A DNA stretch of 64,000 bases from Syntrophus aciditrophicus SB (GTDB lineage Bacteria > Desulfobacterota > Syntrophia > Syntrophales > Syntrophaceae): NCBI RefSeq assembly GCF_000013405.1, contig NC_007759.1, positions 2,357,001 to 2,421,000 of the forward strand, in the 5' to 3' direction. The notes beneath the pieces are model-generated. The model worked only from the letters and a program-made list of their open reading frames with translations, was not told the DNA's origin and did not search any database. Made by a program: the position numbers and the translations under genes. Below, piece after piece: positions 1 to 64,000 of the stretch (its first letter is position 1; each line of letters begins with the position of its first letter).

Positions 1-53
1 TGATTTTCCGACCCGCCGGCCTTCTGGGGCGATCTCCAACCCGCAAGGTATAA
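1..53 (+). CDS. livH: LivH-type branched-chain amino-acid ABC permease, C-terminal end only
   Basis: Only the last 16 codons and a TAA stop (51-53) are inside the window, in the frame starting at base 3. They read IFRPAGLLGRSPTRKV, which fits the usual LivH ending with an RP-GLLG motif. The next gene, livM, starts 3 bases after the stop, as expected for a liv operon. The assignment rests on this short tail plus the neighbours livM, livG and livF. Confidence 0.75.
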   Translation, partial: IFRPAGLLGRSPTRKV

Positions 54-56
54 GTC

Positions 57-1259
57 ATGAAGAAGGTAAAGAATGCCGTCCTGACCTCCCTCTGGTTCAT
101 GTTTCTCACGTTTCCTCTACTGGCGATCCGGGTGAACACGATCGAAAACATTGTGGAATGGCGTTGGAAAAACATGATTATCGTCGGAATCGGCACCTTC
201 GTTATGTCGCTTCTCTGGCAATACATGCAGGCCAGAAAGGGATCAGGTCCGGGACCGGCTGAAAAGAAAAATGAATACCTGCATTTTTTTTCCCGAAAAA
301 TTCTCGATGAACCGTTGATTTACAAGTCGATCCTTGTTTCCGGTGGACTGTTCGCCCTTGTTTTTCCCTTTCTTTTCTCCAGTTATCAGACCAGCATCAT
401 GACGACGGCTCTTCTTTACATCGTTCTCGGACTGGGACTGAACATCGTCGTGGGACTTGCGGGCCTGCTCGATCTAGGCTATGTGGCCTTTTATGCCGTA
501 GGCGCTTACACCTATGCCCTTCTCAATGTCCACTTCGGCGTGGGATTCTGGACCGCGCTGCCCATCGGCGCCCTGCTCGCCGCCTGTTTCGGCGTTATCC
601 TCGGCTTTCCCGTCCTGAGGCTCCGGGGGGATTATCTGGCAATCGTAACCCTGGGATTCGGAGAAATCATCCGTCTCATTCTCGAAAACTGGAATGCCTT
701 TTCTTTTGGCCCCAGCGGTATTTCCAACATTCCTCGCCCTGGCTTCTTCGGCATCGAACTCAGCCTGCAAAACGCCACAATTTATATCTATTATCTCATG
801 ATCGCCCTCTGCCTCTTCACCATTCTGGTGGTTAACCGCCTCCAGCATTCGCGTATCGGCCGGGCCTGGATCGCTCTTCGGGAGGATGAACTGGCCTGCG
901 AAGCCATGGGGGTTGACAAAACTCGAACGAAACTGACCGCTTTTGCCCTGGGAGCCACCTGGGCCGGCATGGCCGGGGTGATCCTGGCCGCCAAGACCAC
1001 CTTCATCAATCCGGCGAGCTTCACCTTTCTGGAATCGGCCATGATTCTATCCATCGTTGTGCTGGGAGGCATGGGTTCAATCCCCGGCGTGATTCTGGGC
1101 GCCCTGCTGTTGATGCTTCTTCCGGAATACCTGAGGGTCTTCAAGGATTACAGGATGCTCCTCTTCGGAGCCACCATGGTGCTGATGATGGTCTTCCGGC
1201 CACAGGGCATGATCACGGCCGTCCGGCGGACCTATCAGTACAAGGAGAACGATTCGTGA
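57..1259 (+). CDS. livM: LivM-type permease of a branched-chain amino-acid ABC transporter
   Basis: Inner-membrane permease subunit, 400 residues, of a hydrophobic amino-acid uptake transporter (BPD_transp_2 family). Many hydrophobic segments are visible. The first about 90 residues hold extra membrane segments and a charged loop, longer than in short LivM proteins, and the conserved core runs from about residue 95. The EAA-like loop reads ALREDELACEAMGVD, which docks the ATPase subunits. The C-terminus RPQGMI is typical of the family. The start follows the livH stop by 3 bases and the stop overlaps the livG start by 4. In syntrophs these operons may import amino acids or related carboxylic acids; the substrate cannot be read from sequence. 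Confidence 0.93.
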   Translation: MKKVKNAVLTSLWFMFLTFPLLAIRVNTIENIVEWRWKNMIIVGIGTFVMSLLWQYMQARKGSGPGPAEKKNEYLHFFSRKILDEPLIYKSILVSGGLFALVFPFLFSSYQTSIMTTALLYIVLGLGLNIVVGLAGLLDLGYVAFYAVGAYTYALLNVHFGVGFWTALPIGALLAACFGVILGFPVLRLRGDYLAIVTLGFGEIIRLILENWNAFSFGPSGISNIPRPGFFGIELSLQNATIYIYYLMIALCLFTILVVNRLQHSRIGRAWIALREDELACEAMGVDKTRTKLTAFALGATWAGMAGVILAAKTTFINPASFTFLESAMILSIVVLGGMGSIPGVILGALLLMLLPEYLRVFKDYRMLLFGATMVLMMVFRPQGMITAVRRTYQYKENDS

Positions 1260-2053
1260 CTTCCGAAACGCCCTATCCCGCCCTGGAGGTTCTTGACCTG
1301 ACGATGGATTTCGGCGGTCTGCGCGCCCTCAACGCTGCCACACTTCATGTCAAGGGGGGGGAAATCGTCGCCCTGATCGGACCCAACGGCGCCGGCAAGA
1401 CGACCTTCTTCAACTGCATCACGGGCCTGTACCATCCAACAGAAGGCGATATCTTCATCTGCCCGCCCGGCAAACAAAGGGAACGGATCAACGGTTTGAA
1501 AATCAATGCCGTGACCGAGCGCGGGTTGGCCCGCACCTTCCAGAACATCCGCCTTTTTCAGAACATGACGGTTCTGGAAAACGTCATGCTGGCCCGCCAT
1601 TGCCGAAGTTCCTCCGGAATTCTGGGTGCAGTGCTCCGAAACAGAAAGACCCGACTTGAAGAAAGGGACATCGTGCGCACCAGTTTTGCCATCCTGGAAA
1701 AGATCGGCCTCGCCGATGTGGTCAATCTGCCGGCGAAGAATCTTCCTTACGGGGCGCAGCGGCGTCTGGAGATAGCCCGGGCCATGGCCACGGAACCATT
1801 TCTTCTCCTGTTGGACGAACCCGCCGCTGGAATGAATCCTCAAGAAACACGAGAACTTGAAGGCTTGATCCGGCAGATCCGGGATCAGGAGGGGATCTCC
1901 ATCCTGTTGATCGAACATGACATGAAGCTGGTTATGAGCCTTTGCGACCGGGTGACGGTTCTCGATTACGGCCAGAAAATCGCCGAGGGAACGCCCCGGG
2001 AAATCCGGGAAAACCCCGTTGTCATCAAAGCCTACCTGGGAGAGGATATCTGA
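1256..2053 (+). CDS. livG: LivG-type ATP-binding subunit of a branched-chain amino-acid ABC transporter
   Basis: Cytoplasmic ATPase of the Liv importer, 265 residues. Walker A GPNGAGKTT lies at about residues 42-50, followed by the LivG-specific RTFQNIRLF stretch, a signature region LPYGAQRRLEIARA, Walker B LLLLDEPAAGMNP, and the H-loop in LLIEHDM. The start is GTG, overlapping the livM stop as GTGA, so the two are probably translationally coupled. The signature deviates from LSGGQ (here PYGAQ), as is normal for LivG. Confidence 0.95.
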   Translation: MTSETPYPALEVLDLTMDFGGLRALNAATLHVKGGEIVALIGPNGAGKTTFFNCITGLYHPTEGDIFICPPGKQRERINGLKINAVTERGLARTFQNIRLFQNMTVLENVMLARHCRSSSGILGAVLRNRKTRLEERDIVRTSFAILEKIGLADVVNLPAKNLPYGAQRRLEIARAMATEPFLLLLDEPAAGMNPQETRELEGLIRQIRDQEGISILLIEHDMKLVMSLCDRVTVLDYGQKIAEGTPREIRENPVVIKAYLGEDI

Positions 2054-2055
2054 TC

Positions 2056-2763
2056 ATGCTCGAATTGCGTCAGGTAGAAACCTGGTACGGGAACATCCAG
2101 GCGCTGAAAGGCATCAGCATCAAGGTCCGCCCGGGAGAAATCATCACCCTGATCGGCGCCAACGGAGCAGGGAAAAGCACGACTCTCATGTCGATTTCCG
2201 GACTCGTTCCTCCCCGGAGGGGGGAGATTCTCTTTGAGGGACAGCCCATTCACACCCGGACACCCGATGCCATCGTGGCCTTGGGAATCTGTCAGGTCCC
2301 GGAAGGCCGGCACATCTTTCCCCAATTGACCGTTGCGGAAAACCTCGACATGGGGGCCTTTCTTCGCAGGGATCGATCAGGAATCAAAAACGATCTGGAC
2401 TATGTCTTCGATCTGTTTCCGATCCTTGCCGACCGCCGCCATCAGCCCGGTGGAACGCTGAGCGGCGGCGAACAGCAGATGCTGGCGATATCCCGAGCAC
2501 TCATGGCCCGGCCAAAGCTTCTACTCCTCGATGAACCGTCCCTGGGTCTTGCCCCGATGATGGTCCGTCTCATCTTTCAGATCATCCGCAAAATCAACCT
2601 GGAAAACGAAACAACCATTTTTCTGGTAGAACAGAATGCCCATATGGCGCTTCAGGTCGCCCATCGGGGGTACGTCCTGGAAAACGGCAGAATTCTGATG
2701 GAAGGAACATCTGAGAAGCTTCTCCACAACGAAGCCGTCCGACAGGCCTATCTTGGACTGTAA
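2056..2763 (+). CDS. livF: LivF-type ATP-binding subunit of a branched-chain amino-acid ABC transporter
   Basis: Second ATPase subunit, 235 residues. Walker A GANGAGKST lies at about residues 33-41, followed by the LivF-typical QVPEGRHIFP, the signature LSGGEQQML, Walker B LLLLDEPSLGLAP and H-loop region FLVEQN. The frame stays open upstream, but ATG 2056 is chosen: it lies 2 bases after the livG stop and gives the standard N-terminus MLELRQVETWYG. It is the last gene of the operon. The following 190 bases carry only a weak AT-rich inverted repeat (2810-2826) and no clear terminator. Confidence 0.95.
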   Translation: MLELRQVETWYGNIQALKGISIKVRPGEIITLIGANGAGKSTTLMSISGLVPPRRGEILFEGQPIHTRTPDAIVALGICQVPEGRHIFPQLTVAENLDMGAFLRRDRSGIKNDLDYVFDLFPILADRRHQPGGTLSGGEQQMLAISRALMARPKLLLLDEPSLGLAPMMVRLIFQIIRKINLENETTIFLVEQNAHMALQVAHRGYVLENGRILMEGTSEKLLHNEAVRQAYLGL

Positions 2764-2953
2764 TGGAAAACATTAACAAAAAAGGAACTTTACAAAACAG
2801 TCTATACAGTGGTATTTAAATTACCATTGCGGAATTGATCAGGACGGTCCATCTTTTTTCAGCGTCTCCCTTCCCCCTTCTTCCACACACTTTGGTCCGC
2901 CTGACCCGCATATCCCTGAACCCTCTAAGGGTTCCCCCATGGAGGAGATGCCC

Positions 2954-3400
2954 ATGAATTACATCAAAATCAGTCTGGATGATGAGATCACGGAAACGGC
3001 CCGTGAGTTTGAAAAAACCATTGACGACATGTTTCACATGATCAATTCAGGCTATTCCGTTTCCCAACGCACCTGGCGGCCCCAGATGGATATCTACGAA
3101 TCCCCCGACCGGCTCATTATTTTCGCGGAAATGGCCGGGGTAAAGCGGGAGCATATTCATCTGGAAATCAGCAGTCGGACCGTCAAGGTCTATGGAAGAC
3201 GAACCACCGGTGCCGGAATCGGCAACGCCCGTTACCATCTCGCGGAAATTCCCTTCGGTTATTTCGAGCGGAGCCTGGTGCTGCCCGCCCCCATAGACAC
3301 CGACTCCGCGGAAGCGGTTTACGCCGACGGCCTTCTGGAGATTCGCATGACCAAACTTCCTCTGAGCAAAGTCCATAAAATCATGTTCCAGCATCGTTGA
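2954..3400 (+). CDS. Hsp20-family small heat-shock protein
   Basis: Alpha-crystallin-type holdase chaperone, about 148 residues, that binds unfolding proteins in the cytoplasm. The crystallin core starts at RPQMDIYESPDRLIIFAEMAG and ends near the GLLEIRMTKLP strand, the family's conserved A-x-x-x-GLL element. Three in-frame ATGs occur (2939, 2948, 2954). ATG 2954 is preferred because GGAGG at 2941-2945 sits 8 bases before it. No IxI-type C-terminal motif is obvious. The gene lies 45 bases upstream of lon; both belong to protein quality control and are likely co-expressed. No sigma-32 or CIRCE element was recognised upstream. Confidence 0.92.
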   Translation: MNYIKISLDDEITETAREFEKTIDDMFHMINSGYSVSQRTWRPQMDIYESPDRLIIFAEMAGVKREHIHLEISSRTVKVYGRRTTGAGIGNARYHLAEIPFGYFERSLVLPAPIDTDSAEAVYADGLLEIRMTKLPLSKVHKIMFQHR

Positions 3401-3445
3401 CAGGAAAAATTCCCTTAAGGAAACCACATTGCTGTGGAGGTTCCC

Positions 3446-5806
3446 ATGCCGGAAAGCACGATCAACGAGGATTCCAAAATCTTCAAGTTGCCTGAAATCC
3501 TTCCCATCATGCCTATTTTTCATACCGTGGCCTTCCCGAAGATGATGTTTCCCATGGATATCGTTGGAAATCGTTTCATCCAGTTGGTAGATGAAGCCAT
3601 GGCAAAGGACCGGCTGCTGGGACTGGTGCTGACCAGAAAAGCGCCGTCCGCCGAGGGACCGTTATGCCAGTGCGAGGATCTCCATCGCGTCGGCACCTGC
3701 GTATCCATCCTGAAATTGGCCAAACAGGCCGGTGAAAAGGCCCAGCTTGTGGTCCAGGGTCTTGCCCGCTTCCGGATTGTCGAATTCCTTGAAGAGGAAC
3801 CTTACATCCAGGCCCGCGTCGAGAAGATCGAGGCGGACATCCTCATCAAGGATCTTGAAATCGAAGCCCTCATGGCCAATCTTTCCACTCTTTTTGATCG
3901 TGTTATCAAGCTGTCCCCGTTTCTTCCCCAGGAGTTCGCAGCCATGGCCAAATCCATCCAGGAGCCGGGCGATTTGGCCGACATCATTGCTTCCATCGTC
4001 AACGCCTCTGTGGAAGACAAGCAGAAAATCCTCGAGACGCTTGATATCCGGCAGCGCCTGAGAGAAATCACCCTCATCGTCAACCATCAGCTGGAAATTC
4101 TGGAACTGGGCAGTAAAATCCAGTCGCAGGTCCAGGAAGATATCGATAAAAGTCAGCGGGATTTCTACCTCCGCCAGCAATTGAAGGCAATCCGCGAAGA
4201 GCTGGGTGAGTCCGACGAAAACCGGGTCGAAGTCGCGGAATACCGCAAAAAGATCGAAGAGAAAATGCTGACGGAAGAGGCCAGGAAGGAAGCCTTCCGG
4301 GAACTGGACAGGATGTCGCGCATGCATCCTGCCTCGGCGGAATATTCCGTGGCGACGACTTATCTGGACTGGATCACGTCGCTTCCGTGGAATGAACGGA
4401 CACAGGACAACCAGGACATCAGGCAGGCCCGTCGAATCCTCGACGAGGACCACTATGGCCTGGATAAGGCCAAAAAGCGCATCATCGAATATCTCGCTGT
4501 CCGCAAACTTAAGCCGGACACGAAAGGGCCGATTCTCTGCTTTGTCGGGCCGCCGGGAACAGGAAAAACCTCATTGGCCCAATCGATTGCCCGGGCGCTG
4601 GGACGGAAATTTTATCGGATTTCTCTGGGCGGGGTTCACGATGAAGCGGAAATCCGCGGTCACCGCCGGACTTACGTCGGCGCGCTGCCGGGGCGCATCA
4701 TTCAGGGAATTCGCCGGGCTGAATCCAGCAACCCCGTTTTCGTACTCGATGAAATCGACAAGGTGGGCAGCGACTTCCGGGGAGATCCCTCCTCCGCTCT
4801 GCTGGAAGTGCTTGATCCGGAGCAGAATTTCGCCTTCATGGATCACTACCTGGGTGTTGCGTTTGACCTTTCCCATGTGACCTTCATCACCACGGCAAAC
4901 ATCCTGGACACCATCCCGCCCGCCCTCAGGGATCGCCTTGAAGTCATCGAACTGCCGGGTTACACCCAGGATGAAAAGCTGCGGATCGCGGAACGCTATC
5001 TGATTCCCCGGCAGAGGGAGGCCAACGGCCTGACTCCGGAGCAGATCAAGTTCACCCGCGGCGCCGCCAGACTGATCATTTCCGGCTATACCCGTGAAGC
5101 GGGCGTCCGCAACCTGGAACGGGAAATCGCCGCGGTCTGCCGTGGCGTCGCCAGCCAGATTGCCGAAGGTGAAATCTCATCGGCGCTCATCAGCGCCCGT
5201 GATATTCATCGGTACCTGGGACCTGTCCGAATGATTTCGGACGCCAGGGAGCGGATATCCAAACCGGGCATTGCCATGGGACTGGCCTGGACTCCTACAG
5301 GAGGCGACCTGCTGTTTGTTGAAGCGACCGCCATGAAGGGCAGAAAAGGCCTGACCCTGACCGGACAACTGGGAGAGGTCATGAAGGAATCGGCCAGCGC
5401 CGCGCTCAGTTTCATCCGCTCCAACGCGGTAAAAATCGGTATCCCGGTCGACTTTTTTGAAGAAACCGACATTCACATACACGTCCCCGCGGGCGCAATC
5501 CCCAAGGACGGCCCTTCCGCCGGGGTGACCATGCTTGCCGCGCTGGCCTCCCTGCTCACAAATCGAACGGTAAAAAACGATCTGGCAATGACGGGAGAAA
5601 TTACTCTGCGAGGGCTGGTACTTCCCGTAGGAGGCATCAAGGAGAAAGTGCTGGCTGCTCATCGCGCGGGAATCAAAACCATAATTCTTCCCAAATGGAA
5701 CCGGAAAGATCTGGAGGAAATACCCTCAAAAGTAAGGAAAGAAATGAACTTCGTCTTCGTCAATGACATGCGTGAAGTTCTGAACATCGCGCTTTCCAGG
5801 AAATAA
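3446..5806 (+). CDS. lon: ATP-dependent protease Lon
   Basis: AAA+ serine protease, 786 residues, degrading misfolded and regulatory proteins. The order is an N-terminal substrate-binding domain (about 15-205), a coiled helical region, the AAA+ module with Walker [10 protein letters not shown] near residue 368, and a C-terminal protease domain with catalytic Ser691 in PKDGPSAG and Lys734 in the [11 protein letters not shown] motif. The 43-residue Ser-Lys spacing matches E. coli Lon (S679/K722). A GTG lies upstream at 3434, but GGAGG at 3436-3440 is a good ribosome site for ATG 3446, so the latter is chosen. Directly downstream of hsp20. Confidence 0.97.
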
Positions 5807-5829
5807 TGACTACATGCGCAAGGCAATTC

Positions 5830-5843
5830 GCCGGGAAACCGGC
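5830..5843 (+). terminator. Possible lon terminator hairpin
   Basis: A 5-bp stem, GCCGG/CCGGC, closed by a GAAA loop lies 24 bases after the lon stop. It is followed by TATATTGCAATTTGAG rather than a clear T run, so intrinsic termination would be weak. It may only stabilise the 3' end. Confidence 0.35.
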
Positions 5844-5971
5844 TATATTGCAATTTGAGGGCTTATTCCCTGCCCCGGCACAGGAAATCACCTGCATGCA
5901 AGCGGATGCAAAATAAGGATTTTGGAAGCCATAAATCAGGGTTCCCCTTATAGCTCAGTCGAAAAAGTTCA

Positions 5972-6000
5972 TTTATATATAAGTCAAATTTCCTTATAAA
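5972..6000 (+). promoter_or_regulatory. Candidate sigma-70 promoter of the exopolysaccharide operon
   Basis: TTTATA (5972-5977), 17 bases, TATAAA (5995-6000). The -35 is weak and the -10 good, in an AT-rich stretch. The predicted start near 6007 would place the whole structured leader (6012-6099) at the 5' end of the transcript. The rest of the 5807-5971 gap shows nothing coding. Confidence 0.45.
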
Positions 6001-6011
6001 AATGTAATGGT

Positions 6012-6099
6012 GGCGGTTTTTTCCTTCAAGTCCTGATTGACGGTAAACTGCCGAAAAGAGCAACAAAGGCAATGCCGTAAACCGCCGCCGAAAGGCGGC
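6012..6099 (+). ncRNA. Structured 5' leader with mutually exclusive helices (riboswitch-like)
   Basis: Seen directly: GGCGGTTT (6012-6019) is perfectly complementary to AAACCGCC (6079-6086). Inside that helix ACGG (6040-6043) pairs with CCGT (6075-6078) and TGCC (6049-6052) with GGCA (6068-6071). The 3' strand of the long helix overlaps a strong hairpin GCCGCC-GAAA-GGCGGC (6084-6099), so the two cannot form together. Two similar blocks, GGTAAACTGCCGAAAAG (6042-6058) and GCCGTAAACCGCCGCCGAAAGG (6074-6095, shown as its two halves GCCGTAAACC and GCCGCCGAAAGG), follow each other. A strong ribosome site, AAGGAGG, lies about 27 bases downstream. Inference: a regulatory leader. It does not match the c-di-GMP-I core I know, so no ligand is proposed. 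Confidence 0.5.
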
Positions 6100-6137
6100 T
6101 CTTAATCCTTTGAAGACAGATCAATAAGGAGGAATCG

Positions 6138-6704
6138 ATGAAAAAAAACAGCAAAGGGATCATCTGCTGTCTGGTTTCTGTCTTGTTCGTCATTGTTGCA
6201 GGGACTGTCTTTGCTGCGAGCAGCACATACAAAATCAGTCCTGGAGACTCTCTTGAAATTTCCGTATGGAAAGATCAAAGTCTCACCCGAACACTGGTCG
6301 TCCCCCCGGATGGCTTCATTTCCTTCCCCCTGATCAAGGATCTGGACGTCTCCAATCTTACCGTTCCTGAACTTCGAGACATAGTTACCAAAAAACTGGC
6401 TGCCTATGTACCCGACGCCAACGTCACGGTCATTCTTCTCCAAACCCCAAGCATGACAGCCTATGTCATGGGCAAGGTCAACAAGCCCGGTCAGTTTCCT
6501 ATCACGACAGAAACCACCGTCCTGCAGATTCTCGCGATGGCGGGAGATCTGAATCCTTATGCCGCGGGCAGCAAAATTTTCGTTCTTCGTCATGAAAAGG
6601 GGAAAAGCACAAAAATCCCCTTCGATTATAATGAAGTAAAGCGGTTTGAAAGACTTGAGCAAAATATTTACCTGAAACGCGGCGACGTCGTTGTGGTTCC
6701 GTAA
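6138..6704 (+). CDS. Wza-type polysaccharide export lipoprotein-like protein of a PEP-CTERM/EPS locus
   Basis: Periplasmic or outer-membrane polysaccharide export protein, 188 residues. A signal peptide (about 1-27, ending VFA-AS) precedes the Poly_export motif SPGDSLEISVW, then a SLBB-type repeat with VMGKVNKPGQFPI. It is short compared with full Wza and lacks an obvious lipobox cysteine after the signal, as in the EpsE-like proteins of exosortase-linked loci. The start has a strong AAGGAGG 5 bases before ATG. First gene of a five-gene set with OMP, chain-length, kinase and ATPase genes, behind the structured leader. Confidence 0.85.
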   Translation: MKKNSKGIICCLVSVLFVIVAGTVFAASSTYKISPGDSLEISVWKDQSLTRTLVVPPDGFISFPLIKDLDVSNLTVPELRDIVTKKLAAYVPDANVTVILLQTPSMTAYVMGKVNKPGQFPITTETTVLQILAMAGDLNPYAAGSKIFVLRHEKGKSTKIPFDYNEVKRFERLEQNIYLKRGDVVVVP

Positions 6705-6810
6705 CAACCTGACATTCAAATATGTTTTCTGTACACTTTTTTTCCCCTGAGTTTCCGGACGAATTCGTTTCCATGCTCATGGTGAAAATTTTTATGAAAG
6801 GAATGATACA

Positions 6811-8004
6811 ATGAATACAAAACACCTCCCTTCCAGCGGCCTCCGAAGCACGAGCAAGTTGTCCATTTTCATTTTGTCTCTCGTCCTGTCCGGTTTGCTT
6901 TTAACCGGGCAAGCCCGAGCCGCGGAAAGGACGATTACTCCCTCGGTCGGGGTCAAGGCGGAGTACAATGACAACATTGATTTTTCTCATGGAAATGAAC
7001 GGGATGATTATATCGGCACCATCAGCCCGGGCCTTAAGCTGGATTATAAAACCGAACGAACGGTCCTTGGCGCCATGGCAAGAATCGATGTCGTCGAATA
7101 TCTGGATGAAACCGATGAAAATACCGTGAATCAGACATATGGCTTGAATGCCTCTCACATGCTGCTGGAAAAGCTCGGCATAAGGGCTAACGCCGGCTAT
7201 ATCCGCGATACAACCACGGACTCGTATCTGGAGGAAACCGGCTTGATTACAAGGAAATCCACGCGCCATAGTTATCGGGCTGGAGCGGGGCTTACCTATA
7301 ACCTGACCGAAATTTCGGATTTGGGTCTCGATTACGCCTATTCAAAAAGTGACTATGATGAGGAGGACAAAGTAGACTCTACAAAAGATACCGTAAGTAT
7401 GGCCTATCGTCACTTCTTTCGTGAACGCCGCGATATCGTAACGGTTACGCCTTTCTACTCCCGTTACGACTCCGATACCAGCACCACGGACAACTACGGT
7501 CTCTCCGTGGGATTGACCCACCGCCTCCAGGAGACCCTGGTGATGGATGTCGCACTGGGTGTCCGATACTCCGACGCGGAATACCATGATCTGGGCACAA
7601 CAGATGACAACTGGGACTGGACGGCCAATATTGCGGCAACGAAGTCCTGGGAAACGGCGTCCGCCACCATCGGTTACGGGCGGGATCTGTATTACAGCGA
7701 TCAGGGCGAGCCGATCAACGTGGACCGTTTTTATGCAAGAGCCAACAGAAATCTTACAGAGCGATTCGGCGTGAGCCTGACCGGCAGTCTTTACTTCTCC
7801 AAATCCGACGATGAGGTAGGCAATGAAGATACACGTTACTGGGAAGTCACTCCCAGCCTTTACTACAATATAACACGGGATCACCGGCTGGAAGTGGGAT
7901 ACAGTTATGCCAACGATTACGACAAGACCTTGACGGAGGACGACGAAGCGGAACGGAACAGAATCTGGGTTCTTCTGACATTCAACTTCCCCAAGACCTG
8001 GTAA
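6811..8004 (+). CDS. PEP-CTERM-system-associated outer-membrane beta-barrel protein
   Basis: 397 residues with a signal peptide ending ARA-AE near residue 38. The rest is rich in alternating hydrophobic/polar strands with aromatic girdles and acidic loops (for example GVKAEYNDNIDFS, YSYANDYDKTL). The C-terminus WVLLTFNFPKTW ends in an aromatic residue as outer-membrane barrels do. This resembles the putative exopolysaccharide outer-membrane protein family of exosortase/PEP-CTERM loci. The neighbours on both sides support a role in polysaccharide passage or surface display. The exact substrate is unknown. Confidence 0.75.
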   Translation: MNTKHLPSSGLRSTSKLSIFILSLVLSGLLLTGQARAAERTITPSVGVKAEYNDNIDFSHGNERDDYIGTISPGLKLDYKTERTVLGAMARIDVVEYLDETDENTVNQTYGLNASHMLLEKLGIRANAGYIRDTTTDSYLEETGLITRKSTRHSYRAGAGLTYNLTEISDLGLDYAYSKSDYDEEDKVDSTKDTVSMAYRHFFRERRDIVTVTPFYSRYDSDTSTTDNYGLSVGLTHRLQETLVMDVALGVRYSDAEYHDLGTTDDNWDWTANIAATKSWETASATIGYGRDLYYSDQGEPINVDRFYARANRNLTERFGVSLTGSLYFSKSDDEVGNEDTRYWEVTPSLYYNITRDHRLEVGYSYANDYDKTLTEDDEAERNRIWVLLTFNFPKTW

Positions 8005-8071
8005 GACAGCCACATCGTCGAGAATAAAGAAAAACAAACAAAACCCCTTTATAAAGCAAAGGTGAAGCGCC

Positions 8072-9616
8072 ATGGAAAAGCAGAAGGATTTTAAAGAAAT
8101 CGTGCAATTATTCAAAAGACGAAAAAAAACATTTCTTGTCGCGTTCTTTTCCATTCTGTCACTGGCAATTCTTGTCGCTTACATTCTTCCACCTGTATAT
8201 GTTTCGAAATCAACGATTCTTATCGAAGCACAGCAGATCCCCAATGAATATGTCCGAACTTCTGGTTCCAGTTACGTAGAGGAAAGACTGTCCACGATCA
8301 CTCAGCAGATTCTCAGCAGTTCCAAACTCATGGAAATCATCAACCAGTTCAACCTCTATCCGGACAGTCGCAATAAATCCTCAATTGAAGAAATCTCCGA
8401 AAAAATGCGCAACGACATTAAACTGGAAACGATCAGCACCTTCGATCTCAGCAAAAACACTCCCGGCATGTCCAATTCTTCCCGATCAAGGGAGACCACC
8501 GTTGCCTTTCGTCTTGCCTATGAAGGCAGCGATCCCGTCACGGTGCAGAAAGTGGCCGATGGCCTGGCCTCTCTTTATTTGAAGGAAAATATCAGGACAA
8601 GGAGTGAACGGGCAACGGTTACCGCGGATTTTCTCGATTCGCAGCTTGCTGAAGTCAAAAAGCAGATGGATGATGCCGCCGATAAGCTCAGCGCATTGAA
8701 AAGCGCGCACATGGGCGAACTGCCGGAGCAGAACGTAAGTGTCACGCAGGCCATCGACCGGCTCAGTCGCGACCTCGACCAGATCAATGCCCAGCTCCGC
8801 GCCGCCCAGCAAAGAAAAGCTTACCTCATCGGCCAGTTGGCTTCCGTCGAACAATACATCCCCGACAGATCGCCACGAGAAACGGAAATGCATCCCGATG
8901 AGCGGCTGGATTCTCTTCGCAATGAACTGATCAACCGCCAGACAACCTTTACGGATAAGCATCCGGATATAATTCGCCTGAAAAGAGAAATCCGTGAACT
9001 GGAAAAACAGCTGGCCGATGCAAGAAAAACAGGGTCTGGCACGGACATTCGTCCTGGAAAGAAAATCGTCAATCCCGCCTATACCAATCTGAAAACCCAG
9101 ATTGAAACGGCGACCATGGAAATTAGCTCCCTCCAACAACAGGGCGGCCAGGTCAGAAGCCAGTTGAATTCCTATCAGAGCAAGCTTTACCGTGCTCCAA
9201 TGATAGAAGGGGATTATAACAGACTCCGAACAGATTACGAGAATGCCAGAAACAAGTATAACGACCTCATGAACAAGCTGATGGAGGCCAAGGTTACCCA
9301 GGGGATGGAGAAAGCACAGCATGCGGAACGCTTCACCATTATTGAACCGGCCTCTTTTCCGGAAAAACCGGATAGACCAAACCGGTTGAAAATTATCCTC
9401 ACCGGCCTTTTCCTGTCTCTGTTCGGCGGTATCGTGCTTGTCGCTGCCCAGGAATCCCTGGACCAGTCCATAAAAACGGTGGATGATTTGACCAGGGTCG
9501 CCAAATCCCCGGTATTGTCCGTAATCCCTTTCATAACGAACAGGAAGCAGATCAGTCGGAGCTCAAAAAAGGGAACTCCATTGAATCCGCAAGCTTCGGC
9601 AAAGGGGACAACGTGA
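8072..9616 (+). CDS. Wzz/GNVR-type polysaccharide chain-length determinant protein
   Basis: Inner-membrane polysaccharide copolymerase, 514 residues. One membrane segment lies near residues 22-45 and a second near 447-465, flanking a large periplasmic region with long coiled coils (about 170-260 and 285-420). The GNVR-like motif region reads APMIEGDYNRLRTDYENARNKYNDLMNKLMEA. The proline-rich stretch PASFPEKPDRPNR before the second membrane segment is typical. It partners the tyrosine autokinase encoded next. The start has AAAGGTG 7-8 bases upstream. Confidence 0.88.
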   Translation: MEKQKDFKEIVQLFKRRKKTFLVAFFSILSLAILVAYILPPVYVSKSTILIEAQQIPNEYVRTSGSSYVEERLSTITQQILSSSKLMEIINQFNLYPDSRNKSSIEEISEKMRNDIKLETISTFDLSKNTPGMSNSSRSRETTVAFRLAYEGSDPVTVQKVADGLASLYLKENIRTRSERATVTADFLDSQLAEVKKQMDDAADKLSALKSAHMGELPEQNVSVTQAIDRLSRDLDQINAQLRAAQQRKAYLIGQLASVEQYIPDRSPRETEMHPDERLDSLRNELINRQTTFTDKHPDIIRLKREIRELEKQLADARKTGSGTDIRPGKKIVNPAYTNLKTQIETATMEISSLQQQGGQVRSQLNSYQSKLYRAPMIEGDYNRLRTDYENARNKYNDLMNKLMEAKVTQGMEKAQHAERFTIIEPASFPEKPDRPNRLKIILTGLFLSLFGGIVLVAAQESLDQSIKTVDDLTRVAKSPVLSVIPFITNRKQISRSSKKGTPLNPQASAKGTT

Positions 9617-9671
9617 ATGCAGCCTTGCATATAATTCAGATCAGACAGTTAACCAAGAAGAGGTGAAAGCC

Positions 9672-10490
9672 GTGAGCAAATTACAGAAAGCACTGGAAAA
9701 GGCCAAGGAAGCCCGGGGAGATTCCCTGGAAAGTTTGACTCTTGTTCCGGAGGTTCCCGAAGCGTCTGATAAAGGTTCTGTAGCATGCCTGAAAAGGCAG
9801 GAAATTCCCGCTCCTGTCTATTTCCAGACACGCAAACTGCCCGTGGATTTCAATCAGCTCATACAAAACCGGATCATTCCCATTTGTCATGGCAACCCGG
9901 CGGCTGACAGGATTAAGATTCTTCGCACTCAGGTTTTGAGCCGGATGACAGAAGAGGGAAAGAACACCCTTTTGATCACGAGTGCCAATCCCGGAGAAGG
10001 AAAGACGCTGACAGCCATCAATCTTGCTATCAGCATCGCCCATGAAATGGATCGAACCACCCTGCTCGTGGATACCGATCTTCGAAAACCCTCGATCCAC
10101 AGCTACTTTGGTTTTGAGGCCAGTCGAGGTCTTTCCGATTATCTGAAAGAGGGCACACCAATCAGCGATCTGCTGATTTCACCCGGCATTGAAAAGCTGG
10201 TTATTCTGCCCGGCGGCCAGCCCATGTCCAACTCAAGTGAGCTTTTGGGATCGCCTCGAATGGAAGCCCTTGTCAAGGAATTGAAGGAACGTTACCCGGA
10301 TCGATTCATCATTTTCGACAGTTCCTCTCTGTTGACCTGTGCGGACGCACTCGTTTTCTCACGTTTCATCGATGGGATTCTCATTGTCGTGGAAGCAGAA
10401 AGAACAACCCGGAGTGACCTGAAACGGACCTTCGAAATGCTGGGGGATAAACCGGTTATCGGAACCTTGCTCAACAAGTCCAGGGACTAA
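9672..10490 (+). CDS. Exopolysaccharide/PEP-CTERM locus tyrosine autokinase (BY-kinase)
   Basis: Cytoplasmic BY-kinase, about 272 residues, controlling chain length with the preceding copolymerase. Walker A SANPGEGKT, Walker A' LLVDTDLRKPS and Walker B FIIFDSS are visible. The C-terminus ends LLNKSRD with no tyrosine cluster, unlike Wzc, so autophosphorylation sites are not obvious. GTG 9672 is preferred over the in-frame GTG 9663 because AGAGGTG (9659-9665) then acts as ribosome site and the protein begins MSKLQKALEKAKEA, the usual N-terminus of this family. Confidence 0.87.
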   Translation: MSKLQKALEKAKEARGDSLESLTLVPEVPEASDKGSVACLKRQEIPAPVYFQTRKLPVDFNQLIQNRIIPICHGNPAADRIKILRTQVLSRMTEEGKNTLLITSANPGEGKTLTAINLAISIAHEMDRTTLLVDTDLRKPSIHSYFGFEASRGLSDYLKEGTPISDLLISPGIEKLVILPGGQPMSNSSELLGSPRMEALVKELKERYPDRFIIFDSSSLLTCADALVFSRFIDGILIVVEAERTTRSDLKRTFEMLGDKPVIGTLLNKSRD

Positions 10491-10502
10491 GGGATCATTC
10501 TC

Positions 10503-11603
10503 ATGTATGAGTCATTCTACGGTTTAAAGGAAAATCCCTTTCATCTTACGCCGGATCCCGCCTATCTCTTTATGAGTCGGGTCCACGAGGAAGCCTATAC
10601 CCATCTGGAATACGCTGTTGTGGAAAACAAGGGATTCGTGGTGATTACGGGAGAGATCGGCTCAGGGAAAACGACGCTGATCAATGTTCTTTTGAGCAAA
10701 ATCCAACAGAGCATCCAGGTGGGGGTGATCAACCAGACCCTGGTTCAGCCGACACAGTTCATCAAAATGATCTGTCAGGAATTCGAACTTCCCACCGATA
10801 CCCGGGACAAGGCAGAACTGCTCGATCTTTTTCATGATTTTCTGTTACAGCAGTTTGCGCGGAGAAAGCGGGTTACCCTGATCATTGATGAAGCCCAGAA
10901 CCTTCCGAATAACACATTGGAAGAGATCCGCATGCTCTCGAATCTGGAATCGGAAAAACACCACCTCATTCAGATGATGCTGGTCGGGCAGCCTGAGCTG
11001 AAATACAAACTGCGGCAGAAAAGACTGGAGCAGTTTGTTCAACGAGTCACGGTATATTGTCATTTGAGCGGTCTGGACAAAGAAGAAACATCCCGGTATA
11101 TCCATCATCGTCTTCAGGTCGCCGGCGCGGAAAAATCGGACATATTCAGTGAGGAAGCCATTCAGGTCATTCATGAATATTCCCGCGGCATACCCCGTCT
11201 GATCAATATCCTGTGTGACGCGGCACTGGTCTATGGCTTTGCCGATGGACTTACGAACATCGAGAAGCATGTCATCGATGAAGTGATCGCAGAGCGAAAA
11301 GTGGGTGGAATTTTTCAGGATTACGCCGCGGAAGAAGCAAATGCCGTGTTTCCCGTTCCCGGACAAATAAAAGAGATTGAACCTGAAACGGGTCAGCTTA
11401 TTCAATCGGTGGAAAGTCGACTTCAGTTGCTGGAGAGTGTCGTAACGGATATCAATCAGCGCTTGAGCATCCTTTTTTCCCGTCGGGAGCAACAGGATGA
11501 CAGGGTACTTCAACTCCTCAAAATGCTGAAGCAAAGCACGGAAAACCGCATGGAACTCATGGCGGAAATTCAGCTGCTCAAACAGCAGCAGAATTCGAAT
11601 TAA
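10503..11603 (+). CDS. PEP-CTERM-locus-associated AAA ATPase, ExeA/GspA-like
   Basis: 366 residues. The N-terminus MYESFYGLKENPFHLTPDPAYLF is characteristic of ExeA-like ATPases and of the exosortase-locus ATPase family. Walker A GEIGSGKTT and Walker B VTLIIDEAQNL follow, with a sensor region MLVGQPEL. The last about 80 residues (from EIEPETGQL) form a coiled coil. It probably energises or positions an envelope polysaccharide apparatus. Last gene of the visible locus; a gene-free stretch follows instead of the exosortase and glycosyltransferases usually found next. Confidence 0.87.
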   Translation: MYESFYGLKENPFHLTPDPAYLFMSRVHEEAYTHLEYAVVENKGFVVITGEIGSGKTTLINVLLSKIQQSIQVGVINQTLVQPTQFIKMICQEFELPTDTRDKAELLDLFHDFLLQQFARRKRVTLIIDEAQNLPNNTLEEIRMLSNLESEKHHLIQMMLVGQPELKYKLRQKRLEQFVQRVTVYCHLSGLDKEETSRYIHHRLQVAGAEKSDIFSEEAIQVIHEYSRGIPRLINILCDAALVYGFADGLTNIEKHVIDEVIAERKVGGIFQDYAAEEANAVFPVPGQIKEIEPETGQLIQSVESRLQLLESVVTDINQRLSILFSRREQQDDRVLQLLKMLKQSTENRMELMAEIQLLKQQQNSN

Positions 11604-12463
11604 CGACAATTTACCCACCTTTTTCAGGAATCCTGCTTGCACGCATCAGCCAATAAGCCGGCAATGTCTTTTCTGCATGCATTACTCCGACAATCCAGGC
11701 TGTGTTCAGCATTTTTTTACGATCCGGCATGTGGTGCCGGCAAAAAATAACAGCCATAGACACAGCCCAGCATTTCCATACAAACTTCAGGCAATCCGCA
11801 TTCCCAGCCAGCACAGCCCTCCGGTTTTTTCCTGACTATTCCTTTTTTATTGAGGAATGCTTGATTTCGGCCTTTCATCGAGGTGTAACCGATTCTGTTT
11901 TTTATCGATGCTCCCGACCGATTACAGAAAGCAGATTCAAAGATAAATACTTCACACTTAGGTAAAATCCCTTATAAATTGTCTTGACCATCGGTAATAT
12001 TTAAGTAATATAGAACAATATCAATTTGTCTGATTTTCAGCAGAAGTCAACTGAATTCAATGACATGATTAATAATTAACCTCGTTTGCAAAGATTAGGG
12101 TTTTTCCTTAATACAGTGAAGAAAAATAACTTCTGATGTTTTCCTGTTCTTTTGACAAGTATGTCGATTCACAATCGAATCAGGCATCAATAATTTTTTC
12201 GAGCGAAAAAATGCGACCTTCAGCGGAAAAAGCTGATGTTATGAGCGTTCGACTCTTGCCCTGATATCCAGATGTATGCCTTTTGAAAAATCTTTCTTTT
12301 ACCATTTAACAGTCACTTCTCTTGAGAAGTTCATATTTTCGCATCATCGATGCAATACCTGTTGAGTATAAAAATGTTTGAATCATTCATTATCGCGAGT
12401 TGACTGTGTATTTCTCGAGATTCATGACGTGTTTCAGAGTTCAGCCTAATTAAGCAAGTTGAA
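11604..12463. other. 860-bp AT-rich stretch without a convincing gene
   Basis: Short open frames exist on both strands (87 codons at 11702-11965 plus; 67 codons at 11611-11814 minus), but neither has a ribosome site or a recognisable protein. A hairpin with arms CCGGC/GCCGG lies near 11723-11740, between runs of T and A. From about 11940 the sequence is clearly more AT-rich than its neighbours and holds a good promoter (11984-12011). It may be decayed DNA at the end of the exopolysaccharide locus plus the control region of the sensor kinase. Confidence 0.6.
11984..12011 (+). promoter_or_regulatory. Candidate sigma-70 promoter upstream of the sensor kinase
   Basis: TTGACC (11984-11989), 16 bases, TAATAT (12006-12011). 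It is about 450 bases from the kinase start, which would imply a long leader. A second weaker candidate, TTGACA near 12153, lies closer. Confidence 0.4.
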
Positions 12464-14212
12464 ATGATGATGAAAAATCCCCAAACATACCGACTGCCCT
12501 TACTTTCTGAGAGCTGCTCAGTGCGCTCATCGCAGCAGCCGGCTCTGAATTCGGTACAGGATGAGATTCATCCCCTTCTGAAGAAAGCCTTTTCAGAAAA
12601 TATCCGCAGCAGGGAACATGGACGGAAGCTGAGGAAAAATCTTCCTTCTGATGAAAATTTATTAAATCGTTATAAAGTATTTTTTGATTCCGCCCCCGTG
12701 GGATGCATCATCATCAACGAAAAGGGCTATATCAGGCATATCAACGGAACCGGCGCTGCCATGTTGAACAGCAGCGATATAAACCAGCTTCAGGGAAAAT
12801 CTTTTTTCCGCTTTATTTCCAGGGAAGATCGCCTCATGTTTCTTGCGCATCTGAAGAGCTGCTCCGAAAGCGGAACGAATGAAAACATAGAAGTTCACCT
12901 TCGAACCTGGAATCGTCAGCCGCACATTCCCGTGCAGATTCATACCGTTTTCCATGACGCTGATCCTGGGAGCAAACCTTTTTTTCTCTCCGTCATAACC
13001 AACATCAGCGAACACAAGCAGATGGAAGAGGCCTTGAGACGCAGTGAGGCCTGTTATCGCCATATCGTGGAAGATCATACGGAAATGATCTGCAGCTGTT
13101 TACGGAACTGGAAAATCACCTTTGTCAACGAAGCCATGTGCAATGTTTTCGGGACACCCCGTGACGAATTTATCGGGATGCCACTTGTCAAGTTCATCGA
13201 CAAACAGGATCGGAAAAAAGTAAAGGAACTGCTGGCTTCACTGAATTCTTCCAACCCCATAAAAACCGTGGAACACCGCGTGGTGATGCCCGATGGGCAA
13301 AGCCGCTGGCATCGCTGGATTCACAGGGTCATCTATAACCGCAAAGGGCTGTTTGTGGAATATCAATCTGCGGGCCGTGACATAACCGAGCAGAAAGAAA
13401 CTCAGGAAGCGTTGCTGAAAGCTCACAGCGAACTGGAACAGAAGGTCGGTGAGCGCACAGCTGAACTGGCAAGGATTAATGAAACTCTCAGGGAAGAAAT
13501 CGCGGAACACAAGGAAACACAGAGAAAATTTCTCGCCAGTCATGAACAGCTCCGGGCACTGACATCTGACTTGATTACAACCGAAGAGAGAGAACGAAGA
13601 CTCATTGCCACAGAGCTTCACGACCATATCGGTCAGACATTGGCCGTTACCCGGATCAAGCTCGAGATGCTGCATGCGTTAGCGTCATACAGCGGTTTTG
13701 CCGAAGCGCTGGAGGAAATTCAAGGTTTTGTCAAGCAGGCCATCCAGGAAACCCGTTCCCTTATGACAAAATTAAGCCCTCCGGTATTTTACGAACTCGG
13801 TTTGACGGCCGCTTTGGAATGGCTGGTCCAGCACTTCGACGAACAGCATAACCTGAAGATTGTTTATAAAGGAATGAGCAATCATTTATCGCTGAAACAG
13901 GATATTCAAATTCTTCTTCTGCAGGCGACGCGGGAGCTCCTGATGAACGTCGTAAAGCATGCCGGTGTGGAAAAAGCGGAAGTTATCCTAAAAGCCAACA
14001 GGAAGCAGATTCAGATCGATGTCATCGATCATGGTTCAGGATTTGACGTATCACAAATCGGAACACCCGTAGACTGGAGAGGAGGTTTCGGTATCTTCAG
14101 CATTCATGAACGATTGAAGAATCTCGGGGGTGAACTCCAGATTCGCTCAAAACGCGGAAAGGGGACACATTTTACCCTTATCGCTCCCCATAACACCAGA
14201 GACGGCAATTAA
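12464..14212 (+). CDS. PAS-PAS NarL-type sensor histidine kinase
   Basis: Cytoplasmic sensor kinase, 582 residues, without membrane segments. Two PAS domains (about 68-190 and 195-315), a coiled linker, a HisKA_3 dimerisation domain with predicted phospho-acceptor His386 in ATELHDHIGQ, and a HATPase_c domain with N-box TRELLMNVVKHA and G-boxes DHGSGFD and GGFGIFSI. A response regulator follows 14 bases downstream. The PAS domains suggest an intracellular redox or ligand signal, but no cofactor residue can be assigned. The ATG has only a weak ribosome site. Confidence 0.9.
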   Translation: MMMKNPQTYRLPLLSESCSVRSSQQPALNSVQDEIHPLLKKAFSENIRSREHGRKLRKNLPSDENLLNRYKVFFDSAPVGCIIINEKGYIRHINGTGAAMLNSSDINQLQGKSFFRFISREDRLMFLAHLKSCSESGTNENIEVHLRTWNRQPHIPVQIHTVFHDADPGSKPFFLSVITNISEHKQMEEALRRSEACYRHIVEDHTEMICSCLRNWKITFVNEAMCNVFGTPRDEFIGMPLVKFIDKQDRKKVKELLASLNSSNPIKTVEHRVVMPDGQSRWHRWIHRVIYNRKGLFVEYQSAGRDITEQKETQEALLKAHSELEQKVGERTAELARINETLREEIAEHKETQRKFLASHEQLRALTSDLITTEERERRLIATELHDHIGQTLAVTRIKLEMLHALASYSGFAEALEEIQGFVKQAIQETRSLMTKLSPPVFYELGLTAALEWLVQHFDEQHNLKIVYKGMSNHLSLKQDIQILLLQATRELLMNVVKHAGVEKAEVILKANRKQIQIDVIDHGSGFDVSQIGTPVDWRGGFGIFSIHERLKNLGGELQIRSKRGKGTHFTLIAPHNTRDGN

Positions 14213-14226
14213 AAGGAGAGAGAAAA

Positions 14227-14874
14227 ATGGCTATTACCGTCATACTCGCCGACGATCATAAAATCATTCGTGATGGGCTGCGAACACTAATTGAATCACA
14301 ACAAGGCATGCAGGTCATCGCTGAAGCGGAAAATGGCAGGGAAACCATCAAACTGGCAAAAGAACTTCAACCCAACGTAGTGATCATGGATATCTCCATG
14401 CCCGATTTGAACGGTATCGACGCAACCCGGGAAATTGTCAACAGCATTCCGGGGGTAAAGGTTATCGCGCTTTCCATGCATTCCGACCGGCGGTTCGTAT
14501 CGGGAATGCTTTCCGCCGGGGCTTCCGGGTATCTCTTGAAAGACTGCGCTTTTGAAGAACTCGCCAAGGCCATTCGAACCGTCGTGACTAATCATACCTA
14601 TCTGAGTCCCATGATCTCCGATATCGTCGTGAAAAGCTATATCAACAAATCCCCGGAGACAACGACGGAAAACGCTCCCTCTCTGACCGCCCGGGAGCGG
14701 GAAATGCTGCAGCTTATGGCTGAAGGAATGACAGCCAAGGAAATTGCGGCTCATCTTTTTGTCAGCGTCAAGACGGTAGAGACACACCGACGGAATATCG
14801 CCCAAAAATTGAATATCAACCGGGCGGCCGAGTTGATCAAATATGCGATCAGGGAAGGTCTGGTTACACTGTAA
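14227..14874 (+). CDS. NarL/FixJ-family response regulator
   Basis: 215 residues. The receiver domain has acidic D9/D10, phospho-acceptor D55 in VVIMDISMPD, and conserved T/S and K positions (ALSMHS, LLKD). A LuxR-type helix-turn-helix lies at about 148-210 (LTAREREMLQLMAEGMTAKEIA, SVKTVETHRRNI). The ribosome site AAAAGGAGAG lies before ATG. It is the cognate partner of the upstream kinase. Targets are unknown; adjacent candidates are the NodIJ-like exporter downstream and the exopolysaccharide genes upstream. Confidence 0.93.
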   Translation: MAITVILADDHKIIRDGLRTLIESQQGMQVIAEAENGRETIKLAKELQPNVVIMDISMPDLNGIDATREIVNSIPGVKVIALSMHSDRRFVSGMLSAGASGYLLKDCAFEELAKAIRTVVTNHTYLSPMISDIVVKSYINKSPETTTENAPSLTAREREMLQLMAEGMTAKEIAAHLFVSVKTVETHRRNIAQKLNINRAAELIKYAIREGLVTL

Positions 14875-15144
14875 AAGACACAACCCGGCGCGTCCCGCAT
14901 GCATTTTTTCAACAGCTGTCATAAACACCAGAAGGGCAGTTATTCCGAGCCATTCGCATTCTCATGTTTTTCAACTACTTGCATTCAACAGGACAACAGG
15001 GCTGCATGGAGGTTTCGACGCAGCCGCATTGATCTCAGGTCGAGGAATCTGCGTAAAATCCGTCGCAGCAAGCCGAGGAAAGGCATTCCGTTATCTATTG
15101 TTATCAAATCTTATCCAGTTTTCCGCATTTGAATTGATCAGGCC

Positions 15145-16089
15145 ATGACGAGTATGGATGCCCGGTCTTCTTCATCGATCCAACCGATTATCGAGGCGAA
15201 ACACCTGCGGAAGAGCTTCGGCTCCTTCACTGCAGTTGACGACATTTCCTTTACGGTTCCGCCCGGTGAATGTTTCGGCATTCTGGGTCCGAATGGGGCC
15301 GGTAAAACAACAGCTATCCGGATGCTTTACGGCTTCTCGCCCATGACCGGGGGTACGCTTCGGATCTTCGGGCTGGATGTGCCAAAGGATATCCGTTCGA
15401 TAAAGGCCCGCATCGGCGTCTGCCAGCAGGAAAATAATCTGGACCCCGATTTGACGGTCTTCCAAAATATGGAAATCTTTGCCGGCTACTTCAACCTGCC
15501 CCGGATGCTCAGCCGTGAAAGAGCCGAGTCGCTTCTGTCTTTTATCGCCCTGAGCAATCGGCGCAACGACAAGGTCATTGAACTCTCGGGAGGAATGATG
15601 CGGCGCCTGGTTCTTGCCCGGGCATTGATCAACAGCCCTGATCTTCTGATCCTCGATGAACCCACAACCGGACTGGATCCGCAATCCCGTCACCAGGTCT
15701 GGCAGCGCCTGGAGGAACTGAAAAAGAGCGGTTTGACCATACTTCTCACCACTCATTACATGGATGAAGCCTCCTGGTTATGTGATAGGTTGATCATCAT
15801 GGACCATGGCCGTATTCTTGTCGAGGGCCCTCCCGCCGAACTGATCCGGACGCATGTGGGACATGATGTGATTGAAGTGGCCGAACCGGCGCCCGCACTC
15901 CTGGATTTCGTCGCCGGGATGAATCTGGAATATGAAAACCTTGGACACCGGCTCATCATTTACGGAAACAACCGCGACGTGCTCTATCACGAAATCAGCG
16001 CACATTGCAGTCATGAAGGCTGCATATTGCGCATGGCTACACTGGAGGATGTTTTTCTGAAACTGACGGGGAGGGAACTGAGAGAATGA
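15145..16089 (+). CDS. NodI/DrrA-type ABC exporter ATP-binding protein
   Basis: 314 residues. Walker A LGPNGAGKTT, Q-loop VCQQENNLD, signature LSGGMMRRL, Walker B LLILDEPTTGLDP and H-loop LTTHYMDEA. The order and the MMRRL variant of the signature resemble NodI of the ABC-2 export family. A C-terminal domain (about 235-314) is present as in NodI. Its stop overlaps the permease start by 4 bases (ATGA). The substrate could be a lipid, polysaccharide or drug-like molecule; it cannot be decided here. Confidence 0.9.
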   Translation: MTSMDARSSSSIQPIIEAKHLRKSFGSFTAVDDISFTVPPGECFGILGPNGAGKTTAIRMLYGFSPMTGGTLRIFGLDVPKDIRSIKARIGVCQQENNLDPDLTVFQNMEIFAGYFNLPRMLSRERAESLLSFIALSNRRNDKVIELSGGMMRRLVLARALINSPDLLILDEPTTGLDPQSRHQVWQRLEELKKSGLTILLTTHYMDEASWLCDRLIIMDHGRILVEGPPAELIRTHVGHDVIEVAEPAPALLDFVAGMNLEYENLGHRLIIYGNNRDVLYHEISAHCSHEGCILRMATLEDVFLKLTGRELRE

Positions 16090-16877
16090 AACCCTTCACC
16101 ACAGAAGTCATAACCTCCCGCTTATGGAAAGTCTGGTACAGGAATCTGGTGGTTTACCGTCAGAACTGGAAAGTGAATTTTATTCCTCCGTTACTGGAAC
16201 CGCTTTTTTATCTCCTCGCCTTCGGAATCGGCCTCAGCAGTCTGGTCGGCAGCATTTCTTACGGCAATCAGCAGATTACATACGTCCAGTTCATCGCTCC
16301 CGCACTTCTTGCCATTAATATCATGAATAACGCCTTCTTTGAAAATACTTACAGCTCCTACGTCAGAATGTATTACCAGAAAACGTTTGACGCCATGATG
16401 GCGACCCCTTTGACCCTCGAAGAAATCATCACGGGTGAGATCTTCTGGGGAGCCACAAGATCGGTGATGGCGACCGCCATCATGCTGTTTGTCGTCAGCT
16501 TTTTCGGCGTTCTCCACTACCCCCACGCCCTGTTGATTATCCCTCTCGGTTTTCTCGGCGGCATCGCCTTCGGCTCGCTGGGTATGTTATTCACAAGCAA
16601 GGTAAAAAACATCGACCTCTTCAACATACCGATTTTTTTAATTATCACCCCGATGTATCTCTTCAGCGGCACGTTTTTCCCATTGGAAAATCTCCCCCTC
16701 TGGGCTCGTTATCTGGCTCAGACTCTGCCCCTTACCCATCTTGTCAACCTGGTCCGTTCCCTGGGGCTGGGTCATTATGATGCCTCTCTTCTCTGGGGGC
16801 TCTTGTATCTGATCATTTTCTGCCTGATTCTTTTCCCGGTTTCCGTTGTTTCCATGCATAAGCGGCTCATCAAATAA
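16086..16877 (+). CDS. NodJ-type ABC-2 permease
   Basis: Membrane partner of the preceding ATPase, 263 residues with six hydrophobic segments. It has the ABC-2 features FLIITPMYLFSGTFFPLENLP near the fifth segment and LPLTHLVNLVRSL before the last, as in NodJ. It overlaps the ATPase gene by 4 bases, so the two form one exporter. The 250 bases to the convergent yraN gene hold no supported gene. Confidence 0.9.
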   Translation: MKPFTTEVITSRLWKVWYRNLVVYRQNWKVNFIPPLLEPLFYLLAFGIGLSSLVGSISYGNQQITYVQFIAPALLAINIMNNAFFENTYSSYVRMYYQKTFDAMMATPLTLEEIITGEIFWGATRSVMATAIMLFVVSFFGVLHYPHALLIIPLGFLGGIAFGSLGMLFTSKVKNIDLFNIPIFLIITPMYLFSGTFFPLENLPLWARYLAQTLPLTHLVNLVRSLGLGHYDASLLWGLLYLIIFCLILFPVSVVSMHKRLIK

Positions 16878-17127
16878 TTTACTTCTCGTCTTTTATCAAA
16901 GAATGATTTCGATTGAGGCCGTGTTGATTATCTTCCATTTCCCAGATTCGAGAGGATATCCGGCCTTCACGGCAGGAGGGCTATGCCCGCGGGCAAAACA
17001 TACCCAGCACAACCGGAGAGGAACCGATAACGAAGCCGCCACGGCACACACACTGATTCTGATGATGAAGCTGGAAAAAAAGAGAAGCGACGCTCCTTAT
17101 AGAGCAGGACAATCCCGCGGAAAAGAG

Positions 17128-17499
17128 CTACCGTCCGTAGGCCAGTTCGAAGGCGTCTTTAATCAATTCAATACGACACCCCTCCGGCTTCAGACTGACG
17201 GCAACAACATCGAAGCGGGCATTGTATGAATCAAGTCGTTTTGTCTGAAGGTAGAAAAGGGAGATTTTGGATATCCGCATCTGTTTGTCAGGACCAACGG
17301 CAAGCTGCGGCAACCCGTACTTATCGGATCGCCTGCTTTTCACTTCCACAAAAACAATCGTATCCCCATCCCTGGCTATGATATCGATTTCCCCGAAACG
17401 GCATCGATAATTCTGCTCAAGGATGCGGTAACCGGCTTCCTCCAGATAAGCCGCAGCCATCTGTTCGCCCAGTTTTCCGGTTCGAAGGTTTTGCGTCAT
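17128..17499 (-). CDS. yraN: YraN/UPF0102 family nuclease-like protein
   Basis: About 123 residues. The nuclease-fold core is visible: GEIDIIARDG and IVFVEVKSRRSDKYG (the E-x-K pattern of restriction-type endonuclease folds). The N-terminus TGKLGEQMAAAYLEEAGY is typical. ATG 17499 is chosen over an upstream ATG at 17511 because it lies directly after the rnhB stop. Its function is not well established; the family often sits beside rnhB, as here, and is linked to DNA processing. Confidence 0.9.
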   Translation of the reverse strand: MTQNLRTGKLGEQMAAAYLEEAGYRILEQNYRCRFGEIDIIARDGDTIVFVEVKSRRSDKYGLPQLAVGPDKQMRISKISLFYLQTKRLDSYNARFDVVAVSLKPEGCRIELIKDAFELAYGR

Positions 17500-17500
17500 C

Positions 17501-18139
17501 CTAAAAATCAAAGAGGTTAACAGTCTGCAGGGATTGAGGTTTCGTACTTTTTACCTTAAATGATCTTCGGTGGATTTTACAGAACCCGAAATTCTGGATG
17601 GCTTCACGGTGTTCTCTCGTGCCGTACCCTTTATTTTTAAGAAAATTGTACTGGGGAAACTGACGGTGATAAATTTCCATGATTCGATCCCGCGAAACTT
17701 TGGCGATGATCGAGGCAGAGGCAATGGAGACACTCAATGTGTCTCCTTTAACAATGGTCTTCTGCGAAATGTTCAGGAAAATGCGGTGCAGTCCATCCAC
17801 GAGAAGAAAATCCGGCCTTATTGAAAGGTCATCTACCGCTTCAGCCATCGCCCTCAGAGTGGCCCGCAGAATATTGACCTGGTCTATGACAGGCGATTCC
17901 ACAACACCGACACCGATGGCAAGGGCATCTCTCTTAATCACCTCATACAGTTTTTCTCTCTTCCCGGCTGAAAGCTTTTTGGAATCGGTGATTTCCGGGT
18001 GCGAATACCCATGAGGAAGGATTACCGCCGCAGCTACAACCGGTCCCGCCAGCGGCCCTCTCCCGGCTTCATCAACACCGGCAATTACCCGATAGCCGTC
18101 CTCATATGCTTCCCGCTCAAAATGGTCCATCCCGATCAC
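17501..18139 (-). CDS. rnhB: Ribonuclease HII
   Basis: 212 residues. It cleaves RNA in RNA-DNA hybrids and single ribonucleotides in DNA. The catalytic acidic residues appear in AGVDEAGRGPLAGP and LLVDG, with SIASASIIAKVSRDR and the GYGTREH motif further on. The start could be 18139 or the ATG three codons later (18130). It is directly followed by yraN and preceded by rplS, the usual order. Confidence 0.96.
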   Translation of the reverse strand: MIGMDHFEREAYEDGYRVIAGVDEAGRGPLAGPVVAAAVILPHGYSHPEITDSKKLSAGKREKLYEVIKRDALAIGVGVVESPVIDQVNILRATLRAMAEAVDDLSIRPDFLLVDGLHRIFLNISQKTIVKGDTLSVSIASASIIAKVSRDRIMEIYHRQFPQYNFLKNKGYGTREHREAIQNFGFCKIHRRSFKVKSTKPQSLQTVNLFDF

Positions 18140-18259
18140 AGACAGAAAAGGAGAAGTTGACCAACAGTTCGATGTGGATTTCTTCAGGTCATGCTTTACC
18201 GATATTCACATCCGTACATCCGAATCAGAAAATCCATATCTCTATCGTTTGCCGGAAGA

Positions 18260-18607
18260 TCAGACCTTTCTGAGTTCCTTAATTCGCGCCTTCTTGCCCT
18301 GCAGACCTCTCAGATAATAAAGACGGGCTCTCCGCACGCGCCCCCGGGTCACCACATCGATTCGATCAATGGACGGTGAATGGATCGGAAAAGTCTTCTC
18401 AACACCAATTCCATAGGAGATCTTTCTTACCGTAAAACTTGCCTGCGAGAGACCTCCTTTTTTGCGAATGACAATCCCTTCAAAAGCCTGGATTCTCTGC
18501 TTCTGACCTTCAATGATGCGGATATGAACGCGTACCGTGTCCCCCGGCCTGAAATCGGGGATATCCCCGCGCATCTGTTCTCGCTCCAGCATGGTTATCA
18601 CATTCAT
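18260..18607 (-). CDS. rplS: 50S ribosomal protein L19
   Basis: 115 residues, standard length. It has the L19 features [25 protein letters not shown] and [31 protein letters not shown] ribosome site (AGGAGG) lies just upstream on the minus strand. It is part of the rpsP-rimM-trmD-rplS operon, here with an RNA methyltransferase gene inserted between trmD and rplS. Confidence 0.98.
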
Positions 18608-18664
18608 AGGACAAATCCTCCTTGATATTTATGCATTGTTGAATATTTCACTAAAAATGAGTTT

Positions 18665-19267
18665 TTATTCCAAACTCTCATCCATCCTCCCCCATACCCG
18701 GTCCAGAATGACTGATACTGCCGAGCGGACGGAAAGATGATTATAATCCGAAGGTCCTTTGATGGCCGAAAGTCGATAATCGGCACGATCAAGGATTTCC
18801 GCTGCCAGCCCTGATCCGGTACCGAAGACAATGATGCAGGCCACTTCATTCTGCTCGATCATCGATTTCAGAGACTTGCAGGTGATGACGTTATCCGATA
18901 AACCGGCGCCAGTAACCACCAGACGAACTTCCTTACCGGACAGGTCGGCAACATTCTCCAGAACGTCATCCAGACTCGTTTTAACGCAGACCCTTTGAAA
19001 GGCTTCCCGCCGCGACGGGTTGAATACAGCGCCGTATCCGTTTTTCCAGTGCGCGATGATCTTCTCCACCAGCGAGACCTGCGCTTCCAGCGGGGTCACA
19101 ATATAATAGCGCTGAACGCCATAAGTCCTGGCAGCCCGCGCTATATCATGAACATCCATATTCGCGACGGCTGTTGTTACCACACAGCCATTCTTATCGT
19201 AAACCGGATAATGCAGGAGAACGAGATAATACGGAGGCGGATCCCCTACCCTTGTTTCTTCGCTCAA
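18665..19267 (-). CDS. SPOUT-type RNA methyltransferase domain protein
   Basis: 200 residues. It resembles the TrmD-like SAM-dependent RNA methyltransferase family found between trmD and rplS in many Deltaproteobacteria. Visible are [14 protein letters not shown] at the N-terminus, the [16 protein letters not shown] stretch, and the knot-like [12 protein letters not shown] with [19 protein letters not shown] near the C-terminus. The RNA substrate is not known. The start overlaps the trmD stop by 4 bases, indicating coupling. Confidence 0.85.
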
Positions 19268-20016
19268 CAGTTGTTCACTTCCGAATCGACTTGTATCACT
19301 TCACAGAGTAATTTTCTATCTTCCTCCGAAAGAACCATTTTTTCGATCAGATCCGGCCTGCGCAACCAGGTCCGTTTCAGCGCCTCCTTCCGGCGCCAGG
19401 AATCGATTGTTTTGTGATTGCCGGACAAAAGAACTTCCGGAACTTTCCACCCTCGATATTCACTTGGCCTTGTATATTGGGGATATTCGAGAAGCCCTGA
19501 TGAAAATGAATCAAAGGCAGCGGAATCCACGTTTCCCAAAACCCCGGGCACAAGGCGAGAAACTGAGTCAACCAGCACCATGGCAGACAGTTCCCCGCCG
19601 GTCAGGACATAATCACCAATTGAAATTTCCCGATTAGCCAGCCGCACCCGAATTCGCTCATCGACACCCTCATAGTGTCCACAGATGAGAACGATTCGGG
19701 AATGCTTTGACAGCTCTTCCGCAACCTCCTGATTGAATACCTGCCCCTGAGGAGTCAAAAGAACAACCGGGATATGGTCTCGGTCAGCTTCTATGCACCG
19801 GAGAGCCTTATCGACCGGCTCAACTTTCATTAACATTCCGCCACCGCCTCCATAGGGAGCATCATCAGTCATCCGATGACGATCCTCCGTATAATCGCGG
19901 ATATTGTGCAGGCGGATTTCAATCAGCCCCTTATCCTGAGCCTTCTTGAGAAGACTGCAGCTGAAGGGAGAATCAAACATCTCGGGAAAGGTGGAAAGAA
20001 TATCGAATCGGAGCAT
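19264..20016 (-). CDS. trmD: tRNA (guanine-37-N1)-methyltransferase TrmD
   Basis: 250 residues. It methylates G37 of tRNAs with SAM. Diagnostic motifs are [38 protein letters not shown] and [17 protein letters not shown] (the knot region). C-terminal RRPDL is also typical. It lies between rimM and the methyltransferase gene in the ribosomal operon. Confidence 0.98.
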
Positions 20017-20028
20017 GATACCACTTTC

Positions 20029-20529
20029 CTAAAGTCCTGGAAGTAAACGGACAACCATTTCCTTCTTGTCGAGATCAATTTTCAGAATCACATCCGAAAT
20101 TGCCGGCAGGAGAATTTCCCGTGATCCGCCGGCACAAACATAAACGTCATTGCTTCCTGTCGGAAAAATGCTCTCGATACGTCCCAGAAAGCGTCCTTCT
20201 TCCGTAACGACCTGAAGTCCCATCAAATCGCGCCAGTAATATTCATCTCCTGAAAGTGCCGCCCGATCATCTTCAGGAATCAGGACCGTGCTTCCGACAA
20301 GAGAATCCGCACTCTCTACAGTATCAATCGTTTCGAGTTCCAGGAAGAAATAAGTTTTATGGAGAACAATTTTCCTGACTTTATATCCTCTGGGTTCCTC
20401 TTTTCCTTTAACGATCATAGCCTCATGCACGGAAGAAAGGTCTTCACCATTCTCAACATAAGACTTCGCTTTCATCCGCCCTTTCAGGCCATGAGATTTG
20501 ACAATTTCCCCAATTTCAAAGAACTTCAT
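20029..20529 (-). CDS. rimM: 16S rRNA processing protein RimM
   Basis: 166 residues. It helps mature the 30S head and binds S19. The N-terminal RimM domain begins FFEIGEIVKSHGLKGRMK and the PRC-barrel part has YYWRDLMGLQV and EILLPAISDVILKIDLDKKEM. Position between khpA and trmD is the standard one. Confidence 0.96.
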   Translation of the reverse strand: MKFFEIGEIVKSHGLKGRMKAKSYVENGEDLSSVHEAMIVKGKEEPRGYKVRKIVLHKTYFFLELETIDTVESADSLVGSTVLIPEDDRAALSGDEYYWRDLMGLQVVTEEGRFLGRIESIFPTGSNDVYVCAGGSREILLPAISDVILKIDLDKKEMVVRLLPGL

Positions 20530-20537
20530 TAATCTGA

Positions 20538-20768
20538 TTACTCAATTATTTCAAGAACAGCCCTCTTCCGAAGTTTGGTCGAAGCCGCACTCAAAATTGT
20601 TCTCATTGCTTTTGCAGTTCTGCCCTGTTTGCCGATCACCTTGCCCAAGTCTTCTTTTGCCACCCGAAGTTCAATCACAGATGTCTGCTCGCCAACAACC
20701 TCAGAAACTTCCACCGCATCGGTGTTATCCACCAATGCCTGAGCGATGTACTTGATCAAATCTTTCAT
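20538..20768 (-). CDS. khpA: KH-domain RNA-binding protein KhpA
   Basis: 76 residues. A single KH domain with the core [18 protein letters not shown], here preceded by KEDL. ATG 20768 is chosen: an in-frame GTG lies at 20783, but GGAGG just inside it is the ribosome site for ATG 20768. It lies between rpsP and rimM as in many bacteria, and probably acts in RNA folding or translation regulation. Confidence 0.95.
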
Positions 20769-20976
20769 TGTCGTAACCTCCACGGAAATATCCTCGAAAA
20801 AACCTTTTGCAGATATCGACTTTTTACGGCAATCCTCTTCCAGCTCACTGTGCCTGTTTAAAAGGCTACAGCCTTACAAAACCGCTGCAAATCCCTTTTC
20901 ACCGTTGGGTCGCTGTTGTTCCATACTCAAAAACACATACCGGCAGAGGTTATCTGTTCACAGGCACTTTTTATGA

Positions 20977-21228
20977 TTAAGCACCAACCTTGATCCCTTT
21001 TTTCTGTAGAAGCTGGGAAACCGTTAAAGTCGGCTTGGCCCCTTTGGACAGCCACTCCAACAGCCTGCTTTCTTTAACGTTGACTTCTGCGGGATCCTTC
21101 CCTGGATCATAATTGCCTACAATTTCCAGGAATCTGCCATCACGGGGAGATTCAGAATCAGATACAACAATTCTATAAAATGGTTTCTTCTTTGCCCCCA
21201 TACGCGCTAATCTTATCTTGACTGCCAT
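20977..21228 (-). CDS. rpsP: 30S ribosomal protein S16
   Basis: 83 residues, standard length. The N-terminus [21 protein letters not shown] and the segment [17 protein letters not shown] identify S16. It follows ffh. The 208 bases before khpA show no gene on either strand. Confidence 0.98.
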
Positions 21229-21309
21229 CCTGTTTGCTAAATACCTCCCAATGATATAATTTAATTTTAAAATTATCTGAGCCTAACTTTTAACACAGGT
21301 TTTTCTTTT

Positions 21310-22644
21310 TTAAAAGGGGAAATTGCCTCGACGTAACGCTTTGATGCCTCCCTTGGAGGTCATCCTCTTCATCATCTTTTTTACATCCGCGTAATTTTTC
21401 AGCAGCCGATTGACATCCTGCACAGTCGTTCCACTTCCCAAAGCGATCCGTTTTCTCCTCTGCCCGTCAATCAACTGATAATTGAGGCGTTCCTTTTTCG
21501 TCATGGAATCAATGATGGCAACGATCCTGACCAGTTCCTTCTCATCCGGCGTAGCCTGTTTCAAAGATTTCAGTTTGTTCAAACCGGGAATCATCCCGAT
21601 GATGTCCTGGAGTGAACCCATTTTTTTGATCTGCAGCAACTGCGTCTTAAAATCCTCCAGGGTAAATTCATTCTTCCGTATTCTCTGCTCCAGCTCACGG
21701 GCCTGTTTCTCATCGACGACCGTCTGAGCTTTCTCGACAAGGCTGAGGATGTCGCCCATTCCCAGGATGCGGGAAGCCATGCGTTCCGGATGAAAAACTT
21801 CCAGAGCGTCGATTTTTTCCCCGATACCCACATACTTGATGGGTTTGCCCATGACCGCTTTTAGCGAAAGTGCCGCGCCGCCGCGGGCATCACCATCCAT
21901 CTTAGTCATGATGACGCCGTCGATGCCCAGCAGTTCGTTGAACTTCGCGGCAACATTGACTGCGTCCTGACCGGTCATGGCATCGGCGACAAAGAGGATC
22001 TCGGAAGGATTAACGGCGTTTTTAATCTGCTTCAATTCCTCCATCATCTGGGTATCGATGGCCAGACGACCGGCGGTATCAAGGATCAGCACCTCATAGC
22101 CGTTCCTCTTTGCCTCTTCAACGGCTTGCACGCATATCTTTACGGGATCCTGACTGCTGTCCGCGTTAAAAGCCGGGGCGCCGATCTTCTGCGCCATCAC
22201 CCTCAACTGTTCCATGGCTGCAGGACGGTATACGTCAGCGGAAACAAGTCCTGCCCGCTTACCGCCTTTTGCCAAGACCTTGGCCAGTTTTACGGCTGTC
22301 GTGGTTTTACCGCACCCCTGAAGACCCACAAGCATGATCGGAGCGGGGAACCGGCTCCCGAATCTCAACTGACTGCTCGTACCGCCCAGCAGTTCTACAA
22401 GTCGGTCATGCACGATCTTTACGATCTGCTGGCCAGGGGTGATGCTTTCCAGAACCTCCTGTCCTACGGCCCGGGAACGCACTTCCTCGATAAAGTCTTT
22501 CACGACTTTGAAGTTGACATCCGCCTCCAGCAGAGCCATGCGGATTTCCTTGAGGGCTTCCTTGATGTTCTCTTCATCCAGGCGTCCCCGACCTTTCAGT
22601 CTTTTGAAAACCCCTTCGAGTTTCTCCGCTAAATTCTCAAACAT
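21310..22644 (-). CDS. ffh: Signal recognition particle protein Ffh
   Basis: 444 residues. The NG domain has G1 GLQGCGKTTT, G3 DTAGRLAID and G4 TKMDGDARGG. The M domain from about 300 carries methionine-rich MIPGLNKLKSL and the RNA-binding RRKRIALGSGTTVQDVN. It directs membrane-protein ribosomes to FtsY. It is the first gene of the ribosomal operon on the minus strand, followed by rpsP 81 bases later. Confidence 0.98.
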   Translation of the reverse strand: MFENLAEKLEGVFKRLKGRGRLDEENIKEALKEIRMALLEADVNFKVVKDFIEEVRSRAVGQEVLESITPGQQIVKIVHDRLVELLGGTSSQLRFGSRFPAPIMLVGLQGCGKTTTAVKLAKVLAKGGKRAGLVSADVYRPAAMEQLRVMAQKIGAPAFNADSSQDPVKICVQAVEEAKRNGYEVLILDTAGRLAIDTQMMEELKQIKNAVNPSEILFVADAMTGQDAVNVAAKFNELLGIDGVIMTKMDGDARGGAALSLKAVMGKPIKYVGIGEKIDALEVFHPERMASRILGMGDILSLVEKAQTVVDEKQARELEQRIRKNEFTLEDFKTQLLQIKKMGSLQDIIGMIPGLNKLKSLKQATPDEKELVRIVAIIDSMTKKERLNYQLIDGQRRKRIALGSGTTVQDVNRLLKNYADVKKMMKRMTSKGGIKALRRGNFPF

Positions 22645-22789
22645 GGATAAATTTCCTGTATTTTAATTCAAACTGCCCCGGGTGCATTTGCCCGTTGGGA
22701 TGCCTTGCTTTTTTCCCAGTACTATTTTTTTTCGCCGACAAGTTGTCTTTTTTTTCTTATCCGGGACAAACTTTGGATAAACAGCTCGC

Positions 22790-23893
22790 CTATTCTCCCT
22801 CCGGGCGAATAAACCCCTTGGAAGCCCCTATTTTCTTTTCGATATTTGCTACTGCTTCTTTTGCCTTCTCATGGCTGGACAAACCACCGATCGTCAATCG
22901 GTACCAACGTCCTTTCCCCGGCAAATCCATAGGCACAACCCGGGTATTGTATCCCATAGACTTCAACTTTCCAGCGACCTGATCGGCTTTTCTCCTGTCC
23001 TGATAGGATGCAACCTGAGCGATATATTTCTTCCCTTCCGGCTTTTGAATCTTTTCCTCTTTTTTGACTTCCTTCGGACTTGCGGCCTTATCTGATTTCT
23101 TTTCAGCAGCCAGGGTTTTTTCAACTTTCAGGCTGTTTTTCTTCGCCGCGATGACACCCTTTTCTACCCTTGGATCGGGCTTCTTTTCAGCAGTGATATG
23201 TTTTTCTTCTTTACGGACATTCTTTCTTTCAGCAATCGAAAGTCCGATCTCTCTTTCTTTCTCACGAGTCAGTTTTACAACCGGCTTTTTCTCGATTTCT
23301 TTTGGGGAAACAAGGGCAGAGCGCTGAGGATGAGCTTCCGATGCCGTTTTTCTCTCTGCAATCTTTTTCTCCTCTTTTTTCTCCAGCCCCGGCCTACTCA
23401 CGGGGTAAAGGCCAGCCTCAGGAACTGCCGGAATGGGTGGGGCTGCCGGTGCTGCAGAAACTACCGGAGGAGAAGACTTTGCCAGAGGCATCCCCTCGCC
23501 CACCTGTGCTGCCGGTTCGTCAGCCAGTTGATCTGCGCCTGCGTTTCCGGTATTCGAATTCCTCAGGCTGCTGCTTTTCTTTGACAGGGTGTCGTAGTCG
23601 GAAATATCGTATTCGGAGTTTTCGTTAGTCGGCTGCTCTTTCCCGACATCCCTTACGGCTGCCACCGTTTTCTGCTGTTCAGGGGCTACCGGATTCTCCG
23701 CCGGAATCGACGGACCCAGCACATGCCGGGCAATCCCCCAGGAATACTTCTCCGGATTGGCATCGATATCCTTGCCGATCATTACACCAAACAGGAAAGA
23801 GAAAAAAATCAGGAGAGACATCCCGGCAATGAAAATGCCCAACCCCCACTTTCCCAACCGGACTTCAAAACGTTTGACGTTATCGGCAGCCAT
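22790..23893 (-). CDS. SPOR-domain inner-membrane protein
   Basis: 367 residues. A short cytoplasmic start, one membrane segment (about 17-40), a long low-complexity region rich in Lys, Glu, Pro and Ala (about 70-285), and a C-terminal SPOR domain (YIAQVASYQDRRKADQVAGKLKSMGY, WYRLTIGGLSSHEKAKEAV). SPOR domains bind denuded septal peptidoglycan, so a division-related role is likely. It lies 31 bases after argS and the two are probably co-transcribed, an arrangement also seen in related genomes. Confidence 0.88.
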   Translation of the reverse strand: MAADNVKRFEVRLGKWGLGIFIAGMSLLIFFSFLFGVMIGKDIDANPEKYSWGIARHVLGPSIPAENPVAPEQQKTVAAVRDVGKEQPTNENSEYDISDYDTLSKKSSSLRNSNTGNAGADQLADEPAAQVGEGMPLAKSSPPVVSAAPAAPPIPAVPEAGLYPVSRPGLEKKEEKKIAERKTASEAHPQRSALVSPKEIEKKPVVKLTREKEREIGLSIAERKNVRKEEKHITAEKKPDPRVEKGVIAAKKNSLKVEKTLAAEKKSDKAASPKEVKKEEKIQKPEGKKYIAQVASYQDRRKADQVAGKLKSMGYNTRVVPMDLPGKGRWYRLTIGGLSSHEKAKEAVANIEKKIGASKGFIRPEGE

Positions 23894-23924
23894 GTTTCAC
23901 CCATACCACCTTAAAAATGATACC

Positions 23925-25613
23925 CTACATTTTTTCCGGGGCGGAAACGCCAAGGAGGGTCAACGCGTTTTTCAAAACCGTCTGAATGCATTTCACAAGG
24001 AAAAGTCTTGTCCGGGTCATGGCTTCATCGTCCGAAATCACCTTGTATTTGTTGTAGTAACTGTGGAACAGACCGGCAAGATCATTCAGATAAAAAGTGA
24101 TGCGATGGGGCTCCAGCGTCCGGGCGCTTCCTTCGACTACCTCTGGAAAGCGGGTAAGGGTCTTGATCAGGGCGATTTCTTCGGGAATTCGCAAAAGCTG
24201 CGGTTCCACATTTTCAAAGGAGGGAAGCTCAATTCCCCGTTCCTTGGCCATCCGAAGAATACTGCAGATCCTTGCGTGAGCGTACTGGACATAATAAACG
24301 GGGTTTTCATTGGACTGCCTCTTGGCCACTTCCAGATCGAAGTCCAGATGACTGTCCGAACGCCGCATCAAAAAATTGTACCGCGCCGCATCCCGTCCCA
24401 CTTCGTCGACCACTTCCTTCATTGTGACGAACTCGCCGGACCGCGTGGACATCGCCACGGGCTTGCCGTCCCGCAGAAGGTTGACCAGTTGCACGAGTAC
24501 GACGCGCAGGGCATCTTTCGAGTGCCCCAGGGCCTGAATCCCGGCATGCATCCGGGGAATATAGCCATGATGGTCCGCACCCCAGATATCAATGACCGAG
24601 TCGAACCCCCTTTCATACTTGTTTTTGTGGTAGGCGATATCCGCGGCAAAATAGGTGGGTTCGCCGTTTTTACGAACGACGACCCGGTCCTTGTCATCCC
24701 CGAAATCCGTGGTCTTGAACCACAGGGTTTCATCATCGCGATAGATAAACCCTTTTTCTTCCAGATCGGCCAGCAGCCTGGCGACTCCATCATTGACATA
24801 AAGCTCGCGTTCGCTGAAATACTTGTCAAAGACGATACCGAAATCTTTCAGATCTTGCTTGATTTCTTCAAGGATGATCCCGGCGGCATAATCCGTAAAA
24901 AACCGGATGTTCGAATCTTCGTTGCTTGTCAGGTGGATGTCTCCATCCTTTTTCAGAATGTCTCCGGCGATCTCCCGGATGTAATCCCCCTGATAGCAGG
25001 TATCGGGAAATTCGACGGATCTTCCTAACAATTCCTGGTAGCGGTACCAGACTGATTTTCCCAGGTTGTTCATCTGGTTGCCCGCGTCGTTGATGTAATA
25101 TTCACGGAAGATTTCATAACCGGACATCCCAAGAATATTGGCAATGACATCACCGACCACGGCCCCCCGGGCATGACCGATGTGCAGCGGCCCCGTGGGA
25201 TTGGCGCTGACGAATTCAACCTGGACTTTCTTCCCCCGGCCTGTTTCTGCCGATCCGTAATGATTTCCCAGGCTTTCAATATCTTTCAACTGCTCGGCCC
25301 AGACGTTTTCCCGGACAAAAAAATTGATGAATCCGGGACCGGCAATCTCGGTTTTTTCCAGAATCTGCTCCCCATCCCGAAAATGACTGCTGATCATTTC
25401 GGCAATTTTACGGGGATTCATCCTTGCGTGGGAAGCCATGACCATGGCAAAGTTCGTAGCATAATCCCCATGAACCGTGTCCTTCGTCATTTCCATCTCC
25501 ACAGGAGGGAAATTTCCCCCGGCCAGCAGACCTTCCGCGACACAGCCATCCACCGCGTTTTTTACCAGCATCGTCAATCGATGCTTTATTGAGCTGCCAA
25601 TCATAATTTGCAT
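23925..25613 (-). CDS. argS: Arginyl-tRNA synthetase
   Basis: 562 residues, class I. The N-terminal Add domain is followed by the HIGH motif in [14 protein letters not shown], the [19 protein letters not shown] region that replaces KMSKS in many ArgRS, and a C-terminal DALR anticodon-binding domain ending [12 protein letters not shown]. The start could be codon 1 (25613) or ATG three codons in. Followed by the SPOR gene. Confidence 0.97.
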
Positions 25614-25667
25614 GCGACCTTACTATTTATTCCCAAAAGGACTTTTCTTTCATTGAAGTTCTAAACA

Positions 25668-25696
25668 TTAAAAAAAGTTGGCCATGAAGGCCAACT
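25668..25696 (-). terminator. Rho-independent terminator after the small cysteine protein
   Basis: On the minus strand AGTTGGCC (25696-25689) pairs with GGCCAACT (25683-25676) around a 5-base loop and is followed by a run of T. It lies about 88 bases past the stop of the 56-residue gene and before argS. A second short hairpin, ATCCGG/CCGGAT, lies in between. Confidence 0.85.
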
Positions 25697-25783
25697 TCCC
25701 GGCATCCGGCATTTCCCGGATACCGCCAACAGGTTAAATATATGCCTGAGCGGATAATTTGCCCAGCTCCCGGCTACGCCTGC

Positions 25784-25954
25784 TCAGGAACTGCGATCCT
25801 TCTTTTCCGCCTCATCAATATCCTTATCCTTGATGGAAAGATCCCGGCTGTAATCCGGGCAACGGACATTCCCCATAGAATCTGTAACCACATTGAATCG
25901 TTTCTGACAATTGGCTCTCCATGCACAGATCGCACAGATTTTCCTTTCCGACAT
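25784..25954 (-). CDS. 56-residue four-cysteine protein, function unknown
   Basis: Read on the minus strand from ATG (25954-25952) to TGA (25786-25784). A good ribosome site, GGGAGGG, lies 7 bases upstream. The protein has Cys7-x2-Cys10, Cys16 and Cys32 in CAICAWRANC and RCPDYSRD, then a charged tail ending KKDRSS. Four cysteines suggest a zinc or iron-sulfur site; the pattern recalls small conserved Deltaproteobacterial proteins but I cannot name a family. It has its own terminator and sits between the minor-pilin operon and argS. Confidence 0.75.
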   Translation of the reverse strand: MSERKICAICAWRANCQKRFNVVTDSMGNVRCPDYSRDLSIKDKDIDEAEKKDRSS

Positions 25955-26267
25955 TTTAAGACCCTCCCGTTACGGCCTGAACCATTGTTACATACTCAGA
26001 ATTAATGAAGAAAATCCATTTTTTCAACGGATGACAGAAAAATGAAGTGAGTCCGATTCAGACGAATAATCTGCGATGCAGGATCACAACGAAATAGTGC
26101 CGCAACCCGCTTCAAGGTTGCGGTTAAACTATCTTTATACTCCTTTGAAGTCAAGACATTTTATGGGTCTCTAATCGGGATGGACCGAATTCACCTGCTC
26201 TTTATGTCAATTGCACTCAAGAAGCACCAATTCCAGATTTCTGCAGTCGCGGTAAATGCACTGGTCA
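25955..26267. other. Intergenic stretch between pilX and the small cysteine gene
   Basis: No gene is supported. A perfect 8-bp stem, CCGCAACC (26100-26107) with GGTTGCGG (26116-26123), lies about 145 bases after the pilX stop on the minus strand. It has no T run in that direction, so it is at best a weak end signal. The promoter of the small cysteine gene must lie between it and 25954, but no clear hexamers were found. Confidence 0.5.
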
Positions 26268-27458
26268 TTACATGCCGGATTGACGCCATGCACTCTTGAC
26301 AAAGGGAGAATTTTTAAGGGAATTAATTAATGCCCCGGAATTATATTCGATAGATGAATTCCCTCCACCGTTTGTGGTATAGGTTGGCACTCCCAGGCTG
26401 TTGTCCGTTGTATTGGTATTGGCGACAACAAGACTTCCGCTGATCGTGCCGTTACCTGAGCCATTCCTCACAAGGGTGGCTGTACCTAAAACAAGAACCA
26501 ATCCATCAAAATCGATGTTGCCGCCGAGAGTCAGATTCCCGTTTACGACCAGTATTCCATATCCATGATCATTACCGGTATATCCGGCATCTCCGTCAAT
26601 AACCACAATATCGCTCGCGCTCGATCCCATGGCGCAGGAAGAACCGGTACATGTTGCCACTTGTTTGAGAGATTGATATAGTGCCAGGATGTCCGCTTTG
26701 CTGTTCCAGGGGGCTCCCATAGTCACTTTCGCAATACCGGATGGATTGCCTGTAATATTCCCAGGTTTACTGGTACCGTTTTTCACACTTGTTAATGCCG
26801 CGTCTGTTCCGACAGCAATGCCCGGCTTTGCACCCCCGTCAACATCCTGTGCGCCACTGGAACCCACCGCGCAATTCACATTCGGACCGGGAAGAACGAC
26901 GGCGCCAGGTAGATCAGGGGTCGTCACTTTTCGGACTTTAATCTGAACCACGGCGCGGGAATTATTGGGACCGAATCCGAAAGAGGTAAGGGTCACTTCT
27001 TCGTCCGTATCCGCTGTGGATGTCACCCCATCGTTGAAATTATTGGTCAGGTAAACCCGGTAGTATCCCGACCCGAAATTCGTATTCGAGATATAGGGAA
27101 CATCGTCACTCACCCACGCCCCATCCGCATAGAAATTTGTAAAGGCATCACTGTCAGACAGTGTTCCGTTGGACCCTACTCTTGCTTCTAAAAGATCCGT
27201 TAATAGCTCAGATACAGGAGTCTCCGTGCCATCCGCGGTATCGTTTCGCAGGAGTTCCCTTGCCCGTTCGGCCCCTGCTTCCGCAATAAAGAAAGCTTCG
27301 TTGTTTGTTTTGTAATTGCTGCTGATTTTCATGTCCGTCGTGCTGGTTAATACAGCCGTTGTTCCCAGAACGGCTAAAGCAGCAATAAGCAGCAGAGCCA
27401 CAACAAGAACCATCCCTTTTTCATCTGCCAACGGTTTTACGGTTATTTTCGGTTTCAT
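26268..27458 (-). CDS. PilX-like minor pilin / pilus assembly protein
   Basis: About 396 residues. A short basic leader precedes DEKGMVLVVALLLIAALAVLG, a PilX-type hydrophobic N-terminal helix with the G|M processing position of prepilins. NEAFFIAEAGAERARELL follows, the conserved PilX element. The C-terminal half is rich in Gly, Asn, Ser and Thr, with GNLTLGGNIDFDGLVLVLG, a repetitive strand-rich region. ATG 27458 has AGGAA before it; a further ATG upstream (27473) is less likely. Last gene of the minor-pilin operon. Confidence 0.85.
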   Translation of the reverse strand: MKPKITVKPLADEKGMVLVVALLLIAALAVLGTTAVLTSTTDMKISSNYKTNNEAFFIAEAGAERARELLRNDTADGTETPVSELLTDLLEARVGSNGTLSDSDAFTNFYADGAWVSDDVPYISNTNFGSGYYRVYLTNNFNDGVTSTADTDEEVTLTSFGFGPNNSRAVVQIKVRKVTTPDLPGAVVLPGPNVNCAVGSSGAQDVDGGAKPGIAVGTDAALTSVKNGTSKPGNITGNPSGIAKVTMGAPWNSKADILALYQSLKQVATCTGSSCAMGSSASDIVVIDGDAGYTGNDHGYGILVVNGNLTLGGNIDFDGLVLVLGTATLVRNGSGNGTISGSLVVANTNTTDNSLGVPTYTTNGGGNSSIEYNSGALINSLKNSPFVKSAWRQSGM

Positions 27459-27504
27459 AAGGTTTCCTGACAATCAAATTGCTGCAATTAACGAAATCAC
27501 CCAA

Positions 27505-28632
27505 TTAATTGGTCGTCACGCTGTATTCACTGCTGGTGTGTGAAGCACCGGTGTCATCAACCGTCACAAATTTGAAGATCACGATTTTGCCTTTTCCAGA
27601 AGGAACCTTAAACGACCCGCAATATCGATCGCCGCTGCCGGTCGTCGCGATATCGTTTGTTGCGCTGTCCTCCCCCACCCAGAGAGTAACATGATCCACA
27701 CCGGATGGATGCGTAATGTCTGCACAGAATGATACCGTTGTTCCTTTTGTTACCGCCCCACCGGAAACAGGAGAAATGTTGGCGATGGTTGGATCGGTCA
27801 AGCTGCCGGTATCAGAACCTGAGCCTCCATCATCCGTGGAACCACCATCGTCAACTCCCGATTCTCCACCCTCTGAGCCTCCATCATCCGTGGCCCCCCC
27901 GCCATCGGATCCCGATTCTCCGCCATCCGTGGAACCACCATTGTCAGATCCCGATTCTCCACCTTCTGAACCTCCGGAACCCGATGAAGACGGTGTTGAA
28001 AAAGCGAGATTGGCCCCGCTCAACGCGAGATTGCGGGGAACAATCTCTGAGGTAAGCGTGTAAGTCATATAATTACCCGTATTGGAGTCCGGCTTGGCTG
28101 ACACTGCCGTTACGGATACTCTAACCTTTACGATACTCTCAAGCTGTGTCGAGTTTGGAGTTGTCGTCTCGGTCCCGTCACTCAGGAGGTATGTTAAATT
28201 CATATTTTCGATATGCTCTACCGCCGGCTGCTTTGATCCGCTCGTCGTTCTCCCCAGGCACTTCACTCCATTGGATGTGTAAATGTCATAGGTAATGTTT
28301 TCATTGGAATCTGCCGTGTCCCCATCGCCATTCAGATCAACGACGAAGCTGATGGAATTCGCTGTTGCCGCACTGATCCGGGGGCTGGTTGTATCGCTGA
28401 TGTTTTTGGGATTATATCCTGCCATGCTGATCTCTCGGGTCAGCAGATCCATGGCGGCTCTGGCATTCTGCTGCATTTCAACAATCTGCTCTTGATTGCT
28501 CAATGTTTTATTCTGCATCGTAAAGACGCCATACAACGCACCCAGAATGACAAGACCTATTGCCATGGCAATCAGTATCTCGATAAGGGTAAAACCATGT
28601 GAGGACTTAAAATATTTTGAATATCCGTGCAT
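27505..28632 (-). CDS. PilW-like minor pilin with acidic linker and C-terminal Ig-like domain
   Basis: 375 residues. Prepilin motif SSHGFTLIEILIAMAIGLVIL at residues 11-30, then the PilW-like element MQQNARAAMDLLTREISMAGY. The pilin part ends near residue 210. A Gly/Ser/Asp/Glu-rich linker (about 215-280) leads to a C-terminal strand-rich domain of about 95 residues (IANISPVSGGAVTKGTTVSF, WVGEDSATNDI) with an immunoglobulin-like look. This tail is longer than in ordinary PilW. It may put an extra domain at the pilus tip. Confidence 0.85.
   Translation of the reverse strand: MHGYSKYFKSSHGFTLIEILIAMAIGLVILGALYGVFTMQNKTLSNQEQIVEMQQNARAAMDLLTREISMAGYNPKNISDTTSPRISAATANSISFVVDLNGDGDTADSNENITYDIYTSNGVKCLGRTTSGSKQPAVEHIENMNLTYLLSDGTETTTPNSTQLESIVKVRVSVTAVSAKPDSNTGNYMTYTLTSEIVPRNLALSGANLAFSTPSSSGSGGSEGGESGSDNGGSTDGGESGSDGGGATDDGGSEGGESGVDDGGSTDDGGSGSDTGSLTDPTIANISPVSGGAVTKGTTVSFCADITHPSGVDHVTLWVGEDSATNDIATTGSGDRYCGSFKVPSGKGKIVIFKFVTVDDTGASHTSSEYSVTTN
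27793..27990 (-). repeat. Imperfect repeats coding for an acidic Gly/Ser linker in the PilW-like protein
   Basis: About 66 codons with variants of GGSEGGESG, GGSTDGGESG and GGSTDDGG. At the DNA level blocks such as CCTCCATCATCCGTGG recur on the plus strand, so length variation by slippage or recombination is plausible. The linker joins the pilin domain to an Ig-like domain. Confidence 0.8.
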
Positions 28633-28669
28633 AGAAATCCATTCCTGAGTTTACAAAAATAGGAAATCG

Positions 28670-29119
28670 CTATCTGCTCACCATTGTTTTTAACGCCACA
28701 TTCCGCTCACTTCCCTGCCATGGCCAACTCACAGTTACTGTAACGTTCTTCACATTGGCCACAGAGTCTTCAATCTCCCATTCTCTCGTATAGTAAGCGC
28801 CTGTAGCTGAAGCTTGAACCGCACCCGTGCTCGCCGCATAATCAGTGCCACTGCTGGGTAAATTGGAATAAGACGTATTTTTCAGTTCCTCCAGTTTATC
28901 CTTAGCCAGCGTCGTGGCTGTTGTCCGGGTCTTACTGTAAGCATTCCCTTTGATAACCATTGTCGTTAAACTGGTCATGCTCAACAGGGCAATACCTATA
29001 AGGCAAATTGCCACTAAGACCTCAATCAGAGTGAACCCTGCACGGAAACTTTTAACGCGCGAATTACCTTGAGACGTTTCACCTGAGTCTTTTTTTTTGC
29101 ATTCAATGCTAAAGCTCAA
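28670..29119 (-). CDS. PilV-like minor pilin
   Basis: 149 residues. Prepilin motif FRAGFTLIEVLVAICLIGIALLS, then LKNTSYSNLPSSGTDY and a short beta domain with EIEDSVANVKNVTVTVSWPW. The start is taken as TTG 29119, because no ATG or GTG lies between it and the motif and GAGAGG stands 8 bases upstream; this start is uncertain. It lies between fimT and the PilW-like gene. Confidence 0.82.
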   Translation of the reverse strand: MSFSIECKKKDSGETSQGNSRVKSFRAGFTLIEVLVAICLIGIALLSMTSLTTMVIKGNAYSKTRTTATTLAKDKLEELKNTSYSNLPSSGTDYAASTGAVQASATGAYYTREWEIEDSVANVKNVTVTVSWPWQGSERNVALKTMVSR

Positions 29120-29280
29120 TTTTGCTGCCTCTCTGGACCAACCTTGACGGCTTGCTCACAAATAATTTTTCAATTTTTCTGAATACAGGATGATTGACTC
29201 AGGCCCTTTTTTATACTCAGCCTTTCATTTCCTTTTTATCCAAAACCGAAAGCTCATCAGGACATTGTAGGCAAAGAATC

Positions 29281-29745
29281 TCAAGACGATGTCGCATCAA
29301 TTCGAACTCTCCCTGCGCTCGATACTTTTATGTCACGGGACCCAATCGCATTCGTTACGGTGGCTGTCCCACAACCGCTGGGGGAAGCCGTGCCGTTGGA
29401 TAGGAAAATGATGTTGTTGGTCGCCAAAACTGTTACATCATAATATCCATAGCCCGTTTGGATATTTTTTACAGCATAGGTCGGGCTGTTTGTGTCATCA
29501 GCATCATAGGTGTACGTACCGCCCGCCGTGGTGGGAAAAGATACTTTAATGCTGCGATTCTGACTCACCGCCTGCATCCGAGCTGCCATCAGATCGGACA
29601 TGATCTGACGGGCGGCGCCGTTCAGTCGACGCTGGGCCATGAAAGACTGGTAGTTGGGGGCGGCTATGGCGGCCAGGATGCCTATGACGACAATGACGAT
29701 CATCAGTTCGACCAGCGTGAAACCCCGTTCCCGATAACGCGTCAT
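29281..29745 (-). CDS. fimT: FimT/GspH-type minor pseudopilin
   Basis: 154 residues from ATG 29745, which has GGGGGAG 4 bases upstream; an earlier ATG (29790) lacks one. Prepilin motif RERGFTLVELMIVIVVIGILAAIAAP and the GspH/FimT segment LMAARMQAVSQNRSIKVSF, with SSAGRVRI near the C-terminus. First gene of the minor-pilin operon, with a predicted promoter and CRP-like site upstream. Confidence 0.88.
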   Translation of the reverse strand: MTRYRERGFTLVELMIVIVVIGILAAIAAPNYQSFMAQRRLNGAARQIMSDLMAARMQAVSQNRSIKVSFPTTAGGTYTYDADDTNSPTYAVKNIQTGYGYYDVTVLATNNIIFLSNGTASPSGCGTATVTNAIGSRDIKVSSAGRVRIDATSS

Positions 29746-29807
29746 CTTTCTCCCCCTGAAACTCACAAACATCCCCGCATACACGATCATTTTAAAAAGC
29801 AGAATAT

Positions 29808-29835
29808 ATTATGTTTAAAAATAAATGCCTGTCAA
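29808..29835 (-). promoter_or_regulatory. fimT: Sigma-70 promoter of the fimT-pilVWX operon
   Basis: On the minus strand TTGACA (29835-29830), 16 bases, CATAAT (29813-29808). The predicted start is near 29801, about 56 bases before the fimT ATG. Both hexamers are close to consensus. Confidence 0.65.
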
Positions 29836-29855
29836 CTTCTATCCGTGCGGGCATG

Positions 29856-29871
29856 TGTGATTCTGTTCACC
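29856..29871. promoter_or_regulatory. CRP-like binding site TGTGA-N6-TCACC
   Basis: TGTGA (29856-29860), TTCTGT, TCACC (29867-29871): nine of ten positions of the E. coli CRP core. Its centre is about 62 bases upstream of the predicted fimT start, the class I activator position. A Crp-family gene lies on the other side of the same intergenic region. An imperfect second site (GTGA-N7-TCAC, near 29961-29975) has the wrong spacing. Confidence 0.5.
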
Positions 29872-29881
29872 TTTTATTTTC

Positions 29882-30026
29882 TTCATTTACTGAATTCAAC
29901 CCGATTTTCTCATGAAATTTCCCGTGCCGCGGTAAAGAACATTGACTATTTATTCAAATCGTGAAATTAAATCACTGTTAACAAGATGCAATTGGCTGCA
30001 AGTATCAACCTAATTCAGTAAATGAA
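29882..30026. repeat. 15-bp perfect inverted repeat around the crp-like promoter region
   Basis: TTCATTTACTGAATT at 29882-29896 and its exact complement AATTCAGTAAATGAA at 30012-30026, separated by 115 bases. A third partial copy, AATTCAG, follows at 30030-30036. The right copy sits just before the Crp-like start (30048). It could be a pair of operators for looping, or a long stem in the leader. The 302-base gap holds no gene. Confidence 0.75.
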
Positions 30027-30047
30027 ACTAATTCAGGAGTACATGCC

Positions 30048-30728
30048 ATGAGCATAACGGACCTACTCAAGCAGATCCCTCTTTTCGAATCCCTGAACGA
30101 TTCTGAGCGTCGGCGGCTGGAGTCGCTGCTTCAGCGCCGTTCCCTTGAAAAAGGAGAAATTCTTTTTCACAAAGGCGATATCGGCTCGACCTTTTACATC
30201 ATCATAAAAGGATTGATTAAAATCGGGGTTTCCAACAAACTCGGAGATGAAGTCACTCTTGCCCTGCTGAGAGACGGGGATTTTTTCGGAGAAATGGCCC
30301 TGCTGGACGAACAACCCCGGTCAGCCGACGCCACAGCCCTTGAAGACAGCATCCTGTATGTTCTGGACCGCAATGATTTTTTCCCCTTCCTTATTGAGAA
30401 TGAAAACGCCGTTCGCTCCATCCTCCGTGCTCTTTCCATGCGCCTCCGGAGAACGGATGATCTGTTTGCGGAACTGTCCTTTCTTACGGTTTCCGCCCGC
30501 CTGGCCAAACGCCTTCTTGAACTGGCGAAGCCGACTCAAACTCACGGTGAGGAACCCGGGGAATTTCGCGTCCAGATGTCCCAGCGGGAACTGGCCGCCA
30601 TGCTGGGCGTTACTCGGGAAAGCATTAACAAGGAATTGAAAATCCTGAAAGATAAAGGGATGGTGACGACCTCCAGAAATGCGATCATCATAAAGGATCT
30701 CGATCGATTGAAGCGCCGCACCCGTTAA
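30048..30728 (+). CDS. Crp/Fnr-family transcriptional regulator
   Basis: 226 residues. The N-terminal cyclic-nucleotide-binding fold has GDFFGEMALLDEQPRSADATA, close to the phosphate-binding cassette of CRP, so cAMP or a similar nucleotide is a plausible ligand. No N-terminal cysteine cluster, so it is not Fnr-type. The C-terminal winged helix has MSQRELAAMLGVTRESINKELKILKDKGM with the recognition-helix residues R-E-S-x-N as in CRP-like proteins. It is divergent from the minor-pilin operon and likely regulates it. Confidence 0.9.
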   Translation: MSITDLLKQIPLFESLNDSERRRLESLLQRRSLEKGEILFHKGDIGSTFYIIIKGLIKIGVSNKLGDEVTLALLRDGDFFGEMALLDEQPRSADATALEDSILYVLDRNDFFPFLIENENAVRSILRALSMRLRRTDDLFAELSFLTVSARLAKRLLELAKPTQTHGEEPGEFRVQMSQRELAAMLGVTRESINKELKILKDKGMVTTSRNAIIIKDLDRLKRRTR

Positions 30729-30734
30729 CCGTCT

Positions 30735-31511
30735 TTACAACTGGTGGTAGAGGAACAGATTGGTGGCATATTCGCCGACAAAAAGATAGGCTACAGCGGC
30801 AAGAGACAGAAAAGGGCCGAAAGGCACGGCGTATTTCATGTCGCCCCCTCTAGCCAGCATGATCGATATGCCCACAACGGCCCCCACCAACGAACTGACC
30901 AGCAGGATAAACAGCAGGGACTTCCATCCCAGAAAGGCGCCCATGAGAGCCAGCAGTTTAATATCCCCCCCGCCCATGCCTTCCCGCTTTGTCGCCAGTT
31001 CATAGAGGACGGCCACCAGATAAAGCGAACCGCCGCCGATCAGCAACCCCAGCAGAGCGTCCATGAATGAGAGGTCCATGATGAACACCGCCATGAGAAA
31101 ACAGATCGGGATACCCGGCAGCGAAATGACATCGGGAATAATCTGGTAATCGATATCGATGAACGTGATCAGGATCAAGGCGCTCACAAAAATAAACGCG
31201 GCAAGAAATTTCAGGGTGAGGCCGAACTTCCAGAAAAGGAACAGGGCCATCAGGGCCGTCAGTCCTTCCACAAAGGGATAGCGCAGTGAAATTCTTCCGC
31301 CGCAGGCCCGGCAGCGGCCCCTCAGGATCAGATAGCTGATCAGCGGGATGTTATCGTAGAAGCGGATGGGATGGCCGCAATCCGGGCAATGGGAGGCGGG
31401 CTTGACAATGGACAGACCTTCCGGAATCCGCCAGATGCATACATTCAGGAAGCTTCCCACCACGGCGCCCAGGATGAACGCAAATATCGCCCCCAACTCC
31501 GTCATCGTCAT
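30735..31511 (-). CDS. pilD: Type IV prepilin peptidase/methyltransferase PilD
   Basis: 258 residues with about seven membrane segments. The cytosolic zinc loop has CPDCGHPI and CRACGG, and the catalytic aspartates lie in DIDYQIIPD and GGGDIKLLALMGAFLG (the GxGD motif). It cleaves and N-methylates type IV prepilins, so it can process the four minor pilins encoded just upstream in the window. Converges with the Crp-like gene (6 bases between stops). Confidence 0.96.
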   Translation of the reverse strand: MTMTELGAIFAFILGAVVGSFLNVCIWRIPEGLSIVKPASHCPDCGHPIRFYDNIPLISYLILRGRCRACGGRISLRYPFVEGLTALMALFLFWKFGLTLKFLAAFIFVSALILITFIDIDYQIIPDVISLPGIPICFLMAVFIMDLSFMDALLGLLIGGGSLYLVAVLYELATKREGMGGGDIKLLALMGAFLGWKSLLFILLVSSLVGAVVGISIMLARGGDMKYAVPFGPFLSLAAVAYLFVGEYATNLFLYHQL

Positions 31512-31567
31512 TTTTTAAAGACTCCATTCATCTCTGCGACCCCGCTTCCTTCCACGCGGTATGGATC

Positions 31568-32023
31568 TCAACCGTCTTCGCGATCCCAGTTATAAGGAAT
31601 GTCGTTATTGTGGGGATGCACGCGGAATTCGTCAGGCTCGCCATAATTGTAAACCTCCGTCGGCGTGTTGATGACGATGGCCTCTTCCGTGGAAACGCAT
31701 TTGAATCCATGATAGACGAACGGTGGAATATGGAGGAGAACGGGATTGTATTCCCCGGCAAAAAAGACGTTGACCTCGCCACGCGTCGGCGAATTTTCCC
31801 GGCTGTCATACAGAACGATCTTCATCATCCCCTTGACCACCGCCATGTTGTCATACTGCTTTTTGTGGTAATGCCACCCTTTGACGACCCCGGGATAGGC
31901 CGTCGTCATATAAACCTGACCGAACCCCTTGAACATCCCGTCATCGGCCCGCAGGATTTCCATCAATCGGCCCCGCTCATCGGGAATCACCCGGAGTTTT
32001 TTCACTTGAACGCCGTCAATCAT
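31568..32023 (-). CDS. dTDP-4-dehydrorhamnose 3,5-epimerase-like cupin protein
   Basis: About 151 residues. The cupin core has VVKGWHYHKKQYDNMAVVKG and ILHIPPFVYHGF-like text (LLHIPPFVYHGFKC) with TPTEVYNYGEPDEFRVHP, as in RmlC/FdtA-like sugar enzymes. The catalytic His is in HYHKKQ. ATG 32023 is chosen for its AAGGAGAG ribosome site; longer frames extend to 32077. It is shorter than full RmlC (about 180), and may be a related sugar isomerase. No other rml gene is nearby. Confidence 0.75.
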   Translation of the reverse strand: MIDGVQVKKLRVIPDERGRLMEILRADDGMFKGFGQVYMTTAYPGVVKGWHYHKKQYDNMAVVKGMMKIVLYDSRENSPTRGEVNVFFAGEYNPVLLHIPPFVYHGFKCVSTEEAIVINTPTEVYNYGEPDEFRVHPHNNDIPYNWDREDG

Positions 32024-32271
32024 CGTTTCTCTCCTTAAAGCCTTCCCCTGTATCCGGTCTCTCTGCCTTTCGTTCACAGGCTTTGACCGCCGCCGATTTT
32101 CGCGGCCTGCCGCTTCCTCTCAGCTCGATCTTCACTTCCCGGATCAAGGCAATCTTTCCGGTTCTGTTCGCCGCGGTTTTTTGCCACGTAACCTGCCTCA
32201 GCATTCCTGAACTTCAACAGCGCTGCCCTATATCATATTGGTGATTCCTCAACAATAAAAACTCTGAATCC
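32024..32271. other. Gap upstream of the epimerase gene, no clear gene
   Basis: A 62-codon minus-strand frame (32016-32204) overlaps the epimerase start by 8 bases and encodes a very basic peptide with a GRPRK motif. It has no convincing ribosome site, so it is not called. The rest of the gap holds only the ribD promoter region. Confidence 0.4.
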
Positions 32272-32300
32272 TTGACTTCATCGGCGGGTTAGCCTATAAA
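32272..32300 (+). promoter_or_regulatory. ribD: Sigma-70 promoter of ribD
   Basis: TTGACT (32272-32277), 17 bases, TATAAA (32295-32300): near-consensus with ideal spacing. The start near 32307 gives a leader of about 70 bases. No FMN riboswitch core was recognised in it. Confidence 0.7.
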
Positions 32301-32376
32301 ACTGAGGAAAATCAACGGGACATAAGATTTTGTTATGTCGTGCGAAGCAAGATGAGAATCGCGGGGGAAAACCGGT

Positions 32377-33519
32377 TTGAACGATGAATTCTATATGAAG
32401 CGAGCCCTTCAGCTTGCCCGGAAAGGGGAAGGGTGGGTCAGTCCCAACCCGATGGTGGGCTCGGTCATCGTCAAAAACGACCGTATCATCGGAGAGGGCT
32501 ATCATCGAAAATTCGGAGAGGCTCATGCGGAGATCAATGCCCTGAACGGGGCAAAGGAATCGGCCGAGGGCTCGACCATCTATGTGTCCCTCGAACCCTG
32601 CAGCCACTACGGCAAAACGCCGCCCTGCGTTGAACGTCTCGTCGCCTGCCGGCCGAAGCGGGTCGTCATCGGCACGACGGACCCCAACCCCCTCGTAGCG
32701 GGCCGGGGAATCGGGATTTTGAAACGCAACGGCATCGAAGTCACCGTCGGGGTTCTCGAAGAGGTCTGCCGGGAAATCAACGAATCCTTCCTGAAATTCA
32801 TCCAGTTCCGAATCCCCTTCGTGACCCTGAAATACGCCCAGACCCTGGACGGCAGGATCGCGACGTCAACCGGCCATTCCCGCTGGATCAGTTCACCCCC
32901 TTCAAGACGGTTCGCTCACCGTCTGCGCCATGCCCACGATGCAATCCTGGTCGGCATCGGCACGGTTCTGTCGGATGACCCGGAGCTGACCGTCCGCCTG
33001 GTTCGGGGGAAAAATCCCCTGCGGATCGTTCTGGACAGCCGCCTCCGGATACCCCTGACGGCGCGCATTCTTCAGGAGCAGGATCAGGCAAAAACCCTGA
33101 TGGTGACAACCGATCACGCGGACAGGAAAAAGCTTTCCCAATTGAACGACCGCGGCATCGAAACGCTCATTCTGCCTGTAGAGTCATCAGGAAGAATTGA
33201 CCTGAACCGGCTTCTCCGGGAACTGGGAAGCCGCGGCATCGCTTCGGTGCTGGTCGAAGGCGGCTCCGGAATTCTCACCGCCCTGATGGCTCAAGACCTT
33301 GCCGATCGCCTGATTGCCATCATCGCCCCCAAGATTTCAGGCCGGGGGATCGAAGCCGTCGGGCAACTGAACATAACCAGCATGGGAAAGGCCATCGGGT
33401 TGGTTTTCAGGAAAATTTACCGCAAAGGCGATGACCTCATCATTGACAGCCGTTTCCGCAGGCCGGCAGAAACGTCACATCCTGCACCCCCCGATAAACC
33501 GATCATCCCCCTCCGGTAA
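32377..33519 (+). CDS. ribD: Riboflavin biosynthesis bifunctional deaminase/reductase RibD
   Basis: 380 residues. The N-terminal CMP/dCMP-type deaminase has HAEINAL and PCSHYGKTPPC (zinc site) and the C-terminal reductase domain begins RIPFVTLKYAQTLDGRIA and includes VLVEGGSGI. It performs the two steps after GTP cyclohydrolase II in riboflavin synthesis. The start is taken as TTG 32377 because the family usually begins a few residues before YMKRAL; ATG 32395 is the alternative. No other rib gene is adjacent. Confidence 0.95.
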   Translation: MNDEFYMKRALQLARKGEGWVSPNPMVGSVIVKNDRIIGEGYHRKFGEAHAEINALNGAKESAEGSTIYVSLEPCSHYGKTPPCVERLVACRPKRVVIGTTDPNPLVAGRGIGILKRNGIEVTVGVLEEVCREINESFLKFIQFRIPFVTLKYAQTLDGRIATSTGHSRWISSPPSRRFAHRLRHAHDAILVGIGTVLSDDPELTVRLVRGKNPLRIVLDSRLRIPLTARILQEQDQAKTLMVTTDHADRKKLSQLNDRGIETLILPVESSGRIDLNRLLRELGSRGIASVLVEGGSGILTALMAQDLADRLIAIIAPKISGRGIEAVGQLNITSMGKAIGLVFRKIYRKGDDLIIDSRFRRPAETSHPAPPDKPIIPLR

Positions 33520-33544
33520 ATTCACCCCCCGAGAGAACCACTTT

Positions 33545-35140
33545 TTAAGGTAAGGAACGCAGCAGCATTTCCGCCGCCCGGATGCCATCCAGCGCCGAGC
33601 TGACAATGCCGCCCGCGTACCCGGCGCCTTCGCCGCAGGGGAAAATCCCCCGGACAGAAGCGCTCTGGCCGTCTTCACCCCGAAGGATGCGCACAGGCGA
33701 TGAGGTCCTGGTTTCCACGCCGATCAAAACCGCCTCTCCTGATATAAATCCCGGCATTTTATTATTAAAAATGAACAGCCCCTGCTTGAGCGCCTCAACG
33801 GCAAATCCGGGGAGAACCCGATCCAGGTAGGCCGAGGTAACACCGGGAAGAAAACTGGTGTTCAGTTTTCCTGTTGAAAACCGACCACAAAGAAAATCAG
33901 TCAGACGCTGCACTGGAGCATAATAATTTCCACCGCCCAGCGCATAGGCCGCCTCTTCCCAGCACCGCCGAAAGCGGAGCCCGCTCAGGGGATCATGCGA
34001 CTCCCCCGCAAAATCCTCTATGCGGATATTCACCACGACGGCGCTGTTGGCAAAGGGACCGTCCCGCCGGGAGTTGCTCATCCCGTTGGTGATCACGCCC
34101 TTTTCCATGGCGCTGCAGCCGATAACCTGCCCGCCGGGACACATGCAGAAGGTGTAAACCGAGCGGTCGATAGAGGGAATCCGGGCGGTCAGAACGTACT
34201 CGGCAGGAGGCAGTTCCGGATGTCCGGCCCAGGGACCGTACTGGATCTCGTTGATCAGCGCCTGAGGATGTTCGATCCTCAGCCCCGCGGCGAAGGGCTT
34301 GGGAACAAGCCGGATACCATTCTTATGGAGAACGCGATAGGAATCATCAGCACTCTGCCCGATAGCCAGGAGAATGTGCCCGGTTTCGATTTCCTCCCTG
34401 CCGTTGATCACCAGACCGGAGATGACTCCATCGTGGACGATCAGATCGGTCATTTTTGCCCCGAAACGGACTTCACAGCCGAGAGACTGAAGATTCTTCC
34501 GCATTTGAACAACCACCTTGCGCAATTGGTCCGTTCCGATATGAGGCTTCGCCTCGATGAGAATATCCGCAGGCGCGCCCATTTCAACAAAGATTTTCCT
34601 GACCCAGGCGGTCCGGGGATTTTTCCCGCGGCTGGTCAGCTTTCCGTCGGAAAAAGTGCCGGCGCCGCCTTCTCCGAAATGGACATGGCTCTCCGGATGG
34701 AAATGCCCCCTGATCCAGAAATCCTGAACATCCCGAAGACGTTCAGGCACCGGCTTGCCCCTTTCGATCAGGAGCACCGGCACACCGGCACGGGCCAGAA
34801 CGAGGGATGCAAAAAGGCCGGCCGGACCGGAACCGACGATCACCGGCCTTTTCTCGATCCGCCGGAGAGGCTTTCCAGTCTCTTTCACGACCGGCGTTTC
34901 TGAACCCACCGTAACCCGACTGTCTTGGATATTCGGTATATCAATCGAATCCGGGAGGTCTACCACCACGGCGTAGACAAAGCAGGGAGGTCGGTTCCGC
35001 CGCGCGTCAAGGGATTTCCGTAGAATTTTCACGTGGGAAATCGCTTCCATGGAAATGCCCAGGATGTCCGCCGCCGCGGCCGGCAGTTTTTTCTCTTCGT
35101 CGCCCAGAGCCAGCGGAATATCTGTGATTTTTATCTCCAT
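33545..35140 (-). CDS. FAD-dependent dehydrogenase-like flavoprotein
   Basis: 531 residues from ATG 35140 (GAGGAAC 6 bases upstream); the frame opens to 35197. The FAD-binding GxGxxG motif is GSGPAGLFASLVLARAG near residue 105, after an N-terminal about 100-residue domain. Other features are GEGGAGTFSDGKL, CPGGQVIG, and the C-terminal FPCGEGAGYAGGI that closes the FAD site. This is the COG2509-type uncharacterised flavoprotein; its substrate is unknown. It converges with ribD. Confidence 0.85.
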   Translation of the reverse strand: MEIKITDIPLALGDEEKKLPAAAADILGISMEAISHVKILRKSLDARRNRPPCFVYAVVVDLPDSIDIPNIQDSRVTVGSETPVVKETGKPLRRIEKRPVIVGSGPAGLFASLVLARAGVPVLLIERGKPVPERLRDVQDFWIRGHFHPESHVHFGEGGAGTFSDGKLTSRGKNPRTAWVRKIFVEMGAPADILIEAKPHIGTDQLRKVVVQMRKNLQSLGCEVRFGAKMTDLIVHDGVISGLVINGREEIETGHILLAIGQSADDSYRVLHKNGIRLVPKPFAAGLRIEHPQALINEIQYGPWAGHPELPPAEYVLTARIPSIDRSVYTFCMCPGGQVIGCSAMEKGVITNGMSNSRRDGPFANSAVVVNIRIEDFAGESHDPLSGLRFRRCWEEAAYALGGGNYYAPVQRLTDFLCGRFSTGKLNTSFLPGVTSAYLDRVLPGFAVEALKQGLFIFNNKMPGFISGEAVLIGVETRTSSPVRILRGEDGQSASVRGIFPCGEGAGYAGGIVSSALDGIRAAEMLLRSLP

Positions 35141-35378
35141 AATCCAGTTCCTCATTGAAAAGGAGGCATTTTTGTTATAAAGATTGCCTCGATGCAAGTA
35201 TAAAACAGATTGTTTTTCTGGCTGCCATAAAGTGTTATATTAAGGTGAAGTCACTTTGAAGGATGAATTCCCTGCGACAGCCCGAAATGAACCGGCAGTC
35301 GATTTCTGGAAAACAGTCTTGCGGAGTGGACCTTTCTTAAGGAAACACCGGCTGAATATATCATAAATTAAACAAGGA

Positions 35379-35408
35379 AGAGCGGGTTTGTTCCGGGCAG
35401 CCCGCTCT
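35379..35408 (+). promoter_or_regulatory. Hairpin in the leader of the NusG-paralogue gene
   Basis: AGAGCGGG (35379-35386) pairs perfectly with CCCGCTCT (35401-35408) around a 14-base loop, about 60 bases before the gene start. A T-rich stretch begins only about 20 bases later, so it may be an attenuator or pause signal. No ops/JUMPstart element was seen. The remainder of the 35141-35468 gap holds no supported gene. Confidence 0.4.
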
Positions 35409-35468
35409 CTCCATGTCGATCATTGGGTTTGTCTTTTTTGGAATATGATGTAATTAGAGGATGCGGTT

Positions 35469-35972
35469 ATGTCCTGGTATGCGGTTCACACAAGAAGCCG
35501 TCACGAAGACAAAGTCTTTACCGGTCTCGTTCAGAAATCCATCACCACGTTTCTACCGAAGATCGAGGTCTGGAGCAAAAGAAAAGATCGCCGGAAAAGG
35601 ATTATGACCCCCCTTTTCCCGGGATATCTATTCGTTGACATGCCCTGTCTCGATAATCAGGCGAAGCTGGATGTGCTGAAGACCTTCGGCGTTGTCCGCA
35701 TTCTCGGCAAGCCCACCGGATCGGCTCCGATCCCCGTCCCAGATGACAAGATCGATGCGATTCGCCGCATCGTGGATTCCAGGGTTGAGGTTCAGAATCT
35801 TCAGTATCCGCATGTGGGAGAAGCGGCCAGGATTGTCGACGGCCCATTCAAGGGCATAGAAGGCACGGTGATCAAAACGGATTACGACAAGGATCTTTTT
35901 GTCGTCACGATCGAACTGCTCCAGCGGTCCGTGGCCATCAAACTCGACAGTTCCCAGATCGAGAAGATATGA
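35469..35972 (+). CDS. NusG-paralogue (RfaH/UpxY-like) transcription antiterminator
   Basis: 167 residues. The N-terminal NGN domain starts MSWYAVHTRSRHEDKV, has LFPGYLFVDM, and the C-terminal KOW domain reads VGEAARIVDGPFKGIEGTV. Such paralogues load onto RNA polymerase to read through long surface-polysaccharide operons. It heads a run of same-strand genes ending with gmd and fcl, which would fit that role. The last two cannot be proven to be on the same transcript. Confidence 0.9.
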   Translation: MSWYAVHTRSRHEDKVFTGLVQKSITTFLPKIEVWSKRKDRRKRIMTPLFPGYLFVDMPCLDNQAKLDVLKTFGVVRILGKPTGSAPIPVPDDKIDAIRRIVDSRVEVQNLQYPHVGEAARIVDGPFKGIEGTVIKTDYDKDLFVVTIELLQRSVAIKLDSSQIEKI

Positions 35973-35997
35973 ACCCCGGGACGCGATATCCTTACAG

Positions 35998-36408
35998 ATG
36001 AGTATTTCACCGGAAAAAGAAAAAGACGTCGCCCAGCGGATGGCCCGCCTTGGAATTTCAGAGGACGATTTACGGGAAACTTTTATCCGCTCTTCAGGAC
36101 CCGGCGGTCAAAATGTCAACAAAACGGCAACCTGCGTCTATCTCGTTCACCTGCCCACGGGCCTTTCCGTTAAATGCCAGCAGGACCGCTCTCAAACCGT
36201 GAACCGTCTGCTGGCCAGGCGATTGCTTCTCGATCGGATCGAACGGCTGAAGACGGGGCGGATCGCCGCGGAGAAGGCGCGGATCGAAAAAATCCGCAGA
36301 CAGAAAAGACGCCGCTCGCAACGGGCGCAGGAAAAAGTCCTTGAGTTGAAGCATCGGCAGTCTGAAAGAAAGAAACTCCGGGAAAAAGTTGGAACAGAGG
36401 ATGCGTGA
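35998..36408 (+). CDS. Peptide chain release factor-like protein (GGQ protein)
   Basis: 136 residues, no codon-recognition domain. The GGQ motif at residues 36-38 sits in RSSGPGGQNVNKTATCVYLVHLPTGLSVKCQ, followed by a basic tail rich in Arg and Lys (about 85-136). This fits the short RF-like proteins (ArfB/PrfH-like) that hydrolyse peptidyl-tRNA in stalled ribosomes. ATG 35998 is chosen since upstream frame sequence overlaps the NusG-like gene. Its stop overlaps the next gene's start region. Confidence 0.82.
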   Translation: MSISPEKEKDVAQRMARLGISEDDLRETFIRSSGPGGQNVNKTATCVYLVHLPTGLSVKCQQDRSQTVNRLLARRLLLDRIERLKTGRIAAEKARIEKIRRQKRRRSQRAQEKVLELKHRQSERKKLREKVGTEDA

Positions 36409-36931
36409 CAGACATGGGGAGCAAAATCTCCCGACGGAAAATCAGAAGGAACGAGGGGAAAGGATAGTGCTGACACGGGATGAGCAGCAAATCCTTCAAG
36501 CCCTGCAGGGTGATATTCCACTGCATTCCCGACCCTTTGCCGCTTTAGGGAAACGCCTCAACCTGTCGGAGGACACCGTGATCCGGATTATCCAGGAATT
36601 GGCCGACCGAGGGATTATCCGCAAAATCGGTGCCATTCTCCGGCATCGTCAGGCGGGATTTAAGCAGAACGCCATGGTTGTCTGGTCTGTTCCGGAATCG
36701 CGCATGGAGATTACGGGAAAGATTCTGGCCTCTTTTCCCGAAGTGTCGCACTGCTATGAACGAACGCCCTCTTTCGAAGGGAAATACAATCTCTTTACCA
36801 TGGTTCATCTGAAATATCCGGATATTGCGAATCAGGTGCGGGAGATGGCGCAGGCGGCAGATCTTGACGATTATCAGATCCTCGTCAGCGAAACCGAGTA
36901 TAAAAAAAGCAGCATGGTCTATTTCACATGA
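36401..36931 (+). CDS. AsnC/Lrp-type protein, siroheme decarboxylase AhbB-like
   Basis: About 176 residues from ATG 36401; TTG 36389 and GTG 36467 are alternatives, the last having a better GAGGGG-like ribosome site. An N-terminal AsnC helix-turn-helix (LTRDEQQILQALQ, LNLSEDTVIRIIQELADRGIIRKIGA) is followed by an AhbB-like domain with SHCYERTPSFEGKYNLFTMVH. AhbA/AhbB remove acetate carboxyls of siroheme to make didecarboxysiroheme for heme. Only this one subunit is here, with hemL downstream (4-base overlap), so a role in siroheme-based heme synthesis is inferred. Confidence 0.75.
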   Translation: MRDRHGEQNLPTENQKERGERIVLTRDEQQILQALQGDIPLHSRPFAALGKRLNLSEDTVIRIIQELADRGIIRKIGAILRHRQAGFKQNAMVVWSVPESRMEITGKILASFPEVSHCYERTPSFEGKYNLFTMVHLKYPDIANQVREMAQAADLDDYQILVSETEYKKSSMVYFT

Positions 36932-38226
36932 CAAAATCCTTATCGGAACAACTTTTTGAAACCGCGGAAGGTCTTCTTCCCGGCGGGGTGAACAGTCCCG
37001 TGAGGGCGTTCCGGGCTGTCGGAGGGGTTCCCCGTTTTATCGACCGGGCAGAAGGTTCCCGGATCTATGATATTGACGGCAGGGAATACATCGATTATGT
37101 CGGATCATGGGGTCCGATGATCCTTGGCCACAGCCATCCGCAGGTCGTGGAGGCGATCCGGAAGGCCGTCGAACGTGGAACCAGTTACGGCGCTCCGACC
37201 CCCGGAGAAATTGCCCTGGCGAGGACCATTATTGAAGCCTTTCCCTCCATGGAGATGATCCGGATGGTCAGCTCCGGCACGGAAGCCGTCATGAGCGCCA
37301 TCCGCCTGGCCCGCGGATTCACGGGCAGAGATAAAATTCTCAAATTCGAGGGCTGTTATCACGGCCATGGCGATTCGCTCCTGGTCAAAGCCGGTTCCGG
37401 AGTCGCTACCCTGGGAATCCCCGGCAGCCCCGGCGTGCCGGCATGCCTCGCCGAACTGACGATCACCGTCCCTTTCAATTCCAACGAAGCCTTCCGCAAA
37501 GCCGTGGATCGCCACGGCAAAGAACTGGCCTGCGTCATTGTGGAACCCGTCGCGGCGAACATGGGCGTTGTCAACCCCCGGCCGGGATTTCTGGAAACCC
37601 TCCGGGAACTGACCCGAAAGGCCGGGATCGTCCTCATCTTTGACGAGGTCATCACCGGTTTTCGCCTTGCCTATGGCGGATTCCAGAAACTCTGCCGCCT
37701 CGAACCCGACCTGACCTGCCTGGGGAAGATCATCGGTGGCGGACTTCCCGTCGGCGCCTTCGGCGGCAAACGGACAATCATGGACTTTCTGGCCCCCAAT
37801 GGACCCGTCTACCAGGCGGGCACCCTCTCCGGCAATCCCCTGGCCATGTCGGCCGGGCTGGCCACCCTGGAAACGCTGCGCAGCCGGAGGGATGACTACG
37901 CCGCTTTGGACAGGCGCACGGCAGACCTCTGCGCCGCCATGGGAAAACTCTTCAGGACCGCGGAGCTTCCTGTACGCATCAACCGGGCAGGCTCCCTGTT
38001 CACGGTGTTCTTTACGGATTCCGATGTATTCGATTACGAAACAGCCAGTCACTGCAACTTGGAACGGTATGCCCGCTTCTTCAAGGGCATGCTGGATCGG
38101 GGCGTCTATCTTGCGCCGTCCGCTTTCGAAGCGGCCTTTGTTTCCTTTGCCCATTCCGATGAAGATTTAGAGAAAACGCTGCAGGCCTGCGCTGAAACCA
38201 TAAAAACTTTGGGAGGTAACCCATGA
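36928..38226 (+). CDS. hemL: Glutamate-1-semialdehyde 2,1-aminomutase
   Basis: 432 residues, PLP enzyme of the C5 tetrapyrrole pathway. It has [15 protein letters not shown] at the N-terminus, [24 protein letters not shown], the DEVITGFR motif and the PLP lysine in [14 protein letters not shown]. The start overlaps the preceding gene's stop (ATGA). It makes 5-aminolevulinate for siroheme and heme. Confidence 0.97.
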
Positions 38227-39257
38227 AAAAAGCATTTATCACCGGCATTACAGGACAGGACGGCTCCTATCTGGCTGAATTTCTCCTCGGGAAAGGCTAT
38301 GAAGTCCACGGCCTGATCCGGCGCTCCAGTACCTTCAATACGGACCGCATCGACCATCTGTACAAGGATTTCCACGATCCTCAGGCCAGGCTTTATCTGC
38401 ATTACGGAGATCTCTCCGTTTCCGGTCAGTTGACTGACATGCTCTACGACATCAGTCCCGATGAAATCTATCACCTCGGCGCCCAGAGCCACGTGCGGGT
38501 CAGCTTCGACATGCCCGAATACACGGGAGACGTCACCGGCCTCGGAACCCTCAGGCTCCTGGAGGCGATCCGGAAAACCGGCGTAAAGGCCCGTTTTTAT
38601 CAGGCTTCCTCAAGTGAAATGTTCGGGGCCGCCCCCCCTCCACAGCATGAAGGGACCCTTTTCCAGCCGCAAAGCCCTTACGCCGCCGCCAAGGTCTATG
38701 CCTATTACGTCGTCAGGAATTACCGGGACGCTTACAAGCTGTTTGCCTGCAATGGAATCCTGTTCAACCATGAATCCCCCCGGCGGGGTGAAACCTTCGT
38801 CACCCGGAAGATCACCCGGGGTGCTACCCAGATCAAGCTTGGTCTTCGGGACAAGCTCTATCTGGGCAACCTGGAAGCAAAAAGAGACTGGGGCTTTGCC
38901 GGCGATTATGTGGAAGCCATGTGGCTGATGCTCCAGCAGGACAAGCCGGACGACTACGTAATCGCCACGGGGGAAACCCATTCCGTCCGGGAGTTTGCCG
39001 AGAAGGTCTTTCAGAAGCTGGATCTCGACTACCATCAGTATGTGGAAATCGATCCCCGCTACTTCCGCCCCACGGAGGTGGACGTTCTGCTCGGCGACTC
39101 ATCCAAAGCCAGACGCCTCCTGAACTGGAAGCCGCGTGTCAGCTTCGATGAACTGGTCGAAATGATGATCGCCGCGGACCTGGAACTCGCTCAGCGGGAG
39201 AAAACGCTGACGGACGCCGGTTACTCCTGCAATCTGAACCCGCATCTCTGCATTTAA
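38223..39257 (+). CDS. gmd: GDP-mannose 4,6-dehydratase
   Basis: 344 residues, extended SDR. Rossmann motif [36 protein letters not shown], the catalytic YAAAK in [29 protein letters not shown] and [14 protein letters not shown] are all as in Gmd. It converts GDP-mannose to GDP-4-keto-6-deoxymannose. It overlaps hemL by 4 bases and is followed by fcl, so the pair makes GDP-fucose. Confidence 0.97.
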
Positions 39258-39270
39258 TAAAGGAGGATTC

Positions 39271-40239
39271 ATGCCGACAGACTTTACGGATAAGCGCATC
39301 GCGGTGACGGGCGGCAAGGGATTTCTGGGAAAGCATCTGATTTCCCGCCTGCAGGAACGAGGCTGTCGTCAAATCATCATCGTGGACCTCCCCGAATATC
39401 ATCTGGTTCATCAGGATGATATCCGGAAGATGTACGGTGAGGTAAAGCCGGATATCGTGATTCATCTCGCTGCCAAGGTCGGGGGAATCGGGTTCAATCA
39501 GGCCAATCCGGCAACCCTTTTCTATGAAAATCTGATGATGGGCGTCCAACTGCTTCATGAAGGCTGGGCCCAGGGAATTGAAAAGTTTGTCGGCATCGGA
39601 ACCATCTGCGCGTATCCCAAATTCACCCCCGTTCCCTTTAAAGAAGAGGATATCTGGAACGGCTACCCGGAAGAAACCAATGCCCCCTACGGACTCGCCA
39701 AGAAAATGATGCTGGTCCAGGCTCAGGCTTATCGGCAGCAATATGGCTTCAACGCCATTTTCCTGCTTCCGGTCAACCTTTACGGACCCGGAGACAACTT
39801 CGACCCCCAGTCCTCGCACGTCATTCCGGCCCTGATCAAAAAATGTGTTGACGCCCGGCTGCAAAAAGAAGAGGAAATCATGGTCTGGGGAACGGGACAG
39901 GCCACACGGGAATTCTTCTATGTCGAAGACGCGGCGGAAGCCATCGTTCTGGCCGCGGAAAAGTACGATAAAAGTGAACCGGTCAATATCGGCGCCGGTT
40001 TTGAAATATCCATCCGTGACCTGGTGACGCTCATCGCGGAATTGACCGGATTCACGGGTCGGATCGTCTGGGACAGCTCCCGTCCGGATGGTCAGCCCCG
40101 ACGGATGCTGGACACCCGTCGGGCTTATGAAGAATTCGGATTTCAGGCTAAAACCGACTTTCGCCTGGGGTTGAAAAAAACCATCGACTGGTATGTTGAA
40201 CAGAGGAGCCGGGAACTCGGCACAAAGTTGATTCTGTAG
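39271..40239 (+). CDS. fcl: GDP-L-fucose synthase
   Basis: 322 residues. It has [32 protein letters not shown], catalytic Tyr/Lys in [12 protein letters not shown], and [10 protein letters not shown]. It performs the 3,5-epimerisation and 4-reduction to GDP-L-fucose. Ribosome site AAAGGAGG precedes ATG. Fucose or a related sugar is thus probably part of a surface polymer. Confidence 0.96.
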
Positions 40240-40314
40240 GAAAAATATGCAGGAATAAAATTTAAACCTATATCATTTATTCTCTGCTTTCTGGTTGACT
40301 TCAGGAATGGAATC

Positions 40315-40620
40315 ATGGTAGGTAGCACACCGCAAAGAGGAAAAGGCCCCCAGAAAATGCTCATCCAGTTCGCCTATGCCAGCAGTGCAGGCATAGCGAT
40401 GGTGCTGGCCATCTTTGGATGTCTGTATCTGGGCAGATACCTGGATCATAAGTTCGGAACAGGGCTGATTTTTACAATCGTTTTCCTGCTTCTCGGTATC
40501 GCGGGCGGATTCCGAAATCTCATCTACGTCATTAATAAGTTTTCCGCTGATGAAAAATCAGATACGGACGGCATACAGAGTGAATCCGATAGAGAAAAAC
40601 CCCCTCCAGAAAAAACTTGA
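40315..40620 (+). CDS. AtpZ/AtpI-family ATP synthase accessory protein
   Basis: 101 residues. Two membrane segments (about 20-40 and 47-70) with the GRYLDHKFGTG turn are typical of AtpZ/Rnf-like F-type accessory proteins. The C-terminal tail is charged and rich in Glu and Lys. It overlaps the next gene by about 70 bases in another frame. It probably helps assembly or stability of the F-type ATP synthase. Confidence 0.75.
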   Translation: MVGSTPQRGKGPQKMLIQFAYASSAGIAMVLAIFGCLYLGRYLDHKFGTGLIFTIVFLLLGIAGGFRNLIYVINKFSADEKSDTDGIQSESDREKPPPEKT

Positions 40621-40972
40621 AATCACCAACTGGGTGGTTCTGGCTTTTTTTCTTCTTGGCAGTTCCGCCCTGCAGTCTTTTCGCTTCTCACTGGGAGTGC
40701 TGCTGGGAGGAATGATCAGCATCATCAATTTTTACTGGCTTCATCAGGACCTCCGCAACACGTTTCAACGCCTTATGGATGGATCCCGAGCAGTCATCCT
40801 TTTCAAATACTGCATCCGGCTTGCCGTGACCGCTGCTTTCCTTTACCTCATCATTGCTTATAAGGTGGCGGATGTCATCGGTCTGCTTTTAGGTCTTTCC
40901 ATCGTGGTTATCAATATCGTGTTCACCGTCATCATGGCGTTTCATAAAAAAAATTTTATGGAGGTTAGTTAA
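40550..40972 (+). CDS. ATP synthase subunit I-like protein
   Basis: 140 residues. Four hydrophobic segments, with SFRFSLGVLLGGMISIINFYWL, are typical of the AtpI family of magnesium-related or c-ring assembly helpers. The start is uncertain: ATG 40550 overlaps the preceding gene by 71 bases; a GTG at 40580 is also possible. Placed before atpB as usual. Confidence 0.75.
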   Translation: MKNQIRTAYRVNPIEKNPLQKKLEITNWVVLAFFLLGSSALQSFRFSLGVLLGGMISIINFYWLHQDLRNTFQRLMDGSRAVILFKYCIRLAVTAAFLYLIIAYKVADVIGLLLGLSIVVINIVFTVIMAFHKKNFMEVS

Positions 40973-40975
40973 ACA

Positions 40976-41629
40976 ATGCATTCTCTGTCGTTTCTTGCAA
41001 ATCCCTACGTACCATCGCACGTGGTGTATGCCTGGTTTATCATGGCTTTGCTGATCCTGTGCGGCCTGCTTTTAAGGCGCGGCATGGAGATACTGCCCGG
41101 TTCATTCCAGAGCTTCATGGAAGTGGTTATTGGCGGGTTTGATTCCCTGGTGACGGATACCATGGGCCATGAAGGCAAGAAGTTCTTCCCCCTTATTGCC
41201 ACCATCGGCCTCTTCATTCTCGTATCCAACCTTCTTGGTCTTGTCCCCGGCTTTGAATCCCCCACGGCGAATCTGAACACCAACGCCGCCATGGCGGTTG
41301 TGGTCTTCATTCTGACGCACTATGTGGGAATCAAGGTTCATGGCGGAAAATATATCAAGCAGTTCATGGGACCCGTATGGTGGCTGGTCCCCCTGATGAT
41401 CCCCATCGAACTCATCAGCCATCTTGTTCGTCCCTTGTCACTCTCCATTCGACTCTTCGGAAATATCGAGGGTGGACATATTGTCGTCGCCGTGCTGTTC
41501 CTGCTGGCACCCTTTCTGGTTCCCGTGCCCATTCTGTTCCTGAAAGTCTTCATTTCCCTCATCCAGACCCTGGTCTTCATGCTCCTGTCCATGATGTATA
41601 TCGCCGGAGCCATGGAGGAAGCGCACTAA
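40976..41629 (+). CDS. atpB: ATP synthase F0 subunit a
   Basis: 217 residues. Membrane subunit of the proton or sodium channel, with the conserved [17 protein letters not shown] around the essential arginine, and [26 protein letters not shown] at the C-terminus. It is short relative to E. coli AtpB (271) but in range for Deltaproteobacteria. Normally atpE (c) follows; here a terminator follows within 50 bases and no c gene is seen in the next 200. Confidence 0.94.
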
Positions 41630-41678
41630 GACCTCGTCGATCCAACCATCGATACAACTCTGTAAAATTTTCATCAAG

Positions 41679-41717
41679 AAAGGGACAGGCCCCCAAGCCT
41701 GTCCCTTTCACTTTTTT
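41679..41717 (+). terminator. Rho-independent terminator after atpB
   Basis: Perfect 12-bp stem AAAGGGACAGGC/GCCTGTCCCTTT (41679-41690 and 41697-41708) with a 6-base loop, followed after CAC by TTTTTT. One of the strongest hairpins in the window. Confidence 0.93.
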
Positions 41718-41833
41718 AAAGCCGATCTGAAAAAATCGGAAGATGCATTCCGAAATCGGTACGATATCGTCCCGGCGGCTTTTCCCTGCAGTTCCGGTAT
41801 CTTCGGAAATGCAATCCGGGCAGCAGGCGTCAG

Positions 41834-42424
41834 TCAGGACCGTGCTTCGCCTTTTGCTTTTCTGATTTCCTCCAGGATTCGTTCCCGTCCCAATCCGGTT
41901 TTCGCTGAAAAGATCAGCGGCATCTCAGGAAGGGCCAGCGATTCCTGAACAGAACGTTGTCTTCTTTTACTCTCCCCTCGGGACAGTTTGTCACTTTTCG
42001 TCAGGACAAACAGGGTCCTGCGGCCATAATAATCCAGCCACCCCTTCAACGCGAGATCTTCCTGCGACGGATCTCTTCTGATATCGAGAATAAAAACGAC
42101 CATCCTAAGGCATTCCCGATCTCTCAGGTACGTTTCGATCATGGGTCCCCATTCCCGTTTGACCGCCTCGGGTACCCGGGCAAAACCGTATCCGGGAAGA
42201 TCGACAAACAGCAGTTCCTGATTGACATTGAAAAAATTGATAAGCTGGGTTCGCCCCGGCGTATTGCTTGTCCGGGCAAGCTGTTTTCTGCGCAGAAGGG
42301 TATTGATCAGCGAGGATTTCCCTACATTGGACCTCCCGACAAACGCCACCTCCGGCAGGCTCCCCGGAGGATAGCCGGACGGCAAAGTCGCACTCTTGAC
42401 AAATTCGACGGTCACGATCTTCAT
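41834..42424 (-). CDS. engB: Ribosome biogenesis GTPase EngB/YsxC
   Basis: 196 residues. G1 GRSNVGKSSL, G3 DLPGYGFA, G4 TKSD and the family hallmark TPGRTQLINFF are present. It assists large-subunit assembly. Its start overlaps the stop of the sigma-54 regulator gene by 4 bases (ATGA), so the two are co-transcribed. Confidence 0.96.
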   Translation of the reverse strand: MKIVTVEFVKSATLPSGYPPGSLPEVAFVGRSNVGKSSLINTLLRRKQLARTSNTPGRTQLINFFNVNQELLFVDLPGYGFARVPEAVKREWGPMIETYLRDRECLRMVVFILDIRRDPSQEDLALKGWLDYYGRRTLFVLTKSDKLSRGESKRRQRSVQESLALPEMPLIFSAKTGLGRERILEEIRKAKGEARS

Positions 42425-43860
42425 TGCCTGATCTTTTCCTCAACTTCGGAAAGGTTCGCTGAAAGACCCTGATCGATTCCGTCACGCTCGAAGGAAATCC
42501 CGTATTTTTCCAGCTTCCGTTCGAAAGTCGGACGGGATATTCCCAGAATATCGCAAAGTTCTCCCTTGTTCTTTCCCCTTTCCAGTTGCAGTACCTTCCT
42601 TATGTATCGTTCTTCCACATCGTCCAGAGTCAGAAGCCTGCCGAAATCATCATACTCATCCGACCCGGGTTCATTCATTGCACCAATCTTCCCGGATTCT
42701 TTAAAAAGTTCGGGAAAATCACTTTTATCAAGAATCCTGCCTTTGGCCATCACGCCGGCTCTGACCAGCAGATTTTCCAGTTCACGCACATTCCCGGGCC
42801 AGGTATACCGCAGAAAGGCCTCCATCACCTCTTCCGATACGCCGGAAATCCGTCTGCTCAGGTCCCTGCCAATCTTGGCAATCAGGTGATTGACCAGCAG
42901 GGGGATATCTTCTTGTCTCTCCCTCAGGGGAGGAATTTTGAGGGAAACGATATTGAGCCGATAATAGAGATCGGCTCGGAATTTCCCCTCCCGGACCAGC
43001 GTGCGGAGATTCTTGTTCGTCGCCGTGATGATCCGGGCATGGACCTGGATTTTATCCTTGCCCCCCACACGCTCAAACTCCATTTCCTGAAGAACACGGA
43101 GCAGTTTTGCCTGAAGATTGATGGACATTTCGCTGATTTCATCCAGGAAAACCGTCCCGTATCGTCCCAGCTCAAATTTCCCCAGTTGCCGGTTGAAGGC
43201 GCTGGTGAAGGAGCCTTTCTCATGACCGAATAATTCCGATTCCAGAAGGGTTTCGACAATGGCGGAACAGTTGACGGCAATGAAGGGCTCATTGGACGAA
43301 GTATGCTTGTGGATGACTTTTGCCACCAGTTCCTTCCCCGTTCCACTTTCGCCTTCAATCAGGACCGTCGCCCGACTCCTGGAGAGTACGCCGACCATTT
43401 TGAAGATTTCCCTCATTTCCCTTCCGGCGCCGATAATATCCCCGGCTTTGTAGTTCCGGAAGGCTTCTCCCGACAGTCCGCCCTGCTGACGGTCAGTCTC
43501 CAGCGTATTCGAGGCCTTGTGAACGACCGATAAAAGTTCGGCCATATCGGCCGTCTTGGGAACATAATCGAAGGCGCCCAGCTTCATGGCCCGGATAGCG
43601 GTCTCCATGTCGAGCTGGGCTGTCATCAGGATCACCATGGCCTGTTCATTTTCTTCCAGCAATTCCTCAAGAACCGTAAATCCGCCTACATCAGAGAGAA
43701 AAACGTCCAGTATGACCAGATCGGGATATCTTTCCACATAGCGGTTCAAACCATCGGTCCCGGTCGAAGCCGTAACGGTCTCGTACCCATCCTTCGTCAG
43801 CAGGAGCTCAAGTCTCGCAAGGGTTGAACGATCCTCATCGATCACAAGAACTTTTGCCAT
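42421..43860 (-). CDS. Sigma-54-dependent response regulator (NtrC family)
   Basis: 479 residues. Receiver domain with D52 as phosphorylation site, an AAA+ domain with Walker A GESGTGKE (about 170-177), Walker B FLDEIS, and a C-terminal Fis-type HTH (GELCDILGISRPTFERKL). The sigma-54 contact loop reads GSFTSA (216-221) rather than GAFTGA, with F and T kept. ATG 43860 has AGAGGA upstream and is preferred to 43878. No histidine kinase is adjacent. It precedes engB. Confidence 0.92.
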   Translation of the reverse strand: MAKVLVIDEDRSTLARLELLLTKDGYETVTASTGTDGLNRYVERYPDLVILDVFLSDVGGFTVLEELLEENEQAMVILMTAQLDMETAIRAMKLGAFDYVPKTADMAELLSVVHKASNTLETDRQQGGLSGEAFRNYKAGDIIGAGREMREIFKMVGVLSRSRATVLIEGESGTGKELVAKVIHKHTSSNEPFIAVNCSAIVETLLESELFGHEKGSFTSAFNRQLGKFELGRYGTVFLDEISEMSINLQAKLLRVLQEMEFERVGGKDKIQVHARIITATNKNLRTLVREGKFRADLYYRLNIVSLKIPPLRERQEDIPLLVNHLIAKIGRDLSRRISGVSEEVMEAFLRYTWPGNVRELENLLVRAGVMAKGRILDKSDFPELFKESGKIGAMNEPGSDEYDDFGRLLTLDDVEERYIRKVLQLERGKNKGELCDILGISRPTFERKLEKYGISFERDGIDQGLSANLSEVEEKIRQ

Positions 43861-43948
43861 GCTTCCTCTGTTTTGCATTAAATTTCACAAGATCCTTTTG
43901 AGATGCGGTCCTGACGTATTTTTTGCCGCGCTTTTCCCGATATTTTCT

Positions 43949-44563
43949 TCATGACGCCTCTTTCAGCTTTTCCAACTCCTTGATTATGACATCCAGGGGC
44001 GGCCTCATGTTGATGTCACGAACGTAGATATACCGGATGATCCCTTGCTTGTCGATAATAAACAGAGCCCTTTCAGCCATCCCGTCGGAACGAAGGATTC
44101 CTAAAGAGGACGCCACCGCGCCGTGGGGATAAAAGTCGGAAAGAACGGGAAACCACAAGACTCCCATGTGATTGGTCCAGGAAAAGAGTGTCGGAAGATT
44201 GTCTACACTGATCCCGAGCAGGATCGCGTCATTCTGGTCGAAGAGATCCTTGACGATGTTATAGCCAGGCCACTGATCGGAGCAGACGGGGGTCCAGGCT
44301 GCAGGGACAAAGGAAAGCACTACATTCTTCCTGTCCCGATAATCCTTCAGGGAAATGGTCTCGCCGGAAACCGCCTTCAGAGTAAAATCCGGAGCCACAT
44401 CTCCGACCTTGACTTTCAGTGCGCTGTCCACGGGCTTCAGAATGCCTGGATTATAAATATTTCCTTTGTAAACATCCGAAATACTGTAAGCCGTGGGAGC
44501 ATTGAAAAAGGACAATACGGCTACAGCAAAAAACAAAGAAAATCCGCAGATATATCTTTTCAT
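43949..44563 (-). CDS. Secreted peroxiredoxin (AhpC/TSA family)
   Basis: 204 residues. A signal peptide (about 1-27) precedes a thioredoxin-fold domain with VGDVAPDFTLKAVSGETISLKDYR and peroxidatic Cys94 in AAWTPVCSDQ. No second cysteine is present in the mature part, so it is a 1-Cys type. The TlpA-like CxxC protein encoded just upstream could be its periplasmic reductant. It likely protects an anaerobe's envelope against peroxide. Confidence 0.86.
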   Translation of the reverse strand: MKRYICGFSLFFAVAVLSFFNAPTAYSISDVYKGNIYNPGILKPVDSALKVKVGDVAPDFTLKAVSGETISLKDYRDRKNVVLSFVPAAWTPVCSDQWPGYNIVKDLFDQNDAILLGISVDNLPTLFSWTNHMGVLWFPVLSDFYPHGAVASSLGILRSDGMAERALFIIDKQGIIRYIYVRDINMRPPLDVIIKELEKLKEAS

Positions 44564-44578
44564 AGTTCACCCCCTGCC

Positions 44579-45172
44579 TTATTTAATGCCCGTCAGTTTG
44601 ATGACCTGACTTAAAAATTGATCGACCTCCCCGAAAGCTCCGAGCTGAGAATAGACAATCCGGTATGATCCTTTGGGATAGTTTCGGATCACAATAAAAT
44701 AGGGCGTTCTGACCTCGCCGAACTTTTTATGGAGGGAAAAGTCCTCGTCGGTAAACAGAGGAAATGGAATTTTATACTTTTTTTTGAATGTCCCGACCTC
44801 ATAAACATTGTTGCCTATTCCAATCCCGATTATCTTGATCTTTCCCCGCAAAGACGGGGTGTTATTTATTTTTGCATACAAGTCATTCACCTTGGGAGCC
44901 TCGGCCTGACAATGGGGACAATACATGCTGAAGATTTCCAGAATGACAACATCCGCTTTAATCTGCTGAATCTTGAAGGTTTCCTTCCCAAATAGCGGAA
45001 GACCGCGGGTAAGCCCCAGATAATTCTTTTCCGCGGCATCCTTTGGTACAGCCAGTTCAAACTCCGGCAGCACCCCTCCGACCTGGGGCGGAGAAACCGC
45101 AAGAGCCCGGCCTCCAACAATCGTCAGGAAAAGGGCGAGCCACAACAAATAAAAGGACCAGAAACGTTTCAT
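44579..45172 (-). CDS. TlpA/ResA-like periplasmic thioredoxin
   Basis: 197 residues from ATG 45172 (GGAGAGGAGG upstream). Signal peptide or anchor about 1-25. Thioredoxin fold with redox motif CPHC (Cys85, Cys88) in ILEIFSMYCPHCQAEAP. Its GVLPEFELAVPKD start resembles extracytoplasmic thiol reductases. It lies 15 bases before the peroxiredoxin and probably forms an operon with it. Confidence 0.87.
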   Translation of the reverse strand: MKRFWSFYLLWLALFLTIVGGRALAVSPPQVGGVLPEFELAVPKDAAEKNYLGLTRGLPLFGKETFKIQQIKADVVILEIFSMYCPHCQAEAPKVNDLYAKINNTPSLRGKIKIIGIGIGNNVYEVGTFKKKYKIPFPLFTDEDFSLHKKFGEVRTPYFIVIRNYPKGSYRIVYSQLGAFGEVDQFLSQVIKLTGIK

Positions 45173-45833
45173 AATTCTTCCTCCTCTCCGCAAAAATAAA
45201 GTCTGTTTTACATGATTGACATCATAATTACTATTGACGATTTCTGCCTGATATTTTTGTGAAGAAAAAGTGGTCGAAATTTTGTTTAACAGAGGAGATT
45301 GTATTTTAAATATCAAGAGTGGCTGCTTTTCTCGAGGAAAGAGTTTCACGGGGAAAATGGATTTCTGTAATTTTTCTTAATATAAACCATTATTGGAAAA
45401 CTGCAAGGTCCGGATGGACCATTCCCTGCGTCGAGCTTTTCCCGCATTCTGTTCATTCTGTCACATGGTGTCCGCATAATTTTTGAAGCCGACAGATCAT
45501 CTGACCGCGCTCAGCCGGCAAAGACCAGATTTATCCTGTATTGTGAGCCATGGGCTTCACCTCTTTATTTTTGTTCATGTTTCCGCATAACTCTGGTATG
45601 ATGAACCGGTAAAGGGTCGACCTGAAATTCCCACCGTCTGCATCTGCTCCTGTAGTCCATGATCCTGATCTGCCATGAAAGATCTATCCGGTCGACACAC
45701 CGAAAAGAAATTCGGGACGATCCCCCATGAGCCGGGAGCAGCTTCCCGTTATTAATTCCTGATTATGAACGTTATTAAAAAAGGTTATGAGGTGAGGAAC
45801 CCGGCCGCCACGGCATTCGGCCGATAAAAACTC
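45173..45833. other. 661-bp intergenic region upstream of hypA
   Basis: Divergent control region between the TlpA-like gene and hypA. No gene is supported. An extended -10 promoter element TGGTATGAT (45594-45602) faces hypA from about 230 bases upstream. No sigma-54 -24/-12 pair or FNR box was recognised. Confidence 0.4.
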
Positions 45834-46178
45834 ATGCATGAACTGTCTCTCGTTTCATCGATTCTGGATATCATCGAGGATTATGCGGCACAAGACGGTT
45901 TTCGACGCGTCAACAACCTGCGTCTTTCCTGCGGCAGGCTGTCCGGTGTAGATCTTCAGTGCCTCCGGTTTGCCTTCGAGGTGCTGTCCAGGGAGACCCG
46001 CTCCGAAGGAGCAACCCTCGAAATCGATTTCCTGCCGATTGTGATTTCCTGCCTGAACTGCGGAGAAGACACCGAGGTGGAATACGTTGAGGCCTCCTGT
46101 CCGGAATGCGGCTCTGAAAATGTGCTGCTTGCAGGCGGGACAGAGGAACTTCGTCTTCTTGAACTCGACGTGGATTGA
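45834..46178 (+). CDS. hypA: Hydrogenase nickel-incorporation protein HypA
   Basis: 114 residues. It starts MHELSLVSSILDII with nickel-ligand His2, and has a zinc ribbon with CLNCGED and CPECGS (C-x2-C, 14 residues, C-x2-C). It delivers nickel with HypB into [NiFe] hydrogenase large subunits. First gene of the hyp cluster, separated from hypC by 183 bases. Confidence 0.95.
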   Translation: MHELSLVSSILDIIEDYAAQDGFRRVNNLRLSCGRLSGVDLQCLRFAFEVLSRETRSEGATLEIDFLPIVISCLNCGEDTEVEYVEASCPECGSENVLLAGGTEELRLLELDVD

Positions 46179-46361
46179 CCCGTCGTTCTGTGATAAAAAT
46201 AGTTTACAAAACTCAACGGGAAGTTCGGGAGACTTTTCGGAAACGGGTTGAGCTCTGCATGGATTTCGAAGTTCTTTTAATATATCAACTGATCCGTTTC
46301 CATTTATTGAGAGTTATTTGTTTTTTGCAGGTTAATATAAAGATGTCTTGGAGATTTATTT

Positions 46362-46592
46362 ATGTGCATCGCCTTTCCCGGTAAAATTCTGACCATCGAT
46401 CAGGATAATTTCGCCGTGATCAACATCAACGGAACGCGGCGCGAGGTCTGCCTTGACATCATCGATGAAAAGGTCACCGTGGGCGACTATGTCATCTGTC
46501 ACGCCGGGTACGCCATCCACCGGATCGATGAAAAGCTGGCGCTGGAGAACCTTGCTTTGCTGAAAGAGATTATCGATCGTGAAATTTATTGA
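46362..46592 (+). CDS. hypC: Hydrogenase assembly chaperone HypC
   Basis: 76 residues. N-terminal MCIAFPGKIL with essential Cys2 and HAGYAIHRIDE near the end are the HypC/HupF signature. It carries the Fe(CN)2CO group with HypD. It overlaps hypD by 14 bases. Confidence 0.97.
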   Translation: MCIAFPGKILTIDQDNFAVININGTRREVCLDIIDEKVTVGDYVICHAGYAIHRIDEKLALENLALLKEIIDREIY

Positions 46593-47685
46593 CGAATACC
46601 GGGATCCCGATCTCGTTCGGCACCTTCTCGATGCCGTGGCGGCGCTGGCAGCCCGGGTCGGCCGTCGGATCAGCCTGATGGAGATCTGCGGCACTCACAC
46701 GCACGCCATCGGGCGCTTTGGAATCCGCAGGCTCCTTCCCGAAAACATCCGCCTCATCTCCGGCCCCGGATGCCCCGTCTGCGTCACCTCCATCCATGAC
46801 GTTGACCGAGCCCTGTATCTGGCGGATCGGCCTCATGTCGTCTTCGCCACCTTCGGCGACATGCTCCGCGTTCCCGGAACGGGCGGCAGAAGTCTCCAGC
46901 GGCTTCGCGCGGCAGGGGCGGATGTGCGCATTGTCTCTTCGACCCTGGACAGCCTTCGCCTCGCTGAAGAGAACCCGGAAAAGGAGGTTGTTTTCATGGG
47001 AATCGGCTTCGAAACAACGGCGCCGACCGTGGCATCAGCTATCCGCAAAGCCGGGCTTAAAGGGCTGAACAACTATTCCGTCTTTTCCGTACACAAGACC
47101 GTCCCGCAGGCGATCTCCGCCCTCATCGAGGATCCCGAACTCTCCATTGACGGCTTTATCTGTCCCGGCCATGTCAGCGTCATCACCGGCGTCGATGCTT
47201 ATAAGCGCATCCCGGAAACAGGACGGGCTGCCGTGATCACCGGTTTTGAACCGGTGGACATTCTCGAAGGCATCCTCATGATCCTGCGCCAGCTTCAGGA
47301 AGGGCGGTTCGAGGTCGCCATCCAGTATGCCCGGGGGGTAAACAGGGAGGGAAATCCCCAGGCCCTGAACATGATGGGCGAGGTCTTCGAAACAAGGGAG
47401 GCAGAGTGGAGGGGACTGGGAAGAATCCCCCAGAGCGGTCTTTTCATCCGGGAGAGGTATGCTGACTTCGACGCACTAAGAAAAGGAAACCTGCCTGAGA
47501 TCCGTTCCATCGAATTTGAAGCGTGCCGATGCGGTGAAATCCTGCGGGGCGTGATCTCCCCAGAGGAATGCCGCCTTTTCGGAAAAGTCTGCACTCCGGC
47601 AAACCCGGTGGGGCCCTGCATGGTGTCCAGCGAGGGGACCTGCGCGGCATACCTGAAATATGAAATCCATAACCGAAAATCGTAA
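46579..47685 (+). CDS. hypD: Hydrogenase iron-site assembly protein HypD
   Basis: 368 residues. It has the conserved EICGTHTHAIGRFGIR, SGPGCPVCVTS, VFMGIGFETTAPT, the cysteine set CRCGEILRG...CGKVCTP-like (FGKVCTPANP, GPCMVSSEGTCAAY) that binds a [4Fe-4S] cluster. With HypC it builds the Fe(CN)2CO group. Confidence 0.97.
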   Translation: MKFIDEYRDPDLVRHLLDAVAALAARVGRRISLMEICGTHTHAIGRFGIRRLLPENIRLISGPGCPVCVTSIHDVDRALYLADRPHVVFATFGDMLRVPGTGGRSLQRLRAAGADVRIVSSTLDSLRLAEENPEKEVVFMGIGFETTAPTVASAIRKAGLKGLNNYSVFSVHKTVPQAISALIEDPELSIDGFICPGHVSVITGVDAYKRIPETGRAAVITGFEPVDILEGILMILRQLQEGRFEVAIQYARGVNREGNPQALNMMGEVFETREAEWRGLGRIPQSGLFIRERYADFDALRKGNLPEIRSIEFEACRCGEILRGVISPEECRLFGKVCTPANPVGPCMVSSEGTCAAYLKYEIHNRKS

Positions 47686-47720
47686 CGGAAATTCCGTTAC
47701 GGAAATAAAGGAGATGCTCC

Positions 47721-48380
47721 ATGAAAGTAACCGTCGTCAAGAATGTCCTCGATGCCAATGAGCGGATCGCCAATGACAACCGCGGGCTCTTCGACAGGAA
47801 AAAAATCTACGTCATCAACCTCATGAGCTCGCCCGGTGCGGGAAAGACATCTCTCGTGGAAAAGACGATTCTGGCACTCAAGGACAGGTACCGGATCGCC
47901 GTCATCGAAGGGGACATTCAGGACACCTGCGACGCCGACCGGGTATCGGCTCTGGGGATTCCCGCCGTCCAGATCAATACGGGAGGAGCCTGTCACATTG
48001 ACGGCAACATGATCCGGGACGCCCTCCCCGCCCTCAACCTGGATGAGATCGACCTGCTCATCACCGAGAATGTGGGCAATCTTGTCTGTCCAGCAGAGTT
48101 CAAGATCGGGGAAAACGCCAAGGTGATGATTCTGAGCACCCCCGAAGGAGCGGACAAGCCTGCGAAATATCCCCTCATGTTTCAGGAATCCTCTGTGTTG
48201 ATCCTCAACAAAATGGATCTTCTCCCCTACGTGGATTTCGACCTGGAAAGGGCAAAGCGCACCGCCCTGTCCCTGAATCGGGATTTGAAGATTTTTGAAG
48301 TCTCCTGCAGGAATGACGAAGGCCTGGAAGGCTGGTATTCATGGCTTGCCGGACAGATCGAGGCCTTTCGCAATTCATGA
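47721..48380 (+). CDS. hypB: Hydrogenase nickel-insertion GTPase HypB
   Basis: 219 residues. Walker A SSPGAGKTS, EGDIQDTCDADR, GGACHIDGNM with the metal Cys-His pair, and LLITENVGNLVCPAEF; G4 LNKMD. It has no histidine-rich N-terminal stretch, so it is the non-storing type. Ribosome site AAAGGAGA precedes it. Confidence 0.96.
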   Translation: MKVTVVKNVLDANERIANDNRGLFDRKKIYVINLMSSPGAGKTSLVEKTILALKDRYRIAVIEGDIQDTCDADRVSALGIPAVQINTGGACHIDGNMIRDALPALNLDEIDLLITENVGNLVCPAEFKIGENAKVMILSTPEGADKPAKYPLMFQESSVLILNKMDLLPYVDFDLERAKRTALSLNRDLKIFEVSCRNDEGLEGWYSWLAGQIEAFRNS

Positions 48381-50677
48381 GCAGAAAGATAAGGCGCGTC
48401 CGCTGCCTTTTCACCGGCATCGTCCAGGGAGTGGGATTCCGCCCTTATATTTATAGAATGGCGACCAACTACAGTCTCGGCGGCTTTGTGTGCAACATCC
48501 CGGAAGGGGTGGTTGCCGAGGTCGAGGGAACTGCTCCGCAGATTGAAGCGTTCCTCTCCGCAGTCCCGAAAGAGCTCCCTCCCGCGGCCGCCTTGACTGC
48601 GCTGTCAAACACGGATGTCTCCCTTCTGGGAGAAACCGAATTCCAGATCATCAGCAGCAGGGCGGAGGGCAATAAAGCCGTCCTCATTGCCCCCGATATT
48701 GCCGTCTGCGAAAACTGCCTGCGGGAATTCCGGGACCCCGGGGATCGCCGGTATCGCTATCCCTTCATCAACTGCACGGACTGCGGCCCCCGCCTGACCA
48801 TCATCCGGGATGTCCCCTACGACCGGGAAAAGACCTCCATGGCCTGTTTCCCCCTTTGTCCACAGTGCCGCGCAGAGTATGAAAATCCCGCAAACCGCCG
48901 GTTCCATGCCGAACCCAATGCCTGCCCTTCCTGCGGACCGAAACTCTGGCTCACCGATGAAAACGGGACCCCTTTTTCGGACGATTTCAACGATCCCATC
49001 GCGAAGGCGATTGAACTGTTGAGCAAGGGGAAAATCCTGGCCGTAAAGGGACTCGGTGGTTTTCATCTTGCAGTGGATGCGACAGACGAGGGGGCCGTCA
49101 GGCGCCTGCGCAGCAGGAAATACCGTGAGGAAAAGCCGCTGGCCGTGATGGTGCGTGACCTTGAAGCGGCTTCGAAAATCGCTGAAATCGGCGACAGGGA
49201 GCGGAAGCTCCTTTTTTCTCCGCAGCGCCCCATTGTCCTCTGCCGCAAGCGAGGGGCAAAGGAAATCGCACCCTCCGTAGCGCCGGGGGTTCCTGACCGG
49301 GGCATCATGCTGCCTTACACGCCCCTGCATTATCTGCTTCTGGAAAATACGCTCTCCGCCCTCGTGATGACCAGCGCCAATCAGAGCGACGAGCCCATCT
49401 GCATCGGGAACCGCGAAGCCCTGAAACGCCTGAAAGGGATTGCCGACGCCTATCTCTTGCACAACAGGGACATCCTGGTACGCTGCGATGACTCCGTGGC
49501 GACCGTCACTCAAGGGAAGACCTTCATGATCCGCCGCTCCCGCGGCTATGCCCCGAAGCCGATTCCTCTTCTGCGCTCCTGTCCCAACGTGCTGGCCCTC
49601 GGCCCCCAGCTCAAGACAACGCTCTGCATTCTCAAGGGAAATCTTGCCTATCTCAGTCCCCATATCGGCGACATGGACACCCCGGAGGCTCGAAAATTCC
49701 ACCAGGAAAGCCTCCAGCTCATGGAACGGATCGCCCAGTGTCGACCCGATGTGCTCGCCTGCGATCTTCACCCCGCCTATTACACGACCCGCCTGGCGGA
49801 AGAGCTGCCCCACCGGACTGTTCTCCGAATCCAGCATCACCACGCCCATATCGTCAGCGCCATGGCCGAAAACGGCCTCACCGGCAAGGTGATCGGCCTG
49901 GCGATGGACGGAACGGGTTACGGAACAGACGGAACGGCCTGGGGCTGCGAGTTCCTCCTGGCGGATGAGGTGGACTTTCAGCGGGCGGGACACCTGAGGC
50001 CCTATCCGCTTCCCGGTTCGGACAGGGCGGTCCGGGAGCCATGGCGCGCGGCGGTCAGCCTCCTGCGGGAAAGCTATGGAGAGTTCTGGCGGGAAATCGC
50101 TGGAAATCTCCCCCTGAAGGACCATGCACCGCACTTCGAACTTCTGGATAAGATGATGGCCCACGGTTTGAACAGTCCCCCAACATCCAGCCTCGGTCGG
50201 GTGTTCGACGCCGTGGCCGCTCTTCTGGGAATCCGCCAGGTCGTGAACTTCGAAGGACAGGCGGCCATGGCATTGGAGGCCATGGCGTCTGCACCTGCAG
50301 AAAAAACCTATACCTTCGATATTTTTGAAGGGGACCGGATCGTCCTCGATCTCCGACCTCTGATCCGCGCCATTGTCCAGGAACAACTGTCAGGGAGAGA
50401 GCCGCAGAAGATCGCTTCCGATTTCCATCGGACCCTCAGTCGGGCTTTGGCGGCCGTGACGGCAAAGATCCGCATGCGGACCGGAATTGAAAAGGCAGTC
50501 CTGAGCGGCGGTTGTTTTCAGAACCGGATACTTCTCGACAGTGTGGCTCGGGAATTGGAGCAGGAAGGGTTTGCGGTTTACCTCCACAGAGACCTGCCGC
50601 CGAACGATGGCTGCATTGCCCTGGGCCAGGCCGTTGCGGCCGCCGCACGCATGGAAAGGCAAGAGGCAGGACGGTAA
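48377..50677 (+). CDS. hypF: Carbamoyltransferase HypF
   Basis: 766 residues from ATG 48377, overlapping the hypB stop by 4 bases. Acylphosphatase-like start (LFTGIVQGVGFRPYIYRMA), two zinc fingers (CENCLREFRD, CTDCGPR, CPQCRAEY, CPSCGPK), a YrdC-like domain, and a C-terminal Kae1-like domain with HHHAHIVSAMAENGL and GLAMDGTGYG. It makes the thiocyanate precursor for the CN ligands from carbamoyl phosphate. Confidence 0.97.
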   Translation: MSRKIRRVRCLFTGIVQGVGFRPYIYRMATNYSLGGFVCNIPEGVVAEVEGTAPQIEAFLSAVPKELPPAAALTALSNTDVSLLGETEFQIISSRAEGNKAVLIAPDIAVCENCLREFRDPGDRRYRYPFINCTDCGPRLTIIRDVPYDREKTSMACFPLCPQCRAEYENPANRRFHAEPNACPSCGPKLWLTDENGTPFSDDFNDPIAKAIELLSKGKILAVKGLGGFHLAVDATDEGAVRRLRSRKYREEKPLAVMVRDLEAASKIAEIGDRERKLLFSPQRPIVLCRKRGAKEIAPSVAPGVPDRGIMLPYTPLHYLLLENTLSALVMTSANQSDEPICIGNREALKRLKGIADAYLLHNRDILVRCDDSVATVTQGKTFMIRRSRGYAPKPIPLLRSCPNVLALGPQLKTTLCILKGNLAYLSPHIGDMDTPEARKFHQESLQLMERIAQCRPDVLACDLHPAYYTTRLAEELPHRTVLRIQHHHAHIVSAMAENGLTGKVIGLAMDGTGYGTDGTAWGCEFLLADEVDFQRAGHLRPYPLPGSDRAVREPWRAAVSLLRESYGEFWREIAGNLPLKDHAPHFELLDKMMAHGLNSPPTSSLGRVFDAVAALLGIRQVVNFEGQAAMALEAMASAPAEKTYTFDIFEGDRIVLDLRPLIRAIVQEQLSGREPQKIASDFHRTLSRALAAVTAKIRMRTGIEKAVLSGGCFQNRILLDSVARELEQEGFAVYLHRDLPPNDGCIALGQAVAAAARMERQEAGR

Positions 50678-50734
50678 AAACAGGAAACGGCCATTGAATA
50701 CAAAAACGCAATAAAGGAAAAAGGTTATAGCCCG

Positions 50735-51745
50735 ATGGATCATGATCGAATTCTTCTGGAACATGGTGGGGGAGGATTGCTCAGCCACGAACTCGTGACT
50801 GGGATTTTTCTTCCCCTTTTCAGGAATGCCTGTCTCGAACGACTGGAAGACAGCGCCGTTATCACCCTGGGCGACAGGAAGCTCTGCTTCACGACGGATT
50901 CCTACGTCATCGATCCGCTCTTCTTCCCCGGCGGCGATATCGGCTCCCTGGCGGTCCATGGAACCATTAACGATCTGTCCGTCTGCGGCGGAAAACCGTT
51001 GATGATGAGCGCCGGCTTCATTCTCGAAGAAGGGTTTCCCATGGAGGATCTCCGCCGTATTTCCCGCTCCATGGCGGAAGCGGCTCAAAAGGCCGGTGTT
51101 TCCATCGTGACTGGCGATACAAAGGTTGTGGCCCGCGGGGCCGCCGACGGTCTCTTCATCAACACCTCCGGCGTCGGCATCATCGAGTACCCTTCGCCCC
51201 TTTCTGTGGCAAGCATCGAACCCGGCGATGCGGTTATCGTGAGCGGGACGATCGGCGACCACGGAGCCACGGTCCTCAGCAAACGCCGGGAACTGGGCTT
51301 GATATCAGAAATCCGCTCCGATTCGGCGCCGCTTAACGGCCTCATCGGGTCGATCCTGGAAGCCTCTCCGAATGTCCACTGCATGCGGGATCCCACCCGT
51401 GGGGGACTCGGGGCGATCCTTGCCGAAATTGCCGCACAATCCGGTTTCCGCATCACGATTGAGGAAACGAAACTGCCTGTCCGGGAAGAAGTCAGGGGGA
51501 TCTGCGAAATATTGGGCTTCGACCCTCTTTTTCTAGCCAATGAAGGCAAGGTGGCCGTTTTCTGTTCCCCTGCCGATGCCTGCCTGATCCTTGACAAAAT
51601 GAAAAACCATGAGTACGGCCGCGACGCCGCCCTCATCGGCTTTGTCGGGAAGAGGAACGGCGAAGGGCTCATTCTGAACACATCCGTCGGTGGCTCCCGC
51701 GTTGTGGACCTGCCATTGGGAGAGCTGGTCCCGAGGATCTGCTGA
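50735..51745 (+). CDS. hypE: Hydrogenase maturation protein HypE
   Basis: 336 residues. PurM-like AIR synthase fold with HGGGGLLSHELV at the N-terminus, GDIGSLAVHGTINDLSVCGG, and MRDPTRGGLG. The C-terminus PRIC ends in the cysteine that is carbamoylated by HypF and dehydrated to thiocyanate. The last gene of the hyp set. Confidence 0.97.
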   Translation: MDHDRILLEHGGGGLLSHELVTGIFLPLFRNACLERLEDSAVITLGDRKLCFTTDSYVIDPLFFPGGDIGSLAVHGTINDLSVCGGKPLMMSAGFILEEGFPMEDLRRISRSMAEAAQKAGVSIVTGDTKVVARGAADGLFINTSGVGIIEYPSPLSVASIEPGDAVIVSGTIGDHGATVLSKRRELGLISEIRSDSAPLNGLIGSILEASPNVHCMRDPTRGGLGAILAEIAAQSGFRITIEETKLPVREEVRGICEILGFDPLFLANEGKVAVFCSPADACLILDKMKNHEYGRDAALIGFVGKRNGEGLILNTSVGGSRVVDLPLGELVPRIC

Positions 51746-51800
51746 TTCTCCCTTTTGACAACAAAATCGGTACTATCCTTTCATTCAGAGAAGCGTCTGC

Positions 51801-51825
51801 ATGGGACGGCGTCTGGCCGCCCCAT
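51801..51825 (+). terminator. Hairpin after hypE
   Basis: ATGGGACGGC (51801-51810) pairs with GCCGCCCCAT (51816-51825), one A-C mismatch, 5-base loop. It lies 56 bases past the hypE stop. No T run follows, so it is a possible rather than clear intrinsic terminator between hyp and fdh. Confidence 0.45.
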
Positions 51826-51898
51826 GATCGCCCTCTTCAGCACCCCTTTCTTCAACCGCCTCAGGATAAAATAAATTATACCGCCAACGCGGCAATTC

Positions 51899-51916
51899 TA
51901 TGTCAATAATGACATA
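51899..51916. promoter_or_regulatory. Palindromic operator-like site upstream of fdhA
   Basis: TATGTCA-ATAA-TGACATA is a perfect 7-bp palindrome (51899-51905 and 51910-51916), about 23 bases upstream of the -35 of the fdh promoter. A related half site, TGACACATA, follows at 51941-51949. The binding protein is unknown. In the rest of the 51746-52202 gap only the promoter and the hairpin are noted. Confidence 0.5.
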
Positions 51917-51939
51917 TGTATTTGATATTATTTAAGTTA

Positions 51940-51968
51940 TTGACACATATCTCAGAAACATATATATC
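51940..51968 (+). promoter_or_regulatory. fdhA: Sigma-70 promoter of the fdh operon
   Basis: TTGACA (51940-51945), 17 bases, TATATC (51963-51968). The start near 51975 gives a leader of about 230 bases before fdhA. Confidence 0.6.
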
Positions 51969-52202
51969 GTAGCCGGTTTAAGGTTTACGTGGAAAAGGCT
52001 GCGTCCGGATTTTCGATTTTCCTGTTTACATTTCAAAGGATATCACGAGCCAGCCCTCTTGAAATCAAGCGATGTACAATCTTTCGGCTTCCGAGAAATT
52101 TCTCCGGAAAGAACTGATGCCCGGGCATACCGGCGTAACCGGAATAATGAAGGAAAGACCGGAGATGATTGAATTTATTTCAGTGAAAGGAATGTCTTAA
52201 TT

Positions 52203-55200
52203 ATGGTGGATGTCAACAGGAGAGGTTTTTTGAAGATATCCGGAGCGGTGTTGGCGGCCAGCGGGCTCGGAATCAGTCTGAAGCCCGTTTCCGCCTATGC
52301 CCAGCCCCTGAAGATTCAGTATGCCAAAGAGACGACTACGATTTGTCCATACTGTTCTGTGGGATGCAGCATCATCGTGTCGACCCGCAAAGGGAAGGTG
52401 GTCAATACGGAGGGTGATCCGGACAGTCCGATCAATCGCGGCTCCCTTTGCACCAAAGGGGGGTCCATCTATCAGATGGCAAACAACGAAAACCGGCTGG
52501 GCAAACCCCTTTACCGAGCCCCTTACGCCACGGAATGGAAGGAAGTGGACTGGGAGTGGGCCCTTGAGCGGATTGCGAAAAATGTCAAAACAAGCCGCGA
52601 CAAGAGCTTCCGGGCCGCCAATGACAAGGGTGAGTTGGTGAATCGGACGGAAGGAATCGCTTCTGTCGGCAGCGCTGCCATCGACAACGAAGAGTGCTTC
52701 GTTTATCAGAAATTTCTGCGGGGGTTGGGTCTGGTCTATATTGAGCACCAGGCCCGTATCTGACACAGCCCGACTGTACCGGCTCTGGGAGAGTCGTTCG
52801 GACGCGGCGCAATGACGAATCACTGGATCGATATCCGTAACAGTGATGTGATATTAATAATGGGCAGCAACCCTGCCTCCAACCACCCCATTGCCTTCAA
52901 ATGGATCACCGCCGCCATGGAAAAAGGGGCCAAGGTGATTTGCGTGGACCCGCGGTTCACGCAGTCGGCGGCAAAGGCGCACATTTACGCACCTCTCCGT
53001 TCGGGGACGGATATCGCCTTCCTCGGCGGGATGATCAGGTACATTATCGAAAACAAACTCTACTTCGAGGAGTACGTCAGGAATTACACTAATGCGACCT
53101 TCCTCGTGAATCCCGAATTTAAGCTGCCCGGCGACAACAACGGTGTCTTCTCGGGACTTACGGATGGGAAATACGATAAGGCCACCTGGTCATACCAGAC
53201 CGAAGGGGATGGAAGGATCAAAAAGGATCCCACCATGCAGGATCCCAACTGCGTCTTCCAGCTCATGAAAAAGCATTATTCCCGCTATACGCCGGAGGTC
53301 GTCAACAAAATCACGGGGACACCTGTAGACAAATTGATTGAAATCTACAAGATCTACGGTTCGACGGGAACTCCGGACCGGGCAGGAAACGAGCTATATG
53401 CCATGGGCTGGACCCAGCATACCGTCGGCACCCAGAATATCCGTACCATGTGCATCATTCAGCTTCTCCTGGGCAACATGGGCATCCCAGGCGGCGGCGT
53501 GGCAGCCATGCGTGGCGAGTCCAACGTCCAGGGATCAACGGATCATGGTCTTCTGTTCCACATCTGGCCCGGCTATCTCAACACCCCCAAGGCGTCTCTT
53601 GCGACTCTGGCCGCGTACAATGAAAAAGAGACCCCGACAACAAAGGAACCCAACAGTCTCAACTGGCAGAAAAACAAGCCCAAGTATGTAGCGAGTTTTC
53701 TCCGGGCCATGTACGGGACGAACGCCTCTCTGGACGAGGCATACAATCTGCTTCCCAAAATCGACGACGGCGCCAACTATTCCTGGCTCAACCTCTTCGA
53801 TGTGATGTATAAGGGCAAGTTCACGGGATTCTTTGCGTGGGGAATGAACCCCGCATGCAGCGGAGCCCATTCCAACAAGGTCCGCCAGGCATTGACCAGG
53901 CTGGACTGGATGGTCAATGTCAATCTCTATGACAACGAGACCGGCTCCTTCTGGCGCGGTCCTGGAATGGATCCGAAAAAGATCAGGACGGAAGTCTTCA
54001 TGCTGCCCTGCGCCGCCTCAATTGAAAAAGAGGGGAGCATCATCAACAGCGGCCGCTGGAACCAGTGGCGTTACAAAGCCATTGATCCTCCGGGCGTCGC
54101 TCTTCCTGACGGCGACATATGCTCGGAAATCTATTTCAAGGTCAAAGAACTGTACGAAAAGGAAGGCGGCCCCAACATGGAGGCCATCACGAAACTGAGT
54201 TGGAACTACGGTACGAAGACCTTCGACGGCCATTATCACTTCGATCCCCATTCCGTGGCCAAGGAAATCAACGGGTTCTTCCTTGAAGATAAAACGGTGG
54301 AAAATCCCACAAAGAAGGGTGAGTTCAAGGAGTTCAAGAAGGGCGATCCCGTTCCCACCTTTGCCTGGCTCCAGGATGACGGTTCCACGTCCTCCGGCTG
54401 CTGGGTCTACTGCGGCTCCTACACGGACAAGAACATGTCCGCCCGCCGCGACGGAAAGAAAGACCCGACGGGCATCGGCCTTTACCCCGAGTGGGCATGG
54501 GCATGGCCGGTCAACAGAAGGATCATCTATAACGGCGCCTCTGTCGATCCGTCAGGAAAGCCATGGAGTGCTAAGAAGGCGGTCATCAAGTGGGTCGGCG
54601 ACAAATGGGTCGGAGATGTTCCGGATGGTGTGGGCGATCCCGGATCCGGCAGGCCTCCCTTCATCATGAAGCCCGACGGCGTGGCGAGCCTCTTTGGACC
54701 GGGTCTGGCTGACGGGCCTTTCCCCGAGCATTACGAACCCCTGGAATGTCCAGTGGAGAAGAATTTCCTGTCACCCCAGAAAAGCAACCCGACAATCAAG
54801 CGGTTCGACAAACCCGGTGTGGGTTCCGATGTGGACGTGTACTCGGGCATCGATTCATGCGATCCCAAATACCCGTTCATCTGCGCGACATACCGCATCA
54901 GCGAGCATTGGCAGACCGGCCTCCAGACCCGTTGGTGCCCCTGGCTTTCCGAGATGCAGCCGGAAATGTGGTGCGAGATGAGCAAGGAGCTGGCGAAGGA
55001 GCGGGGAATCTCCAACGGTGACAAGGTCATTGTCAGTTCTCCCAGAGGCGAAGTGGAGTGTGTAGCCATTGTCACACCCCGTTTCAAGCCGTTTAACATC
55101 AACGGAAACATCCTCCATGAGGTCGGCATCCCCTGGCATTTCGGGTGGATCACGACGAAGGATCGGCAGTACAACCCCGGTGACAAGAAGGCAGAGGTCT

Positions 55201-55304
55201 TCACATGGGGTGACGCGGCCAATCTCCTGGTGCCGACGATCGGGGACGCCAACACGACGATCCCGGAAAGCAAGGCCTTCATGGTTAATGTGGTCAAGAA
55301 GTAA
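52203..55304 (+). CDS. fdhA: Formate dehydrogenase alpha subunit, selenocysteine-containing, Tat-exported
   Basis: Molybdopterin enzyme that oxidises formate (or reduces CO2), 1033 residues with an in-frame TGA at 52761-52763 read as selenocysteine (residue 187). The reading continues in frame after it as HSPTVPALGESFGRGAMTNHW, the family motif. A Tat motif RRGFLK (6-11) and a [4Fe-4S] set Cys48, Cys51, Cys55, Cys83 precede it; MPT-binding segments follow. The Tat signal places it in the periplasm. fdhB and fdhC follow within 15 bases. A gene caller that ends at TGA splits it at 52763 and 52812. FdhE and SelABC are not in the window. Confidence 0.95.
52761..52796 (+). promoter_or_regulatory. 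UGA selenocysteine codon with candidate SECIS hairpin
   Basis: TGA (52761-52763) is followed seven bases later by a stem CGACT (52771-52775) and AGTCG (52792-52796), with an inner CC/GG pair and a loop containing GGCTCT. Bacterial SECIS elements stand right after the UGA with a hairpin of this size. The loop does not show an obvious E. coli-type GGUC, but bacterial loops vary. Confidence 0.7.
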
Positions 55305-55318
55305 GGGGGTAAACAAAA

Positions 55319-56110
55319 ATGGCAGAATATATAAAACTTATTGATGTTTCCAAATGTACCGGCTGCCGGGGTTGTCAGCTGGCCTGCAAACAGTGGAATC
55401 AGCAGAAGGCGAAACAGACCGTGAATTATGGAACCTACCAGAATCCTCCAGACCTTCAGGCCAACACATGGACTCTGATCCGGTTTCAGGAAGTCGAGGA
55501 AAAGGACACGGTCAAGTGGCTCTTTCGGAAAGACGGATGCATGCATTGCACGAACGCAGCCTGTGTCAAGGTTTGCCCCAGCGGCGCGCTTCACTATACA
55601 GAGGTGGGAACGGTTGGTTTGAACCATGAGCTTTGCATCGGCTGCAAGGAATGTGTCTCGGCCTGTCCCTTCAACATTCCCCGGTATGACCGGGAGACAG
55701 ACAAGGTTTACAAATGCGACCTCTGCCTGAGCCGCATCAGGGCCGATCTTATTCCCGCCTGCGCAAAGGCATGCCCAACGGGAGCCATTACCTTCGGTGA
55801 GAAGTCCGCTATGATCAAGAAGGCTCATGAGCGGGTCAAGGAATTGGGCGGGGATGCCAATGTCTATGGGGACAAGTTTGTCGGCGGCACCCATGTCATG
55901 TATGTTCTGGATGAAAAACCTTCTGTTTATGAGAAATTGCCGAAAAATCCTTCAGTGCCAATCACCGTCACGCTTTGGAAAGACATTATGAAGCCTCTCA
56001 GCCTTCTGGCGGCCGGCGGCGCCCTTGCCGGTTCATTCTTGCATTACATTATCCACGGGCCCAAACTTCCAGATGAAGAACAGGGTCAAGAACCGAAGGG
56101 AGGGGAATAA
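55319..56110 (+). CDS. fdhB: Formate dehydrogenase beta subunit, four [4Fe-4S] clusters
   Basis: 263 residues. Cysteine sets CTGCRGCQLAC, CMHCTNAACVKVC, CIGCKECVSAC and CDLCLSRIRADLIPACAKAC bind four clusters. A C-terminal membrane segment (about 222-245) is followed by a charged tail, as in FdnH. Without its own signal peptide it would be co-exported with FdhA by Tat. It passes electrons from FdhA to the cytochrome subunit. Confidence 0.95.
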   Translation: MAEYIKLIDVSKCTGCRGCQLACKQWNQQKAKQTVNYGTYQNPPDLQANTWTLIRFQEVEEKDTVKWLFRKDGCMHCTNAACVKVCPSGALHYTEVGTVGLNHELCIGCKECVSACPFNIPRYDRETDKVYKCDLCLSRIRADLIPACAKACPTGAITFGEKSAMIKKAHERVKELGGDANVYGDKFVGGTHVMYVLDEKPSVYEKLPKNPSVPITVTLWKDIMKPLSLLAAGGALAGSFLHYIIHGPKLPDEEQGQEPKGGE

Positions 56111-56112
56111 CC

Positions 56113-56781
56113 ATGAGAAAAGGATTGATTCAAGCGACGGACTCCTTTGAGAGGATCGTGCACTGGTGTCTGGCGATCTCCTGCCTGATCCTGTGCATTA
56201 CGGGCCTGGGAATGATGTTCCATTCCCTTAACTTTATCGGTACTCCCTTTGGCGGTTTGAAGTCTTTGAAGTACCTTCACAATTTCACGGCGCTCTTTTT
56301 CATCCTGTCCCTCTATTTCACCATCCGCATGTGGTGGAAGGAAGCGGGAATTTTCGTTTTTCCTGAAGATCTGGACTGGATCAAGAGTGCGGGCGGATAT
56401 CTGTGGCATGTGGACAAGGTTCCAGAGGTGGGCAAGTACAATCCGGGACAGAAGATGTTCTTCCTGGTTGTAGCAGGCGGCGGAGCGGCCATGGTCCTGT
56501 CAGGATTGATTATGCTGTTCCCGTTGAATATCCCGGCCGCCCTCGTGAGACTGATGTATCTGATCCACGCCGCTGGATTTGTGGCGATTTTCGCCTTCTT
56601 CTTCATCCACCTTTATCTGGGAACGATCGGTTCTCCCGGTTCATTGCCGGCTATGCTGAACGGCTGGGTAACACGAGCCTGGCTGAAGAAACAGCATCCC
56701 AAGTGGCTCAAGGAAATGGAAGAGGAAGGAAAACTGGTGGTGTTTGGAGAAGAAAAGACAAACGCTGGTCATGGCCATTAA
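56113..56781 (+). CDS. fdhC: Formate dehydrogenase gamma subunit, cytochrome b556 type
   Basis: 222 residues with four membrane segments. Candidate heme-ligand histidines are in FERIVHWCL, SLKYLHNFTAL and MYLIHAAGFVAIF, FFFIHLYLG. This is the FdnI-like anchor that hands electrons to menaquinone. It starts 2 bases after fdhB; the stop is followed by a terminator. Confidence 0.93.
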   Translation: MRKGLIQATDSFERIVHWCLAISCLILCITGLGMMFHSLNFIGTPFGGLKSLKYLHNFTALFFILSLYFTIRMWWKEAGIFVFPEDLDWIKSAGGYLWHVDKVPEVGKYNPGQKMFFLVVAGGGAAMVLSGLIMLFPLNIPAALVRLMYLIHAAGFVAIFAFFFIHLYLGTIGSPGSLPAMLNGWVTRAWLKKQHPKWLKEMEEEGKLVVFGEEKTNAGHGH

Positions 56782-56818
56782 TCAGTCATAGATCCTGATT
56801 TTCCCATTGAATGAAAAA

Positions 56819-56846
56819 GGCCCTCCTTTGGAGGGTCTTTTTTTTT
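56819..56846 (+). terminator. Rho-independent terminator of the fdh operon
   Basis: Stem GGCCCTCC (56819-56826) and GGAGGGTC (56830-56837) with a 3-base loop and one G-T pair, followed by nine T (56838-56846). Confidence 0.93.
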
Positions 56847-56867
56847 GCGTAATTGCATGTGGATTTA

Positions 56868-56907
56868 AATAAAAACCCTTCCCTCACTGAAACGTGGGGG
56901 AAGGGTT
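56868..56907 (-). terminator. Rho-independent terminator of the nfn operon
   Basis: On the minus strand AACCCTTCCC (56907-56898) pairs with GGGAAGGGTT (56883-56874) around a 14-base loop, followed by TTTATTT. It converges with the fdh terminator. Confidence 0.88.
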
Positions 56908-56950
56908 GAATTGCGATTGGGATGGCAGTCAGATTTTGTTCTGCTTTTCC

Positions 56951-58357
56951 CTATTTTTTGGAAAGATATTCGTGGATGGCCGCGGCAGCCTTTTTGCCTG
57001 CTCCCATGGCCAGAATGACTGTCGCTGAACCGGTCACGATGTCGCCACCGGCATAAACTGCTTCGCGGCTGGTCAAGCCGGATTCATCCTTGGCTACGAT
57101 ATAGCCCCACTTATTGGTTTCCAGGCCCGGAGTCGTCATGGGGATAATGGGATTGGCGTTGGTTCCGACGGACACCACAACCGTATCCACTTCGATGACA
57201 AATTCCGACCCTTTCTTTTCGATCGGTCTGCGGCGGCCGGATTCATCCGGCTCACCCAGTTCCATCTGAACGCATTTAATCCCTTTGACCCACCCGTTTT
57301 CATCGCCGATGTACTCAACAGGATTGGTCAACAGTTTGAACTGAACGCCCTCTTCCTTGGCATGATGCACTTCCTCCGCTCTTGCCGGAAGTTCGACTTC
57401 GCTGCGGCGGTAAATGATATACGCATTTTCAGCACCAAGCCGCAGGGCGGTCCTCACGGAGTCCATCGCCACGTTGCCGCCGCCGATGACGGCGACATTC
57501 TTCCCGCGGACAATGGGCGTGTCGTATTCAGGGAACAGATAGGCTTTCATCAGGTTGGAACGGGTCAGGTACTCGTTTGCCGAGTAGATGCCGCTGAGGT
57601 TTTCACCCGGGATGCCCATGAAGACCGGGGAACCGGCGCCCACCCCAAGGAAGACCGCGTCATATCCTTCCGCAAAGAGTTCATCAATCGTATGAAGCCT
57701 GCCGATGACGGCATTGGTTATAATCTTGACGCCCAGTTTTTCGAGATAATTGACCTCGGCTTCCACAATGCTCTTGGGCAGACGGAATTCGGGAATACCA
57801 TAAACCAGCACTCCACCCGGCTTATGAAGGGCTTCATAGATCGTCACATCATAACCCAGTTTGATCAGGTCACCTGCAACGGTGAGACCGGCCGGACCCG
57901 CACCGACAACAGCCACTTTCTTGCCGTTCTTCGGGGCCAGCTCCGGGATCTTGACTTCTCCTTTATTTCGCTCATAATCCGCGGCAAAACGTTCCAGCCG
58001 GCCGATAGCCACCGGCTCGTCTTTTTTACCGACGATGCAGAATTTTTCACACTGATCTTCCTGCGGACAGACTCGCCCGCACACCGCCGGAAGCGCACTG
58101 TCTTCCTTCAGTTTCCAGGCAGCCTCGATAAACTTTCCCTCAGCAATGAGTTTGACAAAGGCTGGGATATCGACCCCTACAGGGCAACCGGTACGGCATG
58201 CCGGTTTCTTGCACTGGAGGCAGCGGCTCGCCTCTTTCATGGCTGTTTCTTCAGAATAGCCGAAAGGAACCTCGTTATAATTATGGATCCTCACTTTCGG
58301 ATCCTGCTCAGGCATCTTGTGTCGCGGTAATTTTTCTTTCTTCTCTTTATTTTCCAT
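56951..58357 (-). CDS. nfnB: NfnB-type NADPH-dependent subunit, glutamate synthase small-chain-like
   Basis: About 468 residues. N-terminal [4Fe-4S] cysteines (CLQCKKPACRTGCPVGVDIP and CGRVCPQEDQCEKFC), FAD motif VVGAGPAGLTVAGDL, NADPH motif VIGGGNVAMDSVRTALR and C-terminal AGGDIVTGSATVILAMGAG. It pairs with the NfnA-type gene upstream, which suggests an electron-bifurcating NADH/ferredoxin:NADP transhydrogenase rather than a GltD working alone. ATG 58357 overlaps nfnA by 11 bases; GTG 58366 is the alternative. Confidence 0.9.
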   Translation of the reverse strand: MENKEKKEKLPRHKMPEQDPKVRIHNYNEVPFGYSEETAMKEASRCLQCKKPACRTGCPVGVDIPAFVKLIAEGKFIEAAWKLKEDSALPAVCGRVCPQEDQCEKFCIVGKKDEPVAIGRLERFAADYERNKGEVKIPELAPKNGKKVAVVGAGPAGLTVAGDLIKLGYDVTIYEALHKPGGVLVYGIPEFRLPKSIVEAEVNYLEKLGVKIITNAVIGRLHTIDELFAEGYDAVFLGVGAGSPVFMGIPGENLSGIYSANEYLTRSNLMKAYLFPEYDTPIVRGKNVAVIGGGNVAMDSVRTALRLGAENAYIIYRRSEVELPARAEEVHHAKEEGVQFKLLTNPVEYIGDENGWVKGIKCVQMELGEPDESGRRRPIEKKGSEFVIEVDTVVVSVGTNANPIIPMTTPGLETNKWGYIVAKDESGLTSREAVYAGGDIVTGSATVILAMGAGKKAAAAIHEYLSKK

Positions 58358-59183
58358 GGCATTCACACCTGTATTTATCCATCGATTCTTTTTCCTGGGT
58401 CATATACATTCGCAGACGGCTTGCCAGCAGGTCGAAATCAACGGCATGACCATCAAATTCGGGACCATCGACACAGGCAAATTTTGTCTCTCCGCCAACT
58501 GCCACACGGCAGGCGCCACACATTCCCGTCGCATCCACCATAATGGAATTCAGGCTGACCGTTGTCTTGATGCCGTAATTCTTTGTTACTGCAGCCACGG
58601 CTTTCATCATCGGAACTGGGCCGATTGCAAAGACTTCATCGATCTTTTCCCCGGACTCAATCACATTCTTCAGGGCATCGCTGACGAAACCATGAACACC
58701 GTAACTCCCGTCATCGGTCGTTACGATCAGATTATCACTGATACTTCTCGTTTCATCTTCCAGGATCAGCAGATCCTTGCACCGCGCACCGATAATGGAG
58801 GTGACCTTGGCGCCCTGTTTTTTCAGGGCCGCGGCAATGGGATAGACAACACCTACCCCGACGCCTCCGCCGACGCAGACGGCATTTTTAACGCCTTCAA
58901 TGTGGGTCGGCCTGCCCAGGGGTCCCTGCAGATCCATCAGTTCATCACCCGCCTTCATTGCAGCCAGCTTGGCCGTTGTCTTGCCCACCACTTGAAAGAT
59001 AATCGTAAGTGTCCCCTTCTCAGGATCAGCATCCACGGTAGTCAACGGAATTCTTTCACCTTTTTCATCGATTTTGAGGACAACAAATTGACCGGCCCTT
59101 CTCTTCCGTGCTATCGCTGGAGCGTCAAGGACCATCTTGACCACGTTCTCCGACAAATCTACTTTTTCCAGAATCTTAGTCAA
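58347..59183 (-). CDS. nfnA: NfnA-type FAD/[2Fe-2S] subunit (ferredoxin-NADP reductase alpha-like)
   Basis: 278 residues. FAD domain, NAD motif (GGGVGVGVVYPIA, about 108-120), and a C-terminal [2Fe-2S] site with MCGACRVAVGGETKFACVDG. Same family as the PyrK/NfnA subunits of sulfide dehydrogenase and Nfn. Predicted first gene, directly upstream of nfnB on the minus strand. Alone it would be a PyrK-like subunit; the pair with nfnB decides the call. Confidence 0.9.
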   Translation of the reverse strand: MTKILEKVDLSENVVKMVLDAPAIARKRRAGQFVVLKIDEKGERIPLTTVDADPEKGTLTIIFQVVGKTTAKLAAMKAGDELMDLQGPLGRPTHIEGVKNAVCVGGGVGVGVVYPIAAALKKQGAKVTSIIGARCKDLLILEDETRSISDNLIVTTDDGSYGVHGFVSDALKNVIESGEKIDEVFAIGPVPMMKAVAAVTKNYGIKTTVSLNSIMVDATGMCGACRVAVGGETKFACVDGPEFDGHAVDFDLLASRLRMYMTQEKESMDKYRCECHGK

Positions 59184-59216
59184 TGCTCGTATCTCCTTCC
59201 TTCTCGAAGTGCTGTG

Positions 59217-59246
59217 GCGATAGCATGATTAATACATAACTGTCAA
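59217..59246 (-). promoter_or_regulatory. Candidate promoter of nfnAB
   Basis: On the minus strand TTGACA (59246-59241), 18 bases, TATCGC (59222-59217) with an extended TGC before the -10. The start would lie about 27 bases before the nfnA ATG at 59183. Confidence 0.5.
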
Positions 59247-59437
59247 GACAAATAAGGATAAATTCCGCCTGTCACAGGTTCGGATTCAGCTCATCCAGAG
59301 GGATGAGACACACCGTCAATACGGCAACCTGTTCTTTCGGATCGCTTCCGGATGAGGATAGCCGCAGGGCAAAGGAAATGACGGAGTCTGTTGAATTCCA
59401 TTGCAAAAAAAACGGCTCTGAGATACTTTCCCCATCC

Positions 59438-61081
59438 ATGAAATCCTCTTTTTTCCGCTTCCTTTTGATCGGCATTCTTCTCGTCGGCGGGTTTACCGGA
59501 TGCGGCGAGACGGACAGCAGTCCCCAGCAGGCCCGACAGCAGGCGCCAGGCACCCCGGCTTATGGCGACATCATCGTGGAAGGTTCCATCGGGGACGCCA
59601 GCAACCTGATCCCCCTGCTCTCCTCCGATTCAACTTCGCATGAAATCGCCGGTCTGGTTTACAACGGCCTTGTCAAATACGACAAAAATCTGAAAATTAC
59701 CGGTGACCTTGCCGAATCCTGGGGAATTTCCCCCGATGGGCTGATCATCACCTTCCATCTCCGTCACAATGTCCGCTGGCACGACGGTCATCCCTTCACC
59801 GCCGAGGATGTCCTTTTCACCTACCAGCTTACCATCGATCCCAAAACGCCCACGGCCTACGCCGGAGACTTTCTCAAGGTAAAGAAGGCGGAAGTGCTCG
59901 ACGCCCACACCTTCCGGGTCACCTACGACAAGCCCTTCGCCCCCGCCCTGATGAGCTGGGGCAGCGCCATTATGCCCAAGCATCTCCTGGCCGGTCAGGA
60001 CATCACAAGGACGCCCCTCGCCCGGAAACCCGTCGGAACGGGCCCTTACAAATTCAAGGAATGGGTGGCCGGACAGAAGATCGTGCTGGTCTCCAATCCG
60101 GACTACTATGAAGGCAGACCCTACATCGACGGCTACATCCTGCGGATTATCCCCGACATGGCCACCATGTTCCTGGAACTGCGCGCCGGCGGCATCGACC
60201 GGATGGGCCTGACGCCGCTCCAGTATACGCGGCAGACGGAAAACCCCCTGTTCCGCAAGAATTACAACAAGTTCCGTTATCTCTCCTTTGCCTACACCTT
60301 TGTCGGCTACAACCTCGGAAATCCCCTTTTCGCTGACCGCCGGGTTCGTCAGGCCCTGGCTTATGCCATCGACAAGGAGGAAATCATCCAGGGTGTTCTG
60401 CTGGGCCTGGGGAAACCTGCCACCGGCCCTTTTAAACCGGGGACCTGGGCCTATAATCCGAATGTCCCGACCTTCCCCCACGATCCCGGAAAGGCCCGCG
60501 CCCTGCTGGCCGAAGCAGGCTGGCTGGATCGCAACGGCGACGGCATCCTGGACAGAAACGGCCAACCCTTCGCCTTTGAACTGCTGGTCAACCAGGGCAA
60601 TGAGGTCCGGGCCAAGTGCGCTGAAATCATCCAGCGCCGTCTGGCCGAGATCGGCATTTCCGTCAAGATCCGGGTGGTGGAATGGGCCGCCTTTGTCAAC
60701 GACTTCATCAACAAACGGCGCTTTGACGCCACCATTCTGGGATGGACGATTCCTCTGGACCCCGATCTCTATGACGTCTGGCATTCCAGCAAGACCGGTC
60801 CCCAGGAACTGAATTTCACGTCATTCAAGAATGAGGAAGTGGACCGCCTCCTGGAAAAGGGACGCGGCACCTTCGATCTGAACGAACGCAAAAGGTGCTA
60901 CGACCGGATACAGGAAATCCTGGCGGAAGAACAGCCTTACACCTTTCTTTATGTTCCTGATGCCCTGCCCATCGTTCAGGCCCGTTTCCGGGGCATTGAA
61001 CTGGCACCCCTGGGCATCGGCCACAATTTCATCAAGTGGTACGTCCCTGCTCCGGAACAGCGATTCATCATGACCCGGTAA
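59438..61081 (+). CDS. Peptide/solute-binding lipoprotein (SBP_bac_5, DppA/OppA-like)
   Basis: 547 residues from ATG 59438; the frame is open from 59303, but only this start gives a signal peptide (KSSFFRFLLIGILLVGG) with a lipobox-like FTGC. Family features: LAESWGISPDGLIITFHLRHNVRWHDG, FTAEDVLFTY, VGTGPYKFKEW, RVRQALAYAIDKEEI. It binds peptides or similar solutes in the periplasm. No dpp permease or ATPase is next to it, so the transporter partners lie elsewhere. Confidence 0.9.
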   Translation: MKSSFFRFLLIGILLVGGFTGCGETDSSPQQARQQAPGTPAYGDIIVEGSIGDASNLIPLLSSDSTSHEIAGLVYNGLVKYDKNLKITGDLAESWGISPDGLIITFHLRHNVRWHDGHPFTAEDVLFTYQLTIDPKTPTAYAGDFLKVKKAEVLDAHTFRVTYDKPFAPALMSWGSAIMPKHLLAGQDITRTPLARKPVGTGPYKFKEWVAGQKIVLVSNPDYYEGRPYIDGYILRIIPDMATMFLELRAGGIDRMGLTPLQYTRQTENPLFRKNYNKFRYLSFAYTFVGYNLGNPLFADRRVRQALAYAIDKEEIIQGVLLGLGKPATGPFKPGTWAYNPNVPTFPHDPGKARALLAEAGWLDRNGDGILDRNGQPFAFELLVNQGNEVRAKCAEIIQRRLAEIGISVKIRVVEWAAFVNDFINKRRFDATILGWTIPLDPDLYDVWHSSKTGPQELNFTSFKNEEVDRLLEKGRGTFDLNERKRCYDRIQEILAEEQPYTFLYVPDALPIVQARFRGIELAPLGIGHNFIKWYVPAPEQRFIMTR

Positions 61082-61093
61082 GGCCGGTCAAGA

Positions 61094-63100
61094 TCACACC
61101 GCAGGGTTTCCCATCTCCATTTTCAGATCGGTCAGGGCCTTGATCTGATCCCTCAAGCGCGCGGCTTTTTCGAACTCCAGTCTTTTCGCCGCCTCCTTCA
61201 TCTCCCCTTTCAACTGCCGAATCGTCTTCTCCAGATCCGTATCCGATAAATAAACCTGCTTTTCCTCGGAAACAACCGGCACCGACACATAATCCGCCTC
61301 GTAGATGGAGCTCAGGATGTTGTCGATGGATTTTTTGATGGACTCGGGGGTGATGGAATGCTCCCGATTATACCGCTCCTGAAGAGCCCGCCGGCGGCGG
61401 GTTTCATCCAGACAGGCCTGAATGGAACGGGTGATCGTATCTGCATACATGATCACCTGGCCGCCGACATTCCGCGCCGCCCGGCCGCTGGTCTGGATGA
61501 GGGAGCGCTCCGAACGGAGGAAGCCTTCCTTGTCCGCGTCCAGGATCGCCACCAGCGACACCTCGGGGATATCGAGCCCCTCCCGCAGGAGATTGACGCC
61601 GACCAGGACATCGAATTCCCCCAGTCGCAGATCCCGGATGATGCTTACCCGTTCCAGGGTCTGAACGTCGGAATGAAGATACTTCACCTTCACCCCCAAT
61701 CCTTCGTAATAGGTCGACAGGTTCTCCGCCATCCGCTTGGTCAGGGTGGTCACGAGCACCCGCTCCTTCTTTTCCGCTCGCCGGCGGATTTCAGTCAGGA
61801 GATCATCCACCTGTCCGGTTACGGGGCGGACGATAATCTCCGGATCCATCAACCCCGTGGGCCGTATGATCTGTTCCACCACGTGGGGCCCGGCCTTTTT
61901 GATTTCATAGGCCGCGGGTGTCGCCGAGATATACAGCCGCTGCTGGGGGAACTTTTCGTATTCCTCGAATCTCAACGGCCGGTTGTCCAGGGCCGACGGA
62001 AGGCGGAACCCGTAATTGACGAGAGTCTCCTTTCGGGACCGGTCACCGCGGTACATCCCGATCAGCTGGGGAACGGTAACGTGACTCTCGTCGAGGATGA
62101 TCAGGGCGTCCTTCGGGAGGTATTCCACCAGGGTGGGAGGCGGTTCGCCGGGAGCCCGGCCGGTGAGGTGGCGGGAATAATTTTCGATGCCCTGGCAGTA
62201 ACCCATTTCCTCCATCATCTCGATGTCGAAATTCGTACGCTGTTCCAGGCGCTGCGCCTCCAGCAGTTTGTTTGCCGCGTGCAGCTCTGCCAGTCTGCCC
62301 TGCAGTTCCTCCCGGATTGCCGCAATGGCCCGGTTGAGGTTGTCCCGCGTGGTTACATAATGGCTCCCCGGATAGACGGCAATCCGCTCCAGGGAATGAA
62401 GCTTCTTCCCCCGCAGAGGATCCACGAAGGACAGGGCGTCCACGACATCGCCGAAAAATTCCACACGGATCGCCCGGTCTTCTTCATAGGGCGGAAAAAT
62501 CTCCACCACATCGCCCCGGACGCGAAAAGAGCCCCGATGGAAGTCAACATCGTTCCGCTCATATTGAATGTCCACCAGCCTTCTCAGCATCATTTCCCGG
62601 GACAGCTCCATTCCTGCCTCCAGTTCCAGCAGCAGGCCCTGGTAAGCCTCGGGAGAACCCAGTCCGTAGATGCAGGAGACACTGGCCACAATGATCACAT
62701 CCCGGCGATCCAGGAGGGAATGGGTCGCCGCGTGGCGCAGTTTGTCGATGTCCTCATTGATCGAGGAGTCCTTCTCGATGTAGGTGTCCGTGCTGGGGAT
62801 GTAGGCCTCGGGCTGATAATAGTCGTAATAACTGACGAAGTATTCGACGGCGTTATCCGGAAAAAGGCTTTTGAACTCACCATAGAGCTGGGCGGCCAGG
62901 GTCTTGTTGGGGGCGATGATCAGGGCCGGTTTCTGCACCGCTTCGATCACGTTGGCGATCGTAAAGGTTTTTCCCGATCCGGTCACGCCCACCAGAACCT
63001 GGTGAGGCAGGCCCAGCCGCAAGCCATCCGCCAGTTTCTCGATCGCCTGGGGCTGATCTCCCCGAGGTTTGAACTCCGTCACGATACGAAAGGGCTTCAT
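61094..63100 (-). CDS. uvrB: UvrABC excinuclease subunit B
   Basis: 668 residues, standard length, from ATG 63100; the frame is open to 63184 but [20 protein letters not shown] is the usual start. Walker A GVTGSGKT (38-45), [25 protein letters not shown] (the beta-hairpin region), DESHV, and a C-terminal UVR domain binding UvrC. It helps find and verify damaged DNA in nucleotide excision repair. Confidence 0.98.
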
Positions 63101-63346
63101 GGCGCTTTGCTCCTGCAAATTACCTGAATTTCCATGGAAATCAAATCCCTGTATATCATCAGGCCGACGGCATTCCCACTTCAATTTGAGATGACGATTA
63201 CGGGATTATGAAAGGTTTGTTTTTACGGATGCGCCGAAAGTCATCCACCGTCCGTCCAGAGGGAAGCTGGCTGATACTCCTTTGTAAATCGTTTCATGAT
63301 CCGGTCAGATTTTTCCAGCAGAGAGATGTTTCAGGATAAATTCCGA

Positions 63347-64000
63347 TTACGCCCGGATTTCCCATCTTTCCCTGCCGAGCCTGAGGACGTGCTGAATGCA
63401 GGGAATCATTTCCGCTTCCTGGTGGGTAACATAGATCATCGCCGCCGAGGTCTTCCTGCCGATTTCCTCCATAAGCGCCAGAACCATCTGCCGGTTTGAG
63501 AGGTCCAGTCCCTGGCAGGGTTCGTCAAGAATCAGCAGCTCGGGCGATTTAATCATGGCCCGCGCGATGAGGATCAGGCGCTTCTCCCCGTAAGAAAGCT
63601 GATTGAACGGCCTTTCGGCGTAATCACTCATCCCGACGCAGTTCAGCCACTGGTCGGCAAGGGCTGACTGTTCCGCGGTCACCTTCCTGTACAGGCCGAT
63701 CGAGTCAAAAAATCCGGACAGCGCCACATCCCGGACGCGAACCGATTTGCGGTACCGAAGCTGGAGTTCGGGAGAAACCAGTCCGATCCTGCGCCTGATC
63801 TCCCAGATGCTTTCACCTTCGCCTCGTTTATGACCGAAAAATCTGACTTCATTGGCGTAAACCTGAAGGTTGTCTCCGGTGATCAGCGACAGGAGGGTTG
63901 TTTTTCCTGATCCGTTGGGTCCGACGACAGTCCACTTCTCACCGCGCCGGACGCTCCATGTCAGCCGGTCCAGAACGACCACATCGCCGTATGCGACATG
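63347..64000 (-). CDS. ModF/PhrA-type ABC ATP-binding protein, 5' part beyond the window
   Basis: At least 211 residues. The frame is open to the window edge, where codons before MVVLDRL read HVAYGDV as in an ABC domain start, so the gene continues beyond base 64000. Walker A GPNGSGKTT, signature-like LSYGEKRLILIARA, Walker B LLILDEPCQGLD, and H-loop VTHQEAEMIP. The text resembles the C-terminal half of ModF-like (two-ABC) proteins. No permease is visible. Confidence 0.8.
   Translation of the reverse strand, partial: HVAYGDVVVLDRLTWSVRRGEKWTVVGPNGSGKTTLLSLITGDNLQVYANEVRFFGHKRGEGESIWEIRRRIGLVSPELQLRYRKSVRVRDVALSGFFDSIGLYRKVTAEQSALADQWLNCVGMSDYAERPFNQLSYGEKRLILIARAMIKSPELLILDEPCQGLDLSNRQMVLALMEEIGRKTSAAMIYVTHQEAEMIPCIQHVLRLGRERWEIRA

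Follow-up and report, generated by a model that had tools for sequence, protein, structure and literature searches.

Genes and features at the locus

The window, that is, the whole 64,000-nucleotide stretch of Syntrophus aciditrophicus DNA analysed here, contains a set of fdnGHI-type genes for a formate dehydrogenase (FDH), with a hairpin inside the first gene (Table 1). The frame of this first gene, bounded by an ATG and a TAA, is open along its entire length except for a single in-frame TGA.

Table 1. Coordinates of the features at the fdnGHI-type locus, as positions in the window
Feature	Position	Strand	Basis
Alpha subunit of an fdnG/fdhA-type formate dehydrogenase, 1033 aa with one Sec (predicted)	52203..55304	+	TIGR01553; full-length homologues PDB 9qm0/6sdr/1kqf
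Putative Tat-type signal peptide (NRRGFLK), residues 1 to about 35	52203..52307	+	sequence; PF10518
In-frame TGA, read as selenocysteine (predicted)	52761..52763	+	codon 187; TGA in 29/30 loci; aligned with active-site residue of solved FDHs
SECIS-like element with a 7-bp hairpin as core (52780-52796, loop GGG)	52758..52816	+	Rfam RF01989 match; stem invariant in 29 sequences; synonymous-site freeze
fdnH-type beta subunit, 4Fe-4S ferredoxin domains and C-terminal transmembrane helix	55319..56110	+	TIGR01582; PF13247, PF09163
fdnI-type cytochrome b gamma subunit	56113..56781	+	TIGR01583; PDB 1kqf_C

The alpha subunit belongs to TIGR01553 (formate dehydrogenase-N alpha subunit), scoring 1352.4 bits (cut-off 814.2) in a match that covers residues 3-1032. 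Its start carries a twin-arginine motif, and PF10518 scores 20.9 bits there, slightly below the gathering value of 22.7. For the beta subunit, TIGR01582 gives 292.6 bits, under its cut-off of 334.7. PF13247 and PF09163 are both above theirs, and the latter, at 61.5 bits, identifies the C-terminal transmembrane helix typical of FdnGHI. The gamma subunit reaches 151.4 bits with TIGR01583 (cut-off 115.85), and four histidines match in its alignment with 1kqf_C, as in the cytochrome b of FdnGHI. We take these four histidines to be haem ligands. Judged by its genes, the locus is arranged as for an FdnGHI enzyme, predicted to face the periplasm.

The best solved relatives of the alpha subunit are Sec-containing formate dehydrogenases of Desulfovibrio (9qm0, 6sdr and others) at about 1290 bits; E. 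coli FdnG (1kqf) is less similar, with 923.5 bits. The closest solved alpha subunit is that of the D. vulgaris-type FdhAB (6sdr, the W/Sec formate dehydrogenase of Desulfovibrio vulgaris), where the stretch EHQARI-U-HSPTVPAL is identical except for the Sec symbol. D. vulgaris FdhAB is a two-subunit soluble enzyme, and the operon described here differs from it by the presence of a membrane cytochrome b subunit. With E. coli formate dehydrogenase-N FdnGHI it shares the three-subunit layout, a beta subunit with a C-terminal transmembrane helix and a cytochrome b gamma subunit; the alpha subunit of FdnGHI is of the Tat type, as is probable here. The active site of E. coli FdnG holds Sec, as predicted here.

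A second fdnGHI copy is present in the genome, as a membrane FDH at C1:153898-156963. Between the two copies (window 55319-56781 and L065 7917-9382) identity rises from 57.0% in alpha to 74.9% in beta and 90.5% in gamma. This uneven likeness suggests later exchange or a stronger constraint at the membrane end.

Immediately upstream of fdnG lies a hydrogenase maturation cluster, hypA-hypC-hypD-hypB-hypF-hypE (45834-51745), in which hypC (46362-46592) was assigned by eye and had no NCBIfam match at E 1e-20. On the minus strand, 56951-59183 holds a convergent pair of genes, one resembling the small subunit of glutamate synthase and the other an FAD/NAD subunit of the dihydroorotate dehydrogenase type, in an NfnAB-like arrangement.

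The in-frame TGA at codon 187

Translation with table 11 breaks the gene into an ORF of 186 aa (52203-52763) and one of 830 aa (52812-55304), whereas reading the TGA as Sec yields one protein. The initial annotation, made from the sequence, had described this split and had put the TGA at 52761; both statements are exact. It had also recognised a formate dehydrogenase motif in the same frame past the TGA, and the stretch around residue 187 (ARI-U-HSPTVPALGESFGRGAMTNHW) does align with the active site of solved FDHs. The residue aligned at 187 is X in 6sdr and C in 9qm0. The codon that follows the TGA is CAC (His), which gives the Sec/Cys-then-His order required at the metal-ligand position for TIGR01553 membership.

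Conservation of the codon was followed in two sets of relatives. In the first, 60 genomes including this one were searched, all 60 had some match, and the 30 closest loci, this gene among them, were examined: codon 187 is TGA in 29 and TGC (Cys) in one (L023, in the Syntrophus assembly G002). The second set comprises 80 loci fetched from genome_contigs with the beta subunit, 66 of which have an alignment spanning codon 187, with TGA in 63 and TGC in three. Two of these three are distant relatives (29-31% identity), and the third, L105, was judged identical with the L023 record; some further loci are likewise common to both sets. Neither TAA nor TAG occurs at codon 187 among the 30 loci of the first set or the 66 spanning loci of the second, so the normal stop that the initial annotation had named as refuting its call is not found in these homologues.

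The hairpin downstream of the TGA

The hairpin CGGCUCU-GGG-AGAGUCG has its loop 23 nt past the TGA; many relatives carry GGC in place of the GGG loop. In bacteria the SECIS consensus is described as a hairpin immediately 3' of the UGA with a G in a small apical loop (as given in the consulted part of PMC1088965). Our hairpin has this form, lying just past the UGA with G in its small apical loop. Rfam SECIS_3 (RF01989) matches the wider element with 39.3 bits (E 3.4e-7 in 1 kb), and since the gathering score of 63 is not reached, we describe the element as resembling SECIS_3 without assigning it to the family. Across the whole genome SECIS_3 has five matches at E up to 1. Four of them sit one each in four TGA-bearing fdhA genes, and the fifth has an E of 0.89.

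All seven core pairs are unchanged in the 29 TGA sequences, and four of the seven are unpaired in the TGC copy. No RNA covariation is detectable among the 29 sequences, because the seven pairs do not vary. Folding energy is uninformative as a measure, with 550 of 2000 synonymous shuffles folding as low or lower, and does not make the hairpin exceptional. Synonymous sites give a clearer signal. Among positions that keep their residue, the identical codon is used in 0.91 of cases over codons 188-200 and in 0.51 over the rest of the gene (codons 181-215 excluded). When the gene is divided into 13-codon windows, the twelve with the highest conservation all start between codons 183 and 196. This freeze, together with the retention of the TGA in the first set, indicates that the hairpin is more than chance and is under selection. 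A hairpin at the right distance had been pointed out in the initial annotation; the invariant 7-bp stem and the codon freeze support taking it as a SECIS, while the sub-gathering SECIS_3 score and the unexceptional folding energy count against this.

Over codons 188-203, 10 of the 14 comparable codons are changed in the TGC copy (L023), and none of 14 in each of two Sec congeners. As the freeze is lost in the former and intact in the latter, this comparison of coding sequences shows that the extra synonymous-site constraint accompanies the predicted Sec insertion, and not the protein.

Selenocysteine machinery

The genome, searched as one contig of 3,179,300 bases, encodes a tRNA-Sec (77.4 bits, cut-off 47) with anticodon UCA (ARAGORN: tca). 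It also has selA (615.3 bits), selB (373.6 bits) and selD (379.6 bits), each above its curated cut-off. The initial annotation had proposed to look for selA, selB, selC and selD and had held that their absence would speak against its call, and with the tRNA-Sec(UCA) the whole set expected of a bacterium that makes selenoproteins is present. The selD gene (L013, G000:C1:1086624-1087553) has one in-frame TGA of its own, and so do the best selD matches of three same-genus genomes searched.

Exactly four fdhA genes of this genome have TGA in frame at the position of Sec, this gene being one of them. A fifth TGA-bearing match (C1:3017669) was rejected, its TGA lying before the start codon and its aligned active-site residue being Cys. 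According to the part of the report of Zhang et al. (2006) that was consulted, S. aciditrophicus has 19 selenoproteins, including SelD and four FdhA (PMC1794560). This number of FdhA equals ours, and a one-to-one match between the two groups of four is probable.

Interpretation of the locus

We conclude, with a probability of about 0.97, that these genes form an fdnGHI operon whose product is a membrane FDH linked to quinone and facing the periplasm, and that UGA codon 187 of fdnG is decoded as Sec. By analogy with known families, the UGA would be decoded by tRNA-Sec(UCA) delivered by SelB, which would recognise the mRNA hairpin just past it. Sec187 would then ligate the Mo/W of a bis-pyranopterin cofactor, and the folded alpha subunit would be exported by Tat together with FdnH. 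FdnI would anchor the complex, with electrons passing between formate/CO2 and menaquinone; the metal and the direction of the reaction in vivo are likewise those suggested by related enzymes.

The two ORFs obtained under table 11 could also be taken to mean that a nonsense mutation has turned the gene into a pseudogene, or that the TGA is a sequencing error. The conservation of the TGA across many separate assemblies refutes this reading: the same codon is TGA in 28 of the 29 other loci of the first set and TGC in the remaining one, and it is never TAA or TAG in the 66 spanning loci of the second, partly overlapping set. The codon also falls on a known active-site position, and the protein is conserved about as well after it (amino-acid identity 0.78 among loci, residues 188-1033) as before it (0.84, residues 36-186). 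A broken gene or a misread base is thus extremely improbable. The initial annotation had warned that calling two genes here would wrongly imply a pseudogene, and the gene is indeed intact, with a full-length family match over its 1033 residues.

The same pair of ORFs might instead stand for two separate proteins, a 186-aa fragment and an 830-aa product starting from the ATG at 52812. Neither the Fe4S4 domain nor the putative Tat signal nor the catalytic residue would be part of the longer product, and TIGR01553 spans both ORFs as one chain, so that we give this division hardly any credence. It is equally implausible that a suppressor or an altered code lets the TGA be read as Trp or Cys. The Cys codon at this site in one relative is compatible with it and nothing speaks for it directly; against it, the hairpin and the synonymous constraint accompany the TGA codon, the full Sec machinery is present, and TGA terminates an ordinary gene in this genome. 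The preferred reading, decoding as Sec, agrees with the initial annotation and makes this an ordinary, intact and already catalogued Sec-type fdnG. Nothing in it is new in kind. It is a clean, checkable case of a gene that would look broken under standard-code annotation, and its enzyme is central to electron transfer in syntrophy.

In terms of physiology, a periplasmic membrane FDH of S. aciditrophicus is described, in the consulted part of PMC8805022, as acting in both directions: it takes part in formate cycling when the organism grows axenically and in a reverse redox loop when it grows in syntrophy. The initial annotation had linked the enzyme to interspecies formate transfer; going by that part of the source, this holds for part of the role, and formate cycling in axenic growth belongs to it too (PMC8805022). 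The available part of Agne et al. gives no locus tag by which the activity described could be assigned to this gene and not to the FDH at C1:153898-156963.

Sec and Cys versions within Syntrophus

Two other Syntrophus assemblies (G001 and G002) carry cysteine versions, and this traffic between Sec and Cys is the only less expected by-product of the analysis. In G002 the ortholog L023 (contig C182) has TGC at the Sec position, has lost the SECIS and contains a TAG at codon 393. Because of this TAG the copy is possibly decaying, or the assembly may be in error there. The TAG was rejected as a recoded Sec codon, since it stands at codon 393 and TGC occupies the position of Sec in this copy. Upstream of L023 there is an fdnI-like gene, in place of the hyp genes seen in this genome.

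A tRNA-Sec was not found in the 580-contig assembly of G002, possibly owing to an assembly gap. That G002 has lost the Sec trait is not supported, as selA, selB and a TGA-bearing selD are all present.

Finally, G001 has, on one contig (L071 and L083; C58:958-4023 and 6499-7221), a membrane FDH alpha subunit with TGC and an NADH-type FDH alpha subunit with TGT, and it holds Sec FDH versions of its own elsewhere. It is conceivable, though rather doubtful, that the enzyme shifts between Sec and Cys within Syntrophus, the extra Cys set of G001 being a spare that needs no selenium and is turned on or off by its supply. A Sec-to-Cys change in FdhA is already mentioned in the consulted part of PMC1794560.
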